Below are positions 1 to 64,000 of a DNA stretch of 64,000 bases, piece by piece. Source of the DNA: Spirochaetota bacterium (lineage in GTDB: Bacteria; Spirochaetota; B62-G9; DRHN01); the NCBI GenBank assembly GCA_016934265.1, contig JAFGTF010000080.1, positions 1-64,000 on the forward strand, written 5' to 3'. Each line of letters starts with the position of its first letter. Position 1 is the first letter of the stretch. The position numbers were made by a program, and so were the translations under genes. The notes beneath the pieces were generated by a model. The model was given only the letters and a program-made list of their open reading frames with translations. It was not told the DNA's origin and searched no databases.

Positions 1-119
1 GGATATGGTATTACCTCAAACTCTTTTTATCATATCCTCAGGAGGTTGTAAATTTTTCTATTCACTGAAATTCGAAATTCGCCCTAAATGATAATTTTTA
101 TTTAAGAAAGGAAAAGTCA

Positions 120-1439
120 ATGGCTAAAACGAGAAAACTGGTTTTCACGATAGTACTTTTAGTCGTTCTTACCGCCTCCCTTCTATGCTTACTTACCTGT
201 GCAACCGGCGGTGACAAAGGTGAAACAGACGGGGACGGAAGTGCGACGGAAACATTCACCGTTGAAGAAAATCCGAGCGTGGGAGGTGATTATACTTTCT
301 GTATTGCGCTGGATTCACAGTATATATATGTTGCAGGGGAAGATAGCCCTCTTGGCAACAGCGAGTGGCGTATCGAAAAAAGAGATATAACCACCGGTGC
401 ATTGGTGACTTCGTTCGGGACAAACGGCGTTGTCACGACAAACCCAAGCACAGACTATGACTCGGCTTATTGCATCGTGGTTGATTCAAATTATATATAT
501 GTATCAGGATTCGATCAATCACCCGGTTCCGGTGATTTGCAATGGCGGATTGAAAAGAGGAGCAAAGAAACAGGCGCGTTAATAACCGCATTCGATACGG
601 ACGGCATTATCGAAGTCAACCCCGGCGATGGAGCCGATTACGTCCTTGTGACGATCGATGACCTCTATATCTATGCTGCCGGTGCCGATTCATCAATTGA
701 TTCAGGACAATTCCGCATCGAAAAAAGGGACAAGACCAGCGGCGCGTTGGTAGACGCGTTCGGCACGAACGGCGTTGTCACATGGAATCCGAGCGGCCAA
801 TGGGACGGACCCAATTCCATCAGTATCGATACGAATTATATGTACGTTACCGGTTCGGACATGGCGCCGGGGAACGATCAATGGCGTATTGAAAAGAGAG
901 ACAAGACTACAGGAGCATTAGTAACTGCCTTCGGTACGGGCGGTATCGTTACATCCAATCCGAGCTCGGGAGGAGATTGGGCCCAATCAGCTGTCGATGC
1001 GAACTACATCTATTCGGCAGGGGTTGATTCTTCTCCGGGCGATATGCAATGGCGTATCGAAAAAAGAGATATCACTTCAGGTGCATTGGTGACGGCGTTT
1101 GGAACAAACGGGGTCGTCACAGGAAACCCGAGCATAAGTGACGATAAGATATACACTATCTTAGTAGATGAGAATTATATCTATACGGTAGGCAACGATC
1201 AGTTACACGGTACTAATAATTCGCAATGGCGTATCGAAAAGCGGGATAGTGTAACAGGCGCGCCCGCGGCTTCTTTCGGCACGAACGGCGTTGTCACAGT
1301 TAATCCGAGTTCGGGTCACGATGGAGCTAGATCCATTAACTACGATGAAAGCTACATCTATATTGCAGGCTTCGATCAGTCGAAAGATGAGGGCCAGTGG
1401 CGAATTGAAAAACGTAACAAAGCGACCGGCGGGTTTTAA
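120..1439 (+). CDS. Lipoprotein with ~7 tandem ~56-aa repeats (WRIEKRD..TGALVTAFGTNGVVT.NPS), beta-propeller / delta-60-repeat-like
   Basis: ORF 439 aa; hydrophobic signal with LLCLLTC lipobox-like Cys; repeated WRIEKR...FGTNGVVT blocks visible in translation. Confidence 0.8.
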   Translation: MAKTRKLVFTIVLLVVLTASLLCLLTCATGGDKGETDGDGSATETFTVEENPSVGGDYTFCIALDSQYIYVAGEDSPLGNSEWRIEKRDITTGALVTSFGTNGVVTTNPSTDYDSAYCIVVDSNYIYVSGFDQSPGSGDLQWRIEKRSKETGALITAFDTDGIIEVNPGDGADYVLVTIDDLYIYAAGADSSIDSGQFRIEKRDKTSGALVDAFGTNGVVTWNPSGQWDGPNSISIDTNYMYVTGSDMAPGNDQWRIEKRDKTTGALVTAFGTGGIVTSNPSSGGDWAQSAVDANYIYSAGVDSSPGDMQWRIEKRDITSGALVTAFGTNGVVTGNPSISDDKIYTILVDENYIYTVGNDQLHGTNNSQWRIEKRDSVTGAPAASFGTNGVVTVNPSSGHDGARSINYDESYIYIAGFDQSKDEGQWRIEKRNKATGGF

Positions 1440-1453
1440 CGTGATGCAAACTT

Positions 1454-1506
1454 GGTAAAAACGGGGTCAGATCTTTACCTGTGGTAAAAACGGGGTCAGA
1501 TCTTTA
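1454..1506. repeat. Tandem copies of a 29-bp unit GGTAAAAACGGGGTCAGATCTTTACCTGT; second copy interrupted by the IS
   Basis: ggtaaaaacggggtcagatctttacctgt at 1454-1482, then the same sequence from 1483 up to ...ctttac. Confidence 0.85.
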
Positions 1507-3096
1507 CGGGCTGTTGTCCAAACAGCAAAAATGCCAATAATAATACTTGAAGCTCGCAACCATTTCGATTAAAATTATAGCAACTATACGACACCCGGAG
1601 CATTGCCATGATGGGTTTTCAAAATAACAATCAGCACAAAATATTCATTTCAGGCTTCAACCTGGAAAAGCGTGTTCGTGAAAACCACATCCTTAGAAAG
1701 GTCTCACAAAAGATCGACTTTGATTTCATCTATGACGAGGTGAAAGAGACCTACGGTACCAAAGGGAATGTGTCTGTCCCTCCTCCTGTCATACTCAAGC
1801 TGATGCTTTTATTGGTTCTCTACAATGTACGATCTGAGAGGGAGCTGATGTCTACTCTTCCCTAACGATTGGACTGGCTGTGGTTTCTGGAGTACGATCT
1901 TGAGGACGATATACCCACACACAGTGTATTGAGCAAGGCGAGAAGTCGGTGGGGTGTGGAGACGTTTAAGAGGTTCTTTGAGCGTATTGTTTGGCAATGT
2001 ACTGAAGCTGGCTTGATTGAGGGGAGCAGGCTCTTTGTAGATGCCAGTCTCATAGAAGCGGATGCATCGAACAACTCGGTGGTGGATACAGAGAGTATGA
2101 AAAGATATTTAAGCAAGGGATATAGGGAACTTGAGAAACGATTAGAGGAAGCGGCAGAAAAAAAAACGACACCTGTGAATAGGAGGTATATATCGAGCAC
2201 CGATCCTGATGCCTCAGTGACGCGGCACAGCAGGGGCACCCCGAAGTTGCGGTATAAGACGCATAGAGTGGTAGACCCTCGTTGTGAGGTGATCACTGCC
2301 ACGAAGGTCACGCCCGGCTCAGTGGATGATGGTGAAGTACTTCGAGAGATGATTGAGATCAATCAGGAGAACACTCAAAACAAGGTTGATACCGTGGTGG
2401 CGGACAGCAGGTATGGTAGTATAGAGAACTATCTGTACTGTCATGATGTGGGAATAAAAGCCCATATACCTTCTCTTGGGGAGACACAGCGGGGAACAGG
2501 AAGCAAGAAAGGGATATTCCCGAAGGAAGAGTTTCATTATGATCCTGATACTGATACCTACAGGTGCCCTGCGGGGCATGTGTTAAAGAGACGTATGTAC
2601 AATAAGAAGCGTAAAACTTATGAATACAAGGCGTCTTCTAAAGCGTGTGCCGGGTGCGTACTCAAGGAGCAGTGTACGAGATCGAAGAACGGCCGAACAC
2701 TCAAACGGCACATGAGGCAGGCCCTATTGGACAGCATGCTTGCTGCTGCCGGCAGCGGAGAAGCGAAGAGAGATATCAGGACTCGTCAGCACCTGTCGGA
2801 GCGGTCATTTGCCCGATCGACACGATATGGGTATAAGAGAGCTCGTTGGCGGCGTCTATGGAGGATGGAGATACAGGATTACCTTGTCGCTGCGGTCCAG
2901 AATATCACGATCCTGGCGAATTATATGGATAGGAAGCCGGTATGGGGGGAGAGGAAAAGGATACAGGGTCAAAAACCCTGTTTGTTACACAGGATTCACG
3001 CCATTATTGCCATTTTGGGTGAAAATGTATCATTCGAGCCCGTATATGTATATGGATGAGATAAAGATTCCTACTAATCATTTGAGAAACAGCCCG
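1507..3096 (+). mobile_element. IS1182-family-like insertion sequence, ~1.59 kb
   Basis: Transposase remnants plus imperfect terminal inverted repeats CGGGCTGTTGTCCAAA / CGGGCTGTTTCTCAAA; flanked by direct TTTA (1503-1506 and 3097-3100). Confidence 0.8.
1608..3059 (+). pseudogene. IS1182-type transposase interrupted by an in-frame TAA (1863-1865)
   Basis: ORF 1608-1865 and ORF 1869-3059 share one frame; joined reading ...RELMSTLP*RLDWLWFLEYDLEDDIPTHSVLSKAR...; DDE-type C-terminal region present. Confidence 0.85.
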
Positions 3097-3132
3097 TTTA
3101 CCTGTGAATTTTCATTTTTATAATGGCATTTC

Positions 3133-3300
3133 GTGAAACGAATTGCATATATCCCCGGCGGTGTCCTCCTCATCGAGGAGCCGAGAGAACGGTTCACCTT
3201 CGATGAGCTGGAACGGGGCTTCGATAAAGCCGGTTTCACCATCGTTTCCATGAAGAAATGGCTTTTCGGCTACTTCACCAGTTACCTGTGCCGCAAGTGA
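3133..3300 (+). pseudogene. C-terminal fragment of a class I SAM methyltransferase-like protein
   Basis: Translation VKRIAYIPGGVLLIEEPRERFTFDELERGFDKAGFTIVSMKKWLFGYFTSYLCRK*; no 5' part upstream, in-frame TAA at 3121-3123. Confidence 0.45.
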
Positions 3301-3616
3301 AATTACGAGAACATATCAAAAAGGAGACCAAGATAACGATCCGGTAGCCACCCTCCTTGAACCCTATTGACGAGTTTTCCGGTATTAGGCATGATCGGAT
3401 AGGATTTGCGCCACCCGCCTCTTCGGCGATCATGAAAAAGACAACGCGGTATTCATTCTCCAAACGATAAATTGACAAATTTTAGATTTTTATTGACAAA
3501 ATATATTTTTATACTACGATAGACCTTTTTAGGGTACGGGATGAAAAAAACGACTCGGGCGGTGGAAGTGTTCCATACGACCGCCGTTCTTCAAAAACCT
3601 GTATGAAAAGGAGGAA

Positions 3617-6160
3617 ATGATGCGAAAATCGCTGCGTAACGTCATAATAGCGGCGGGTTGCGTCATTGTCGTCGTCGCCGTTCTTTTCGGAACCTGGAAA
3701 CTGATCCTTCGACGGTCCTATCCGAAAACACGGGGTACTGTCACGCTGGAAGGCCTGGCCGCTCCAGTCGACATATACCGCGACAAAAACGGCATCCCGC
3801 ACATATACGCCCAAACGGAGGACGACCTGTTCTTCGCCCAGGGGTACGTGCACGCACAGGACCGCTTCTGGCAGATGGAATTCTGGCGGCGCATCGGCTC
3901 GGGACGCCTCGCCGAGCTGTTCGGCGAAGCGGTTCTCGGAACCGACATCTACCTTCGTACCGTCGGCTTCGCCCGCATCGCGCAGGAGGAGTACGTGCTG
4001 ATCGACGCCGACTTGAAGCGAATACTCGACGCCTACGCTGCAGGCGTCAACGCGTACATCCTGAATAAAAAGCCTCGAAAGCTCGGTCTCGAGTTTTCGC
4101 TTTTGAAGCTTACCGGCGTCGAGTTCGAGATCGAGCCGTGGGAGCCGGTCAATACACTTACCTGGATAAAGGTGATGTCCCAGGACCTCGGCTCGAACAT
4201 GGAGGTCGAGCTGAAAAACATCGAGATGATCCGTGCGGTCGGGCTCGAAATGGCGGCCGACTTTTTGCCCCCCTACCGCGAAGACGAGATGCCATACATC
4301 GTATCGGATGACGAGCTTATTTTTATAGGTGGCGGAAGAATGGAAGCGGGACTCGGTGTACTGGACGAGGAGCGTTTGTCTATTATCGCCACGCTCGATA
4401 CCGGGCTGGCAGGCGGGTTCGATCCGGATGAGGGGTTGGTATTCGGCGAAGCGGCATCGAACAGTTGGGTCGTCTCTGGGACGTTGACCTCGACTAAAAC
4501 GGCGCTGCTCGCCAACGACCCCCATCTCTCCGTGCAGATGCCCTCCATCTGGTACGAAATCGGCCTTCACTGCGAAGAAAACGGCGGCCGCGGTATAAAT
4601 GTCCGCGGTTTCTCCTTCGCGGGCGTTCCGGGGGTGGTCGTCGGCCACAACGACCGGATCGCCTGGGGTATGACCAACCTCTATCCGGACACGCAGGACC
4701 TGTACATCGAGCGAATAAATCCAGAAAACCCGAACCAGTACGAGGTAAATGGGGAATGGGTCTATATGGAGCTGGCAAGCGAGGAGATCGCCGTACACGA
4801 CGAGGACTATCCGTACAGGTTGCTCGTGCGGTCGACCCGGCACGGGCCGATCGTCACCGACCATGGCTACATGCTCGACTACAGCAACTTCGGCGTCGCA
4901 TCCCACAAGACGTTCCCGGAAAATCTCGAGCTCACCGCCCTGTCGCTGCGATGGGCGGCCCTGCGACACAGCACCGCCCTGAAATCCCTCATACTTCTTA
5001 ACCGGGCGCGAAACTTCGAGGAGTTTCGGGAAGCGCTCCGCTACTGGGATACGCCGTCTCAGAATTTCGTGTACGCGGACACCGGCGGAAACATAGGGTA
5101 CCAGGCGCCGGGCCTCATCCCGATCCGGGCGAAGGGTGAAGGGTTGATACCCGCTCCCGGCTGGACGGATGAGTACGAGTGGGAAGGGTATATTCCGTAC
5201 GACGAGCTTCCCTATCTGTACAACCCCGACAAAGGCTTCATCGTCACCGCCAACAATCCCGTGGTTTCCAACAACTACCCCTATCTCATCGGCAGGGATT
5301 TCGACGAGGGGTACCGGGCGAAACGGATAACCGATATGATAGAGGCGGATGCCGACGGCATATCGGTGGAGGACGTCGCGCGCATGCAGGGAGACTGTCT
5401 GAATCTCTCCGCGATCGAGGTTTTGCCGTACCTTAGGTCTCTCAGTTTCGAAGACGGAGCCCTCGAAAACGCGAAAAAGCTCCTACTGGATTGGGACGCG
5501 AATATGCAGATGGAAAGCCCGGCTGCCGCGCTGTACGGCTATTTCTGGCAGAAACTGATCGAAGAAACCTTCAAGGACCAGTTGATGGAAAAGCTGTGGC
5601 CTCCGAGGGGATCCTGGTTGCTGAGCTTGATGTACAAGCTGCTTCGGGAACCGGAAAACCGGTGGTGGGACGACGTCACGACGCTCGATGCGAAGGAAAC
5701 ACGCGATGAAATCCTGGCCCTCGCGTTCGAAAAAGCCTACAAGACCGGCGTCGACGAACTGGGGGATGACCCGGCCGATTGGAGATGGGGAGACATTCAC
5801 GTCATCGTGTTCAGGAACCAGACTTTCGGGGAATCGGGAATCGGGCCGATCGAGGCTGTTTTCAACAGTGGTCCCGTGCCGGTGAGCGGAGGCATCCAGC
5901 AGGTGAACAGATGCGACTGGATGTACGACGAGCCCTTCGAAGCGAAATCGATCACGTCCATGCGCCAGATCATCGACTTGGGCGACCTTTCCGCTTCCCT
6001 GACGATGCACACGACCGGACAGAGCGGCCACCCCGGGCACACTCACTACGACGATCTGATCGATCCGTGGCGTCTTGTTCAATACCATCCGACGCTCTGG
6101 GAAAAGGGCGATGTGGAAAAGAGCTCGAAACACAGACTGATCCTGAAACCGGCGAAATGA
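3617..6160 (+). CDS. Penicillin acylase family protein (Ntn hydrolase)
   Basis: N-terminal TM; GIPHIYAQTEDDLFFAQGYVHAQDRFWQME and GEAASNSWVVSGTLTSTKTALLANDPHL motifs. Confidence 0.93.
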   Translation: MMRKSLRNVIIAAGCVIVVVAVLFGTWKLILRRSYPKTRGTVTLEGLAAPVDIYRDKNGIPHIYAQTEDDLFFAQGYVHAQDRFWQMEFWRRIGSGRLAELFGEAVLGTDIYLRTVGFARIAQEEYVLIDADLKRILDAYAAGVNAYILNKKPRKLGLEFSLLKLTGVEFEIEPWEPVNTLTWIKVMSQDLGSNMEVELKNIEMIRAVGLEMAADFLPPYREDEMPYIVSDDELIFIGGGRMEAGLGVLDEERLSIIATLDTGLAGGFDPDEGLVFGEAASNSWVVSGTLTSTKTALLANDPHLSVQMPSIWYEIGLHCEENGGRGINVRGFSFAGVPGVVVGHNDRIAWGMTNLYPDTQDLYIERINPENPNQYEVNGEWVYMELASEEIAVHDEDYPYRLLVRSTRHGPIVTDHGYMLDYSNFGVASHKTFPENLELTALSLRWAALRHSTALKSLILLNRARNFEEFREALRYWDTPSQNFVYADTGGNIGYQAPGLIPIRAKGEGLIPAPGWTDEYEWEGYIPYDELPYLYNPDKGFIVTANNPVVSNNYPYLIGRDFDEGYRAKRITDMIEADADGISVEDVARMQGDCLNLSAIEVLPYLRSLSFEDGALENAKKLLLDWDANMQMESPAAALYGYFWQKLIEETFKDQLMEKLWPPRGSWLLSLMYKLLREPENRWWDDVTTLDAKETRDEILALAFEKAYKTGVDELGDDPADWRWGDIHVIVFRNQTFGESGIGPIEAVFNSGPVPVSGGIQQVNRCDWMYDEPFEAKSITSMRQIIDLGDLSASLTMHTTGQSGHPGHTHYDDLIDPWRLVQYHPTLWEKGDVEKSSKHRLILKPAK

Positions 6161-6164
6161 GCTC

Positions 6165-6194
6165 GGGGTCGAATCTTTACCTGTGAATTTTCAT
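6165..6194 (+). repeat. Dispersed element copy GGGGTCGAATCTTTACCTGTGAATTTTCAT
   Basis: Near-identical to the reconstructed IS target (1491-1506 joined to 3101-3114). Confidence 0.75.
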
Positions 6195-6285
6195 CGTAAT
6201 AGTAAAAGGGCGAGGATTAAAAGCCCTTTTTCCCAGGCCGTTACGCGCGGGAAACAGACCTTTATAGAAAGGACGATCAACCGCC

Positions 6286-6774
6286 ATGACGACAAAAAGA
6301 GACATGGTATTGTCGATACTGCTCACTGTATTCATGCTCGGACAGATAGCGTGCGTGATCCTGTTCTACAATAAAACCGGCATCGACCTCGTGCGTAATA
6401 TCGGCTGGGGGCTCTTGTGGGTCTCCGCCGTGCTGGGATGGCTGCCGATATTCACATTTCGAAGAAAAGGGATGGTAAAAAAGGGTAAAAGTTATATGCA
6501 TACGACAAAGCTCGTCGATTCGGGTATATACTCGGTGGTCCGCCACCCGCAGTATCTGGCGGGGATCGTAATATGCGTTTCTCTTATGCTGATAGCCCAG
6601 AACTGGCAGGCGGTAGCGTGCGGTGCAGCCGCAGCCCCCCTCCTCTATATCACCTCATACGATGCCGACGCCGACTGCGTCGCCAAGTTCGGTGAAGATT
6701 ACAAAGAGTATATGGCGCGTGTCCCGAGGATGAATATCGTCATCGGCTTGCTGCGGCGGCTTCTGGATAAATGA
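6286..6774 (+). CDS. Isoprenylcysteine carboxyl methyltransferase (ICMT/PEMT)-like membrane methyltransferase
   Basis: Several TM segments; VDSGIYSVVRHPQYLAGI motif. Confidence 0.8.
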   Translation: MTTKRDMVLSILLTVFMLGQIACVILFYNKTGIDLVRNIGWGLLWVSAVLGWLPIFTFRRKGMVKKGKSYMHTTKLVDSGIYSVVRHPQYLAGIVICVSLMLIAQNWQAVACGAAAAPLLYITSYDADADCVAKFGEDYKEYMARVPRMNIVIGLLRRLLDK

Positions 6775-6832
6775 GTGAACGATCAGATGCAGGGTCTGAA
6801 ATCTGTAACCCGGAAGGCCGGCACGCCAACCT

Positions 6833-7480
6833 TTAGCTGCCGATGTCTTTTTCCTCCATCGGCGGCAGCTTGTCCAGCGGCAACCCGATCTTCTCACAGA
6901 GCTCGCCGCTCCAGTCCAGCTTCTCTATATCCATCATGCCGTTCAGTGTAATGGATGCGGGGTCGGTACTGAGCTCCTCGGCGCCGAGCCTGTAGAGAAA
7001 ATATTCCTGGCCGTTGAGGATTTTGTATGTTCTTTCCAGTCCGTCGTCACTGTTGTCGATATACCACTTCATCTTCGGATAGGCCCACATGGCCGATACC
7101 GGAACTCCCGTCAGCTCGTGAACCCTTTCTTCCCCTATTTCCTTTCTGATCCATTCGACCTCCCGATCCGCCCGGACGTCGGCCCATACGATCGAGTCGC
7201 CTATCGGCTTCATCCCGCCGTCAACGGGGAGAAAGGTTCCCCGCTGGCTCGATATTCCGAGAGAGCCTATCTCCTTCGGATTGATGCCGCTCTTATTGAT
7301 CGCTTCGCCGGTGGACTCGCAGATTTTGTTCCACATATACTCGACATCCTGCTCCACCCATCCCGGATATGGATATTTACAGGGATACTCCCTGTATGAT
7401 ACTCCCCGCACGGTACCGTCCGTATCGGTGATCATCGTTTTTACCCCTGTCGTTCCAATGTCCATTCCGGCTACATACAT
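6833..7480 (-). pseudogene. FGGY-family carbohydrate kinase, N-terminal domain only (truncated)
   Basis: MYVAGMDIGTTGVKTMITDTDGTV...ends LPLDKLPPMEEKDIGS* at 215 aa; RBS aaaggagc upstream; the second FGGY domain is absent. Confidence 0.7.
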
Positions 7481-7616
7481 CACTAAGCTCCTTTGAAAAA
7501 AGTTCCGACTGCGGCGTTGGGTTTTGCGCCTTCTTGAATAATCGGTACCGCCGAGACCGAGGAAGGTCCGTTTTGAGCCTCGTTCTTCTGCCGCCGCTCT
7601 CCCCCGCGTTCGGCTG

Positions 7617-8666
7617 TTACGATTCGAACTCAATAACTGTTTTTAATCCCCTCCCGCTCTCAGCGTACTGCAACGCTTTATCAATCTGCGAGATATCGAA
7701 CCGCTTGCTTATAAGCGACTTGGTATCTATTTTCCTTTCTGTAATCAGGTCCAAAGACTTTCCGTACTGCGAGACGTTGGAGCCGGTGGTTCCGGTAACC
7801 GTAATGCCGTTATAGTGTATGGTGTTTGTGTCGATAGCGACGGAGTCGCTTCCCTTCGGGAGGCCGCCGAATAAGAGAACCCTTCCCAGTTTTGCCGAAA
7901 TCAGAACCGCCATACTCTGTACCGATGCGACAGGACAGGCGGTTATTACCACATCCGCTCCTCTTCCCCCCGTATGCCGCAGTACCGACTCTAAAAGGTC
8001 TTCCTTGCCTGAATTTATCAAAACGTCGGGCTTAAAACGTTTCGTAAAACGAAGCCGTTCTTCGGAGACGTCGGCGACGATCACCCTGCTTGCTCCTGCA
8101 ACCCTGCTGATCTGAAGATGTAAAATGCCGATGGGTCCCGCCCCCACGATCACCACATAATCGCCCGGCTTTGTTCCGACCGACTCGAACCCGTTTATAC
8201 AGCATGCAAGCGGCTCTGCCAGTGCCGCTTCATCGAAATCAACGGTTTCGTCGAACGGTACCATATTGCCCTGAATGAGCGCCGATTCACCTATTTTCAC
8301 GTACTCGGCAAAACCGCCGTCTACGGTAATACCCAGGCAGTTGTACTCGTCACAGTACGATATCAATCCGTTCCTGCAGACCCGGCAGCGTCCGCAACCG
8401 AAGTTGGGCTCGACTCCGACCCTCATACCGACCTCATAGCCCTTCACATTCTTTCCGAGCTTTACTATCTCCCCCGAAAATTCGTGGCCGAGTATGCGTT
8501 CCCCCTCTCCCTTGATTGCACGATGGCCGTAGCGGTATATCTTCACATCCGTCCCGCATACAGCCGCTACCCTCACCTTTACAAGCGCTTCGTTGTCGCC
8601 GATCGCGGGCACATCGACCGCCATACACCGAACATCCCGGACCCCTCTATATACGGCCGCTCGCAT
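7617..8666 (-). CDS. Zinc-dependent medium-chain alcohol/polyol dehydrogenase
   Basis: CGTD, GHEFSGEI, CGRCRVCRNGLISYC structural-zinc motif, VVIVGAGPIG Rossmann motif. Confidence 0.9.
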   Translation of the reverse strand: MRAAVYRGVRDVRCMAVDVPAIGDNEALVKVRVAAVCGTDVKIYRYGHRAIKGEGERILGHEFSGEIVKLGKNVKGYEVGMRVGVEPNFGCGRCRVCRNGLISYCDEYNCLGITVDGGFAEYVKIGESALIQGNMVPFDETVDFDEAALAEPLACCINGFESVGTKPGDYVVIVGAGPIGILHLQISRVAGASRVIVADVSEERLRFTKRFKPDVLINSGKEDLLESVLRHTGGRGADVVITACPVASVQSMAVLISAKLGRVLLFGGLPKGSDSVAIDTNTIHYNGITVTGTTGSNVSQYGKSLDLITERKIDTKSLISKRFDISQIDKALQYAESGRGLKTVIEFES

Positions 8667-8888
8667 TGTACATCCCTCCCAATGGGTAGTGTTATCGCCC
8701 ACTTTCCCTTTTGCGGGGTGATACGGCACCCCGCGGCAGGGCAACGTATCGCGATTCGTCATCGAAACTGGAAGCCCGGACACATACCGACCGAAGCGGG
8801 GGAAAACACACCTGCGTATACGAGTCCCACTCCAATCCCCCCGTATCCGTCGAAAGAATCCTTCTCAAGGTAAATATCCTCTCACCTT

Positions 8889-8906
8889 TTGTTACGATTA
8901 TAACAA
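8889..8906. promoter_or_regulatory. Inverted repeat TTGTTA-N6-TAACAA, candidate operator
   Basis: Perfect 6-bp arms in the divergent dehydrogenase/DeoR intergenic region. Confidence 0.4.
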
Positions 8907-9028
8907 TACTTCAACGGCTGTCAACTTTTTTTTTGCCCGGAACGAAAAACAGCCCATGCCGGATCGAGAAATCTTATATGGAGCAGTTCCGCGCTATTAT
9001 CCCTCCACCCGAGAGAGCCAAAGCCTTC

Positions 9029-9067
9029 TTGACAAAGTTTCAATAATGATATATATATTGAATTATT
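9029..9067 (+). promoter_or_regulatory. Promoter TTGACA-N17-TATATA for the DeoR regulator, overlapped by IR AATAAT...ATTATT
   Basis: ttgacaaagtttcaataatgatatatatattgaattatt. Confidence 0.55.
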
Positions 9068-9086
9068 ACGGGGAACGCCGAAGCGC

Positions 9087-9881
9087 GTGCCGGAGACACC
9101 GACAGTGGACAAGAACGCAAGAATAAAAAGCATTATTGAGACGCTCCGGTACAGGAATGCGGTAACGATAAAAGAGCTCACCAATAAACTGCATGTCTCG
9201 GAGATGACCATCAGGCGGGACCTCAGCCTTCTTGAAGAGGACAACATAGTCGATCTCATACCGGGAGGAGCGATATTCAAGGTCTCGAGGGATACCGAGC
9301 GAGACAGCGAAAAATATCTCATATATCACGAGGAAACGAGGAGAACGAGGGAGAAGCTTCGTATCGGGCAGCGGGCCGCATCGATGGTGGAGCCGCACGA
9401 CACCATAATACTCGATGTGGGCTCAACGATGGAGCAAATCGCGAAGTTCATCCCCGAGGAGATCTCCGTTACGATTCTCTGCTACGCGCTCAATATTCTC
9501 GTCGAGGTATACAGAAAAAAGGGCTGCGCGCCGATCATCGCAGGCGGATACCTGCACGACAATACCCTGATGTTCGAAAGTCCCGAAGGAATAGAGCTCA
9601 TTAGAAGAACGAGGGCGGACAAAGGGTTTATTTCGGCGGCAGGAGTCCATGAAACCCTTGGCGTGACATGCGCGAATCCATACGAGGTGGAAACAAAAAA
9701 GTCCGCGCTCGGTTCGTCCAAGACAAAAATACTGGCCGTCGATTCGACAAAATTCGGAACGGCAAAGATAGGCTATTTCGCCGACATCAACGACTTCGAC
9801 GTCATCATCACCGATTCGGAAATCTCGGACGAGTACCGGACTATCATACGCGCCAGCGGCGCGGAGCTCGTTGTGGTATAG
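9087..9881 (+). CDS. DeoR/GlpR-family transcriptional regulator
   Basis: N-terminal HTH AVTIKELTNKLHVSEMTIRRDLSLLEE; C-terminal DeoR sensor domain. Confidence 0.92.
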   Translation: MPETPTVDKNARIKSIIETLRYRNAVTIKELTNKLHVSEMTIRRDLSLLEEDNIVDLIPGGAIFKVSRDTERDSEKYLIYHEETRRTREKLRIGQRAASMVEPHDTIILDVGSTMEQIAKFIPEEISVTILCYALNILVEVYRKKGCAPIIAGGYLHDNTLMFESPEGIELIRRTRADKGFISAAGVHETLGVTCANPYEVETKKSALGSSKTKILAVDSTKFGTAKIGYFADINDFDVIITDSEISDEYRTIIRASGAELVVV

Positions 9882-10069
9882 GGCTTTCGTCCCTCCCGTT
9901 TCTCCTCCTGATACGAAAGAAAGCAGTATTTCCCGCATGAAGCATGATATTTGTTTGCATGGCATATAGAATATGTTATACTTGACTCAATATCTGTTAC
10001 TAAATTATCATCAACCAGTGTACTATTCTAATTGCATGCGACATTACTACAGGAAGGAGACCCGTCGTT

Positions 10070-10834
10070 ATGAGCACACGAGTGGCAAAACGGTTTGAGG
10101 GTAAGACGGCGATCATTACCGGTTCCGCGAGGGGCATGGGAAAACAGCTCGCGCTGGACATGGTCGCCGAAGGAGCGAAAGTATCGATATCCGATATCGT
10201 GCCTGATATTCTACAAGAAGCAAAAAGGGAGATCGAAAAAGAGGGGGGAGAATGTCTCGCGACGGTCTGCGACATTGCCCACAGCAAACAGGTCGAAGAC
10301 ATGGTGAATAAAACGGTCGAGACGTTCGGCACCGTCCACATTCTCGTCAACAACGCTGGGCTGCTCACGCCCGCGACGATCGAGGAGACGACGAACGACC
10401 TGATAGACAGAACGATCAACATCAACCTGAAAGGCGTTCTCTACGGTATCAGGGCGGTAACCCCCATCATGAAGAAGAACAGGTACGGCCGAATCGTGAA
10501 CGTCGCGTCGATTGTCGGCAAACGGGGCGACAACTCGACAACGTTCGCATACGGCGCTTCGAAAGGCGGCGTGATCACCCTCACGAGATCGACCGCAAGG
10601 GCCCTTGGACCGTTCGGTATCACCTGCAACTGTATCGCGCCGCATGCGGTACTGACCAATCTGATGAGACACTGGGACGAGAAGAAAAAGAGGGAAGTGG
10701 CGGAACTCATCCCCTTAAAGAGGCTCGGGACGGTGGAAGACATGTCCTACCTCATGATGTTTCTCGCTTCGGATGAATCGTCGTTCATCACCGGTGAGAC
10801 TATCAATATTAACGGCGGCTACTATATGGACTGA
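10070..10834 (+). CDS. SDR-family oxidoreductase
   Basis: TAIITGSARGMGKQ, NNAG, YGASKGG motifs; C-terminal TGETININGGYYMD. Confidence 0.92.
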   Translation: MSTRVAKRFEGKTAIITGSARGMGKQLALDMVAEGAKVSISDIVPDILQEAKREIEKEGGECLATVCDIAHSKQVEDMVNKTVETFGTVHILVNNAGLLTPATIEETTNDLIDRTININLKGVLYGIRAVTPIMKKNRYGRIVNVASIVGKRGDNSTTFAYGASKGGVITLTRSTARALGPFGITCNCIAPHAVLTNLMRHWDEKKKREVAELIPLKRLGTVEDMSYLMMFLASDESSFITGETININGGYYMD

Positions 10835-11048
10835 TCTTTTCTTTGTGCCGTTCATAAACGGAATTGCGTCTCGGCCTCTGATAGTACCCGCTTGTATTCA
10901 TCCCCTGGTTCCCCCTCCGCCCGTACGCGGCTTTTCGCCTGCCTCAGGGGAGAAGATACCGTACGAGGCAATAATTCGTATTGACCAGTATACGGAGTAC
11001 CGGTACAATGATAGCTGTTCGTATTCGCTCCTTACGAGGGGTACCCGA

Positions 11049-11903
11049 ATGAAACCGTTTTTCGTTTTTATTTCTCTGGCCCTCCTTTGTATCGCCGCCT
11101 GTACCACGGCCTCCGCCGATTCGAGTGATATCACCATAGTGTATATAGATGAAAAAACCGTTGAGGAAATCGGTCCCTATCCGTTATCGAGAGACCGGTA
11201 TGCGGATTTTATCGATTCGATATACTCGAACTACGTACCGAAATGCCTGTACCTCAACCTGCTCATCACTCAGTATCAAAAGGGGGCCTCGCAATCTGAT
11301 TCAAGGCTCTTATCCTCGGTCGTAGGAAAACCGAACTTATTCTTCAGCGCCATGACATCCGGCGCCGGGGTGAACCACGATCCCTATGCGGCCTCCCGCT
11401 TCAACGAGATAACGTATAATCACGTATGGATGGCGCAGGGAGCGCTGTTTCCGCTCGCAAAGATCGCTCGGAGCGGCGCATTCACCTCGATAAGCGATGT
11501 CGGACTGAACAAGCGGGGACTCGTCGAAGGGGTGCCGTCCGTGGTACGGATCGACGGGAACAACTACCTCTCGACACCCCTGTTTCTCTCCATTACCTAC
11601 CTCGGCCTCACGTCCGGCCAGGTCTTCAGAAACGGGGAGCTGTACTTCGGGAATCGAAAAATAAAGACCGACAAGCAGGGATGGTATGATATCGACTTCA
11701 GTCACAACTTCACAAGTTACTCCTACCACGAAATTCTTACGGACAGCGCCTCGAGAGATGATATCGACGGGAGGATCGTGATGCTCGGCCTCGATGTCCC
11801 CGCACTGGAGCGGCATCTCGAGGTGGGCAGAAACAGAAAGATCACCGGCGTGGAGGTGATCGCCAATGCGACACAGACGCTTATAGATCTCTACCGCCCC
11901 TGA
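11049..11903 (+). CDS. CHASE2-like domain secreted/lipoprotein, free-standing
   Basis: Signal ending LLCIAACTTA; ITIVYIDEKTVEEIGPYPLSRDRYADFID and MLGLDVPALERHLEVGRNRKITGVEVIANATQTLIDL match CHASE2 layout. Confidence 0.65.
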   Translation: MKPFFVFISLALLCIAACTTASADSSDITIVYIDEKTVEEIGPYPLSRDRYADFIDSIYSNYVPKCLYLNLLITQYQKGASQSDSRLLSSVVGKPNLFFSAMTSGAGVNHDPYAASRFNEITYNHVWMAQGALFPLAKIARSGAFTSISDVGLNKRGLVEGVPSVVRIDGNNYLSTPLFLSITYLGLTSGQVFRNGELYFGNRKIKTDKQGWYDIDFSHNFTSYSYHEILTDSASRDDIDGRIVMLGLDVPALERHLEVGRNRKITGVEVIANATQTLIDLYRP

Positions 11904-11932
11904 CAGAGTGCGGCCGTACCGCGCCATCGTCG

Positions 11933-13093
11933 TCAATCGTCCTGAAAATGAAATATTCTCCGCGTTTTCTTTCCAATCGTTCTCAGGTAGCGGGCGGAAC
12001 CCGGCGGCCGCCGCCTCGGATTGCGTAGGACCTTCGACGCCGCCGTGAAGGTTGTTTTCGGGAACCGTTTCTCGAGAAGCTGGTAGTTCTTGTCGAAATC
12101 GTTCGTCGGGAGGGCGCGCCCTGCGATCCATCCGAATGTCTCGAGGATCTCCTCCAGCCCCCTCTTTTCAGAAAACGAGACTATCGGGACGGGATAATCG
12201 CTGCCGTATAAAAACCGGTGCGGCATCTCTTTAGCGAGAGGGACGAGCCGCTTGATATACTTGTATCGGCCGGGCAGGCAGAACGCCGAAATGTCGGCGT
12301 AGAGCGGGCGGCTCAGGTCGGCGCTTGAGAGCCGCTCGAGAAACGTTTCGAACACGTGTTCCCAGTATTCGTTGTCGGGATCGAACAGGGCGCCGAGCGG
12401 CGTGCCGCAGTGCGCCACTATGACGGTCGCACCCTGGTCCAGCGCCATGGAAACCGCGTCTCCGGGGGCCGTGCCGTAATCGCCCGCTGCCGAATTGTAT
12501 AGAAGCTCCTTTTTTTTCTCGAGGTTGCACGGAATCGCGTCTTCCGGTCCGACATGCAAAAGAAGCGGCAGCCCCAGCTCGGCCAGCGCCCGGTAGAACC
12601 TGACGGACAGCGGATGGGTCGGATCGATTCCCTGCGACGACGGCAGCCACTTGCAGAGGACCGCGCCGTTTTCGGCGCACAAAAAGAGTCGTTCGACCGC
12701 ATCCTGAGAGTATGGATGCACCGAACAGCCGAACAGAAACTCGCGGTAGAGCTGCGCCATCGAAGCCACGAACTCGTTCGAGACGAAGAGGTGCGTGCCT
12801 TCAACGAGCCGTGCGCCCGCTTCCGAATACACGTGATCGAGCGCGAGCAGCACCGCCTTGTCCACGTGTCTCGACGCGGAAAGCTGTCTAAAGATCACGT
12901 TCACGTACCGAAGCGCCGTTACCTGGGTCGCGTTCAATTTCGTGACGAGCCTCATACCCCTGAACGCAAGCGAACGGGTGAACCGGTCCGACCAAAAGTA
13001 CATATCGTCGTTCTCGCCCGGGGGGCCGCCGAGATGCACATGGATGTCGATGACGTCTTCCGGGTCAATCGTCGAATGTATCGTATCGAACAT
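11933..13093 (-). CDS. Amidohydrolase-family metal-dependent hydrolase
   Basis: DVIDIHVHLGGP, HVGPED, VIVAHCG, LYGSDYPVP motifs. Confidence 0.8.
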   Translation of the reverse strand: MFDTIHSTIDPEDVIDIHVHLGGPPGENDDMYFWSDRFTRSLAFRGMRLVTKLNATQVTALRYVNVIFRQLSASRHVDKAVLLALDHVYSEAGARLVEGTHLFVSNEFVASMAQLYREFLFGCSVHPYSQDAVERLFLCAENGAVLCKWLPSSQGIDPTHPLSVRFYRALAELGLPLLLHVGPEDAIPCNLEKKKELLYNSAAGDYGTAPGDAVSMALDQGATVIVAHCGTPLGALFDPDNEYWEHVFETFLERLSSADLSRPLYADISAFCLPGRYKYIKRLVPLAKEMPHRFLYGSDYPVPIVSFSEKRGLEEILETFGWIAGRALPTNDFDKNYQLLEKRFPKTTFTAASKVLRNPRRRPPGSARYLRTIGKKTRRIFHFQDD

Positions 13094-13439
13094 GGGATCG
13101 CACCATCCGGGGGTCGTTCATACGGCGCCGGAACCCGTCCGTACCGCCGGTCGATTTCCCTTCGCCGTGAAGACCCGTGTTTGTTTTCGTTTTCACTAAA
13201 TGATATCGCGCTTCGCTGATCCCGGTCAAGCGGTTTGCTATAAAGCGGGAAAGCGTCCCCTTCTCTTTAACACAGGAGGGAAACACAATTGAGATAGTAC
13301 GAAGCGAACCGGGATAACGACCGGAAGAATAACGCGAGAAACAACCCGCGGTGTACGATGCGGTTTTTCAGTATAAACCGACTGCATGCGAATAATGCGG
13401 ATTATGTCTTCAGGTTACCCATTTACAGGCTCCGCGGCA

Positions 13440-13716
13440 CATGGAAAATAACGCCGGCATCACCAGCTGTCCCCATCGCCCGTGCTCTACGCGAACTTGA
13501 GGTTGCCATCGGAGTCAATATATTCCCAGTAGCCGATGCACACGGTGCTTCCTGTGACGATAATGGAGGTGGCCCCGCCGCAGTCTGCTTCCGAATCAAC
13601 GTTCTCGGTACTCCAGGATTCGCCTGTATTCAGTTTCATCGCGAACTTGAGATCACGATTCGGATCGCCATCGATATAGCTGATGTATATGCTGCTCCCG
13701 ATAGCCGCGTCCTACG
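13440..13716 (-). pseudogene. Degenerate fragment of a repeat protein (ISYID..DLKFA..STGDGDSW type)
   Basis: Minus-strand translation AIGSSIYISYIDGDPNRDLKFAMKLNTGESWSTENVDSEADCGGATSIIVTGSTVCIGYWEYIDSDGNLKFA*STGDGDSW*; stops inside the repeat. Confidence 0.6.
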
Positions 13717-13936
13717 GTATCCTCTTTTTCGGCAGCTTTATCCATGAGATATATCAAGGAGGCGGCAACAGGCTGCTGTCATCCGGACCGTTCCAAAACC
13801 ATTGAAATCCGGGCGCCGACCAAAAAAATAAAGTTTGAAATATTTCCTATCTTTACTTGACTAAGGATATAAAAAACAGTAACTTTTTTTATCTTTTACG
13901 AAAGATGATCATTATTCTTTAGAGGAGTTTCAGTAC

Positions 13937-14137
13937 ATGCCGGAAGGAAAAGTAAAGTGGTTTAATGAACAGAAGGGGTACGGTTTCATCAGCAGGGAAG
14001 ACGGTGACGACGTGTTCGTACACTACTCGGAAATCGTTTCCAGCGGTTTCAAGACGCTGGTCGAGGACCAGGAAGTTAGCTTCGAGCTGAAAGAAGGGCC
14101 GAAAGGCCTGCAGGCAACAAACGTTCAGGTTATCTGA
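13937..14137 (+). CDS. Cold-shock protein (CspA family)
   Basis: [33 protein letters not shown]. Confidence 0.97.
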
Positions 14138-14148
14138 ATCAGCCACCA

Positions 14149-14173
14149 AGGCCCCGGGCTATGCCCGGGGCTT
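14149..14173 (+). terminator. Rho-independent terminator after the csp gene
   Basis: aggccccgggctatgcccggggcttt hairpin. Confidence 0.75.
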
Positions 14174-14733
14174 TCATTAACTCTCTAAAACGCATCACGA
14201 CCGGAGCCTATTGGAAGGGACGAGTCTGTTTTTATCCCTCTTAGTCCATCAGTGGAGGTGTACCCGCACGGCTCACTTGTAAAGACGGCGGCACCCGTGT
14301 ATCCAGGCTGGATTCTTCCTTTTACAATTCGCACGGACACCGCCGTAGTACGATACGGCATCAGGGTATACCACACCCCCTCTCCGTCACCTTATACAGG
14401 CATCCTCAGACGAAGCCGAACAGCATCCTTCTCCCTGTTGCTTCCGCAATGCTGACCGAGACGATACCCAAACCCCTCCGCCTCCCGGATCGGTGGAACC
14501 GGCAGTGTTTCGGCGCCGGGAACATGACAAGACCGGCTGCGCGGGCACTGGATATCCGCTGTTTACTGAACGAGCATGACGTACTATTTTAGTTATTCAC
14601 CGTAATCGGAGAACGGGGCGGGACGGCCGGTACCGGTCGTCACATACATGTAAGAAACTGCCATACGAAGGCTATGGATGCTGCCGGGCCGCTTTCGTGA
14701 TCCTCAGGATATACGACATAATCTAACAAGGGA

Positions 14734-15657
14734 ATGCTCATGAAAGCGCTGGAAGAGCTTGGTATCAGTCTCGACCGGTACGGCGCGAAGTACAGGGTCG
14801 TTTCCTCCGTGCACCTGAAGGAACTGAAACGAGAAATCGAAGCGCTGTACGGCTCGGACGGTATCGACGGGGAGGTTTTCGAACAATACCTTTCCCCCTT
14901 CCGGTATCAAAGCCCCTGGAACGGGTGCCGGGCACATTCGATAATCGTCATCGCCGTGCCGCAGGGCCTGTCTATCGTCAGTTTCGATTCCGGTAAGCGG
15001 AGGCTGAAGACGGTAATTCCTCCCACGTATATCTACAGAAAGATACGTGAAGACTGCTTCGACGCCCTGAACCGAAGTTTCGGGCCCACAGTGAAGATCG
15101 AAAAGGCCCTTCTTCCGCTGAAGCTTCTCGCCGCGCGCAGCGGGCTCGGCAGCTACGGCAGGAACTGTCTCTGCTACGTCCCCCTGATGGGAAGCTTCGC
15201 ACGGATCGAGGCGTTTCATATCGCATGCCGCATCGAAAGAGACGACTGGGGGGAAAAAACCCTCCTGAAGGAGTGCGAGGGTTGCACCCGCTGCGCGGAC
15301 AACTGCCCCACCGGCTGCATCGACGGCGAGACGCAGACGCCCGGCGGGCTGAAACCGGCGCTCAATACGGGCAGGTGTATCACGATCCACAACGAAACCG
15401 CGGGCGATTTCCCGGAGTACATAAAAGAACGAGACCACAACGCCATCGTCGGCTGCATCAAGTGCCAGACGGTCTGCCCGTTAAACCGGCCCTACCTCAA
15501 AAAAAAGATCGATCTCGAACGCTTCGCGAGAAGGGAGACCAAGCTCATACTCCAAAACAGGCACGATTCGTCGAAAACGCTTTCAGCGAAGCTCAGACGA
15601 CACGACATGGACGAATATGGGGACGTGCTTTCGAGGAATTTGAAGATGCTTTTATAA
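14734..15657 (+). CDS. 4Fe-4S protein, epoxyqueuosine reductase (QueG)-like
   Basis: CEGCTRCADNCPTGCI and CIKCQTVCPLNRPY ferredoxin motifs; LAARSGLGSYGRNCLCYVP. Confidence 0.7.
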   Translation: MLMKALEELGISLDRYGAKYRVVSSVHLKELKREIEALYGSDGIDGEVFEQYLSPFRYQSPWNGCRAHSIIVIAVPQGLSIVSFDSGKRRLKTVIPPTYIYRKIREDCFDALNRSFGPTVKIEKALLPLKLLAARSGLGSYGRNCLCYVPLMGSFARIEAFHIACRIERDDWGEKTLLKECEGCTRCADNCPTGCIDGETQTPGGLKPALNTGRCITIHNETAGDFPEYIKERDHNAIVGCIKCQTVCPLNRPYLKKKIDLERFARRETKLILQNRHDSSKTLSAKLRRHDMDEYGDVLSRNLKMLL

Positions 15658-15822
15658 AGCATGCCGACCCCGGAAGGCGGCGTGCACACTCCCGCTTCTC
15701 TCATACCGCATAAATGAACGACTCCCTGAAAAATGTGAAAACTAAAGGTCTTTTGTTTATTATTCCATCCGTACTGTGATATAATAATGTGTATACGAGA
15801 AAAATCCCAAGAAGGGACCGTA

Positions 15823-17214
15823 GTGAAAGTGAAAAAAAACCTGAGCGATTCCGTGTTTATAAAGGTACTATTCGTGGGAGTCGTCACCGTAATACTTCTC
15901 GTTCCGCTTTTTCTCATACGCTCGCTCATCACGGAGCGACAGGGGCGCCGCGACACCGCAGCGTTCGAGGTGGGAGAGAAATGGGGAGGGTTGCAAACCG
16001 TTGCCGGTCCCTTCATCACTGTGCCGTACAGGGTATACTGGATAGACGAGAACAAGGTGCAGCATACCGGCAGGCAATACGCCCAGTTTCTCCCGGACGA
16101 CCTTGCCATAGAGACGAGTATCGATCCCGAGATACGGTCGCGCGGGATATTCGACGTGGTCGTATACAGGGCGTCGATCGGCATGAAGGGATACTTTTCA
16201 CCGATAGATATACGCGAAATGAAGCTTCCTGCAGACGACATCCTGTGGGACGAGGTATATCTCTCCCTTGCGATCACCGACATGCGCGGTATCCGCGAGG
16301 GCGTAGACTTCAAGTGGAACGGCTCGGGCCGAAGCTTCGAGCCGGGTATAACCGACCAGGAGATCTTCAGCTCCGGAATAAACGCGAAGGTCCCCGACCC
16401 GGAAAAAACCCTCACCGGCAGGAACAGCTTCGAGCTCGACTTCAAGATCAACGGATCGGAAGAGCTGTATTTCGTCCCGGTCGGGAGGAGCAACCAAACA
16501 GAAGTCACCTCGAGTTGGCCCGACCCGAGCTTCATAGGGTCCTACCTCCCGACCGAGCACGAGATCGACGCCGACGGGTTCAGCGCGTCCTATGAGATCT
16601 CCTATTTGAGCAGGAGTTACGGCCAGTCGTGGAAGAGCTCGGCCCCGAACTTCTCCGGGACCGGCGGCGCGCTTCTGAACTCGGCGTACGGTGCGAAGCT
16701 ATTTCTCTCCGTCGATCACTACCACAAGACAATGAGGTCCGTGAAGTACGCGATCCTCTTCATCATACTCACCTTCGTGGCATTCTTCCTCCTCGAAGTC
16801 ATAAACCGGCTGCGAATACATCCGTTCCAGTACCTTATGGTCGGCCTTGCGATGAGCGTCTTTTTTCTCCTTTTGCTCTCTTTGTCCGAGCACATGGCGT
16901 TTACTTACTCCTACGTGCTCGCTTCCCTGGTCACGATCGGCATCATAAGCGCGTACTCCGCCCGGATACTGGAAAAAAAGAAGCGGACTGTTTTCTTCAC
17001 CCTCCTTTTAGTGCTTCTATATGTCTGCCTCTTCGTTCTAATGCAGCTCGAGGACTACGCGCTTCTTCTCGGGTCGGCTATCGTCTTTTTACTGCTCGGC
17101 TTCGTGATGTTCATCACGAGGAAAATAGACTGGTATTCGGTCAGGCTCGATCGGAGTAACGGAATGCATGTCCCGGCTGACAAGGAAAAAACACAAGGCA
17201 GGAAAAAGGGCTAA
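15823..17214 (+). CDS. creD: Inner-membrane protein CreD family
   Basis: FEVGEKWGGLQTVAGPFITVPY, DVVVYRASIGMKGYF, C-terminal multi-TM SEHMAFTYSYVLAS. Confidence 0.85.
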   Translation: MKVKKNLSDSVFIKVLFVGVVTVILLVPLFLIRSLITERQGRRDTAAFEVGEKWGGLQTVAGPFITVPYRVYWIDENKVQHTGRQYAQFLPDDLAIETSIDPEIRSRGIFDVVVYRASIGMKGYFSPIDIREMKLPADDILWDEVYLSLAITDMRGIREGVDFKWNGSGRSFEPGITDQEIFSSGINAKVPDPEKTLTGRNSFELDFKINGSEELYFVPVGRSNQTEVTSSWPDPSFIGSYLPTEHEIDADGFSASYEISYLSRSYGQSWKSSAPNFSGTGGALLNSAYGAKLFLSVDHYHKTMRSVKYAILFIILTFVAFFLLEVINRLRIHPFQYLMVGLAMSVFFLLLLSLSEHMAFTYSYVLASLVTIGIISAYSARILEKKKRTVFFTLLLVLLYVCLFVLMQLEDYALLLGSAIVFLLLGFVMFITRKIDWYSVRLDRSNGMHVPADKEKTQGRKKG

Positions 17215-17253
17215 CTGTAGCGGGTGCAAGCGGGGAACAGGTAAAAGGGCTGC

Positions 17254-17739
17254 ATGGGCAAACCGATGAGCTTCGATATCAGGAAGACGCACAAGGGCCT
17301 CGGCGTGTTCGCGGCCCGGTCCATCTTACGCGGCGACCGGGTTCTCGAATTCAAGGGAGAACGCTGCTCCAAGGAGGTGTATAAAAGCTGCAACACTCCG
17401 GATAACTGCCATTTTCTTCAGATCGATGACGATACCTACCTCGGCCCTTCGGGAGAGGCCGACGACTATGTCAACCACTCCTGTGACCCGAACTGCGGGG
17501 TCAGATACAGCGGGGGAAGGATATTCCTTCATGCGATCAGGGACATAGCCAATGGGGAGGAGCTTTCCTTCGACTACTCGACGACGATGGACGAGGATCA
17601 CTGGGAGATGAAGTGCCGCTGCGGATCGAAGGAATGCAGGGGAACGGTACGGGATTTCAAGCACCTCCCCGAAAATGTGAAGAAGAGATACATAGACCTC
17701 GAAATCGTACCACCCTTCATACTTAAGAAGGTGCTGTAA
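17254..17739 (+). CDS. SET-domain protein (lysine methyltransferase-like)
   Basis: KGLGVFAARSILRGD, NHSCDPNCG, GEELSFDYSTT, CRCGSKECRG post-SET. Confidence 0.9.
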   Translation: MGKPMSFDIRKTHKGLGVFAARSILRGDRVLEFKGERCSKEVYKSCNTPDNCHFLQIDDDTYLGPSGEADDYVNHSCDPNCGVRYSGGRIFLHAIRDIANGEELSFDYSTTMDEDHWEMKCRCGSKECRGTVRDFKHLPENVKKRYIDLEIVPPFILKKVL

Positions 17740-17740
17740 T

Positions 17741-17794
17741 TGGGGACAGCGCCTATTTTATTTTTTAAGAGTAAAAAAATGGGCGCTGTCCCCA
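17741..17794. repeat. Long palindromic element TGGGGACAGCGCCTATTT...AAATGGGCGCTGTCCCCA
   Basis: 18-bp arms with one mismatch around an AT-rich loop; REP-like. Confidence 0.8.
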
Positions 17795-17804
17795 TTTTTT
17801 TGCG

Positions 17805-18239
17805 CTAGACTGTTAACTTCTTCGCGAACTCCGTGATCCGTGCTTCGTAACCTTCCTCGCAGGGGCCCTTCATGCCTGTTACAAGGATCGACAGTCCGTC
17901 CACCGCTTTCTGAAGTCCCTTCGGATCGAGCAGGCCCTCCAGCGTTGCGAAGCACTTCTCGCACTTACCGGAGCCGCTTGTGGCAACGAGCGCATATTTC
18001 GCGCCCTCCTTCGGGAACATCGCCTTCTTGACATACTTCTTCATCTTCCCCGCCACATTACCCGCATGCACCGGCGCGCTGAATACATACAGGTCCGCCG
18101 CTCCTGTCTCGTTCGGATTTTTTTCCCGCACGGAGAACAGGTCAACCTCGTGCCTGTTTTTAGCTAGCTCCTCCTTCAGGAACTCCATGCATTTCTTCCC
18201 GTTTCCATACTTGGATTCGTATGCGATTGCTATTTTCAT
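17805..18239 (-). CDS. Flavodoxin-family protein
   Basis: MKIAIAYESKYGNGKKCMEFL; APVHAGNVAGKMKKYVKK. Confidence 0.85.
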   Translation of the reverse strand: MKIAIAYESKYGNGKKCMEFLKEELAKNRHEVDLFSVREKNPNETGAADLYVFSAPVHAGNVAGKMKKYVKKAMFPKEGAKYALVATSGSGKCEKCFATLEGLLDPKGLQKAVDGLSILVTGMKGPCEEGYEARITEFAKKLTV

Positions 18240-18540
18240 TCGTTCCTCCAGATCAGCGATGGTATTCGAAGCGTTATCCCGGGCGAACGGCTTTCGAATC
18301 CCCGCCGGGACCTAAAGCTCTTCATCAATACGGCAGGTACCTAGATGAAAACAGCTTACGATCCCGCCGCAGGAAAATAACCGTTCACGCTGTTTTTACA
18401 ATACAAACATACCGGCACGATTTCAAGCTAAAAACAAGGGGTGGTAGCTTCCGTATTCCTCAATACACTTGCAATATTTCCCTAATCCGAATAGAGTGAG
18501 ACAAGGTCCGCTCTTATGAGGCCCTGAAAAGGAGATAACC

Positions 18541-19818
18541 ATGCGGTATGAAACAATACTCACCATGGGTGCCGCGAACATCAAGTACGGATTCGGGGCC
18601 ACCCGCGAGGCCGGTTTCGATATGAAGGAACTCGGTGCGGCACGCGTGATGGTGGTCACGGACAAACGACTCGCCGGAATGGGCCCAGTAGGGATGGTTC
18701 TCGAATCGTTGAAAAAAGAGGGCATCGAGATGGTCCTCTTCGACAGTGCGCACGTCGAGCCCACAAAAAGGTCACTCGAGGAAGCGATCCGGTTCGCCAG
18801 GGAGGGGAGGTTCGACGGGTTCGTCGGGATCGGCGGCGGCTCGAGCATGGACACCGCGAAGGCGGCAAACCTGTATACCTCGTACCCGGCGGACTTTCTC
18901 GCCTACGTCAACAGCCCGATCGGCGAGGGAAGACCGGTGCCGGGGCCGCTGAAGCCGCTCATCTGCATTCCGACGACCGCGGGCACGGGGAGCGAAACCA
19001 CCGGGGTCGTCATCTTCGACTATGAAAAGATGCAGGCAAAAACCGGGATCGCCCACCGGTTCGTCAGACCGTCGATCGGCATAGTGGACCCGGACAATAC
19101 CCACACCCTTCCCCGAATGGTCGCGGCGTGTACGGGGTTCGACGTCCTAGTACACGCGATCGAGTCATATACCAACCTCCCCTTCGACAGGAGGGAAGCG
19201 CCCGAGACCCCTGCTCTCAGGCCCGCCTACCAGGGTTCGAATCCCATAAGCGACGTGTGGGCGCGCGAGGCGATCAGGATCGTGAGCGGGAATATAGTCC
19301 GGGTCGTGGAGAATCCCGACGATGACGAAGCCAGGAGCAGGATGATCATCGCCGCCACGTTCGCCGGGATCGGTTTCGGGAACGCCGGGCTCCACCTCCC
19401 CCACGGAATGTCGTACCCGGTGTCCGGCATGGTGAAAGGGTATGTTCCCGAGGGATATCCCGATGGAAGTCCCATCGTACCGCACGGCATGTCGGTGGTG
19501 CTGAACGCACCCGCGGCGTTCCGGTTCACCGGTCCCTCGCGGCCCCAGCGGCACCTGGAGGCGGCGGCGCTGATGGGTGTCGACACGGAAGGCGTAAGAA
19601 AGGAGGATGCGGGCAATGTGCTCGCGGACGCGGTCTCGGCCCTCATGAAGCGCACCGGGATGCCGAACGGGCTCAGTGCCGTCGGCTACACGGAACAGGA
19701 CGCGGATATGATGGTCGAGGGGACCTTACCCCAGCACCGGATCACGAATCTCTGTCCAAGGCCTTTCACTCCGGACGACCTGAAACGGCTGTTCCTCGAC
19801 TCGATGACGATATGGTGA
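18541..19818 (+). CDS. Iron-containing alcohol dehydrogenase, hydroxyacid-oxoacid transhydrogenase (HOT/ADHFE1)-like
   Basis: GGGSSMDTAKAANLY, PTTAGTGSETTGVVIFDYE, GFDVLVHAIESYTNLPF, RPAYQGSNPISDVWA. Confidence 0.88.
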   Translation: MRYETILTMGAANIKYGFGATREAGFDMKELGAARVMVVTDKRLAGMGPVGMVLESLKKEGIEMVLFDSAHVEPTKRSLEEAIRFAREGRFDGFVGIGGGSSMDTAKAANLYTSYPADFLAYVNSPIGEGRPVPGPLKPLICIPTTAGTGSETTGVVIFDYEKMQAKTGIAHRFVRPSIGIVDPDNTHTLPRMVAACTGFDVLVHAIESYTNLPFDRREAPETPALRPAYQGSNPISDVWAREAIRIVSGNIVRVVENPDDDEARSRMIIAATFAGIGFGNAGLHLPHGMSYPVSGMVKGYVPEGYPDGSPIVPHGMSVVLNAPAAFRFTGPSRPQRHLEAAALMGVDTEGVRKEDAGNVLADAVSALMKRTGMPNGLSAVGYTEQDADMMVEGTLPQHRITNLCPRPFTPDDLKRLFLDSMTIW

Positions 19819-19918
19819 CGGGTTGTCCGCCTTGCCCGGATGTACTCTTAAGCTCCGTTAAAAGGGTCCGGCGTATGACCGTATTCAGCGGCGTACCGAT
19901 CGCGCACATATAGGCCCG

Positions 19919-20209
19919 TTACGGAAAGCTGCACTCCTCGATCATGCCCAGCTTCAGACCTTCGTCCGGGAACCGGTCCTTGACCTCCCTGACCGCTTCC
20001 CGGATATCTCGAGCCTCCTGTTCGTCACAGTAGATTATCAGGAGGAAGTTCTCTTCAGGCCAGATATGGTCTCCCTTTCTCGGGCCTGAGCTGCCGATAC
20101 CGTGGACCACGGGGACTTTCGTATAGTACCGCACCACTCCCCTCGCCCGGAATGCCTCGAAGAGCGAGTCTTCCACCGAGGCGTTCGCTATGATCTCAAG
20201 CCTTTTCAT
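19919..20209 (-). CDS. PG0541-family transporter-associated small protein
   Basis: 96 aa; overlaps the RND permease gene start; FEAFRARGVVRYYTKVPVVHGIGSSGPRKGDHIWPEEN. Confidence 0.75.
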   Translation of the reverse strand: MKRLEIIANASVEDSLFEAFRARGVVRYYTKVPVVHGIGSSGPRKGDHIWPEENFLLIIYCDEQEARDIREAVREVKDRFPDEGLKLGMIEECSFP

Positions 20210-23200
20210 GGACCGGTCCCTCCTCCGTTTGCCGTTTCGATTCTATCCTTTTGTTCCCGTGATTCCGATTGAATATTGAGTAGAGCACGGGAATGAGGAA
20301 AAGCGTCATGATCATACTGACGCTCAAACCGCCTATCACCGTCTGCCCGATCGGCTGCACGAGCTCCGCTCCCTCGCCCGGGAAGAACCCCATGGGTACC
20401 ATGGCCAGCACCGTGGTAAGCGTTGTCATGAGAATAGGCCTCAGGCGATGACCGCCCGCCTCGATACAGGCGTCCCGTATGGGCAGGCCACGCGCGCGCA
20501 TCAGGTTCGTGTAGTCAACGAGCACTATGCCGTTGTTGACCACGATACCGAAAAGCATGATAACTCCCACCGCCGTGAACATGTTGAGCTGCTGCCCGGT
20601 GATGAGATAGATGGCGATCACTCCGATAAGCGCCATAGGTATCGTAAAAAACATGATAAAGGGATCCCTGAAGCTCTCGAACTGCCCCGCCATCACTCCG
20701 TACACGAGGAACAGGGCGATAACGACCACTGCCAGCAGTGTCGGGAGATATTTCTTCATATTGCCGATATCTCCCTCATACTCTATAGTCAGTTCCTCGT
20801 CCTGTATTATATTCTGAGAAATCAAGGTGTTTATTCTCCCCTGCACCTCGTTCGTCTTCACACCTGGAAGCAGGCTCCCGGTGAGATGAACGGTACGGGT
20901 CTGGTCCTCCCTGTTTATGTCTACAGGGCCTTCGCCCCTGGTGATAGTAGCAACATTTGAAACGGGAACCCGTGTCCCTGTGCTGCTTGTTACGAAAATC
21001 TTCTCGAGGTCGGGGACCGACTGTCGATCTTCGTTTTGGAGGATTACTACGACGTCATATTCGTTGCCCCCGGTCCGGTACCTCGTTGCGGTAACACCGT
21101 CGACACTCGCCTCTATCTCGCTGCCGATTGCGCTGACGCTGAGCCCGAACGCCGCGGCACGGTCCCTGTCGATGTGCACCTCGAGCTGCGGCAGGCCATC
21201 CTCGAAGTCGATCCTCGTCTCCGGCACCTCGGGCACCTGCGTTCGAATGAGCCGCTGCAGTAAAAGCGCCGTTTCTTTCCCCCTTTCGAGGTCTTCGGTC
21301 TTGATGGCGATATCGATCGGCGATCCGATAAGCATCCGTGTCATGCTCCGTCCCCGCGAAAAAGAAAGCTCCGCCCCGGGGAAGTCGGCGAAGTGAGAAC
21401 GAAGAATCTGCTTCACCGCATCCGAGTCGTAGGTCCGCTCCCCATAGTCCGGCAGCACGACCGATATGCTCCCCTCGTTGGTCTTCGCGCCACCGAAAAA
21501 CCTACCGAACCCGGCCTCGACTATAAGGTTCTTGTATGAAGGAATCTCCTCTTTTACCACCCGTTCCAGGTCATCGAGCACCGATTTCGTCACCTCGATC
21601 CTCGTTCCGAGCGGAAGCTTTACCTCGACCTCCACGGTGTCTTGCTTCGATTCGGGTATGAGGGTGAAGCCGGCCCGCGGCGCGAGTATGAGGCTTCCGG
21701 CAAAAACCGCCGCTATTATGAGCAGGGTGACGAGCTTGTGGTTGAGCACCGCGCCGAGCGCCCTCTTGTATGCGCCCTCGATCACCTTGAAGCTCGACTC
21801 CATACCGTCGTCTATCCACCTTAAGAACCTGTTTTTAAGCGGCCTTTGCCTGTTCGTATGAACCGGCAGGTATTTACTCGAAAGCACCGGCACGAGAAAA
21901 AGGGCGACTAAGAGTGATGATACAAGCGCGATTATAATGACAAGGGAGAAGTTGCTGAAAAGCACCCCTATCATCTCGAGCTTCCGTTTAAACATGATGA
22001 GCGGGAGAAACACGCAGATCGTCGTCAGCGTGGAAGCGGTTATCGCATTTATCATCTCCCTGCTTCCGAGCACTGCGGCAAGTTTGAGCTTCGTACCGCG
22101 CTCTCGGTAGTGGTGTATGTTCTCCAGGATGACGATCGAGCTGTCCACCACCATTCCTATGCCGAGTGCGAGTCCCGCGAGCGTCATCATGTTCAACGTG
22201 AGCCCGGCGAAATAGAGAGACATCATCGTGATAAGCAGGGCGATGGGTATCGCCAGCCCGACTACGAGCGTCGACCGAATCCGCCGCAAAAAGAAGAAGA
22301 GCACCGCTACGGCGAAAACCCCTCCCCACAGGGCGGAGGACACAACCTGGTTGATGGAGTTTCTTATCTGCTCCGTGGTATCGTCGATGACCTCGATCTC
22401 CACGCCGGTCGGGAGGCCGCCGTTGATGCGTTTGATCCGCTCCTTGACATTGTCGGCTACCGCGACCGAGTTCTCCCCGCTCTGCTTCTGAACCATGATG
22501 TACACGCCCGGCTCTCCGTTCAGGAATACGACGCCGGACTGGTCCTCGTATCCGTCATACACCCGGGCGATGTCCCTGAGCCGTACCGGAACCTGCGACT
22601 GCCCCCTGTATGAGACCACCGTGTTCTCTATCTCCTCGATCGAGGAAAATTCGCCCGTCGTTCTTATAAGAAGGTTCGTGTCCCCCTCCGTGATCTTGCC
22701 GCCACCGACCTGAAGGTTGTTCTTCGCGAGGATACCGGCGATACCGGTAAGCGTCAGGTCGTAGGCCTCGAGCCGGTTTTGGGTCACCTCCACCCTGATC
22801 TCGCGCTCCCTCCCCCCCCTCACCCTTGTTATGGCAACACCTTCGACCTGCTCTATCCTCGGCTGTACGTAGTCCACCGCGATCTGACGCATCTCTTCCG
22901 GAGACCTGTTGCCCCGCATGGCGAGGTGTAAGACCGGAATCATCGAGGTGTCGAACTTGAATATCTGCGGCGTATCCGCATCGTCGGGAAGCCCGCGCTT
23001 GGCGAGCTCAATCTTGTCGCGCACGTCGTTCGTCGCCTCGCTCAGGTCCGTACCCCAGGTAAACGTGAGGCGTATCATGCTCGAACCTTCCGAAGAGGTC
23101 GAGGACATGCTGCTGATACCGCTAACCGAGCTCAGCGATCCCTCGAGTGTCCGGGTCACCGTCTCCTCCACCTCCTCCGGTCCGGCCCCCGAGTAGGTCG

Positions 23201-23345
23201 TCGTCACTATGAGCACGGGATTCTCGACATCCGGGAAGAGGTCGATCGGAAGCTCCCGTACCACGTAAATGCCGACGCCGATGATAAGCACGAAGACTAT
23301 GAAGATCATCACGGGCCTGTTGACCACCGTCTTCAACATGCTCAT
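20196..23345 (-). CDS. RND efflux transporter permease
   Basis: 1049 aa; RPVMIFIVFVLIIGVGIYVVRELPIDLFPDVENPV; typical internal duplication. Confidence 0.95.
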   Translation of the reverse strand: MSMLKTVVNRPVMIFIVFVLIIGVGIYVVRELPIDLFPDVENPVLIVTTTYSGAGPEEVEETVTRTLEGSLSSVSGISSMSSTSSEGSSMIRLTFTWGTDLSEATNDVRDKIELAKRGLPDDADTPQIFKFDTSMIPVLHLAMRGNRSPEEMRQIAVDYVQPRIEQVEGVAITRVRGGREREIRVEVTQNRLEAYDLTLTGIAGILAKNNLQVGGGKITEGDTNLLIRTTGEFSSIEEIENTVVSYRGQSQVPVRLRDIARVYDGYEDQSGVVFLNGEPGVYIMVQKQSGENSVAVADNVKERIKRINGGLPTGVEIEVIDDTTEQIRNSINQVVSSALWGGVFAVAVLFFFLRRIRSTLVVGLAIPIALLITMMSLYFAGLTLNMMTLAGLALGIGMVVDSSIVILENIHHYRERGTKLKLAAVLGSREMINAITASTLTTICVFLPLIMFKRKLEMIGVLFSNFSLVIIIALVSSLLVALFLVPVLSSKYLPVHTNRQRPLKNRFLRWIDDGMESSFKVIEGAYKRALGAVLNHKLVTLLIIAAVFAGSLILAPRAGFTLIPESKQDTVEVEVKLPLGTRIEVTKSVLDDLERVVKEEIPSYKNLIVEAGFGRFFGGAKTNEGSISVVLPDYGERTYDSDAVKQILRSHFADFPGAELSFSRGRSMTRMLIGSPIDIAIKTEDLERGKETALLLQRLIRTQVPEVPETRIDFEDGLPQLEVHIDRDRAAAFGLSVSAIGSEIEASVDGVTATRYRTGGNEYDVVVILQNEDRQSVPDLEKIFVTSSTGTRVPVSNVATITRGEGPVDINREDQTRTVHLTGSLLPGVKTNEVQGRINTLISQNIIQDEELTIEYEGDIGNMKKYLPTLLAVVVIALFLVYGVMAGQFESFRDPFIMFFTIPMALIGVIAIYLITGQQLNMFTAVGVIMLFGIVVNNGIVLVDYTNLMRARGLPIRDACIEAGGHRLRPILMTTLTTVLAMVPMGFFPGEGAELVQPIGQTVIGGLSVSMIMTLFLIPVLYSIFNRNHGNKRIESKRQTEEGPVHEKA

Positions 23346-24391
23346 TCGCCGCCCCCCTGACCGGTACCATCCGTCGAGCTTTTTCCTCCTTCCACGACTC
23401 GCACCTTCGCTCCGTCGTCGAGGAGCGTCTGACCCCGTATTACCACCATCTCATCCACGCTCAGACCGGATACAATCTCCGTCATGCCGTCAACGGAGAT
23501 CCCTGATACGACCTCCCGTTCCGTCGCGTTCGAGCCCTCCAGGACGAAAACGACCTGCCTGCCCCCCCGGTTTATCACACTGTCGGCCGGTACCGTTAGT
23601 GCGTTGGAACGAACCTCAGTGACGAGCCGTATCTCGGCGAACATACCCGCTTTGACCTGCCGCTTCGGATCGTCGAACTCCAGCTTGATCTCCATACTCC
23701 TGGAAACAGGATCGAGCGCAGGGCTCATCTCCGCCACCCGCGCCTGAAATGTCAGGCCGGGGTAGGCATCGAACGAGAGCAGCGCGCTCCTTCCCACTTT
23801 TATCTTTCCCACGAAGCGCTCGGGAACGAACGTCTCGACCCTGAGGCGCTCGAGGCTTCCGAGCTCTACGATCGGTACCGAAGATGAAACCGCGGCACCG
23901 TGCATTACCGGAATAGCCGTCACGATTCCGGATATCGACGCGGTTACCGGACTCTTGGCATACCTGCTACCCGGCTTGGACGGGTCCACCACGGCGACGG
24001 TCTGTCCCTCTTTCACCGCCTCTCCCACCCGAACCGTGATATCGGTGACCTTTCCGGAGATGTCGGGGTAGACATATATTGTGGTCTCGGCCGCGACGTC
24101 ACCGTTCAGCTTAATATAGTTTTCCAGCCTGCGATACACCGCTGGGCTCACATTTACGGGGAACACCGCCTGGTCACGGGCTCCGGACGGGCCCAGACCG
24201 CTCCGACCGCCGGTCAGCCGCCGCGTTCGGGCCAAAGCGGCTGTTTCTCCCTGGGCCGGTGAAGGAACGCTCTTTTTAGGCATCCCTCGCTGCGGCTCGA
24301 CGCCCGCGAAACGAAGGACGATGCCGAACACGGCAATGATCACGAGTATCCCGAGGATGATAAACAGCGCGACCTTTCCCTTTTTCTTCAT
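23342..24391 (-). CDS. RND efflux periplasmic adaptor (membrane fusion) subunit
   Basis: GKVTDITVRVGEAVKEGQTVAVVD; overlaps the permease ORF. Confidence 0.92.
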   Translation of the reverse strand: MKKKGKVALFIILGILVIIAVFGIVLRFAGVEPQRGMPKKSVPSPAQGETAALARTRRLTGGRSGLGPSGARDQAVFPVNVSPAVYRRLENYIKLNGDVAAETTIYVYPDISGKVTDITVRVGEAVKEGQTVAVVDPSKPGSRYAKSPVTASISGIVTAIPVMHGAAVSSSVPIVELGSLERLRVETFVPERFVGKIKVGRSALLSFDAYPGLTFQARVAEMSPALDPVSRSMEIKLEFDDPKRQVKAGMFAEIRLVTEVRSNALTVPADSVINRGGRQVVFVLEGSNATEREVVSGISVDGMTEIVSGLSVDEMVVIRGQTLLDDGAKVRVVEGGKSSTDGTGQGGGE

Positions 24392-24441
24392 CTATGCCTT
24401 CCTCCTGTCTCGGAATCCACTGCATATGCACGTGTGACCGC

Positions 24442-25782
24442 TTACAACCGGTCGACACCCACCGCGTCCATAAGATCGAACAGGGCCGTTTTATAGTCGT
24501 ACACCGCTTCGAGATATCCGAGCCGCGCGCCGTTGAGATTCACCTGTGCATCCTGGAGCTCAAGGCTCGTAATGAGCCCGTTTCTATATCTCTCTTTCGC
24601 AGATTCGTAGAGCCTCTCTGCGAGCGATACCGCCTTCCTGTTCGAAGCGATCTGGGACTCTTTCTGCTCTATCGTGCGTAAGAGCGTCTCGATGGCGCTC
24701 TGTACGCTCGTCTTCAGTGAATCACGCTCGTAGCCGAGCCTTTTTCTGTCGAGCTCACCCTGCGCTATTGCGGCATTCTCGCCGCTCCAGGGAAAGAGGT
24801 TCGAGAGCGGTACGGTCACCTGGAGCCCGACAGAAAGATCGCCCTCCCATGAGTCCTCTCCCCAGTACAACGGGGCGCCCGTCGCGGAGTCGACGCCGCT
24901 TTTAAGAGAGTATTCCGCAAACGCCGATACGGTCGGGTTCTTTTGTCTTTTATTGAGATCGTTCTGGACCTCCTGCAGGAGTATGGATTGGCCGTACTGC
25001 CGAAGCGAGTAATTATTTGAAAGTGCCTGCTGCTCGAGGCCCTCCGGAGTAAGCGGCGTATGTTCCTCTTCGAGACTTCCCACAAGGGTCACCTCCTCCC
25101 AAACTCCTTCGATGCCGAGTAGATCGACGACCGCGATGAGTGAATTCTCGACCTGGTTTCGCGCGGCGAGCAGCGTCGGCCTGTAACTCTCGAGGTCGGA
25201 TTCCGCACGCAGCACCTCGTAGTCCGGAATGAGACCCGCTTCGTACCGCTCCCGCGCGATCCGCAGCGCGTCCTCCTTGTATGAGAGGGTCTTTTCCTGA
25301 ACAGTCAGCATCTCGCGGGCGAGCAGGTAGCCGTAAAAACCCCTCTGAATCGAAACAGAGAGCGATCGCTTTTCCTCCTCGAGGGCGAGCCTTGCCGTTG
25401 ACACGCCCGCCTCCGAAAGGCGTACCGCGCTGTTTATTTTTCCGAAGGTGGTAATGACCTGGCTCAGGCTCGCCGACAGCGAGACCGGGTCCTGCGAGGA
25501 AGTATAAATCGCGGCCGTTGTACCCGCTGTTATAGGCTCGAAAAGATGCGTATACCGCGCACCTACAGAAACGGTCGGAAAGCGCGAAGATTCAGCCGAC
25601 CGGACCCCCTGCTCGGCCGACTGAACGGCTACCTGCTTCGCCTTGACGGACTCGCTGTTTTTGAGACCGGCGGCTATCGCCTCGTCAAGGGTGAGAGTGA
25701 GCTTCTGCGCGTACGCAGGCGACACCCCGGCGATACACAGCACGGTAACAACGATTGCTTTCAGCACTCCTCTCTTTTTCAT
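24442..25782 (-). CDS. TolC-family outer-membrane efflux protein
   Basis: Signal peptide; LTLDEAIAAGLKNSESVKAK; coiled-coil repeats; MKKRGV start chosen. Confidence 0.92.
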   Translation of the reverse strand: MKKRGVLKAIVVTVLCIAGVSPAYAQKLTLTLDEAIAAGLKNSESVKAKQVAVQSAEQGVRSAESSRFPTVSVGARYTHLFEPITAGTTAAIYTSSQDPVSLSASLSQVITTFGKINSAVRLSEAGVSTARLALEEEKRSLSVSIQRGFYGYLLAREMLTVQEKTLSYKEDALRIARERYEAGLIPDYEVLRAESDLESYRPTLLAARNQVENSLIAVVDLLGIEGVWEEVTLVGSLEEEHTPLTPEGLEQQALSNNYSLRQYGQSILLQEVQNDLNKRQKNPTVSAFAEYSLKSGVDSATGAPLYWGEDSWEGDLSVGLQVTVPLSNLFPWSGENAAIAQGELDRKRLGYERDSLKTSVQSAIETLLRTIEQKESQIASNRKAVSLAERLYESAKERYRNGLITSLELQDAQVNLNGARLGYLEAVYDYKTALFDLMDAVGVDRL

Positions 25783-26408
25783 ACCGCTTTCCCCCCGTAT
25801 TTTGTGCGGATTCGTAACAGACAACGAATACCCACCATGATAGAGCTTTTTCTAAAACTATCCAATTAACGGTATATAAACAAATGATAAACTTTTATCC
25901 GCCCGCTGGTATATGAGGTCCTCTTTCAGTTCGAAAAACCGATGAGCCGTGCAACTGAAACCGCTCTCTTAGCCAATTAATGCAAATAAAGACCGATATC
26001 CGGCATTGTCAATGAAAAAGTGGAAAAGACGGTCTGGTCTCCGATACATACCCGAACCCTGTCCATACCGTAATTCTCCCTTTGGAATCGCGGATACGGG
26101 ATCATGGTATTGCGTGCGGTATTCACACGGAGATACGGGGGATGGAAAAGGAGTATACCGTATCGATCCTTAAGTTCGAAAACGATATATGGGGAGGACG
26201 AAGATAAATAGATTGAGAACATCCGATAAGCTGGTATAATTAGTGTCTGGTGAATCATTGACCGGAAACTTGTGTTCTTCGAACGTTGCAGTTCTTGACG
26301 GCTGCAGTATGTTCGTATAATGCACTGATGTACGAAATGCATTATCCGTTTATGCCTGATCCGCCAGGGACTAACAAACGGTCATATCTCGTATTCAGGA
26401 GGAATCGA

Positions 26409-27044
26409 ATGGCTGTAAAAAAACCCACCTACCCTATCGACATCACGGCGGATCTCGGCAAACCGCCCTCCCGGGCGCTCTGGCTGGTTAAGTGGCTGCT
26501 TCTCATCCCGCACATCATCGTACTCGCGCTGTTCTGGATCGCGTTCGTCGTTGTATGGTTCATCGCGTTCTGGGCCATTCTTTTTTCCGGAAAATTCCCC
26601 AGAAAGCTATTCGACTTCAACGTAGGCGTTCTGCGTTGGACATGGCGCGTCAACTTCTACGGCTACTGGATTCTCGGCACGGATCAGTACCCGCCGTTCA
26701 GCCTGAAGCCTTCGGAGGAGTTTCCAGCGGACCTCGAGGTGGAGTACCCCGAGAAACTCTCGCACGGACTTCCCCTCGTGAAGTGGATTCTCGCGGCTCC
26801 GCACTACCTCGTGCTGACGCCGCTTTTGAGCTGGGGTGTCTGGCAGGCGGACGAGAAAAGCGCGCCTTTTATCGGCCTCATCTTCGCCCTCGCGATCATC
26901 GTCGCGGTTCTCCTTCTGTTCACGAAGAAGTACAACAAGGACATTTTCAAGCTCAATACGGGCATCGCCCGATGGGCGCTTCGGGTAATGGCTTATGTCG
27001 GGCTTATGACGGACGAATATCCTCCCTTCCGTCTGTGGGAGTGA
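26409..27044 (+). CDS. DUF4389-domain membrane protein
   Basis: Duplicated pattern LGKPPSRALWLVKWLLLIPHIIVL / HGLPLVKWILAAPHYLVL; TDQYPPFSL / TDEYPPFRL. Confidence 0.8.
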   Translation: MAVKKPTYPIDITADLGKPPSRALWLVKWLLLIPHIIVLALFWIAFVVVWFIAFWAILFSGKFPRKLFDFNVGVLRWTWRVNFYGYWILGTDQYPPFSLKPSEEFPADLEVEYPEKLSHGLPLVKWILAAPHYLVLTPLLSWGVWQADEKSAPFIGLIFALAIIVAVLLLFTKKYNKDIFKLNTGIARWALRVMAYVGLMTDEYPPFRLWE

Positions 27045-27193
27045 AGGCGTACCGAATTTTTCGCCGTAAGGAAGCGAAACTGCAGCGGAAGGATACCGAT
27101 AGAGAGCGTTATAACGAAACCACCGCGGTATAGTATAGTGCAGACGCCGTTTGCGTTACAAAACGGGGCATCCATCGATTACAGGGAGAGGTC

Positions 27194-28072
27194 ATGCCGG
27201 AGCTCACTGTCATTCCAGGCCTGTTCGGACTCGGGATAGTGGTCGGCGCCATATCCCCCACGTTCGGGATCGGCGGAGGGCTTCTCACCGTGCCGGCGCT
27301 CCTTCTCATATACGGACAGGCGTTCGGCTTCACCGGAGATACCGCCACCGCGACCTCGCTCGGCGTGATCGTCTTCACCTCGCTCAGCGGAACGATCGCG
27401 TATATGCGGGAAAAGAGGATCGACTACAAGGTGGCCTTACTCTTCATGCTCTTCGCGATCCCGGGATCTGTGGGGGGCGGCCTCATCTCCAGGTGGATGG
27501 GGGCAAAGGAATTTGCCGTCGACCCGTTCCAGTACACGTTCGCGGGGGTCATGATCGCGACAGCCTTATACAAGCTCTTCACGATACTGGCTGATAGATT
27601 CAGAAAAGGGGATAAAGACCGGCGCACATTGGACGAACCGGCAGTACAAAAAGCAGGGCTTGCCAGGCGGCTCGTGGACAGGCACGGCACGGTGTTCGAG
27701 TACACCGTCCGGCTTTTTCCCGGAACCCTCATCGCATTTATCGGCGGATTTCTCGGCGCAATGCTCGGCCTCGGCGGGGGCGTGATATACGTCGCGATCC
27801 TCACCATGGCCCTGGGAGTCCCCGCCGTCATCGCCACAGCCACCTCGACCTTCACGATACTGGCGGCGAACCCCTTTGCGGTCGCCCTCCGCCTACGCTC
27901 GATCCAATGGGGATGGGTCGTCGCACTCGCCGCAGGCACGGTACTCTCCGCGAGCATCGTGCCGAGATTCCTGCACAGGGTCCGTTCCGAGTGGATCCTC
28001 GCCGGATTCTGGACACTCGCGATACTGGCCTCGGTCAGGCTTTTATTGAAAGTGTCCGGCGTCGTGATATAG
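27194..28072 (+). CDS. TauE/SafE-family (TSUP) transporter
   Basis: Multi-TM; GFLGAMLGLGGGVIYVAIL and ISPTFGIGGGLLTVPALL duplicated glycine motifs. Confidence 0.9.
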   Translation: MPELTVIPGLFGLGIVVGAISPTFGIGGGLLTVPALLLIYGQAFGFTGDTATATSLGVIVFTSLSGTIAYMREKRIDYKVALLFMLFAIPGSVGGGLISRWMGAKEFAVDPFQYTFAGVMIATALYKLFTILADRFRKGDKDRRTLDEPAVQKAGLARRLVDRHGTVFEYTVRLFPGTLIAFIGGFLGAMLGLGGGVIYVAILTMALGVPAVIATATSTFTILAANPFAVALRLRSIQWGWVVALAAGTVLSASIVPRFLHRVRSEWILAGFWTLAILASVRLLLKVSGVVI

Positions 28073-28303
28073 TACCGGTCCTCCGTATGACAATACACGC
28101 GTGCGGACGGTGCCTGTGTATCTTTCCTTCGAGATGGGGTTTCATACTCACGGAAGGGACGTATCGTAGAAGCGGTCGTCCCGTCGCATTCACATTCCCC
28201 AGACGGCTACTAAGCGGCGTATTGCGAAATCGAACGTATCCGTACAGGACATGACCCTACCCCCCGCCGTACATTCCGTAATTCGCTTTACTGATTATCA
28301 TAA

Positions 28304-28331
28304 TTGACAAAATCCCTATTACTGTTATAAT
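28304..28331 (+). promoter_or_regulatory. Promoter TTGACA-N16-TATAAT upstream of the LamG lipoprotein
   Basis: ttgacaaaatccctattactgttataat. Confidence 0.6.
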
Positions 28332-28401
28332 TCTATTATCTATATTTTACTCATCCTGTAAGCATGATGCTCACACCGACAGCATCAAAAAGGAGAATCA
28401 G

Positions 28402-29103
28402 ATGACAGTCAGAAGATGTCTTGGGATGATGCTGCCGCTGTCAGCGGCCGTCGTTGTCGCCATCCCGCTTCTATTAGGGGGGTGTGCAGGCACCGGGAAC
28501 GAAAGCGGGAACGGTTTCGATCCAACGGCCGGCCTCATACACTACTACCCGTTCTCAGGAGACGCGACCGACGCATGCGACGGGCCCAAGAACGGCACGG
28601 TCGACGGCGCGCTCCTCACTGCCGACAGGCACTACAGCGAGGACTCCACGTACAGCTTCGACGGCGACGATAGAATTTTTCTCGACTACTTCCCTGTCCC
28701 CGACACGTTCACTATCTCCGCCTGGATCAAGACAGCAGAAACGTCCGGTAATATTATACTGTGGAGAGAAGTACCAACCGGCCTCGGAACCGATGGGGAA
28801 GTTTTTTCCGTATACGAGGGCCATATCTCCTTCTCGGAATCCAACGGAATGGCGGGCGATAGTATCGATGGCGAGACAAATATTGCAGGCGACACATGGA
28901 CCCATGTTGCTGCAGTAAAGAGCGGCGACATGCTTACCCTCTATGTCGACGGCGTATACGAAACGGATAATGCTCTTTCGTCGATGGACCTAATCCTCAA
29001 CGAACTCACTCTAGGGCATCAATTCACCGGCATCATCGACGAGGTGCGGGTGTACGACCGGGCGCTGGGCCAAAACGAAATACAGCAGCTTGCGGCGATG
29101 TAA
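28402..29103 (+). CDS. LamG (concanavalin-like) domain lipoprotein
   Basis: Lipobox LLLGGC; YSFDGDDRIFL, FTISAWIKT, TWTHVAAVKSGDMLTLYVDGV, IIDEVRVYDRAL. Confidence 0.88.
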   Translation: MTVRRCLGMMLPLSAAVVVAIPLLLGGCAGTGNESGNGFDPTAGLIHYYPFSGDATDACDGPKNGTVDGALLTADRHYSEDSTYSFDGDDRIFLDYFPVPDTFTISAWIKTAETSGNIILWREVPTGLGTDGEVFSVYEGHISFSESNGMAGDSIDGETNIAGDTWTHVAAVKSGDMLTLYVDGVYETDNALSSMDLILNELTLGHQFTGIIDEVRVYDRALGQNEIQQLAAM

Positions 29104-29355
29104 GCGTTATTCAAGACAGTCGAAAAACAGCATTCTTCTACGCGGGTGCCGAATGTTTCTTCATTTTCATAATCTCGGTAAACGGAACGGAGTATTGATG
29201 AGAACAACCAGCGGGATTTTCCATGCGTCATGAATCGGTATGATCGTTTCAAGGGAGTAACAAACCCCTTAAAAACTGCGACCATACGAGGCAGCCGATA
29301 CTGTCTTCGGATTTTTACATTACATTCTTAAACGGTTATCCGGCTGCGACCCGTC

Positions 29356-30384
29356 CTACCCGCGGTTTCGACGTAGAAAAGATGCGGTTTCCATCCGATC
29401 CCCAGCGGAAAACCTCTCCGTTTTGCGGGAACCCTCGGTTTTTGTCAAATACAATTTTACTTCCGTCATGTCCGGCAGCGCCGGGATGACGCCCCGCTTC
29501 CCTATCACGAGCTCCGCCACGGCGGACGCAAGGAGCCCGTACGGCTCGATATCGCCCACCCCGCCCCCGGAAGATAAAAGAGAGACACAGACGGCCGCGC
29601 CGTACGAATCCCCCGCTCCGGTCGTATCGATCACCGGAACATCGAGGGGGCCGAACCACATGCCGTCCCCTTCGCTGCTCAAGAGGATCGAGCCTTCATG
29701 TCCAAGCGTCAATGCAACCAGTTTGATCCGGGGATACTCCTCGAAGATTCCAAACAGCATATCCGTGCTGCGAGGGTCCCCCCAAAGGAACCGCCATTCC
29801 TCTATATTGATCTTCAGCACCGACACGGAGGCAAGCATGCGCAACACCTCCTCCCTCAGCCGTTTTTCCGAAGGCCACAGACCGTACCGAAGGTTCGGAT
29901 CGAACACGATGTCCAGGCCGCATGATCGGGCAGTTTCCGCTATCCCGTATGTCGCGCCGCGTATCGGTTCATCCGTCAGACTGATGGAGCTGAAGTATAG
30001 GATCTTCCCCTCCCGTATGAACTCCCCCTCTATCTCCTCGGGCTTCAGATTGATGCTTGCGCTGCCCTCTCGAAAGAAACAGTAGTCCGGCACCCTGTTC
30101 GGATCGAGGCTTATGAAGGCGATACCCGTTTTCCTGCCGGGGTCTTTGAACAGATGCGTGGCGTCGATTCCCATCATCTCGATATGTGCACGGAGATAGT
30201 CGCCGAACGGGTCGTTTCCCACCTTCCCGATAAAGGCCGGGGCGTATCCGAGCTTCTTCACCGCAGCCGCCACATTGGCAGCGGATCCCCCGGCGCTCCG
30301 TATAAACCTCGTGACGCTCCCGAGGTCCCCCGGCTCCTCGGCAATGAAATCAATCATCAGCTCTCCGAGACACAGCACGTCCAT
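29356..30384 (-). CDS. PfkB-family carbohydrate kinase
   Basis: MDVLCLGELMIDF, GGSAANVAAAVKKLG, DTTGAGDSYGAAV motif; start moved inward from the longer ORF. Confidence 0.92.
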   Translation of the reverse strand: MDVLCLGELMIDFIAEEPGDLGSVTRFIRSAGGSAANVAAAVKKLGYAPAFIGKVGNDPFGDYLRAHIEMMGIDATHLFKDPGRKTGIAFISLDPNRVPDYCFFREGSASINLKPEEIEGEFIREGKILYFSSISLTDEPIRGATYGIAETARSCGLDIVFDPNLRYGLWPSEKRLREEVLRMLASVSVLKINIEEWRFLWGDPRSTDMLFGIFEEYPRIKLVALTLGHEGSILLSSEGDGMWFGPLDVPVIDTTGAGDSYGAAVCVSLLSSGGGVGDIEPYGLLASAVAELVIGKRGVIPALPDMTEVKLYLTKTEGSRKTERFSAGDRMETASFLRRNRG

Positions 30385-30395
30385 CACCGCTCCCC

Positions 30396-31385
30396 CTATT
30401 GCCTTCCTTTGCCGTGCCGGACGAGGCGACCCGCCTCCCGTTTGATCCGCTCGACATTCGGAACGACCATCTCTTCCATGACATTCGAGACCGGTACCGG
30501 AACATCGAGGGACGCTATCCTCAACGGGGCTTCTTTCAGCTTTCCGAACAGCTCGCGGTTGACCGCATCTGTTACCGTAAGCCCCCATCCCCCGGTATAC
30601 GGGTTCTCCTCCACCGTTACAAGCCGGCCCGTTTTTTCCACCGATTCCAGAATGAGCTCGAGATCGAGCGGCTTCACTGTCCGCACATCGATCACCTCCA
30701 GGCTGATCCCCTCCTCTAAAAGCTCCTGCGCGGCACGCATCGCCTTGTGGAGCATCAGCCCGCACGAAACAAGGGTGGCGTCTTTCCCCTCCTGCCGGAC
30801 CGCTCCTTTTCCGAGAGGAAGCGCCCGTCCGTCGGGCTCCATCTCCCCCTGTAGCGCGTAGAGGAGCTTGTGCTCCAGGAACAACACCGCCCCGTCATAG
30901 CGGATCGATCCGAGTAAAAGCCCGTAGGCGTCTTTCGGAGTGGACGGCTCCACCACGGTAAGGCCGGGCACGTTCATGAACCAGGCCTCCACGCACTGGC
31001 TTTGCTGCGGCCCGTCCCCCTTGCCGGTGCCGAAATTTGCCCTGATCGTAAGAGGCATTTTTAGCTGGCCCTGCGAGAGCCACGGCATCTTCGCCGCATT
31101 GTTGATCACCTGGTCCATGCAGGTCGTGATGAAGTCGACATACATGATCTCCACCACCGGCCGGAGACCGGAAATCGCCGCGCCAACCCCTATCCCGAGT
31201 ATGCCCGTTTCGTCTAAGGGACTGTCCACCACGCGCCTCTCCCCGAACTGCCTGATCAGCCCTTTGGTAACGTTGAAAATACCCCCATAATAGCCGATAT
31301 CCTCCCCGATGAGGAAAACCGTTTCATCTCGCGTCATCTCGTCGCGCAATGCGAGCCTCAGTGCCCCGCTTATCGTCGTCTTCAT
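30396..31385 (-). CDS. Alpha-ketoacid/acetoin dehydrogenase E1 beta subunit
   Basis: FLIGEDIGYYGGIFNVTKGL, DSPLDETGILGIGVGAA, TVEENPYTGGWG. Confidence 0.92.
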   Translation of the reverse strand: MKTTISGALRLALRDEMTRDETVFLIGEDIGYYGGIFNVTKGLIRQFGERRVVDSPLDETGILGIGVGAAISGLRPVVEIMYVDFITTCMDQVINNAAKMPWLSQGQLKMPLTIRANFGTGKGDGPQQSQCVEAWFMNVPGLTVVEPSTPKDAYGLLLGSIRYDGAVLFLEHKLLYALQGEMEPDGRALPLGKGAVRQEGKDATLVSCGLMLHKAMRAAQELLEEGISLEVIDVRTVKPLDLELILESVEKTGRLVTVEENPYTGGWGLTVTDAVNRELFGKLKEAPLRIASLDVPVPVSNVMEEMVVPNVERIKREAGRLVRHGKGRQ

Positions 31386-32377
31386 ACGTTCTTCTCTCGT
31401 CCTCCGTTATCCGCATAGAGGTGCGTGTACATGTCCACCTTGTCCGCTGAGAGCTCGGGCGCGGCGAACGCATACTCCATCCCCTCCTTCACCTCCCGTT
31501 CAACCTCCCGCTCGATTCTGCGGAGCGCTTTTTCATCGACCTTCTTTCCGGACAACAGAAACCGCCGGTATATGACAAGCGGGTCTTTCGCCCGCCAGGT
31601 GGACAGCTCCTCGGCCGGCCTGCCGTCATCGAAATCGTGGCTTTCCGAGTGACCGCGAAAACGGTAGGTCTTGCATTCGATCAGCGTCGGCCCACCGCCG
31701 GCCCTTGCCTTTCGCACCGCCTTGTCCACGGCCTCCACGACCCCGCACACGTCCTGCCCGTCGACACAGACTCCTTCCATTCCATACCCCGCCGCGCGTA
31801 TGTAGATGTCCGGCGTCTTCATCTGGAACCGCAGCGGCGTGGATAGAGCGTACGCGTTGTTGTTGCATACCAAAACGAGGGGCAGGTTCATCGTCGACGA
31901 GCAGTTCATTGCCGAATGGAAGGACCCGGTACTCGAAGCCCCGTCCCCGAAGAACGCGAGCACCACCCTGTCGGATTCGGTGTACTTCAGTGAAAACGCT
32001 ACACCGAGCGCCACCGGTAGGTTGCTTCCCACTATGTAGGTGCCGAGGATTATTCCCTTCGAGATGTCGCCCGAGTGGTGTGCGGAAAACCTGCCGCCCG
32101 ACATCGACTCGGGCTTCTTGAGCGCATCGAGCACGTGCTGCCTGACGGACATCCCCCTCGTGAGCATGGCTCCAAGCTCCCTGAGGGCCGGGGATACGAA
32201 GTCCCCTTCCGAGAGGCAGAACGAAGCGCCGACGGTCACCGCCTCCTGTCCGATGCCGGTCATTGGTTTGTACGGGGACTTCTTTTCCCTGTATAGGTCG
32301 GAGAGGACCTCCTCCGTATGCCGCGTGAGGTACAGGCACCGGTAAAGCCTCTTTTGGTCTTCGATAGACATTCGCAT
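31382..32377 (-). CDS. Alpha-ketoacid/acetoin dehydrogenase E1 alpha subunit (TPP)
   Basis: GIGQEAVTVGASFCL, FFGDGASSTGSFHSAMNCSSTMNLPLVLVCNNNAYA TPP motif; overlaps E1 beta by 4 bp. Confidence 0.93.
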   Translation of the reverse strand: MRMSIEDQKRLYRCLYLTRHTEEVLSDLYREKKSPYKPMTGIGQEAVTVGASFCLSEGDFVSPALRELGAMLTRGMSVRQHVLDALKKPESMSGGRFSAHHSGDISKGIILGTYIVGSNLPVALGVAFSLKYTESDRVVLAFFGDGASSTGSFHSAMNCSSTMNLPLVLVCNNNAYALSTPLRFQMKTPDIYIRAAGYGMEGVCVDGQDVCGVVEAVDKAVRKARAGGGPTLIECKTYRFRGHSESHDFDDGRPAEELSTWRAKDPLVIYRRFLLSGKKVDEKALRRIEREVEREVKEGMEYAFAAPELSADKVDMYTHLYADNGGREKNV

Positions 32378-32501
32378 TGTGTAATCCGGTATGCAGGAGA
32401 CCTGGTATCAGCGTAGAAAGGCCGCCACAATCCCCATTCCGGCCCGCTCGATCCCCCGCTGGTATTTGATTTCTAACGGGTTTGTTTTCGAACCCGTCCC
32501 C

Positions 32502-34955
32502 TCAGAATCCCTGGTGCACGGTGCGCTGGATGACCTGGTCCTGGACTTCTTCGCTGAGGTTGACGAAGATGGCGCTGTATCCCGCCACTCGGACCACGAG
32601 ACCGCGGTACTCCAAGGGTTTCGCCTGGGCTTTCAGCAGCTTCTCTTTCGTAATGACGTTGAACTGCACGTGCATCCCGCCGAGGTCGAAGTACGCCAGA
32701 AAATAGTCGACGAACTTCGAGAGGCTCTCTTCGGTCTCGAGCGCGGACGGTGAGAAGGTCTGGTTGAATATCATGCCCTTGCCGAAACGCACGAAATCGA
32801 CCTTAGCGACCGAGGCGGCGCTCGCGGTCGGTCCGTTCATATCCGTACCCGAATAGGGCGATATCCCTCCTGCAAGAGGGGTTTTCGCCCGTCGTCCGTC
32901 GGGGGTCGCACCCACCTCTTTACCCATCCCGACATGCGCCGTCACCGCGGTCAGTCCCGGTCTGAATCGACCGCCCCGGCCGTTCGTGTACCGCTCCGCC
33001 TCATCCGCAAACGATTCAACCACCCTCTTCACGATGCCGTCCACGTAATCGTCGTTGTTGCCGTATTTCGGGACCTTCTCACGGAGCATGGCCTGCAGGG
33101 TTTCATACCCGACGAAATCGGCGTTTAGGGCGGCCTGAAGCTTGAAAGCCTCGACGCTCTTGTCCTCGAACACCAATTTTTTGATCGCTGCAAGCGAGTT
33201 GCCGGTGTTGGCGCCCCCGACCGCAGTCGGGCCGGTGAAATTATATCTCGCCCCGCCTGCGGCCACCTCTCTTGCTGATTCGATACAGCCGGGAACGAGC
33301 ACCGAGACTATGGGGCTCGGCACGAGGTCGGCGTGAACTCTGTCGATCGCATTGTCTTCGACTGCAAGATGTTCGAAGAAATAAGCCATCTGCTTTTTGA
33401 ATGCTGAAAAAAGCGATTCGAACGAATCGAAATCCGAAAGGCTGCCGAGTGGCAGCCCGTTCTGTTCTCCTGTCAGCCGGCAGACTCCGTTGTTGATCGT
33501 ATACTCCAGCACCTTGGCGAGATTGAAATAGCCGCCGTTTTCCCGCCCCCAGCCGCCCACGACGTTAAGCTCCACGCAGCCGACCGGCGCGTACCGGCGC
33601 GCCTCCCGTACGGGGATGCCGACGTTCTGTACCGCCGGGATGCACACCCCGTCGTTCATGAGCTGCGGCATTCCGGTACCCAATCGTATGACCTCTGCGG
33701 TCCGCATGAGAAACGCGCGCGGGGCCTTCTTAGAAACCCTCACAGTGAAGTTCGGCTGTGCAAGCCCCACATGCTCCTGGGCGTTCAGGCAGAGGAAAGA
33801 AAGCTCGTTCGTCGCGTCGTTTCCCTCGCCGTCCACCCCTCCGACAGTGACATTCTGTCCCATCGGAAACCCGCCCGTTATCCTCGCGGCTTCCGTTTTG
33901 TATAAAAGCAGCGGCTCAGAGAATTTCAGCCAGAAACAGTCCAGAAGCTCCTGTGCCCGCTCCCTCGTCAGAACACCCGAAGCGATGTCTTTCCGATAGT
34001 AGGGTAAAAGGTACTGGTCGATCCTCCCCGGACTGTAGGAGCTTCCGTTATTGTCGATCTGAACGATAATCTGAACGAACCAAAGCGATTGCAGGCTCTC
34101 ATGGAAGTTTCTCGCGGGTTTCGCCGGGACCTGACGGCAGATCTCCGCGATCCGGAAAAGCTCCTCCTTCCTCTTTTCGTCATGCTCGCTTTGCGCACTG
34201 GATTCCGCGAGCTCGGCGTACCGTTTTGCAAAGACTATCGCCGCATCGCACGAGACCATGCAGCTTCGGTAAAAGAGGGCCTTCTCCACGTAATCGGGTT
34301 TTTCCGGGTCGAGCGCGTCGAGCGCCTGCAAGACCTCGCGTTTGATTCCCTCGAACCCGATCCGGATGACTTTCTCGTAGTCTAAGAGCACGTGGCCGAG
34401 CGCGGTTTCCTCGTGCGCGGTGACCGAAAACACCTTCGCCTTCATACGGTGATTCAACGTCTCTTCCGGAAGCGTATTGAACAGGACCCGGCGTATCCCC
34501 TTATCTTTCCAGTAGGGGAATATGCCTTTCAGGTCCTCTTTTACCTTATCGGAGACATAGAAGGAGTCGACCGATCTGGTAGGGAGAAGGTCGAGCTCCT
34601 CTTCGAGCCATCCTGCGTCGAACTCGGGAAACACGGGAGCGCTCTTAGGCATGCTCGCGTGATGCCCCACGATCAGCTCGGAATCGGATATGAACACATG
34701 GATCCGGCCGAGCAGCATGTGCAGGGTCTTGGCCCGCTTCATCAGCGGGGGCTCATGTGCGAAGGCCTTGTAGGCTTCGGTGACTATGGTCGCCCGCTCG
34801 CTGCAGAGCTGCCGTTTCGAAGAGAGGAACCGGTCTTTCAGGAATTTTATACGTTCGGATGCAGGCTCCCGGTACGGGCCCATATCCGCCCAGTCCCCTG
34901 CACGATGCACGTAATCCCCGGCACGGTTTTTATTTCTTACGTAGGCGTCTATCAT
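32502..34955 (-). CDS. Glycyl radical enzyme, dehydratase/lyase type (not PFL)
   Basis: Active-site PVGCVELNV; C-terminal glycyl loop RVAGYSAIFVNL; ~817 aa. Confidence 0.9.
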   Translation of the reverse strand: MIDAYVRNKNRAGDYVHRAGDWADMGPYREPASERIKFLKDRFLSSKRQLCSERATIVTEAYKAFAHEPPLMKRAKTLHMLLGRIHVFISDSELIVGHHASMPKSAPVFPEFDAGWLEEELDLLPTRSVDSFYVSDKVKEDLKGIFPYWKDKGIRRVLFNTLPEETLNHRMKAKVFSVTAHEETALGHVLLDYEKVIRIGFEGIKREVLQALDALDPEKPDYVEKALFYRSCMVSCDAAIVFAKRYAELAESSAQSEHDEKRKEELFRIAEICRQVPAKPARNFHESLQSLWFVQIIVQIDNNGSSYSPGRIDQYLLPYYRKDIASGVLTRERAQELLDCFWLKFSEPLLLYKTEAARITGGFPMGQNVTVGGVDGEGNDATNELSFLCLNAQEHVGLAQPNFTVRVSKKAPRAFLMRTAEVIRLGTGMPQLMNDGVCIPAVQNVGIPVREARRYAPVGCVELNVVGGWGRENGGYFNLAKVLEYTINNGVCRLTGEQNGLPLGSLSDFDSFESLFSAFKKQMAYFFEHLAVEDNAIDRVHADLVPSPIVSVLVPGCIESAREVAAGGARYNFTGPTAVGGANTGNSLAAIKKLVFEDKSVEAFKLQAALNADFVGYETLQAMLREKVPKYGNNDDYVDGIVKRVVESFADEAERYTNGRGGRFRPGLTAVTAHVGMGKEVGATPDGRRAKTPLAGGISPYSGTDMNGPTASAASVAKVDFVRFGKGMIFNQTFSPSALETEESLSKFVDYFLAYFDLGGMHVQFNVITKEKLLKAQAKPLEYRGLVVRVAGYSAIFVNLSEEVQDQVIQRTVHQGF

Positions 34956-35484
34956 GATCCACCTTGATCCGCGGCGATCTATTTTTGGCACTCGACCGCC
35001 CGTCATACCCGGGCCGCGGAATAAAGCCGCAGTACGGCCTCAAGACAGGCACATGCCGTAAAAGCAATATAGGGCGGGTGGCGTGAAATGTCAATGCCTC
35101 TCGATTGTCCTTCGGGACGCTCGAAGCGGACAATCTCCCGGCTGCCGGCAGAAAGCTGCCGTACAAAAAAAAGACGAAAAAGAGGACGCTTCGGTCCGCA
35201 GGAACAGGGAATTCAAAACCCCATAACAGTTCGGCAGCAAAAAAAATGCTTTGCAGGACGATACGGGACGTGCACTCAGGCCTCGCGTTTTGTTTTACAA
35301 CGACACCGCGCCGGTACTGCGGCGAAAAGGGCCGGGGGCGGCATACCTACGCCGGCCCGCACAGGCGCCTTTTTAGCGCACCCGTAAAAAATCCTTTTGA
35401 AACGGCGGAAATATTATGTACACTTATCGAATAAGTTACCGTACATGCGGTAACTCACCTCGAAAAGGAAAGGAAGCGAAGCGC

Positions 35485-36591
35485 ATGCCTGTAAGGATCG
35501 GTATCATCGGATGCGGTGCCATCACGCGCCGTGCATTTTTACCCGGATTTGCACAACCGGGGACTGAGGAGGCGAAAAAGGCCAATCCGTACTACGACCA
35601 CGGCGGATGTAAAAACGCCGAAGTGGTTGCTCTTTCGGACGTGGACGTCGAGAAAGCAAAAGAACTGGCCGCCGAATTCCACGTTCCCAAAACCTACGAC
35701 GACTGGCACGATCTTCTGGCCGACAGCCAGATCGATGCCGTGTGCATCAACACCCCGAACCATCTGCACGCCGAAATGACGGTCGCGGCCGCAAAGGCGA
35801 AGAAGCACGTCATGGTCGAGAAGCCGATGGCCGGCACGGTCCGTGAAGCGGACATGATGGTCGATGCGGCGAAAAAAAACGGCGTTTTTCTCATGGTCGA
35901 CCAGACGCAGCGCTTCTGGCCGATGCACGAAGTCGCCATGGATATCGTACGTTCCGGCCTCATCGGGCGCGTGATATCGGTGCGGGGCAAGATGGCGCAC
36001 GGAGGGCCCCGGTTCTGGAGCCCGGCCAGCACCTGGTTCGGCAGGAAACAGGAGGGCATTCACGGCGCGATGTTCGATATCGGCATCCACAAGCTCGACC
36101 TGATACGGTATATGCTGGATTCGCCGATCTCCGAGGTCGCCTGTTTTACAACCACCTTCTCGGAGGGGATCGATGTCGAGGACAACGCGGTAGCGATCTT
36201 CCGGACGAAGAACGGCGTCATGGGCGTGCTGGAGGCGAGCTGGACCTGCAACCCCAGGGAGAACACCACATACGTGTACGGGGAGCTGGGCAACCTGAAG
36301 CTCGGTCATACGAAAGAGGAGCCCATATTCGTCGAGATAGCGGTTCCAGACGCCGCCCAGAACCGGGACATCCCGCCCGGAACCCTCACCGCCGGGAAAT
36401 ACGTCCCTGTAATCCCGACGCGAAGCAAGTTCGGCGGGCCGTGGCAGCATTTCGTGGACTCCGTAACGTCCGGGACTCAACCGTCTCCCTCCGGTGAGGA
36501 AGGCCGCGCCAGCCTCGAAGTGATACTTGCGGCTTTTCGCTCCTCTTCGGAAGGGCGGGCCGTCTCGCTGCCCCTTTCCCGAAAGGGGTGA
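35485..36591 (+). CDS. Gfo/Idh/MocA-family oxidoreductase
   Basis: RIGIIGCGAITRRAFLPGF; EKPMAGTVREADMMV. Confidence 0.92.
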   Translation: MPVRIGIIGCGAITRRAFLPGFAQPGTEEAKKANPYYDHGGCKNAEVVALSDVDVEKAKELAAEFHVPKTYDDWHDLLADSQIDAVCINTPNHLHAEMTVAAAKAKKHVMVEKPMAGTVREADMMVDAAKKNGVFLMVDQTQRFWPMHEVAMDIVRSGLIGRVISVRGKMAHGGPRFWSPASTWFGRKQEGIHGAMFDIGIHKLDLIRYMLDSPISEVACFTTTFSEGIDVEDNAVAIFRTKNGVMGVLEASWTCNPRENTTYVYGELGNLKLGHTKEEPIFVEIAVPDAAQNRDIPPGTLTAGKYVPVIPTRSKFGGPWQHFVDSVTSGTQPSPSGEEGRASLEVILAAFRSSSEGRAVSLPLSRKG

Positions 36592-36653
36592 TACACCGGG
36601 CCGCGCGATATACGATATTCGCGGCGTACTATATAGGTGAAGGAAGGAAACTA

Positions 36654-37508
36654 ATGGAGAACAAGATAGGACTGAATCCTCTTACGATACGGCAGTCGCA
36701 GGGACTGGAGTCGAAAGTGCGAATAGCGGCCCGTGCAGGCTACGACGGAGTCGGGCTTCGCGGCGACGAGATAGAGACGTACATCGAGGAAGGCCATACA
36801 ACTTCGGACATCGTAGACCTTCTTCGTGAAACGGGCCTTGGTATCACCGATGTGGGGTCGGTCGCCGGGTGGCAGTTCACCGATCACCCCCCGCTCGTCT
36901 GCCAGATCAAAACGAGCGGGCTGGTGGACCCGGCCGCACTTGATCGGAGGGTGGACCGTTTTTTCAGGCTGGTGTCCGAAGCCGGAGGAGAGATTGTACC
37001 CGCCGTATCTGCGATAGAAGAGGAAGGCGACTTTGATCGCGGTGTCGAGGACTTCAAAAGCCTCTGCAGGCGGGCTGCGGAGCACGGGCTCAAGATCGCG
37101 TTCGAATTCGTCGGTTTCGGCAGACAGATGTCCAACCTCCGGATCGCCAACCGGCTGATCGCCGAGGCCGGCCAGGAAAACGGGGGGCTTCTGTTAGATA
37201 CATTCCACTTTCACCGGGGCGGATGCTCCATCGACGACCTGCTCGAAACACCGGCGGATCGTATCTTCCTCGTCCATCTCAACGACGTCATGGACAAGCC
37301 GGTAGATACGATCCGAGACCAGGACCGGCTGTACCCGGGCCTCGGCGTTTTAGACCTCCCCCGCATACTGGGCGCCCTACGGTCCATCGGCTACGAGGGA
37401 TTCTATTCGCTCGAGATATTCAACGAAGACTACTGGAAACGCGATCCACTCGAGGTTGCGACCACGGCACGAACGTATGCAAAAGAGGTCTTGCGCGCCG
37501 TGCCCTGA
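36654..37508 (+). CDS. Sugar phosphate isomerase/epimerase (TIM barrel, IolE/IolH-like)
   Basis: IAARAGYDGVGLRGDE, GLLLDTFHFHRGG, IFLVHLNDV, YEGFYSLEIFNEDYW. Confidence 0.85.
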   Translation: MENKIGLNPLTIRQSQGLESKVRIAARAGYDGVGLRGDEIETYIEEGHTTSDIVDLLRETGLGITDVGSVAGWQFTDHPPLVCQIKTSGLVDPAALDRRVDRFFRLVSEAGGEIVPAVSAIEEEGDFDRGVEDFKSLCRRAAEHGLKIAFEFVGFGRQMSNLRIANRLIAEAGQENGGLLLDTFHFHRGGCSIDDLLETPADRIFLVHLNDVMDKPVDTIRDQDRLYPGLGVLDLPRILGALRSIGYEGFYSLEIFNEDYWKRDPLEVATTARTYAKEVLRAVP

Positions 37509-37700
37509 AGGATGCAGAACGGGCGGTTGCCGCTTCTCAGCGGAAATACGGTTTTATAACGGGCGCGGCATGCGGGCCGGCCCGCGCCGACGATTCCCGA
37601 AGCGACGGTACTTCTCTTCCACGCTTCCCGTAGGGAGCGGAGGGAAAACCAGCCGGGGTTTTTACGGCGGCACGAAAAATCGGGAGAGGCCGTATACGGA

Positions 37701-38633
37701 TCAAGGCACCCGTATGCCCTCTATGCCGAGCCCGATTCTATAGAGAGAAGTCCTTGCGGTGATGAAAAGCGTTTTCCAGTCCTCGCCGCCCCAGGCCATG
37801 TTTGCAGCCACTTCCGGAACATCGATCCTGCCCAGCATACCGCCGGACGGGTCGAACACCCATATTCCGCCCGGTCCCGTGACGTACACGTTGCCCTCGG
37901 TATCGACTTTCATCCCGTCCACGTCTCCCGGCTCGTCTCCCTCAAGCTCTGCGAACACCCTTCCGCCCGAGACGGTTCCGTCGGGGTTGGCATTGAACAC
38001 CCGAACGTGCGCCCGGTCCGTATCGTCGATATACAAAAGCGACTCGTCCGGCGAGAAGGCCAGGCCGTTGGGCTTTTCGAAGTCGTCCACTATAAGCGTC
38101 AGCGTATCGCCGCCCGCGTTCGGAGAAAGGCGGTAGACGCCCTCAAACGGCAGCTCCCGAGCGTCAAGGATTCCATCCTCCAACAAACCGTAGGGAGGAT
38201 CGGTGAAGTAGACGCCGCCGTCAGACTTTACCACGACGTCGTTGGGGCTGTTGAGACGTTTTCCTTCATACGCTCCCGCAATGGTGATTACGCTGCCGTC
38301 TTTCTCCTCGCGCGACACCCGGCGGTTTTTATGTTCACAGGCGATGAGCCTGCCCTGCCTGTCAAGTGTGAGCCCGTTGGATTTACCGCTGGGAAACCGA
38401 ACCACCTCGGCGCCCCTGTCCGGCGTATACCGCCACATCCTGTTTGCCGGGATATCGCTGAATATCAAGCACCCTTCTGCGGCGTCCCAGACGGGCCCCT
38501 CGGTGAACACGAATCCGGTCTGAAGCTTCTCGAGCTCCGCACCCCGCCGGACTATCTCGCCGAACTTGTTTCGCACTATTTTGTCCTTTTTTCGGTTCCC
38601 ACCACCCGTTCCGTAACGACTCGCTGCTTTCAA
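37701..38633 (-). CDS. SMP-30/gluconolactonase/LRE-like lactonase
   Basis: FTEGPVWDAAEGCLIFSDIPANRMWRY, SGKSNGLTLDRQGRLIACEH, NSPNDVVVKSDGGVYFTDPPYGL. Confidence 0.9.
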   Translation of the reverse strand: MKAASRYGTGGGNRKKDKIVRNKFGEIVRRGAELEKLQTGFVFTEGPVWDAAEGCLIFSDIPANRMWRYTPDRGAEVVRFPSGKSNGLTLDRQGRLIACEHKNRRVSREEKDGSVITIAGAYEGKRLNSPNDVVVKSDGGVYFTDPPYGLLEDGILDARELPFEGVYRLSPNAGGDTLTLIVDDFEKPNGLAFSPDESLLYIDDTDRAHVRVFNANPDGTVSGGRVFAELEGDEPGDVDGMKVDTEGNVYVTGPGGIWVFDPSGGMLGRIDVPEVAANMAWGGEDWKTLFITARTSLYRIGLGIEGIRVP

Positions 38634-38649
38634 CCGCTTCGTACGGAAA

Positions 38650-39495
38650 TCACTTCGGACCGGGGACCCCGTACACGCGGCAGGCGTTTTTTAAGAGTAT
38701 CTTGCCCTTTACCTCGTCCGAAACATTCAGCGTTTCCACTTTCCAGTACTCGGATTCGAGATCGCTCCAGGGGCTGTCCGTGCCGAATAAAAGCCTTTCC
38801 AAGCCTCCGTCGATTCTTCCCAGCTCCCGCGCAATCCACCGTATCCCGAACGAGGGCGCCATAACCTGATCGGTATACACGTCGTAGCCTGCTTCGATCC
38901 ATTCTATGAAACGGGGCACGAATTTGAGTATGCCGCCGGTCGCCTCTCCCATATGGACGAGATGGTACCGGCCTCTTTTTCCATACGCGTTCATGAAGCT
39001 GTCCAGCTTGCACGGGTCGCTGTTGCCGCTTCCCGTGTGGATCTGTATAGCGAAGCCTTTTTGTTCGGATGCGTCGAGAATATACTCCAGGTTGCCGGTG
39101 AACTCGGCGTCCCAGGTGTCTGGATCGAGCGAATACGTCTTCCATTCTCCCGGACTCATTTTAAACGCCCTGATCTTCGGGTGCCGGATCGATTCTATCG
39201 CCCTTTTAGTCAGGTCCCCGCATTCGGGCAGAGGGGAAACCCAATACCCGCCGTACAAAGCGGGTATTTTCTCCACACAATCCCTCACGAGCGCATTGTA
39301 CGCGAAATTCCGCTCCTCATCCTCGAGGTGTGTCGGGACTACGAGCCCGTATTCGATACCGCTTTTTTCGACGTACTTACCGCAATCGCGATAATCCCTG
39401 TGCTCGACGTTCAGCGGCCGAATCATACGCTCCGCATACCGACGACACCCCCATTCGCCGACGTGGATATGCGCATCGAAGATTCTTCGTTTCAT
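38650..39495 (-). CDS. Amidohydrolase-family protein
   Basis: RIFDAHIHVGEWG, IQIHTGSG, LLFGTDSPWSD. Confidence 0.82.
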   Translation of the reverse strand: MKRRIFDAHIHVGEWGCRRYAERMIRPLNVEHRDYRDCGKYVEKSGIEYGLVVPTHLEDEERNFAYNALVRDCVEKIPALYGGYWVSPLPECGDLTKRAIESIRHPKIRAFKMSPGEWKTYSLDPDTWDAEFTGNLEYILDASEQKGFAIQIHTGSGNSDPCKLDSFMNAYGKRGRYHLVHMGEATGGILKFVPRFIEWIEAGYDVYTDQVMAPSFGIRWIARELGRIDGGLERLLFGTDSPWSDLESEYWKVETLNVSDEVKGKILLKNACRVYGVPGPK

Positions 39496-39720
39496 ATACC
39501 TCTCCCGTTATATGGACTCTATCAAATCAGCGCTGTATGTCAACACCATTATACCGTGCGGGCTGAAATTTTTTAGCCAGCCGGCAAGAAACGCATTCCC
39601 GGGCGGACGCGGGCTCAGGGATACTTCCGTTTCCCCTTTCGACATGCGGAATATCCTCCCCCGACCGAGCCGCGCAACTTTCTCGTCGGTGGATGACATA
39701 CGGATGCGTCATATTAGTAA

Positions 39721-39751
39721 TTGACAAAAATCGAGTGTATGTTTTATTCTA
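39721..39751 (+). promoter_or_regulatory. Promoter TTGACA-N18-TATTCT upstream of the MBL hydrolase
   Basis: ttgacaaaaatcgagtgtatgttttattct. Confidence 0.45.
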
Positions 39752-39829
39752 AGCTGGTATCCTACGGCGATATGCAAATGAGAACAACGCCCGGGCACTA
39801 TTCCGGGCAGCCGAAAGAAAGGAGCACGC

Positions 39830-40525
39830 ATGCAGATTCTGCCCGGTATCTACATTCTCCATGGATCCGCCTATGGAGCACATGTCAACTTTTATCTTTT
39901 GCACGGCAAAGAGGGCACCGTCATAATCGATACGGGTATCGTACCGGCGGACATCGAACGTGCAGAGAGGCGGATGCAACTCTGGGGCGTTCCGCTCGAG
40001 AAAATAGATTATATCATGCTGACACACAGCCATTACGACCACGCCGGCAATGCCGCGCTGTTGAAAAAAAGGGGGGCTACGGTAGTGGCCGGTCCGGGTG
40101 ACGCGGAGGGTATCGAACAATCCGACTCGCGGACGATCCCCTATGCGGAAGGGTTACAGGTGCCGCCGTGCAAGGTGGACCTGGTCGTGACCGACGGCGA
40201 AATCGTCGATGCCTGCGGGTACAGTTTCGAGGTTATCCATGTTCCGGGCCATACGGACGGGAGCGTTATCTACCAGCTTCGCCTCTTCGATAAGATCATA
40301 TGGTTCTCTGGAGACCTCTTTTTCGCAGTGGACAGGGACTTTACCGCCGATCTATGCTGGCGCGGCACAGAAGAGTTCGACCGGGAAAAATATATAAAGA
40401 GCCTGAAACGTCTTTCCGCGATGCCCGTGGACTGCGTGCTGGCAGGACATTTGCTGCCCTGCCCCGACGAGGCCTTCCGGCTAGTCGGTCATGCCTACTC
40501 GAAGGCTCTCATCGAGCTGCGATAG
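39830..40525 (+). CDS. MBL-fold metallo-hydrolase
   Basis: THSHYDHAGNAALL; HVPGHTDGSVIYQL; FSGDLFF. Confidence 0.92.
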   Translation: MQILPGIYILHGSAYGAHVNFYLLHGKEGTVIIDTGIVPADIERAERRMQLWGVPLEKIDYIMLTHSHYDHAGNAALLKKRGATVVAGPGDAEGIEQSDSRTIPYAEGLQVPPCKVDLVVTDGEIVDACGYSFEVIHVPGHTDGSVIYQLRLFDKIIWFSGDLFFAVDRDFTADLCWRGTEEFDREKYIKSLKRLSAMPVDCVLAGHLLPCPDEAFRLVGHAYSKALIELR

Positions 40526-40820
40526 GAAACCGAAAACTGTAGTATTTCATCTGCCGGTCAAGGCGGCGGATCGAGCCAGCGGTACGGATATCGCCTAAAA
40601 GCCGATGCGGCTATCTCCGTATACGGAATAAATCTCCGCCGCTTCAATCGGACGTGCGGCTACGAAGCCGGAGAACCGGCACTCACCCGGTATAGTACAT
40701 CTTTCAGATCGGTACGACCCGTATTATAATACTTCACTCTATCTTCACGTCAACTATTCAGAGCCGACAACTTCTTTCGCTATTATAGTAGAGTAAGAAG
40801 ACAAAACGAGGAGGAGTTCC

Positions 40821-41324
40821 ATGAAAAGAGCAGCGAAAATCATATCGACGGTGCTGTTGATGACAGGGTTTTTCACCGCGCTCGTCGCGTCCGACGAGAT
40901 CGGTGCAAAAGCGGCGAAAAAAAATCCTGACCCGGGCATAGAGCAGATGCTGTTGTATGCGATCCAGGACGAGTACCTCGCCCGCGCGGAGTACTACGAG
41001 GTGATAGACCGGTTCGGCAGCGTTCGGCCGTTCTCCAATATAGTGAAATCCGAACAGACCCACGTGGGTTTGCTCGTCCCCCTGTTCGAGAAGTACGGCT
41101 TCACGGTGCCGGAGGATACGTACGCCTCGCACGTCGTGGTTCCGGACGACCTAAAGTCGGCGCTCGAGATCGGGGTACAAGCGGAGATCGACAACATCGC
41201 GATGTACGAGTCCTTCTTAGAGCGTGACCTTCCGGAAGACGTCCGTGCCGTTTTCGAGCGGCTGAAAGCCGCGTCGGAGAATCACCTCGGGGCGTTCAGA
41301 AACGGCCTTTCGCGCTACCAGTAA
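40821..41324 (+). CDS. DUF2202 ferritin-like protein, exported
   Basis: Signal peptide; AIQDEYLARAEYYEVIDRFGSVRPFSNIVKSEQTHVGLLVPLFEKYG. Confidence 0.88.
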   Translation: MKRAAKIISTVLLMTGFFTALVASDEIGAKAAKKNPDPGIEQMLLYAIQDEYLARAEYYEVIDRFGSVRPFSNIVKSEQTHVGLLVPLFEKYGFTVPEDTYASHVVVPDDLKSALEIGVQAEIDNIAMYESFLERDLPEDVRAVFERLKAASENHLGAFRNGLSRYQ

Positions 41325-41337
41325 AAACCGCTCGAAA

Positions 41338-41382
41338 AAACCGCCGCGTGCGTCCGATACAGCCTTTACCACGCGGCGGTTT
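41338..41382 (+). terminator. Hairpin terminator
   Basis: aaaccgccgcgtg...cacgcggcggtttt inverted repeat. Confidence 0.6.
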
Positions 41383-41424
41383 TCAACATATTGCATTGCC
41401 CCATCCTGTCGCATACCGTATACT

Positions 41425-41440
41425 AACAAGTATACTTGTT
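41425..41440. promoter_or_regulatory. Perfect 16-bp palindrome AACAAGTATACTTGTT, candidate operator
   Basis: 40 bp upstream of the polyferredoxin start codon. Confidence 0.5.
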
Positions 41441-41480
41441 TCTCCGTTACAGTCCGAAACGGGGTACAGGAGGAGGCCGT

Positions 41481-42644
41481 ATGGATTATGTAAAAAGCGA
41501 CAGCGGGAAACAGAAACAAAACAGAACGTTCAGATTGGTTATCCTCCTCTTGGTGCTTGTTTTCTCAACGACCCTCGGCATACTCCACCAGCACCCGCTC
41601 GGCTTCAAACCTGCAGGCGTCGATGCGTTCTGTCCGTTCGGCGGTATAGAATCCGCTTTCTCGCTCGTGACAACGGGCAGAATGCTGAGCCGCATTGCAT
41701 GGAGTTCCTTTACCCTGCTCGGCGCGGTGCTTCTGCTTGCCGTGCTGTTCCGGCGCTCGTTCTGCGGGAACCTCTGCCCGCTCGGAACGCTTCAGGAGCT
41801 TTTCGGCATACTCGGAAAAAAGATATTCGGCAGGCGGTGGGAGCTGAGTTCCGGGATCGACAGGGCCGCCCGCTACCTCAAGTACGCGGTGCTCGCCGTG
41901 TTCGTCTCCCTGAGCTGGATTCTCGGGACGCTCGTCATACGGCCGTACGACCCGTGGGCTGCGTATCATCATATAACCTCCGTCGATCTTCTGTCCGAGT
42001 TCAGCGTCGGGTTCGGTATCCTGCTTTTATCTTTCATCGGCTCGATCTTTCTCGAACGCGTATTCTGCAAGTACCTGTGTCCCATGGGCGCCTTCTTAGG
42101 CCTCGTCAACCGGATCGGCAGGTTCAGGGTGAAGAGAAACGACGAGACATGCATCCACTGCAAAAAATGCGATAAGGCGTGCCCGGTCAACATCGAGGTC
42201 TCCTCCGTCGCGCAGGTGCAGTCTTCCGAATGCATCGTCTGCAACGAATGCGTGAACGCCTGCCCGGTGAAGGACACGCTGTACATCGGAACCCGGAAGA
42301 AGGCGAAAATCGGGGCCGGTTCGGTGGTGCTCGTATCCATCGTCCTGTTCGCCGCGGTCGTCGCGGTCGCGAGCTACACCGGAGGGTTTGAATGGAAGCA
42401 GAAGACCATCGTAGAAACAACGACCGAGACCGGCTTCTTCAATCCCGACGAGATCAGGGGAAGCGACACGTTCCGGAACGTATCGGAGATAACCGGCATC
42501 GATAAAAAGCTCTTTTTGAAGGAGTTCGAGCTCTCAGAGGAGGAGTTCGAGCTGCCGATCAAGGATGCCGCCCATCGCGAAGGCTCGGAGTGGGAGACGG
42601 AGAACGTCAGGGAGTTCGTGAAAAAACAGCTCGGGCTCGAGTGA
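41481..42644 (+). CDS. NapH-like 4Fe-4S polyferredoxin membrane protein
   Basis: CGNLCPLGTLQE, CKYLCPMGAF, CIHCKKCDKACPVNI, CIVCNECVNACPV; several TM. Confidence 0.88.
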   Translation: MDYVKSDSGKQKQNRTFRLVILLLVLVFSTTLGILHQHPLGFKPAGVDAFCPFGGIESAFSLVTTGRMLSRIAWSSFTLLGAVLLLAVLFRRSFCGNLCPLGTLQELFGILGKKIFGRRWELSSGIDRAARYLKYAVLAVFVSLSWILGTLVIRPYDPWAAYHHITSVDLLSEFSVGFGILLLSFIGSIFLERVFCKYLCPMGAFLGLVNRIGRFRVKRNDETCIHCKKCDKACPVNIEVSSVAQVQSSECIVCNECVNACPVKDTLYIGTRKKAKIGAGSVVLVSIVLFAAVVAVASYTGGFEWKQKTIVETTTETGFFNPDEIRGSDTFRNVSEITGIDKKLFLKEFELSEEEFELPIKDAAHREGSEWETENVREFVKKQLGLE

Positions 42645-42767
42645 GCCGGGAGTGACAGGGCGAAATGGCGGGGGCGTCCGCCTCTTTTTCCGCCCGTCCA
42701 TACGGGCGTCTGCCGCCCATATCCCGCAGTTTCGGTAATCCCGATCATCGTTTTTTTCCCAAACAGT

Positions 42768-42793
42768 GAATTCAAAGGAAAAGATCCGACCCC
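42768..42793 (-). repeat. Third copy of the dispersed GGGGTC(A/G)GATCTTT element, reverse orientation
   Basis: gaattcaaaggaaaagatccgacccc; reverse complement ggggtcggatcttttcctttgaattc. Confidence 0.6.
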
Positions 42794-42899
42794 ATGCGTG
42801 GTACCGTTATTTTCCTATTTATTAAAATGAAAATACCGTGTATCTTGAGAGACTAACACCATACCGTCCGGATGAATCGGATTATCAAAGGAACGCTTT

Positions 42900-44309
42900 A
42901 TGAACTACGAGCTCTACTCACACGGGGGGGCACAGGAAGTAACGGGCTCCAAACATTTCCTCCAGGCGAACGGCTCGCTCATCATGGTCGACTGCGGGGC
43001 CTTTCAGGGGCACCGCGAGGAGGCGGAGAAGAAAAACCGCAACTGGGACTTCGATGCGAAAAAAGTCTCCTCTATGGTCCTCACCCACGCCCACTACGAC
43101 CACAGCGGCCTTCTGCCGCTTCTGCCGATGAAGGGATTCAACGGGAACGTATATGCCACCCCCGCGACCAGGGATCTTGCGAACCTCATCATGATGGACT
43201 CGGCCCACATCCAGGCGAAGGACATAGAGTATCTCAAAAAAAAGGCACAGAAGAGGGGTGAAACGTTCGAGAAAGAACCGCTCTACTCGGAGCGGGACGT
43301 GCTGGCCTGCCTCGAACGATTCGTGACGGTGTCGTACCACAGGCCCTTTCACCTCTCAGACGGCATATCCGCCCGGTTTTACGACGCGGGACACATACTG
43401 GGCTCAGCGGTAACCGTCCTCGATATCAAAAAAAACGGCGGGAATCTCAGCGTGGGGTTTTCAGGCGACCTCGGAAGAAAAAATCTGCCGATACTCCGCG
43501 ATCCGGAGCGGATACCGCCTGTGGACTACCTCGTAATGGAGAGCACCTACGGCAACCGCCTGCACGACCCTATCGAGAATGCGAAGGAAAAACTCGCCGA
43601 CGTAATAAACAGAACCGTCCACCGCGGCGGCAAGGTCGTCGTCCCGGCGTTCGCGGTGGAGCGCACCCAGGAGCTCGTGTACTTCCTCCATCTACTCAAC
43701 GACGAAGGGAAGATACCCAAGGTCCCCATTTTTGTGGACAGTCCTATGGCGACGAACGCGACCTCGATATTCCGCGTTCACCAGGAATGCTACGACGAAC
43801 AGACCCGCCGTGCCTTCATAGACCACCACAACAATCCGTTCGGCTTCAACGAGCTCACCTATGTGGTGAATACCGAGGCAAGCAAGAAGCTCAACACGCT
43901 GAATGGACCGGCGGTCGTCATCTCGGCATCGGGTATGTGCGAGTCCGGCAGGATACTCCATCACCTCGAGAACAACATCGAGGATCCGCGTGCAACGATA
44001 CTCATCGTCGGGTTCATGGCAGAGAACACCCTCGGAAGGAGGATCGTAGAGCGGCAAAAGGAGGTAAAGATATTCGGAAAAACGTGTGCGCTGAAGGCGG
44101 AAGTCGCCGTGCTCAACTCGTTCAGCGCACATGCGGACTACAACGACATCACGGAGTACGTAGGAACGCTCGACAAGAAACGATTGAAAGGCATTTTCCT
44201 CGTACACGGCGAGCCCGAGGCGCAATCGAGCCTTAAAGACAGGCTTTGCGGGCAGGGCTACCCCGTCAAGATCGTCGAATACGGCAGCCGCTATTCTCTG
44301 AAAGGATGA
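42900..44309 (+). CDS. MBL-fold / beta-CASP RNA-specificity domain protein
   Basis: THAHYDHSGLLPLL, MESTYGNRLH, ISASGMCESGRILHHL, NSFSAHADYND. Confidence 0.92.
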   Translation: MNYELYSHGGAQEVTGSKHFLQANGSLIMVDCGAFQGHREEAEKKNRNWDFDAKKVSSMVLTHAHYDHSGLLPLLPMKGFNGNVYATPATRDLANLIMMDSAHIQAKDIEYLKKKAQKRGETFEKEPLYSERDVLACLERFVTVSYHRPFHLSDGISARFYDAGHILGSAVTVLDIKKNGGNLSVGFSGDLGRKNLPILRDPERIPPVDYLVMESTYGNRLHDPIENAKEKLADVINRTVHRGGKVVVPAFAVERTQELVYFLHLLNDEGKIPKVPIFVDSPMATNATSIFRVHQECYDEQTRRAFIDHHNNPFGFNELTYVVNTEASKKLNTLNGPAVVISASGMCESGRILHHLENNIEDPRATILIVGFMAENTLGRRIVERQKEVKIFGKTCALKAEVAVLNSFSAHADYNDITEYVGTLDKKRLKGIFLVHGEPEAQSSLKDRLCGQGYPVKIVEYGSRYSLKG

Positions 44310-44538
44310 GAGCATAAGGCCCCGTTATCGGCGGTTACTCGAAACGCGGCGGCCCGGCGGCCTGCGGGCGCGAGGCCTCTTTCTTCAGGGGCGAGCCACG
44401 GGAATGCAAGCAGGCCCTCTTTTCATCACGGCATGTCCCGCCCACAGCACGTATCGTGCGAATCGAGAGCGGGCGTACCGAATCCTCCATACATGTTTAC
44501 GGTACCGCGATTCTCTGATATGAACTCCATAACGAAAT

Positions 44539-44775
44539 TCAGACCTCCATGACGGCGATATCCTCACCGACGCTCACAATCGAACCTTCCTCCTGCAGAA
44601 ATTCCTTCACCCTGCCGCCGAACTCCGCGGCAAGCTCCATGCTCGCCTTGTCTACGAGAACCTCGACGAGCGGCGCTCCTTTTTCCACACTGTCTCCCAC
44701 CTTTACCAGCCATTGCGATATTTCCGCCTCCTGGGCGGTATCTCCCAAATCAGGCATTGTAACGACCTTGTCCAT
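44539..44775 (-). CDS. Free-standing lipoyl/biotinyl-attachment domain protein
   Basis: 78 aa MDKVVTMPDLGDTAQEAEISQWLVKVGDSVEKGAPLVEVLVDKASMELAAEFGGRVKEFLQEEGSIVSVGEDIAVMEV*; DKA lipoyl-lysine context. Confidence 0.9.
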   Translation of the reverse strand: MDKVVTMPDLGDTAQEAEISQWLVKVGDSVEKGAPLVEVLVDKASMELAAEFGGRVKEFLQEEGSIVSVGEDIAVMEV

Positions 44776-45102
44776 AATCAAGCTCCGATCAGAGTATTGA
44801 AAAAAACGCGCAGGCCCCGCCCCTCGTTTGTTTCCTCGCAAGCGGTCCATCCGCCGATCCTGGACACCCGGTTTTCTGGTGGAATCACCCACCGGGAACA
44901 CTAATCCCCCTTCCGAGACAGCCGGATCGATTATTCCATTTTGATAATAATAAGAAATACCTCATTGTCAAACCAAAACCGCATGCCCGCACCGACCAGA
45001 GCGAACGGCTCGTATTGTATTACATATAACGAATTGCGGAAGGGGCAAAAAAACAAGACGGTGGGGAAATATCGAAGTATTATAACAGAAAAAGCCAACC
45101 AG

Positions 45103-45714
45103 ATGGCAGGGGAAAAAGAGGTGAAACGCGACAGACTTCGTATGCAGATATCGTTTATCCTGGAAATCGACGGGCTGAAGGACGTTTTTCGTCGGACTCG
45201 CCTGACGAACGGATCCAGAAGGGAAAACGACGCCGAACACTCCTGGCATATATCGCTCATGGCCCTGCTGCTTTCGGAATACGCCGACGACGAGGGTGTC
45301 GATATCTTTCGTTCCGTCAGGATGCTTCTCATTCACGACATCGTCGAGATAGACGCCGGCGACACCTTCGCCTATGACGAAGAGGGATACAGGGACAAGT
45401 CCAGCCGGGAAAAAGAGGCGGCCGCGCGTATATTCGCCCTCCTACCCGGCGATCAGGCGAAAGAGTTACGCGGGCTGTGGGAGGAGTTCGAAAAACGAAA
45501 AACCCCCGACGCCCGCTTTGCCGCCGCGATGGACGTCTTTCAGCCGGTATTGCTGAATTACGAGACGCAGGGGGTTACATGGAAGAGTCACGGTGTCAGC
45601 CGCTCGCAGGTTATGAAGCGGATCGAGACGATCAGGGACGGATCGGAGGCGCTCTACAGACACGCCGCCGCTCTCGTGGACGACGCGGTACGCCGGGGAT
45701 ACCTCGAGGGATAA
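45103..45714 (+). CDS. HD-domain protein (YfbR/HDDC2-like)
   Basis: RRENDAEHSWHISLMALLL; LLIHDIVEIDAGDTFAYD. Confidence 0.88.
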   Translation: MAGEKEVKRDRLRMQISFILEIDGLKDVFRRTRLTNGSRRENDAEHSWHISLMALLLSEYADDEGVDIFRSVRMLLIHDIVEIDAGDTFAYDEEGYRDKSSREKEAAARIFALLPGDQAKELRGLWEEFEKRKTPDARFAAAMDVFQPVLLNYETQGVTWKSHGVSRSQVMKRIETIRDGSEALYRHAAALVDDAVRRGYLEG

Positions 45715-46087
45715 CAACCGCGCTACAGGACCGGATAGGAAGAAATGAGAAATTTGTTGTTTTGGAGATAAAGCGATTCGATGAAGCGAAGCTTCACCAT
45801 GGACCGAAGACGCCGTTCTAAACCGGGGGTTGGAAACGTGTATAGGGGGCGAGGGGATTAATAAAACTCTTGGCAGGCTAGAAAACCGGCAACTGCACCG
45901 AATATACGCCTCATTTCGACTGGACAGACCGCGTGAATGTTGTCCCGAACTCTATCCTCAGGGAGAGGTCCTCGATAATCTCGCGCTGTATGAATAATCA
46001 GCGCGCATTCGCGGCACCCTTTATTGTAATCATGATAGTAAAGAAATACGGCATGTGCGTTTCCCTCTCTTGCTTACAAATGCTCTC

Positions 46088-47389
46088 TCAACCGCTTTTC
46101 TCCCCGCCTATGGGCGACTCTTTAAGTAAAAGACCTATCACGAGGTTTACTGCAGACAGGCCGATAAACAGCACCATGAACGGCACGAGCGTGATGTTTT
46201 CGGCCGCGGTGCGCGCATCGGCGAGGGCCTGGACTGTGACGTTTCCGAACAGGGCCATGAGAACGATGAACACGATCCCGGACAGCTGGCCGGAGAGCAG
46301 TATCATTCCCTGGGAAGTCGATTCCGGGACCGGACTGCTTACCTCGGCGGCGTATTGAAACCCAACGGGTGCCGCCCCCATGAGAAAGAACCCGAACACC
46401 GCGCTCGATGCCAGAAGTAATATGAACTCATGGAAAAAGGTCAGGCCGGCGAGACCGGGCATGAGACAGGCGAGGCATATCACGAGCACACTCTTTCTTT
46501 TTTTCAACTTGTCGGATATGACCGGAAGAACGATGGCGCCGAGGATCCCGGCAATCAGCATACCCGCTCCCACATTCCCGGCCTCGTTTCCGCCGACCAG
46601 ATACCCCTTCTGCGCGAGAATCAGGTCGATGAACGTAGTGATGGTGTTGAATATCCCGAGCCCGATAAAAAACAGAAGGAGAAGAAGCACCATGTCCCGT
46701 TTTGTGAAAAGGTGCCGTATGCCGTAAAACGCACCTATTTTCTCGTCCCGGGGGAGGTTTTGGGCGGTTCTATCCGGCCCGTTTCTTGCGATCAAAAGAA
46801 ACAGCACTGCGGACGCGACGGATATCCATCCATATACTTTCAGCATGGACTGTACGGCGCCCATCGTAAGCTGCGACGACCCTGCAGGTAAAAACCCGCG
46901 TGCGAGCGGCCCGGTGAACGCCATCGCAAGAACGATTCCTATGAACTGCGCAAGAGTCGGGATTCCGGACGCCGTTGCTCTCTCTTCAAGCGGAAACCAA
47001 TCCGCGGCGACCTTTGTTATCGCGTTCAGAATGAACGGTTGCGCCACGGCTATCCCGCACTGCATAACTATCACCAACACGAGATCACCGGCGAAGACCC
47101 CTCTCAGGTACCCGAAGAGTCCCATGAGCACAGCGCCGATACCGACGCCCGCGTGTATCCCCATCTTTTCGATGATGATCGAGGCGGGTATGGACACGAG
47201 AAGGTATACCGCCATAAACGAAAGCGAGAGAAAGAGGATCCAGAATGCGCTGGTATCGTAGAGCGAAATGCATTCCACCGTTATCGGTGCGAAGGTAATC
47301 CAGTTGAGCTGGATGACTATACTGATTAGAGAAAACACACCGAGAACGACCCAGCGATATCCCCGGGCCGGTGAGTTTTTTTCCGCCAT
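46088..47389 (-). CDS. MFS transporter
   Basis: 12-TM-like; ADWFPLEERATASGIPTLAQFIGIVLAMAFTGPLA. Confidence 0.9.
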   Translation of the reverse strand: MAEKNSPARGYRWVVLGVFSLISIVIQLNWITFAPITVECISLYDTSAFWILFLSLSFMAVYLLVSIPASIIIEKMGIHAGVGIGAVLMGLFGYLRGVFAGDLVLVIVMQCGIAVAQPFILNAITKVAADWFPLEERATASGIPTLAQFIGIVLAMAFTGPLARGFLPAGSSQLTMGAVQSMLKVYGWISVASAVLFLLIARNGPDRTAQNLPRDEKIGAFYGIRHLFTKRDMVLLLLLFFIGLGIFNTITTFIDLILAQKGYLVGGNEAGNVGAGMLIAGILGAIVLPVISDKLKKRKSVLVICLACLMPGLAGLTFFHEFILLLASSAVFGFFLMGAAPVGFQYAAEVSSPVPESTSQGMILLSGQLSGIVFIVLMALFGNVTVQALADARTAAENITLVPFMVLFIGLSAVNLVIGLLLKESPIGGEKSG

Positions 47390-47604
47390 TCATTCCTCCT
47401 TTCTGCAAGCAGGCCGAAAATATAAGTTCTATTTTACATTATTGAAATACTATTTACAATCACTCTCCAGGGTACAAGAAAACCAAAACGATCGATGAGG
47501 GTATGTATTTTCAGGCCGCCTTTAATAACGGCCGACGGCATTGGTTCCTTCTTTACAAGATAATTGTTGCATCAGCTGATTGTTTCGTGGTAGGATCTCC
47601 CCTC

Positions 47605-48111
47605 ATGGAAGCGAAGAAAAAAGAGTTCGTAGAGCTGTTGAAATCTCTGAGAGACTACTACGGCCCCTACCACGACCATAAAGAGACGACGGCTTGGGTC
47701 GCGACGGTGGCATTCGTTTCCATCTGCTCCGTCATGCTCCTTACCCCTGGTATCCTGAGGGGATTGTACAAGAACTGGTACAATCTGCTTTCGGTATCGG
47801 TCGCTTTCACCCTCTTGTCCGGTCTTTTCTTCTGCTTCGTCTTCAATCAGTTCAGAAGACGGGAATTTGCGAACAATACCGTTATCGCGTCCACCAACAT
47901 CATATCGAAGATACTGGACAACGACCGGCTCAAGCTCGATCTGAAGAAGGGTGAATTCAACGGAACCCTCCTGCCGAAGGCGCTCATCGACGAGTACATG
48001 CTCATCGAAGGGCGGCGATGCGTCATAGGATCCGAAATCGTCTCCTACTGTATCCTCTTCGTCTTTTACCTCGGCGTGCTGGTAAAGATCATGTTCTTGT
48101 TCTACGGGTAA
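47605..48111 (+). CDS. Hypothetical membrane protein (3 TM)
   Basis: ORF with clear TM segments; MEAKKKEFVELL start chosen. Confidence 0.65.
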   Translation: MEAKKKEFVELLKSLRDYYGPYHDHKETTAWVATVAFVSICSVMLLTPGILRGLYKNWYNLLSVSVAFTLLSGLFFCFVFNQFRRREFANNTVIASTNIISKILDNDRLKLDLKKGEFNGTLLPKALIDEYMLIEGRRCVIGSEIVSYCILFVFYLGVLVKIMFLFYG

Positions 48112-48114
48112 CTT

Positions 48115-49041
48115 CTATATCCCGCTTCTTTCATCCCTGCTCCGCCTTCTGACAGAGCGAAGCTGTACAAGTACCGCTCCCGCCCCTGAGACAGCTATCC
48201 CTGCGACCTGTTTTACCGACAGAGCTTCTCCGAGAAAGACCCAGGCGAGCACAGCCACCTGGAACAGCATCGTGTTATTGATGATGCTCGATTCCAGCGC
48301 CTGCAGGGTCCGCAGCGTATGATTCCATATAGTAAATGCAAAGGCCGTATTGACCACCGCAAGCAGGAGAATGATGACCCAGTCTTGTAACCGAAAAGAG
48401 GGCGGCCCATTCGTCACGATTCCGGATATGAGCAGCAATAACGAGCCGAACCCCATGCTGAGCACAGTGACGATAAGGGGAGGGATGCGTTTTTCACGAT
48501 TGATGCTTCGCCCTAACACCGAGGATCCCGCATTTACCAGTACGCCGAACAGAACGACCACGAGACCGAGAAGACTTCCGCCTCGCGCCTGCAGGGGAAA
48601 GAAGTAGACGAAAAGCCCTGCGGCGAACAGCAGGATACCGAGCCATTTCATTACGGTCGGTCTTTCGGAGAGAAGCGCCATCCCTGAAAAAACTACGATG
48701 AACGGGGTAAAGCTGAGAAGGAGGCTCACCGTTACCGCCGGGAGCAGAGACAGCCCGATGAAGGACGCTCCCTGTGTACAGGTATAGAACAGCACACCGA
48801 GAGTGAGCACCCGGAGCCATTCGCGAGTACCGAGCGCCCGTACGGCTCTCATTCGTTCGGGAGAGAAAACGACAAACGGCAGGAGCACGATAAATGCGAT
48901 GAAGTATCGCAAGCCTGCAAAGAGAAGCACCGGCATATGCTTCAAGCCGGTTTTAATGAGCACGAACGACGAGGACCAGAGGACCGTCACCAAAACGGCC
49001 AGAAGTATTGCGCTGACATGCCCGTGTTTCCTCTTCACCAT
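48115..49041 (-). CDS. DMT (EamA) family transporter
   Basis: 10 TM; LWSSSFVLIKTGLKHMPVLLFAGLRY. Confidence 0.92.
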   Translation of the reverse strand: MVKRKHGHVSAILLAVLVTVLWSSSFVLIKTGLKHMPVLLFAGLRYFIAFIVLLPFVVFSPERMRAVRALGTREWLRVLTLGVLFYTCTQGASFIGLSLLPAVTVSLLLSFTPFIVVFSGMALLSERPTVMKWLGILLFAAGLFVYFFPLQARGGSLLGLVVVLFGVLVNAGSSVLGRSINREKRIPPLIVTVLSMGFGSLLLLISGIVTNGPPSFRLQDWVIILLLAVVNTAFAFTIWNHTLRTLQALESSIINNTMLFQVAVLAWVFLGEALSVKQVAGIAVSGAGAVLVQLRSVRRRSRDERSGI

Positions 49042-49193
49042 TCGGCGCCTTTTAAATATTTTTCGTGGACGGAGGCTTTTCGAACTATTATTACATTACA
49101 ATACAACCCGGGAGAAAAAAAGGTCAAGGGGGTTGTGCGGGCCGGCAGCAGCATGCGGACCCGGCGATACAAGCAGCGTAACGGAGCGGGTTC

Positions 49194-49691
49194 ATGAAAC
49201 AGTATGCAACCTATATCTCAAAGGCAAAAAAACTCGGTGCCGAGGATGCGAAAATCATCTCGACGGAGAGTGTAATAACCGCCGAGTGGGTGAGACTCAA
49301 ATGTCAGTACGGCTGCGGAGGCTACGGGACCTGCCTCACCTGCCCTCCCCACTCACCGACCCCCGAGCAGACAAGAAACGCCCTCTCTTCATACACACAC
49401 GCTGTACTCGTTCATGGCAGGGACTACCGTCAGCTTAGAGATATCGTCGCCACGCTCGAGAGGGATGTTTTTCTCGACGGCTACTATAAGGCTTTCAGCA
49501 TGGGCGCGGGTCCGTGCGAGCTATGCAATACGTGTCCCACACAATGCAAAAAGCCGTACCGCGCGAGACCGTCCATGGAGGCATGCGGCATCGACGTATA
49601 CAGCACGGTGAGAAACAACGGGTTCTTCATAGAAGTGGTCAAAGACCAGAACTGCGAGTGCAACTACTACGGTATCGTGCTCATCGAGTAG
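49194..49691 (+). CDS. DUF2284 cysteine-rich metal-binding protein
   Basis: CQYGCGGYGTCLTCPPHSPTPEQTR; CELCNTCPTQCKKPYRARPSMEACGID. Confidence 0.88.
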   Translation: MKQYATYISKAKKLGAEDAKIISTESVITAEWVRLKCQYGCGGYGTCLTCPPHSPTPEQTRNALSSYTHAVLVHGRDYRQLRDIVATLERDVFLDGYYKAFSMGAGPCELCNTCPTQCKKPYRARPSMEACGIDVYSTVRNNGFFIEVVKDQNCECNYYGIVLIE

Positions 49692-49826
49692 CCGCCGCTT
49701 TCAGGTTCCGTCGATCAGGGTCTTCATTTAACATACCGATACCGCCGCTGGAAAAAAAAAGACGTTTCTTGCATCCTTTTTTCGGTTTTCCACGTTATTA
49801 CAGTAACCAGAGGATAGTGCCGCAGC

Positions 49827-50333
49827 ATGAGCCACGACAACGGGTTTGAAACCTTTTTTAAAAGGCACCAGAACATCGTGTACAGGGTAATACTGGGATA
49901 TGTGCGGGAGTGTGAGACCGCGGAGGACCTCACGGTCGAGGCGTTTATGAAGGTGTTCGAAAGGTGGGACCGGGTCAGGACAATGAAGAGCCCGGAGGGA
50001 TACCTTGTGAGAACTGGAATCAATTGCGCCAAGACGTTCTTGAGAGGGCAAAGAAGGCAATGCGATGTGGCGGTGACCGGTAGGGAGAGCGGCGGAAAAC
50101 GGGATTCGCCGGAACTCCTTTTTTTCAGAAACGAAAAACGAAGGGAGATAGAAAAAGCCCTCCTCGGTATCACCCAAAGGGAGCGAAACGTTATCATCAT
50201 GAAAGACATGGGGGGACGTACACTCGCGGAAATTTCACACATGCTGGGCATCAAGCTCCCCACCGTCAAGTCCCTGTACAGAAGAGGCAAGAAAAAACTC
50301 GTACGAAAGTTGGGATTCTCCAATGAGACATGA
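49827..50333 (+). CDS. ECF-type sigma-70 family factor
   Basis: VRECETAEDLTVEAFMKVFERWDRV; region 4 RERNVIIMKDMGGRTLAEISHMLGIKLPTVKSLYRRGKKKL. Confidence 0.9.
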   Translation: MSHDNGFETFFKRHQNIVYRVILGYVRECETAEDLTVEAFMKVFERWDRVRTMKSPEGYLVRTGINCAKTFLRGQRRQCDVAVTGRESGGKRDSPELLFFRNEKRREIEKALLGITQRERNVIIMKDMGGRTLAEISHMLGIKLPTVKSLYRRGKKKLVRKLGFSNET

Positions 50334-50805
50334 AGAGGTGCTGGACTGGATCGACAGCGCGGACGCATACGCGCTTCGCAGGCCCCCTGCTGCGCTACAG
50401 GACACACTCGACCGGGACAGGGAGACGAAGCGGTACTACGAGCTTTCAGTCATGCTCGCCGGCCCGAAACGCGAGGTCGACCTCCTGAAAAGGTTCGAAC
50501 ATGCAGCCGCCGCGGAAAAAGGCGTGAACCGAGAAACAAAACAAGCGTCGCGTCTATTATTCGCAGCCGGGGCCGCAGCCTTTGCAGCGCTGGCGGTACT
50601 TCTCGTCACCCTGTTACCCGACAGTCGGAAAAGCGGCAGTATAGATACGGCGACCTATCGCGCCTCCTCTTTGGAGCTCACCTATGACATAGCGAACGAC
50701 TTCGGTATTTCGGACGCCGAACCAGCAGACGGTAAAACGATGGGTGATACCATTTTCCTTGCAACGGACGCGCTCGACTACTGCTATGCGGTATCACTAT
50801 TTTGA
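50323..50805 (+). CDS. Putative anti-sigma-like single-TM protein
   Basis: Overlaps the sigma gene by 11 bp; one TM LLFAAGAAAFAALAVLLVTLL; no family motif seen. Confidence 0.55.
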   Translation: MRHEEVLDWIDSADAYALRRPPAALQDTLDRDRETKRYYELSVMLAGPKREVDLLKRFEHAAAAEKGVNRETKQASRLLFAAGAAAFAALAVLLVTLLPDSRKSGSIDTATYRASSLELTYDIANDFGISDAEPADGKTMGDTIFLATDALDYCYAVSLF

Positions 50806-50827
50806 AGAACACGACAAGGAGAGGAAG

Positions 50828-51403
50828 ATGAACCTTAAACGAATATTTTACACTGCGTTTGTCCTGGTTCTTTTATGCAGCGGTACTGCTGCAACGGCGA
50901 AAGACAGGCCGAAACCAAGACAGTGCCAGCCTTTGGAAAGACACCCGATGCAGCCGGGAACGGGCCACGGCTACATGGAAATCATCGACAGGCTTGCAGG
51001 CACGGACAGCATTAAAAGAAAGTACCATATCGAGAACCAGCGGGTTTATCTCGATGCAAAACAGGAAGCGCTCGACTATCAGGAGAAGCAGCAGGAGCTT
51101 CGCCGAAGGCTCTTCGACCTCGCAAGAGGCTACGACTCAAACCCTGCGAAGAACAGAGCCGAGATAATCGACGTGCTCGAAGAGATGCAGCAAAACCAGC
51201 AGGCGCTTGAGGCCATCCAGGAGAAAGCGATGGAACGTATCCGCGCCCTCCACGAGGAAGAGAGAAAAAAGATACAGAAGGCGGTGGAAGCGGAGATCAA
51301 TAAATTAAAGACTGACAAGGATGAGATGAAACGGTTTGTCGAAGCGCTGCAGCAGTTTTTCCCTCCCCCATCCCAGATGGACGCACCGCCGGACGATATG
51401 TAG
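50828..51403 (+). CDS. Exported coiled-coil protein (Spy/CpxP-like organisation)
   Basis: Signal peptide; long Glu/Lys/Gln-rich helix EKQQELRRRLFDLARGYDSNPAKNRAEIIDVLEEMQQNQQAL. Confidence 0.6.
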   Translation: MNLKRIFYTAFVLVLLCSGTAATAKDRPKPRQCQPLERHPMQPGTGHGYMEIIDRLAGTDSIKRKYHIENQRVYLDAKQEALDYQEKQQELRRRLFDLARGYDSNPAKNRAEIIDVLEEMQQNQQALEAIQEKAMERIRALHEEERKKIQKAVEAEINKLKTDKDEMKRFVEALQQFFPPPSQMDAPPDDM

Positions 51404-51432
51404 CCGGCCGTGATATTTTTATGTATCGGAAT

Positions 51433-51466
51433 AAGGGGCCCCGTAACGGCGCTTCGGGGCCTTTTT
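51433..51466 (+). terminator. Rho-independent terminator
   Basis: aaggggccccgtaacggcgcttcggggccttttt. Confidence 0.75.
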
Positions 51467-51569
51467 GTACGCCGCCCGTCATGCCGGTTCTTATTCGGGA
51501 TCTTCCTTCAAGTTTACGTACCGCTCACACGTAGATACGGATATATTAGTAGGATGAGGCCGGTGTGAG

Positions 51570-52501
51570 ATGATAGTGTCCGCGAGCAGAAGAACCGACA
51601 TCCCCGCGTTTTATTCGAAATGGCTTATTAAAAGGCTCGAGGAGGGGTATGTGCTCGTCCGAAACCCCATAAATCCCCGCCTCATCAGCAGGATCCCGCT
51701 GCTGCCGGATGCCGCCGAGTTCATCGTCTTCTGGACAAAGAACCCCGCACCCATGCTGCCCTGGCTCGACCGGATCGACCGTTTCTCGATCCCCTACTAT
51801 TTCCTATTCACGGTCACGCCGTACCCGAAGGAGCTTGAGCGAAATCTTCCCGAAAAGCACGCGATCGTCGAGTCCTTTCGCCTGCTATCGGAGAGAATAG
51901 GACAAAAAAAACAATCTGGCGGTACGATCCTATCATACTCTCCGAGAGCTTCGATGCGGTATATCATAAAACCCGCTTCGAGAACCTCTGCGCCCGTTTC
52001 GAGGGCGCTACCGAGCGCTCCATTATAAGCTACCTGGACATGTACAAGAAATGCGAGCGGCGCCTTTTGGGGCTCGGGATCCGTCAGCCGGGGGTCCGGG
52101 AGAAAACCGACATCGCCGGGGCTTTGCGGCGCATTGCCGCAAAGTACGGTATCGGCGTACAGTCGTGCGCCGAGGATTTCGATCAATCCGACGCAGGCGT
52201 TGAGAACGGTAAATGCGTCGACGACGGCCTGATATCCGATATCGTCGGGAAACCGGTATCCGTTTGCCGTGACCGTACTCAAAGAAAGCGGTGCAACTGC
52301 GTGGAAAGTGTCGATATAGGCTCATACGACACCTGCACCGGCGGGTGTCTCTACTGTTATGCGAACAGCGATCCCGTACGCTCCAGGCGAAACAACGCCG
52401 CTCACGATCCAGCCTCCGGACTCCTTTACGGAGAAATCGGCCCTAACGACCGTATCGTCGAACGGGAGATAAGAAGCATGACGGTGGAAAAACAGGTTTG
52501 A
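51570..52501 (+). pseudogene. DUF1848-domain protein, frameshifted at an A8 run
   Basis: MIVSASRRTDIPAFY...LLSERIGQKK then, in the -1 frame, TIWRYDPIILSESFDAVYHKTRFE...CYANSDPVRSR...; shift at 51904-51911. Confidence 0.88.
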
Positions 52502-52522
52502 ATTCACAATGGAGGAACCGTG

Positions 52523-52852
52523 ATGAACAACGCCCTACAGATTGTTGCCGATTTCAACGACAAACACGGATTGCGTATGGACGCCCGCGTGTGCCTCTTA
52601 GACCTCATATCCGAGACCGGCGAGCTTGCAAAGGAGTTCCTCACCCTGACCGGCTACGGAAAGGCCGGTTTTATAAAAGGAAACGGATGGACAAAGGAGC
52701 TTGGAGACCTCTCTTATAGTCTACTCTCTCTTGCACACGAGACCGGAACGGATCTCGACAACGCGCTTCAGCGGGCCCTGAGCAAATACGAGAAACGAAT
52801 AAAAAAAGGCCAAAACCCCGGCTCCGGCGCGCCGAACGCCGGGGGAGCCTGA
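52523..52852 (+). CDS. MazG-like nucleotide pyrophosphohydrolase
   Basis: DLISETGELAKEFL ... WTKELGDLSYSLLSLAHETG. Confidence 0.82.
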   Translation: MNNALQIVADFNDKHGLRMDARVCLLDLISETGELAKEFLTLTGYGKAGFIKGNGWTKELGDLSYSLLSLAHETGTDLDNALQRALSKYEKRIKKGQNPGSGAPNAGGA

Positions 52853-53263
52853 GCCACGGCCGCAGGCCGCCGGATCCCCGGAAAATCACGGTAAATCATG
52901 ATCATATACGGAACCCGAAAGCTATCCCATCGGGATACAGAATCGTCTTATACTGCAAATTGAGGGGTGCGGAATAATGGGAAAAGAACGCATGCCCGGC
53001 AGGGGAACGGTACCGGCACAGAAGGGGTGCATGGCGCATCCGCCGAAGATGTTCATTACCTCGTTATAGATAAAAATAAAACCAACCTTCCGTACGATCC
53101 TCCTGAAAAGGCATTCTTTTCGTACTCGATCGTTCAGGTTCCCGCAATTATTGCTGTGAGGGCAACGACCACTGTAGACCTGACGCCGCCGGGTGCAAGC
53201 CGTAAAAAATGGTGACAACCCGTTAACGATACTGTATAATCTGACAAATATATTTCTTTTTCG

Positions 53264-54451
53264 ATGGATGGCCTCCTGATGTCGATCAAACAGCTGAGAG
53301 CCTGCAGAGGTTCGATTGTGGGTTGCTGCGGCATCCTCATAATACTCATTTCCTGCTTCAGTTTCGCGTACAGCGGCCAGAAAGATAAAAAAAATCCAAT
53401 TGATCCGGTGACAAACAGGAACAAACCATGGCGAATCGGTTATTATGAGGGGGGGCCCTACGCAAACTACGTCGCACACCTCAGGGCGGTTGTTGCAGGT
53501 TTACAGAAAATCGGTTGGCTTAATGATTTCACAGTTCCGGATAAATGGGCGCCGGAAGATGCGAAATCGGTTTGGGATTTTTTATGCGCAGAGGGGGGCG
53601 GTAAGTATATCGAGTTCGTGCAAGACGCATTCTGGTCGGCTGATTGGGACAATGAACACAGAGAGAAAACCCGGTCCTCCGCTCTCATACGGCTGCGTGA
53701 AAAGGGCGACATCGATCTCATTCTCGCGATGGGAACATGGGCGGGCCAGGACTTGGCCTGTAATGAGCACGCGGTACCGACCATAGTTCTCTCGACAAGC
53801 GACCCGATAGGCGCCGGCATTATAAAATCCGCCGAAGAGTCGGGGTATCGACACGTTCATGCGCGTGTCGATGAGGACAAGTATAAACGGCAGATCCGTT
53901 TATATTACGACATCTTCAGCTTCGCTTCTCTTGGAGTCGTGTATGAAAACAGCCCGGAGGGCCGGCTTTATTCAAATATTCCGGATCTTCAGGAAATGGC
54001 TGCGGAACTCGATTTCGAGCTTGTCGAGCGGCACGTCCCCGATATCGGGTTATCGGACGAGGAATGTGTACAGATGGTGAAAGCGGCGTATAAGGAGCTT
54101 GCCGAGATGGTGGACGTACAATGGATAGGCGCACACAGGGGAGAAAGTCCCCAGTACCTGCCGCAGACACTGCAGCCTTTGCTGGATCGCGGCATCCCGA
54201 CCTGGGCAGCCGAGGGGGCTGAGTGTGTCAAAAACGGCGCGCTGATGAGTACATCCCGTATGAACCTATCAGATGTAGGGGTATGGACCGCCGGTATTAT
54301 TGCCCAGGTCCTGCGGGGCACAGCGCCCGGCGACCTATCACAGTTCTTTCGGCACCCGGACGCCATCGCCATCAATATGACTACGGCGAGAAAAATCGGC
54401 TATGTTCCCCCGCCCGGGATATTGGAAATAGCAGATGAGATCTACGAATAA
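53264..54451 (+). CDS. ABC_sub_bind (PF04392-type) substrate-binding protein
   Basis: WRIGYYEGGPYANY, AMGTWAGQDLA, VPTIVLSTSDPIGAGI, MTTARKIGYVPPPGILEIADEIYE. Confidence 0.8.
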   Translation: MDGLLMSIKQLRACRGSIVGCCGILIILISCFSFAYSGQKDKKNPIDPVTNRNKPWRIGYYEGGPYANYVAHLRAVVAGLQKIGWLNDFTVPDKWAPEDAKSVWDFLCAEGGGKYIEFVQDAFWSADWDNEHREKTRSSALIRLREKGDIDLILAMGTWAGQDLACNEHAVPTIVLSTSDPIGAGIIKSAEESGYRHVHARVDEDKYKRQIRLYYDIFSFASLGVVYENSPEGRLYSNIPDLQEMAAELDFELVERHVPDIGLSDEECVQMVKAAYKELAEMVDVQWIGAHRGESPQYLPQTLQPLLDRGIPTWAAEGAECVKNGALMSTSRMNLSDVGVWTAGIIAQVLRGTAPGDLSQFFRHPDAIAINMTTARKIGYVPPPGILEIADEIYE

Positions 54452-55511
54452 AACCCGCAATTCTTCTGAAAGAGCTTTACCAAACGTAAAAAGCACAATA
54501 ATAATTATTTCCGTAACATTCGTCATTATACTGCTGTTCTGGCTTCTGGACGGCGCCGTCCATTATTTCTTCTACGGCTCATACGTCCGTTTCCTTTTAT
54601 TCCAACGGCCGGAATCCTTATCTAATGCGATGTTCCGAAACGCGTCAGGCTACTCGCTCATGATACGGGGGATGTTCTCCATAATGATGCTCACGGCATG
54701 TTTCCTGCTGACACTGTTTGTTGCCAAGCAGAAACGAACCGAGCTGACGCTGCGAAACAGCGAAGCCCAGATACGAAAGATGAACGAGCAGCTGGAGGTC
54801 CGAATACAAGCTCGAACAAAGGACCTCGAGGAGTTCGCATATATCGTGTCTCACGACCTGAAAGCGCCCTTGCGTGGTATCGGGCAGCTCACCGACTGGC
54901 TCGCCCAGGACTATAAGAAAAACCTCGACCCGCAAGGTCGGCAGATACTGGAGCAGCTGAAAGGAAGGGCGATCCATATGGACCGGCTCATCAACAGCAT
55001 TCTTCATTATTCTCGCATAGGTCGTGTTAATGAGAAGCCGACACTTGTTGATCTGGATACCATCGTGCATGATGTCATCAAGAGCCTTCCGGTGCACGAA
55101 GGTGTAACCATTACCGTTGAAAAAAAATTGCCTTTCGTGCAAGGCAGCGGCATTCGTCTCTCCGAAGTGTTTCAGAACCTGATTGAAAATGCAATCAAGC
55201 ATCGTGATAATCAATGCAGTGAAATTCGCGTCTTCTATGAGGATGAGCCCGATCAGTGGCGCTTCAGTGTTTCGGACAACGGTCCCGGAATCGATCCTAA
55301 ATATCATGAAAAAATATTTATGGTATTCGAGACCATCGAATCAACTGAGAGCGGAAGTACGGGAATCGGACTCGCGATTGTAAAAAAATCAATCGAGATG
55401 TACGGCGGGAAGGTCGGAGTAAATTCCCAAAAGGGTAAAGGGTGTACATTCTGGTTCACCTTGCCGAAAGGAAAGACGGATGAGGACAAAAAGACCGATT
55501 CTTCTCGTTGA
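54435..55511 (+). CDS. Membrane sensor histidine kinase
   Basis: Two TM; EEFAYIVSHDLKAPLRGI H-box; NLIENAIKHRDNQ N-box; DNGPGIDP; GSTGIGLAIVKKSIEMYGGKVGVNSQKGKGCTFWFTLP. Confidence 0.95.
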   Translation: MRSTNKTRNSSERALPNVKSTIIIISVTFVIILLFWLLDGAVHYFFYGSYVRFLLFQRPESLSNAMFRNASGYSLMIRGMFSIMMLTACFLLTLFVAKQKRTELTLRNSEAQIRKMNEQLEVRIQARTKDLEEFAYIVSHDLKAPLRGIGQLTDWLAQDYKKNLDPQGRQILEQLKGRAIHMDRLINSILHYSRIGRVNEKPTLVDLDTIVHDVIKSLPVHEGVTITVEKKLPFVQGSGIRLSEVFQNLIENAIKHRDNQCSEIRVFYEDEPDQWRFSVSDNGPGIDPKYHEKIFMVFETIESTESGSTGIGLAIVKKSIEMYGGKVGVNSQKGKGCTFWFTLPKGKTDEDKKTDSSR

Positions 55512-55902
55512 AGACGACGGTGTGGATGCGATCACCGTCAGTCGTGCACTGAAAGAGATTCATGTGACGAACAAGCTTGTGCATACGGCAAACGGTGAGG
55601 AGGCGATCGAGTACCTAACAAATACGAATAACATCCTCCCGGCGATTATTCTGCTCGACTTGCGAATGCCCAAAATGAATGGAATCGAGTTTCTCAGTCT
55701 GCGGAAAGAGGATCCCCGCATCAGCCTGATACCGGTTGTCGTGCTGACTACTTCCGATGAAGAAAAGGATAGAATAGACAGCTTCAGACTCGGCGTCGCC
55801 GGCTATATGGAAAAACCGGTCGACTACATACAGTTTGTCGAGGTTATTCGAACAATAAATCTTTACTGGACCCTGAGCGAGCTTCCCGAGCTCAACGATT
55901 GA
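55480..55902 (+). CDS. Single-domain response regulator (Rcp1-like receiver)
   Basis: PILLVEDDGVD, IILLDLRMPKMNGIEFL, PVVVLTTSDEEKD, GYMEKPVDY; overlaps the HK gene by 32 bp. Confidence 0.95.
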   Translation: MRTKRPILLVEDDGVDAITVSRALKEIHVTNKLVHTANGEEAIEYLTNTNNILPAIILLDLRMPKMNGIEFLSLRKEDPRISLIPVVVLTTSDEEKDRIDSFRLGVAGYMEKPVDYIQFVEVIRTINLYWTLSELPELND

Positions 55903-55948
55903 CCGACGCTCTCACGGAGTACTTTAATTTAGGAGCGCCATCACCGTT

Positions 55949-56491
55949 CTACAGCGCAACAGCGGTCATGACAAAATCGTGTCTTCCCACGAGGATGAAA
56001 TCGCTCACCGCGAAGCCCGACAGGACCGCAAGGGAGATAATCTCTTTTTTGGTGTACCGCTTTCGCGTACAGGGCTTGCGCTCGCCGGACCATACGAAAT
56101 GCAACAGCATATTCGGAAATCGAAAGAATACGAACGGGTGGATTTTATCTGCGAGAACGAGCCTGCCGAACGGCTTCAGCACCCGGTGTATCTCTTGCAG
56201 CAGTTCCGAGGCGTATCTGAAGCGGCGAAACGCGTCCGTGCAGGCCACGACGTCGAAACTGCCCCGTTTGCAAGGAAGAGACGCGGCGTTTGGCAGATCG
56301 GGCACCGTACCGGACCCCGGCGGCCCTTGCCCATCACGAACGGGGCGCGCCAACACGTCGATACCGGAAGATCTTCCGTTTCCGCCCTGTTCGATCATGG
56401 ATATCGTCCCGCCCGATCCGCATCCGACTCTGAGTATGGACCCGAAGAAGATCCTGTCGAGCCTTTTTTCGACCGCTGTATTCAGCTTCAT
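55949..56491 (-). CDS. Class I SAM-dependent methyltransferase
   Basis: ILRVGCGSGGTISMIEQGG; FDVVACTDAFRRFRYASELLQEIHRVLKPFGRLVLAD. Confidence 0.82.
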   Translation of the reverse strand: MKLNTAVEKRLDRIFFGSILRVGCGSGGTISMIEQGGNGRSSGIDVLARPVRDGQGPPGSGTVPDLPNAASLPCKRGSFDVVACTDAFRRFRYASELLQEIHRVLKPFGRLVLADKIHPFVFFRFPNMLLHFVWSGERKPCTRKRYTKKEIISLAVLSGFAVSDFILVGRHDFVMTAVAL

Positions 56492-56587
56492 CAAGCTCTC
56501 GCTCTCATCAAGCGCTCACCTTCATCAAGCGCTCACCTTCACCAAACACTCGCCTTCACCAAGCGCTCGCCTTCACCAAGCGCTCGC
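56486..56587. repeat. 6 x 17-bp tandem repeat (consensus CTTCACCAAGCGCTCGC) at the methyltransferase 5' end
   Basis: Units 56486, 56503, 56520, 56537, 56554, 56571; last two identical. Confidence 0.92.
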
Positions 56588-56922
56588 CCAGGCGACTTCG
56601 ATCACGCTTGCCGAACATCCTCCTCGAATACGGAACGCCTGTTTTTTCATTCAATATCTCCATACCTTACACGACGTATCCCGCCCCGAAATATTGCGTA
56701 TAACATACGTTCTTCTTGACGGCACCGCGGTCTCTTATAACATTATCAGGAGAGTAGATGCTGCGGTCTTCGACAGGGCGTATCACGGAAGCGGCTTCTC
56801 TTTTTCGCCGCGGCCGAATCGGACATCGGGGGACACGGTGGTCGCTACGTCTTTATTAATCGCCGCCGTCTATCTCCGGCCCGCCGTGTATCGTCCCGTA
56901 CGGAGCCCGGACTCAATCGCCT

Positions 56923-57480
56923 ATGAGACAATTGTTTGGTACATCGTTCGAAACATGCTTCGGGAGAATCGGTATCGAATGGAAAGACCGGCGGGGCGAA
57001 CCCCTCATCACGAGGGTACTGCTCCCGGAAGAAAACAGCTTTACCGGTGTGGACGCATCCTTTCCGAATCTCGAGACCTCTGAAAAGGAATGGATGGAAA
57101 TACGCCTCGTTGCCGGAAAAATCCAGAAGATGCTCGAGGGGGAGACCGTCGAGTTCGAGCTATGCCGCATCGATCTCGACGCATGCAATCCGTTCCAGAA
57201 GAAAGTCCTCTTAGCCGAACGGGGCATACCGCGCGGGATGATCAGCACCTACGGAAGGATCGCGAGGTTTATCGGCTGCCCGAAAGGGGCACGTGCCGTG
57301 GGGAACGCTCTTTCAAAGAATCCGTTTCCGCTTATTATCCCATGTCACCGGGCTGTGCGCGCAGACGGACTTCTCGGCGGATTCCGCGGCGGCCTCGAGA
57401 TGAAGCGCTCCCTCCTAAGGCTCGAGGGCGTCGCTGTAGACGATCACGACAGGGTCCGGACGAGGCCGTTTTTCTACTGA
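56923..57480 (+). CDS. Methylated-DNA-[protein]-cysteine S-methyltransferase
   Basis: PRGMISTYGRIARFIG, GNALSKNPFPLIIPCHRAVRADGLLGGFRGG. Confidence 0.93.
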   Translation: MRQLFGTSFETCFGRIGIEWKDRRGEPLITRVLLPEENSFTGVDASFPNLETSEKEWMEIRLVAGKIQKMLEGETVEFELCRIDLDACNPFQKKVLLAERGIPRGMISTYGRIARFIGCPKGARAVGNALSKNPFPLIIPCHRAVRADGLLGGFRGGLEMKRSLLRLEGVAVDDHDRVRTRPFFY

Positions 57481-57711
57481 CAACCGGTCCCCTTAGTACC
57501 GTGGATCGATTCCAGGAGAAAATACTATCCTTTATCGAGAAGCTTTGCAGACGGTTGCCGCATGATTGTTATCCGGCTCCTGTCCCAAGTACCGATAAAA
57601 GCCTGCCGAAACGTCGCCGTTCGATAGATATATCGATCTTCAGAAATATATTAATTGTGGACGCACCCGCGTAGTCCTGTTATAATTCCCAAGGTATCCG
57701 GAGCACAAGAC

Positions 57712-58215
57712 ATGAAGGCGCTTATAGTATATTACTCCTGGACGGGCAACACGAAAACGGTGGCCGACGCGGTCTCCTCAGTGACTGGCGGCAAGCTGCG
57801 ACCCCTCGAGGAGAAGCATAAAAGACGCAAGCGATCCGGCTTTTTGGGTGCCGCTTTCGGGGCGCTTGTAGGGGCGAGGTCAGTACTTTTGAACCCCGAT
57901 TACGACACTTCGGAATACGAAATGGTTTTCATAGGCACACCGGTCTGGGCGATGCACCCGGCACCCGCGATTAACAGCTTTTTACGCTACGCTTCGCTGC
58001 AGGGCAAATCGGTGTACCTGTTCACCACAAACGCTTCCGGCAAGCCGCAGCGGACGTTGGAGTCCCTCACGAAAAAAATCAGAAAAAAGGGAGGGACGCT
58101 CGTCGGCAGTTTTTCGATCAGAACGGACCGCAACCTGAAAGTCGACCCGAAAAAGGCGCTCGAGTTCGTCCGGGAGTGGGCGAAGGAACGAAAACTTCAA
58201 AAAACCGGCCGGTAG
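57712..58215 (+). CDS. Flavodoxin
   Basis: MKALIVYYSWTGNTKTVADAV; VFIGTPVWAMHPAPAINSFL. Confidence 0.9.
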   Translation: MKALIVYYSWTGNTKTVADAVSSVTGGKLRPLEEKHKRRKRSGFLGAAFGALVGARSVLLNPDYDTSEYEMVFIGTPVWAMHPAPAINSFLRYASLQGKSVYLFTTNASGKPQRTLESLTKKIRKKGGTLVGSFSIRTDRNLKVDPKKALEFVREWAKERKLQKTGR

Positions 58216-58425
58216 CGGCTCATGCGGACGACTACGGCGCCCCGCTGATAGATGCGTCGATCAAGAACTTTTTAGTAGCGTACCACCCGGCATATTTATA
58301 ACGATTCAAACGCAAGCCGCATACATCTCTGAAGAGGATCGGTTAAAACCTAAAGAGTCGTTACCGCGAATCCCGTAACCGTGAGCTATGACATCCCGTA
58401 CCGATTCGACGTAAAGGTATGTCGT

Positions 58426-59181
58426 ATGGACGACGCAAGGTATAAAAAAGTCGTTGCAGTCAACAGCAGCCGTAAAAAGGGCAACACCTACACTATACTG
58501 AAAGCCCTTGGAGAGAGGCTCTCCGCTGCAGGCGTCGATTTCGAGATGCTGCACCTCAGAGACTACAATATCAACCACTGCACAGGATGCGAACGCTGTA
58601 TAACAATCGGCCGCTGTACTCAAAAGGACGACTTCGGTCGTGTGCAGGCTTCGCTGACCGGTGCGGACGGCATCGTTCTGAGCTCTCCGGTGTACATGGG
58701 GAGCGTTACCGGCAGACTCAAAGTCTTATTCGACCGTACCTGTTCCTGGTACCACAGACCCGTGCTCGTCGGGAAGCCAGCTCTTATCGTCACAACCACG
58801 GCGGGGTCGTACGCAACCTACACCGCCCGCTATATGAAACGTACCGTCATAGGGTGGGGAATGCACCCTTCCGGGACAATTCTGCGGAAGGCAAGAACGC
58901 TGAATATAAGGCTTTCTGAAAACGAGTACGATGCATTCATCCATCGCCTTTTTTCGCCTCTCTCGCAGTACAGGCCGACCCTTGCACAGCTCATCCATTT
59001 CGGGGTGCAAAAAGTGCTTGCGCTGAAAATCTTGGAGATAGATACCGAATTCTGGAAGGACAGGGGGTGGGATGAAAGCCCTTTCTACTACCGCTGTCGT
59101 ATCGGCCCCTTGAAGCGTATCTTTTCCTGGGTCTTCTACAAGCTTTTATTCTACAGGGTGAAAAAAACCGACCGTTCGTAA
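58426..59181 (+). CDS. NADPH-dependent FMN reductase / iron-sulfur flavoprotein-like
   Basis: VAVNSSRKKGNTYTILKALGERL; HCTGCERCITIGRCTQKDDF; SSPVYMGSVTGRLKVLFDRT. Confidence 0.85.
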   Translation: MDDARYKKVVAVNSSRKKGNTYTILKALGERLSAAGVDFEMLHLRDYNINHCTGCERCITIGRCTQKDDFGRVQASLTGADGIVLSSPVYMGSVTGRLKVLFDRTCSWYHRPVLVGKPALIVTTTAGSYATYTARYMKRTVIGWGMHPSGTILRKARTLNIRLSENEYDAFIHRLFSPLSQYRPTLAQLIHFGVQKVLALKILEIDTEFWKDRGWDESPFYYRCRIGPLKRIFSWVFYKLLFYRVKKTDRS

Positions 59182-59199
59182 AAAACCGCGGAGGGAACA

Positions 59200-59640
59200 A
59201 TGAAGCGAAGATGCCTTTTCCCCGTTACCGTGTGTTACCTTTTTTGGGCATGCCTCTCGTTCGCCGGTACAAAAACGTATACGGTGGAGGGCGAGATAAC
59301 ATTCAACGGCACGGGAAACATCTTCGTTTCCCTCGTTACGGAAGAGTTGTTCGGGAAAAAGTACGAGGGGGTCCGAGAAAAAATCCTTGTCGTTACGGAA
59401 AACGAATCCGGGAGCGGAAGGATCCGGTTCTCTTTCGACGGCGTTGATACGGGTGTTTACGGCATCCGCTGCTATCAGGACGAAAACGAAAACGGAGAGC
59501 TCGACGGCGGGCTCTTCGGACCGACGGAGCCGTGGGGTATGTCCTTCCGGCATGACAGACCGACCCGCTGGCCCACGTTCGAAAACATCTCGTTTGAGGT
59601 AATCGAAGACGTCCGTGACCTCACGATCGTCCTGAAGTGA
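59200..59640 (+). CDS. DUF2141-domain exported protein
   Basis: Signal peptide; GVYGIRCYQDENENGELDGGLFGPTEPWGMS. Confidence 0.85.
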   Translation: MKRRCLFPVTVCYLFWACLSFAGTKTYTVEGEITFNGTGNIFVSLVTEELFGKKYEGVREKILVVTENESGSGRIRFSFDGVDTGVYGIRCYQDENENGELDGGLFGPTEPWGMSFRHDRPTRWPTFENISFEVIEDVRDLTIVLK

Positions 59641-59934
59641 CAGACTTGGCCGGGATGATAGGGCGGCAGGCAATAAAGCGCGGCTTTTTCCTGAGCCGGT
59701 GTCTAAAGCGAATGTAAGGATGGCATTCGGATTATGAACAGGCCCCCGTTCGGTAACTGCCATTAAAGTCGCAAGATCGACAACCGAAAATAATGATTCG
59801 TGACACCTCCGGCAGCGATAGTAGCGCCTTGTGTGCAGCTTTCCATTTGAGATATTGTCGAAGACCATCGATTACTTCGATCTCCCGATCCCGAATCATC
59901 AGTCATACGGCGAACCGGAAACGTTCGGCGAACC

Positions 59935-60102
59935 CTATCTTTGTTTCAGCACCAGCGGCTTGCCGCAGCAGGTGAACGCACACTCCTCTCCCTCCTCATG
60001 ACACCCGCACTGGTCCGCTGGAAAATCGCTATGCATGCATTCTTTAACCACCGTAAGCTCGACTCCACACTCCTCGCATGTTTATATTTCACCCACCTTC
60101 AT
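59935..60102 (-). pseudogene. Small Cys-rich desulforedoxin/zinc-ribbon-like protein with early in-frame TAA
   Basis: MKVGEI*TCEECGVELTVVKECMHSDFPADQCGCHEEGEECAFTCCGKPLVLKQR*; stop at 60082-60084. Confidence 0.6.
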
Positions 60103-60206
60103 ATCATGACAGCCTGCAATACCTGAACCTCCTTGATTTCGTTACTAATGATATTACTTTATAGGGGACGATACGGCAGGTCAATCATAAAAAGTAGGGG
60201 TACAGG

Positions 60207-60566
60207 GTGAATAAGACGAATAAAAAGTATGCGCTCTTTGCATACAACGGGGAGACTTTATGTTTCGTACACGCCCTCCTCAACGCGCTCGACATGAAGG
60301 AAAAGGGATACGACGTGAAATTGATAGTAGAGGGAACCGCGACGAAGCAGGTGAAGGAGCTTTCGGATCCGGCAAAACCCTTCGCCAACCTGTACGGGAA
60401 GGTGCTGAAGGAAAGCCTGGTCGACGGTGTGTGCAGGGCGTGCGCCGCAAAGACCGGCTCGCTAAAAAGCGCGCAGTCACAGGGCATACGACTGCTCGAC
60501 GACATGTCAAACCACCCGGGCTTCGCCCGGTATCTGAAAGAAGGATTCGAAATCATCACCTTCTGA
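60207..60566 (+). CDS. DsrE-like cytoplasmic protein
   Basis: KKYALFAYNGETLCFVHALLNALDMKEKGYDVKLIVEG...VCRACAAKTGS. Confidence 0.75.
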   Translation: MNKTNKKYALFAYNGETLCFVHALLNALDMKEKGYDVKLIVEGTATKQVKELSDPAKPFANLYGKVLKESLVDGVCRACAAKTGSLKSAQSQGIRLLDDMSNHPGFARYLKEGFEIITF

Positions 60567-60747
60567 GTCCCCGCCTGTCTCTTGCCTGGGGAAAAATCGG
60601 CCGTTTACTTTGCCAGAAAAAATAGACAGGGTCCGCCGTGGAGCTGTCGCCGCCGCACCCGGGATAGACCGCCTTTCGTCTTCCACCCTTCCCGCTTGAC
60701 CGGTACAACGACATGCGTTAACGTTATTACCACATTATGGAGACATC

Positions 60748-63618
60748 ATGAAACCGATCGCCGCGAAACTCCGCTTTGCCCTGTTCTGCGCAATCCTGCT
60801 CGTTTCCACATCATGTGCGACGCAAGCGAAGAAGGATAAGGCCCAGACGCCTGTTCTTTCACCGCCCACCTCTCTTGACCTGGACGCCGAGCTCCCGATC
60901 GACCCGGCGGTGAAACGGGGAACGCTTCCGAACGGCATCACCTACTATGTGCGGGAAAACGACACACCCCAAAATCGCGCCGAGCTCCGCCTCGTGGTGA
61001 ACGCCGGGTCTGTGCTGGAGGACGAAGACCAGCTCGGGCTCGCACACTTTATCGAGCACATGGCGTTCAACGGGACTGCCCACTTCGAGAAGCAAAAGAT
61101 CGTCGACTACCTCGAGTCGATCGGTATGCGGTTCGGTCCGGACCTCAACGCGTACACGACATTCGACGAGACGGTCTACATGCTACAGGTCCCGACCGAC
61201 GACATACAGATACTCAAGACCGCCGTGACAATCCTCGAGGAGTGGGCGCACCTCATGACGCTCGAAACGGAGGAGATAGACAAGGAACGCGGCGTGATCG
61301 TGGAGGAGTGGCGTCTCGGCAGGGACGCGGACGCGAGAATGAGGGAAACGCAGTACCCGCTTCTCTTTTTCGGTTCGAGATACGCCGAGCGCCTGCCTAT
61401 CGGAAAGATGGAGGTCATACGGAATTTCGATCCAGCGGTGCTGAAACGGTTCTACCGCGACTGGTACAGGCCGGACCTCATGGCGGTTGTCGCAGTCGGC
61501 GACTTCGACGCGAACGCCCTCGAAAAGATCATTTCGGACACGTTCTCACGGATACCCCCTCCGGAAAGTCCCAGGCAGCGCCCGGCCTACCCGGTGCCGG
61601 ATCATGACGAAACCCTGATCGCAGTCGCCACGGACACCGAGGCGACGGTGAGCAGCATAGGAATCGTCTCGAAGCGGGACACCGCCGAATTCCGTACGGT
61701 CCGAGACTACCGGCGGCTTCTTCTCGAAGCCCTGTGCTACCGTATGCTCGACGAGCGGCTGTGGGAGCGCTCCAAACAGCCGGACCCGCCCTACCTCGCC
61801 GCCTACTCGGGCGCCGGCCGGTACGTGCGGAGCAAAGAGTTCTCTATAGTCGGCGCCCGCGTGAACGACTCCGGAATCTTCCGCGGCTTTGAGGCGCTCT
61901 TCGAAGAAACGGAGAAGGTGCGGCGTTTCGGGTTCACCAAAAACGAGCTCGAGCGGCAGAAAAAAGAGATGCTGGCCTATATCGAGAGTGCGTACAAAGA
62001 ACGTGACAAAACAGAGTCCGATGCGTACGCTTCCGAGTATACGGGACACTACCTTGAAGGCGATCCCATTCCCGGTATCGAATACGAATACAAGCTGTAC
62101 AGGCGCTTCCTTCCCGAGGTCTCGCTTTTGGAGATAAACGAGCGCGTTCTGGGTCTTTTTTCCGACAGAAACAGGGTGCTTTTAGTAAACGCGCCCCGAA
62201 AGGCCGGCGTGAATGTCCCGGACAAAGGCGAGCTCTCGGAGCTTGCGCAAGGTGCCGCACAAATGACAGTGGAGCGCTATTCCGAGGACGAATTATCGGG
62301 GCCGCTCCTTCCTGAGCTCCCCGCCCCCGGAAGAATAGTCGAACAGCGGGAAATCGAAGAGCTCGGCCTTGTGGAATGGAAGCTGCAAAACGGCGTTCGT
62401 GTAATACTGAAACCGACCGATTTCAAGAACGACGAGGTACTGTTCAGTGCCTTCAGTCCCGGCGGAGAGTCTCTAGTTCCGGACAGCGACTATATCGCCG
62501 CAGCCACTGCGGCGGAGGTCGTCGAGGAGAGTGGAATCGGGTCGTACACGCTGCCGCAACTTTTGAAAACGCTTACAGGCTCCCTCGTCAGCGTCTCTCC
62601 CTGGACGAACGAGCTTTTTGAAGGGCTCGAGGGGTATTCGGCCCCCGCCGATATCGAGACCATGTTCCAGCTCGTCTATCTCTACTTCACCGGCCCCCGG
62701 CTCGACGAAACCGCTTTCGATACCGTGAAAAACCGGATAGAGGCTGACTTAAAAAACAGGGAGTCCGACCCGGAGCAGACGTTCTGGGATACGTTTAAAA
62801 GCCTGCTCGGCCAAAACCACTTCCGTTCCCGGCCGTGGACGCTTCAAACGGTTTCCGGGATGGATGCGGAAAAGTCGTTTCTGTTCTATACCGACCGGTT
62901 TTCCGAAGCATCGGATTTTACGTTCATTTTCGTGGGGAGCTTCGCTGTCGACGAAATGCGTCCTTTGGTCGAGCGCTACCTCGGCTCACTGCCCGCAGGC
63001 GGAAGGATCGAGGAATGGAAAGACCTTGGGATCGATCCTCCAGACGGGATCGTAAGAGAAGAGGTGACGAAGGGGATGGAACCGAAGAGTCTCGTCTCGG
63101 TAGTCTTCAACGGAGAAACGGACTGGACGTTGGAAAAGGCCTTTCTATTCAGCGCGCTCGAGGACCTGATCGAGATCCCCCTTCGGGAAACGATCCGGGA
63201 GGAGGAGGGCGGCGCATACAGCCTCTGGGTATATTCCAGCATTCAGAACCTTCCTGACGACGAGTACTATATCTACGTCGGCTTCGGATGCGACCCTGAC
63301 CGGGCGGAGGAGCTCACCGCGATACTGTTCTCGGAAATCGAAAAACTGAAAGAAAACGGCCCCCGAGAGACGGACATGCAAAAGACAAAGGAGATACTCA
63401 CGCGGGAGCGCGAGACGAACCTGAAGGAAAACGGCTTCTGGATCGGCGTACTCCAGACATACTACCTGTACGGTCTCGATCCCCGGCGGATACTGGAGTA
63501 TGATGAATTTGTACGGGATCTGGACGCAAAAACCCTTCATGAAGCCCTGCGGCGCTACCTCGATACCGGCCGCTACGTGCAGGTCACCCTCTATCCCGAG
63601 AGCCGGACGGAAGACTAG
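60748..63618 (+). CDS. M16-family (insulinase/PqqL-like) zinc peptidase, lipoprotein
   Basis: Lipobox LVSTSC; LAHFIEHMAFNGTAHF (HxxEH) and paired M16 domains. Confidence 0.94.
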   Translation: MKPIAAKLRFALFCAILLVSTSCATQAKKDKAQTPVLSPPTSLDLDAELPIDPAVKRGTLPNGITYYVRENDTPQNRAELRLVVNAGSVLEDEDQLGLAHFIEHMAFNGTAHFEKQKIVDYLESIGMRFGPDLNAYTTFDETVYMLQVPTDDIQILKTAVTILEEWAHLMTLETEEIDKERGVIVEEWRLGRDADARMRETQYPLLFFGSRYAERLPIGKMEVIRNFDPAVLKRFYRDWYRPDLMAVVAVGDFDANALEKIISDTFSRIPPPESPRQRPAYPVPDHDETLIAVATDTEATVSSIGIVSKRDTAEFRTVRDYRRLLLEALCYRMLDERLWERSKQPDPPYLAAYSGAGRYVRSKEFSIVGARVNDSGIFRGFEALFEETEKVRRFGFTKNELERQKKEMLAYIESAYKERDKTESDAYASEYTGHYLEGDPIPGIEYEYKLYRRFLPEVSLLEINERVLGLFSDRNRVLLVNAPRKAGVNVPDKGELSELAQGAAQMTVERYSEDELSGPLLPELPAPGRIVEQREIEELGLVEWKLQNGVRVILKPTDFKNDEVLFSAFSPGGESLVPDSDYIAAATAAEVVEESGIGSYTLPQLLKTLTGSLVSVSPWTNELFEGLEGYSAPADIETMFQLVYLYFTGPRLDETAFDTVKNRIEADLKNRESDPEQTFWDTFKSLLGQNHFRSRPWTLQTVSGMDAEKSFLFYTDRFSEASDFTFIFVGSFAVDEMRPLVERYLGSLPAGGRIEEWKDLGIDPPDGIVREEVTKGMEPKSLVSVVFNGETDWTLEKAFLFSALEDLIEIPLRETIREEEGGAYSLWVYSSIQNLPDDEYYIYVGFGCDPDRAEELTAILFSEIEKLKENGPRETDMQKTKEILTRERETNLKENGFWIGVLQTYYLYGLDPRRILEYDEFVRDLDAKTLHEALRRYLDTGRYVQVTLYPESRTED

Positions 63619-64000
63619 GCGCCCTCCATGGCGGCGCCCTCCGTGGCGGCGCCCTCCGTGGCGGCGCTGGCGGTCTTCGAAGCCTGAAACATACCAATGT
63701 CATCGAGATAGAGAAACCGCTTGATCTTCCGTGAGGAGGTCTTTTCGAACTCCTCTCTCCGAACTAAAAAGTGCCGTATCTTCTTGTAGCCGGGGAGGGT
63801 TCTATTCACCGTATCGATCTCCTTCTTAACGAGAGGCCTCACGAAATCGTCGGTAAGTTCCTGTCCTTCGTACATCTCGGCGAGCATCTCGTAGTTCGGC
63901 ACGCACACGGCGACGACCTCTTCGGCTCTGCTTTTCTTGCTTTCTTTTTTTCCAAACACGAGTATCTCCCCGATTATCTTCGAGTCCCCGAACTTGATCT
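63615..64000 (-). CDS. AMP-binding/long-chain acyl-CoA synthetase-like protein, C-terminal part (continues past the window)
   Basis: Frame open to window end: IKFGDSKIIGEILVFGKKESKKSRAEEVVAVCVPNYEMLAEMYEG...LVKKEIDTVNRTLPGYKKIRHFLVRREEFEKTSSRKIKRFLY. Confidence 0.7.
   Translation of the reverse strand, partial: IKFGDSKIIGEILVFGKKESKKSRAEEVVAVCVPNYEMLAEMYEGQELTDDFVRPLVKKEIDTVNRTLPGYKKIRHFLVRREEFEKTSSRKIKRFLYLDDIGMFQASKTASAATEGAATEGAAMEGA
63619..63663. repeat. 3 x 15-bp tandem repeat coding an AATEG-type C-terminal tail
   Basis: gcgccctccatggcg / gcgccctccgtggcg / gcgccctccgtggcg. Confidence 0.9.

Follow-up and report, generated by a model that had tools for sequence, protein, structure and literature searches.

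The window, by which we mean the whole 64,000-nt stretch analyzed, carries on its minus strand a gene for a class I SAM-dependent methyltransferase, and the start of this gene lies in the last of six 17-bp tandem units (Table 1; units are numbered u1 to u6 in minus-strand order). The 180-aa product matched the Pfam family Methyltransf_11 with an E value of 8.4e-12 and 46 bits, against a gathering cutoff of 21.2. All matches to named NCBIfam methyltransferase families fell below cutoff, including the one to the equivalog family DVU_1556 (53.8 bits vs 155), and no DNA-methyltransferase family was matched. The AlphaFold model shows a class I core, with a pLDDT of 76 and poor confidence at residues 50-64, and the Foldseek matches of this model in the PDB were SAM methyltransferases. 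At codons ~42-60 (56312-56368), the sequence is Pro/Gly-rich; this stretch corresponds to helix B and strand 3 of relatives, and model confidence is low there, possibly reflecting decay.

Table 1. Features at the head of the methyltransferase gene, in window coordinates
Feature	Coordinates	Strand	Basis or remarks
Class I SAM-dependent methyltransferase, 180 aa	55949..56491	minus	ATG 56491 (TTG 56494 possible); stop TAG 55951-55949
Strong predicted RNA fold	56469..56587	minus	Units pair through GAGCGCUU; -44.5 kcal/mol, z -4.2
Tandem array, six 17-bp units	56486..56587	minus	TRF score, shuffles, unique in genome
Unit u6	56486-56502	minus	
Unit u1	56571-56587	minus	
Putative relay of overlapping stop/start sites	56488..56576	minus	Translation of every array start
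Upstream open frame, MEILNEKTGVPYSRRMFGKRDRSRLGERLVKASAW	56556..56663	minus	Stop TGA 56558-56556 overlaps the u2 start
Pre-array part of the upstream frame	56588-56663	minus	

TRF called the array at 56486-56588, with a period of 17, 6.1 copies, 86% matches and a score of 136, whereas none of 60 shuffles of the window that preserved dinucleotides scored above 61 (mean 36). The head-to-tail copies are thus above chance, as in a minisatellite or VNTR. This bears out the initial annotation, which had described six 17-bp units ending at the methyltransferase start and had placed the ATG (56491-56489) in unit 1; that numbering follows plus-strand order, and on the minus strand this is the last unit, u6. 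Read 5' to 3' on the minus strand, u1 and u2 are identical (GCGAGCGCTTGGTGAAG) and are followed by u3 (GCGAGTGTTTGGTGAAG), u4 (GTGAGCGCTTGATGAAG), u5 (GTGAGCGCTTGATGAGA) and u6 (GCGAGAGCTTGATGAAG); 11 of the 17 positions are invariant and 6 columns vary. When the 3.83 Mb assembly was searched with the degenerate unit, zero-mismatch matches occurred only within the array, and no further tandem copies were found elsewhere in the assembly. Looser matches did not outnumber those of a reversed control pattern, and we attributed them to chance. The genome-wide density of minisatellites was drawn from a 783 kb sample of the assembly, which contained seven distinct tandem arrays scoring about as high or higher, or ~9 per Mb. 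Therefore, as a minisatellite, the array is not exceptional in its own genome.

Other readings of the same DNA were also considered. Long plus-strand ORFs run across the array, but they have no family match and their codon scores lie below that of the methyltransferase frame. Rfam gave a single sub-threshold match, outside the array, which we took as chance, and a terminator-like site within the array agreed with chance expectation and is part of the repeat hairpin. The regular 17-bp spacing and the palindrome AGCGCT, present in 4 of the 6 units, would suit an element acting at the DNA level, such as iterons or operator repeats whose palindromic cores are read by a protein. However, u3 and u6 lack an intact palindrome, the genome holds no other copies, the array spans the start codon and so lies outside the promoter gap, and no rep or partition gene was found among the neighbours scanned. 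We give very little credence to such an element.

On the minus strand, each of the six units has a start codon with A as the next base (RTGA), which is GTGA in u1-u3 and ATGA in u4-u6. The resulting starts are GTG at 56576, 56559 and 56542, and ATG at 56525, 56508 and 56491. The initial annotation had pointed out that 17 is not a multiple of 3; indeed, because the period equals -1 modulo 3, a TGA overlaps the next start six codons after each start. In u4-u6, the preceding T and G make TGATG, and the stop therefore comes one codon earlier. The predicted micro-ORFs are 5-6 codons long and read, in order, VKASAW, VKASVW, VKVSA, MKVSA and MRARA, each closed by a TGA that overlaps the start of the following unit as GTGA or TGATG. 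The stop of the last one (TGA 56493-56491) shares one base, the A, with the methyltransferase ATG, and this geometry falls in the -4 to +3 nt range, relative to the gene start, that applies to a translationally coupled leader ORF. Overlaps of -4 nt (NTGA) and -1 nt (TGATG) are over-represented among spacings, and the range from -4 to +3 nt gives the most efficient coupling (PMC12548453; PMC6728339). Judged from its sequence, the array is a chain of putative micro-ORFs in the classic geometry of translational coupling. A literature search returned no tandem relay of micro-ORFs.

This overlap geometry need not have been selected, since it follows automatically from RTGA and a period of -1 modulo 3. 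Four RTGA motifs at 17-bp spacing occurred in the source genome only at the array, and the reversed control pattern did not occur in this genome. Five such motifs were present in 8 of the 393 genomes of the phylum, vs 5 for the reversed control, which is no clear enrichment. Given the automatic geometry and these counts, the data do not establish selection on the relay. In two of the eight array-bearing genomes, the source genome and G334, the start in the last unit opens into a long ORF.

It had been proposed in the initial annotation that changes in copy number would move upstream starts between frames and alter the leader, which would suit phase-variable expression. A contingency locus of this kind, switching the methyltransferase frame through its copy number, would be in line with a period not divisible by 3 and with an array at the gene start, and phase-variable DNA methyltransferases are well known (PMC2667262). 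Frame accounting for arrays of 2 to 6 units, with units removed from the 5' side, contradicts frame switching. The upstream frame runs into a stop in unit 2 in every case, so no upstream start reaches the gene, and the only starts in the methyltransferase frame are ATG 56491 and TTG 56494, this frame being open only 24 nt upstream. The start of any unit is always closed in the next one, because RTGA is kept in all units. What survives of the proposal is that copy number can change the length of the leader and the number of putative coupled steps, while the gene frame stays the same. Like phase-variable simple sequence repeat loci, the array consists of tandem copies of a unit whose length is not divisible by 3 and lies where a gene begins, in its 5' coding region or before it; unlike them, its units are long and diverged and each contains a stop, and over the range of 2-6 units a change in unit number leaves the gene in the same reading frame. 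The divergence of the units (86% matches) would presumably slow slippage, and the Methyltransf_11 domain comes without a DNA-methyltransferase family match. Phase variation by frame switching is thus, in our opinion, very unlikely.

The description of each unit as a mini Shine-Dalgarno (SD) sequence plus a start codon was correct in part. All six units have the start codon, and AAGG precedes the starts of u2-u5, but the motif is degenerate (GAGAGCGAG) before the methyltransferase ATG and absent before u1. Predicted pairing with the anti-SD of the 16S tail was strongest at u4 and u5 (-9.3 and -8.7 kcal/mol), compared with -5.3 kcal/mol at the methyltransferase ATG, making it plausible that ribosomes enter just upstream and then reinitiate. 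The strong predicted fold over the array is expected, since the repeats carry the palindromic AGCGCT core.

These features raise the question of whether the units have been kept by selection as a copy-number rheostat, each providing a further entry site for ribosomes or a further attenuating step so that their number sets the translation of the methyltransferase. RTG and TGA are kept in 6 of 6 units despite the variable columns, the strongest predicted SD pairing lies immediately upstream of the gene, and in E. coli an upstream short ORF can boost its target gene as much as 20-fold (PMC13255528). However, the retention of RTGA in six copies is weak evidence, and we observed no conservation in relatives; selection of this type seems improbable to us. 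Quite improbable, too, is that five termination-reinitiation micro-ORFs form a working relay whose number sets the rate of methyltransferase translation, as a stop/start rheostat and not a frame switch.

Counted from ATG 56491, 19 residues precede motif I, whereas the median in relatives is 51.5 and the minimum 29. The methyltransferase is therefore N-terminally short, shorter than all relatives measured. No ortholog of the locus was recognised in same-family genomes and no shared locus in relatives; the adjoining MGMT gene has <50% identity in same-family genomes. The short N-terminus and the lack of a recognised ortholog would both be expected if a neutral minisatellite stands before, or disrupts, a decaying gene, in which case the N-terminus would have been lost, the protein would be useless and the relay would be a functionless by-product. 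The automatic geometry of the relay fits this too, as does a model without confident helix B or strand 3, in which residues 45-78 are coil and residues 50-55 and 60-64 have pLDDT <50. On the other hand, 180 codons are still open, the codon score is coding-like only in the methyltransferase's own frame, and homology is retained at the C-terminus. Such decay is unlikely in our estimation.

We then looked at the frame upstream of the array as a candidate for the missing N-terminus. The frame from ATG 56663 (MEILNEKTGVPYSRRMFGKRDRSRLGERL) had the best codon score among the three frames; this score was equalled or exceeded by 2.3% of off-frame segments, and 8.2% of true segments score as low. Across a single unit, it is in register with the methyltransferase body, giving ~48 residues before motif I, as in relatives. 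It also resembles the N-terminus of L010/L011 (EK..V.YS...FGK), and in the single best comparison, with L010, the match was equalled or beaten by 1 of 500 shuffles. Once corrected over all relatives, the score was reached by 83 of 300 shuffles, and we rejected this homology as significant, keeping it as suggestive. These observations suggest that the upstream frame is a candidate former N-terminus of the methyltransferase, and we infer that the array likely arose inside the methyltransferase coding region.

A second array in the phylum has a similar layout. In G334, six 17-bp GTGA units (GGTAGTGAGAGCACCAG) stand between an OmpA-like ORF, named by eye, and an Omp85/POTRA gene (L152 1497-1598). 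As at the methyltransferase, there are six 17-bp units with an RTGA relay, here of putative VRAPG micro-ORFs, and the last start opens into a long ORF (481 aa). In contrast to the methyltransferase array, the unit and the gene are unrelated, the units are 98% identical, and the Omp85/POTRA gene has, in addition, an SD and a GTG start of its own immediately after the array. G292 (L168), the sister species of G334, has one unit at the corresponding place, with flanks 85-90% identical. Since G334 has six units and G292 one, 17-bp units at the head of a gene expand in a lineage-specific manner in the phylum. Other 17-bp RTGA arrays in the phylum (L150, L151, L153-L156) have a last start that does not lead into a long ORF.

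Taken together, the reading that we hold to be probable, if only just, is a lineage-specific minisatellite that arose by duplication of 17 bp in the 5' coding region of the methyltransferase and now forms a coupled micro-ORF relay. A 17-bp stretch would have been tandemly duplicated there, separating the old N-terminus from the catalytic body by an out-of-frame break and leaving the methyltransferase start within the last unit. The duplicated piece would have held a start codon followed by A, turning every junction into an overlapping stop/start (GTGA or TGATG). Ribosomes may enter at the upstream start or at the better SD sites of units 4-5, translate the 5-6-codon micro-ORFs and reach the methyltransferase ATG by termination-reinitiation. 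A change in copy number would then shift translation efficiency gradually, with no frame switch. In favor of the duplication and coupling account, we count the junction overlaps, the short N-terminus, the register, codon score and L010 match of the upstream frame, the SD sites at u4/u5, the G334/G292 pair and the minisatellite density. Against it, we count the corrected N-terminal test, the lack of a recognised relative that shows this locus in the single-copy state, the automatic geometry, the 8 vs 5 genomes and the minus-strand sequence upstream of 56663, in which we found no promoter-like site.

Several known systems share parts of this architecture. Mycobacterial interspersed repetitive units (MIRUs) measure several tens of bp, against 17 bp for the unit described here. 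By geometry alone the array is like MIRUs in that the ORF of every unit overlaps the next start as GTGA or TGATG; it differs in occupying a single locus of its own genome, without being interspersed, and in having originated, as we propose, by tandem duplication and not by insertion. In MIRUs, the repeat unit contains a small ORF, and a -4 nt overlap at the start codon of the gene that follows couples the two (PMC12548453). Similarly, in E. coli the third leader ORF of iraD ends at a stop that overlaps the start of the gene (PMC5574718). The array shares this arrangement, but has five putative micro-ORFs in tandem and no known regulator.

Overall, the array belongs to a known kind of minisatellite and is mostly ordinary, with an unusual position and a testable architecture. 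Most of the interest rests on the putative translation of the relay. If translated, it would provide a natural construct for measuring the passage of ribosomes through successive stop/start overlaps, and would bear on the unsettled mechanism of translational coupling. A general rule may also apply: a minisatellite with a period of -1 modulo 3 and a start codon followed by A would give a chain of potentially coupled micro-ORFs. By this rule, such an expansion at the head of a gene might be tolerated and not silencing.

Some further repeats and neighboring genes were observed. At the start of a 287-aa open frame, L190 (7061-7114) has a 16-bp repeat of 3.4 copies, with no stop/start relay. A 51-bp repeat of 7.5 copies occupies L174 1-373, from the end of contig C73, and A/G-rich nested repeats of the AAGGTTCAAGGTAAAAGG type lie at L179 7805-7999 and 8979-9031 in the source genome. 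Within the window, a protein of the ABC_sub_bind family (PF04392), a sensor kinase and a single-domain response regulator are encoded in a row at 53264-55902, with overlapping gene ends. Further along, a 15-bp repeat (GGCGCCCTCCGTGGC, 3.3 copies, 97%) at 63618-63667 directly follows the stop of an M16-like peptidase ORF (60748-63618).
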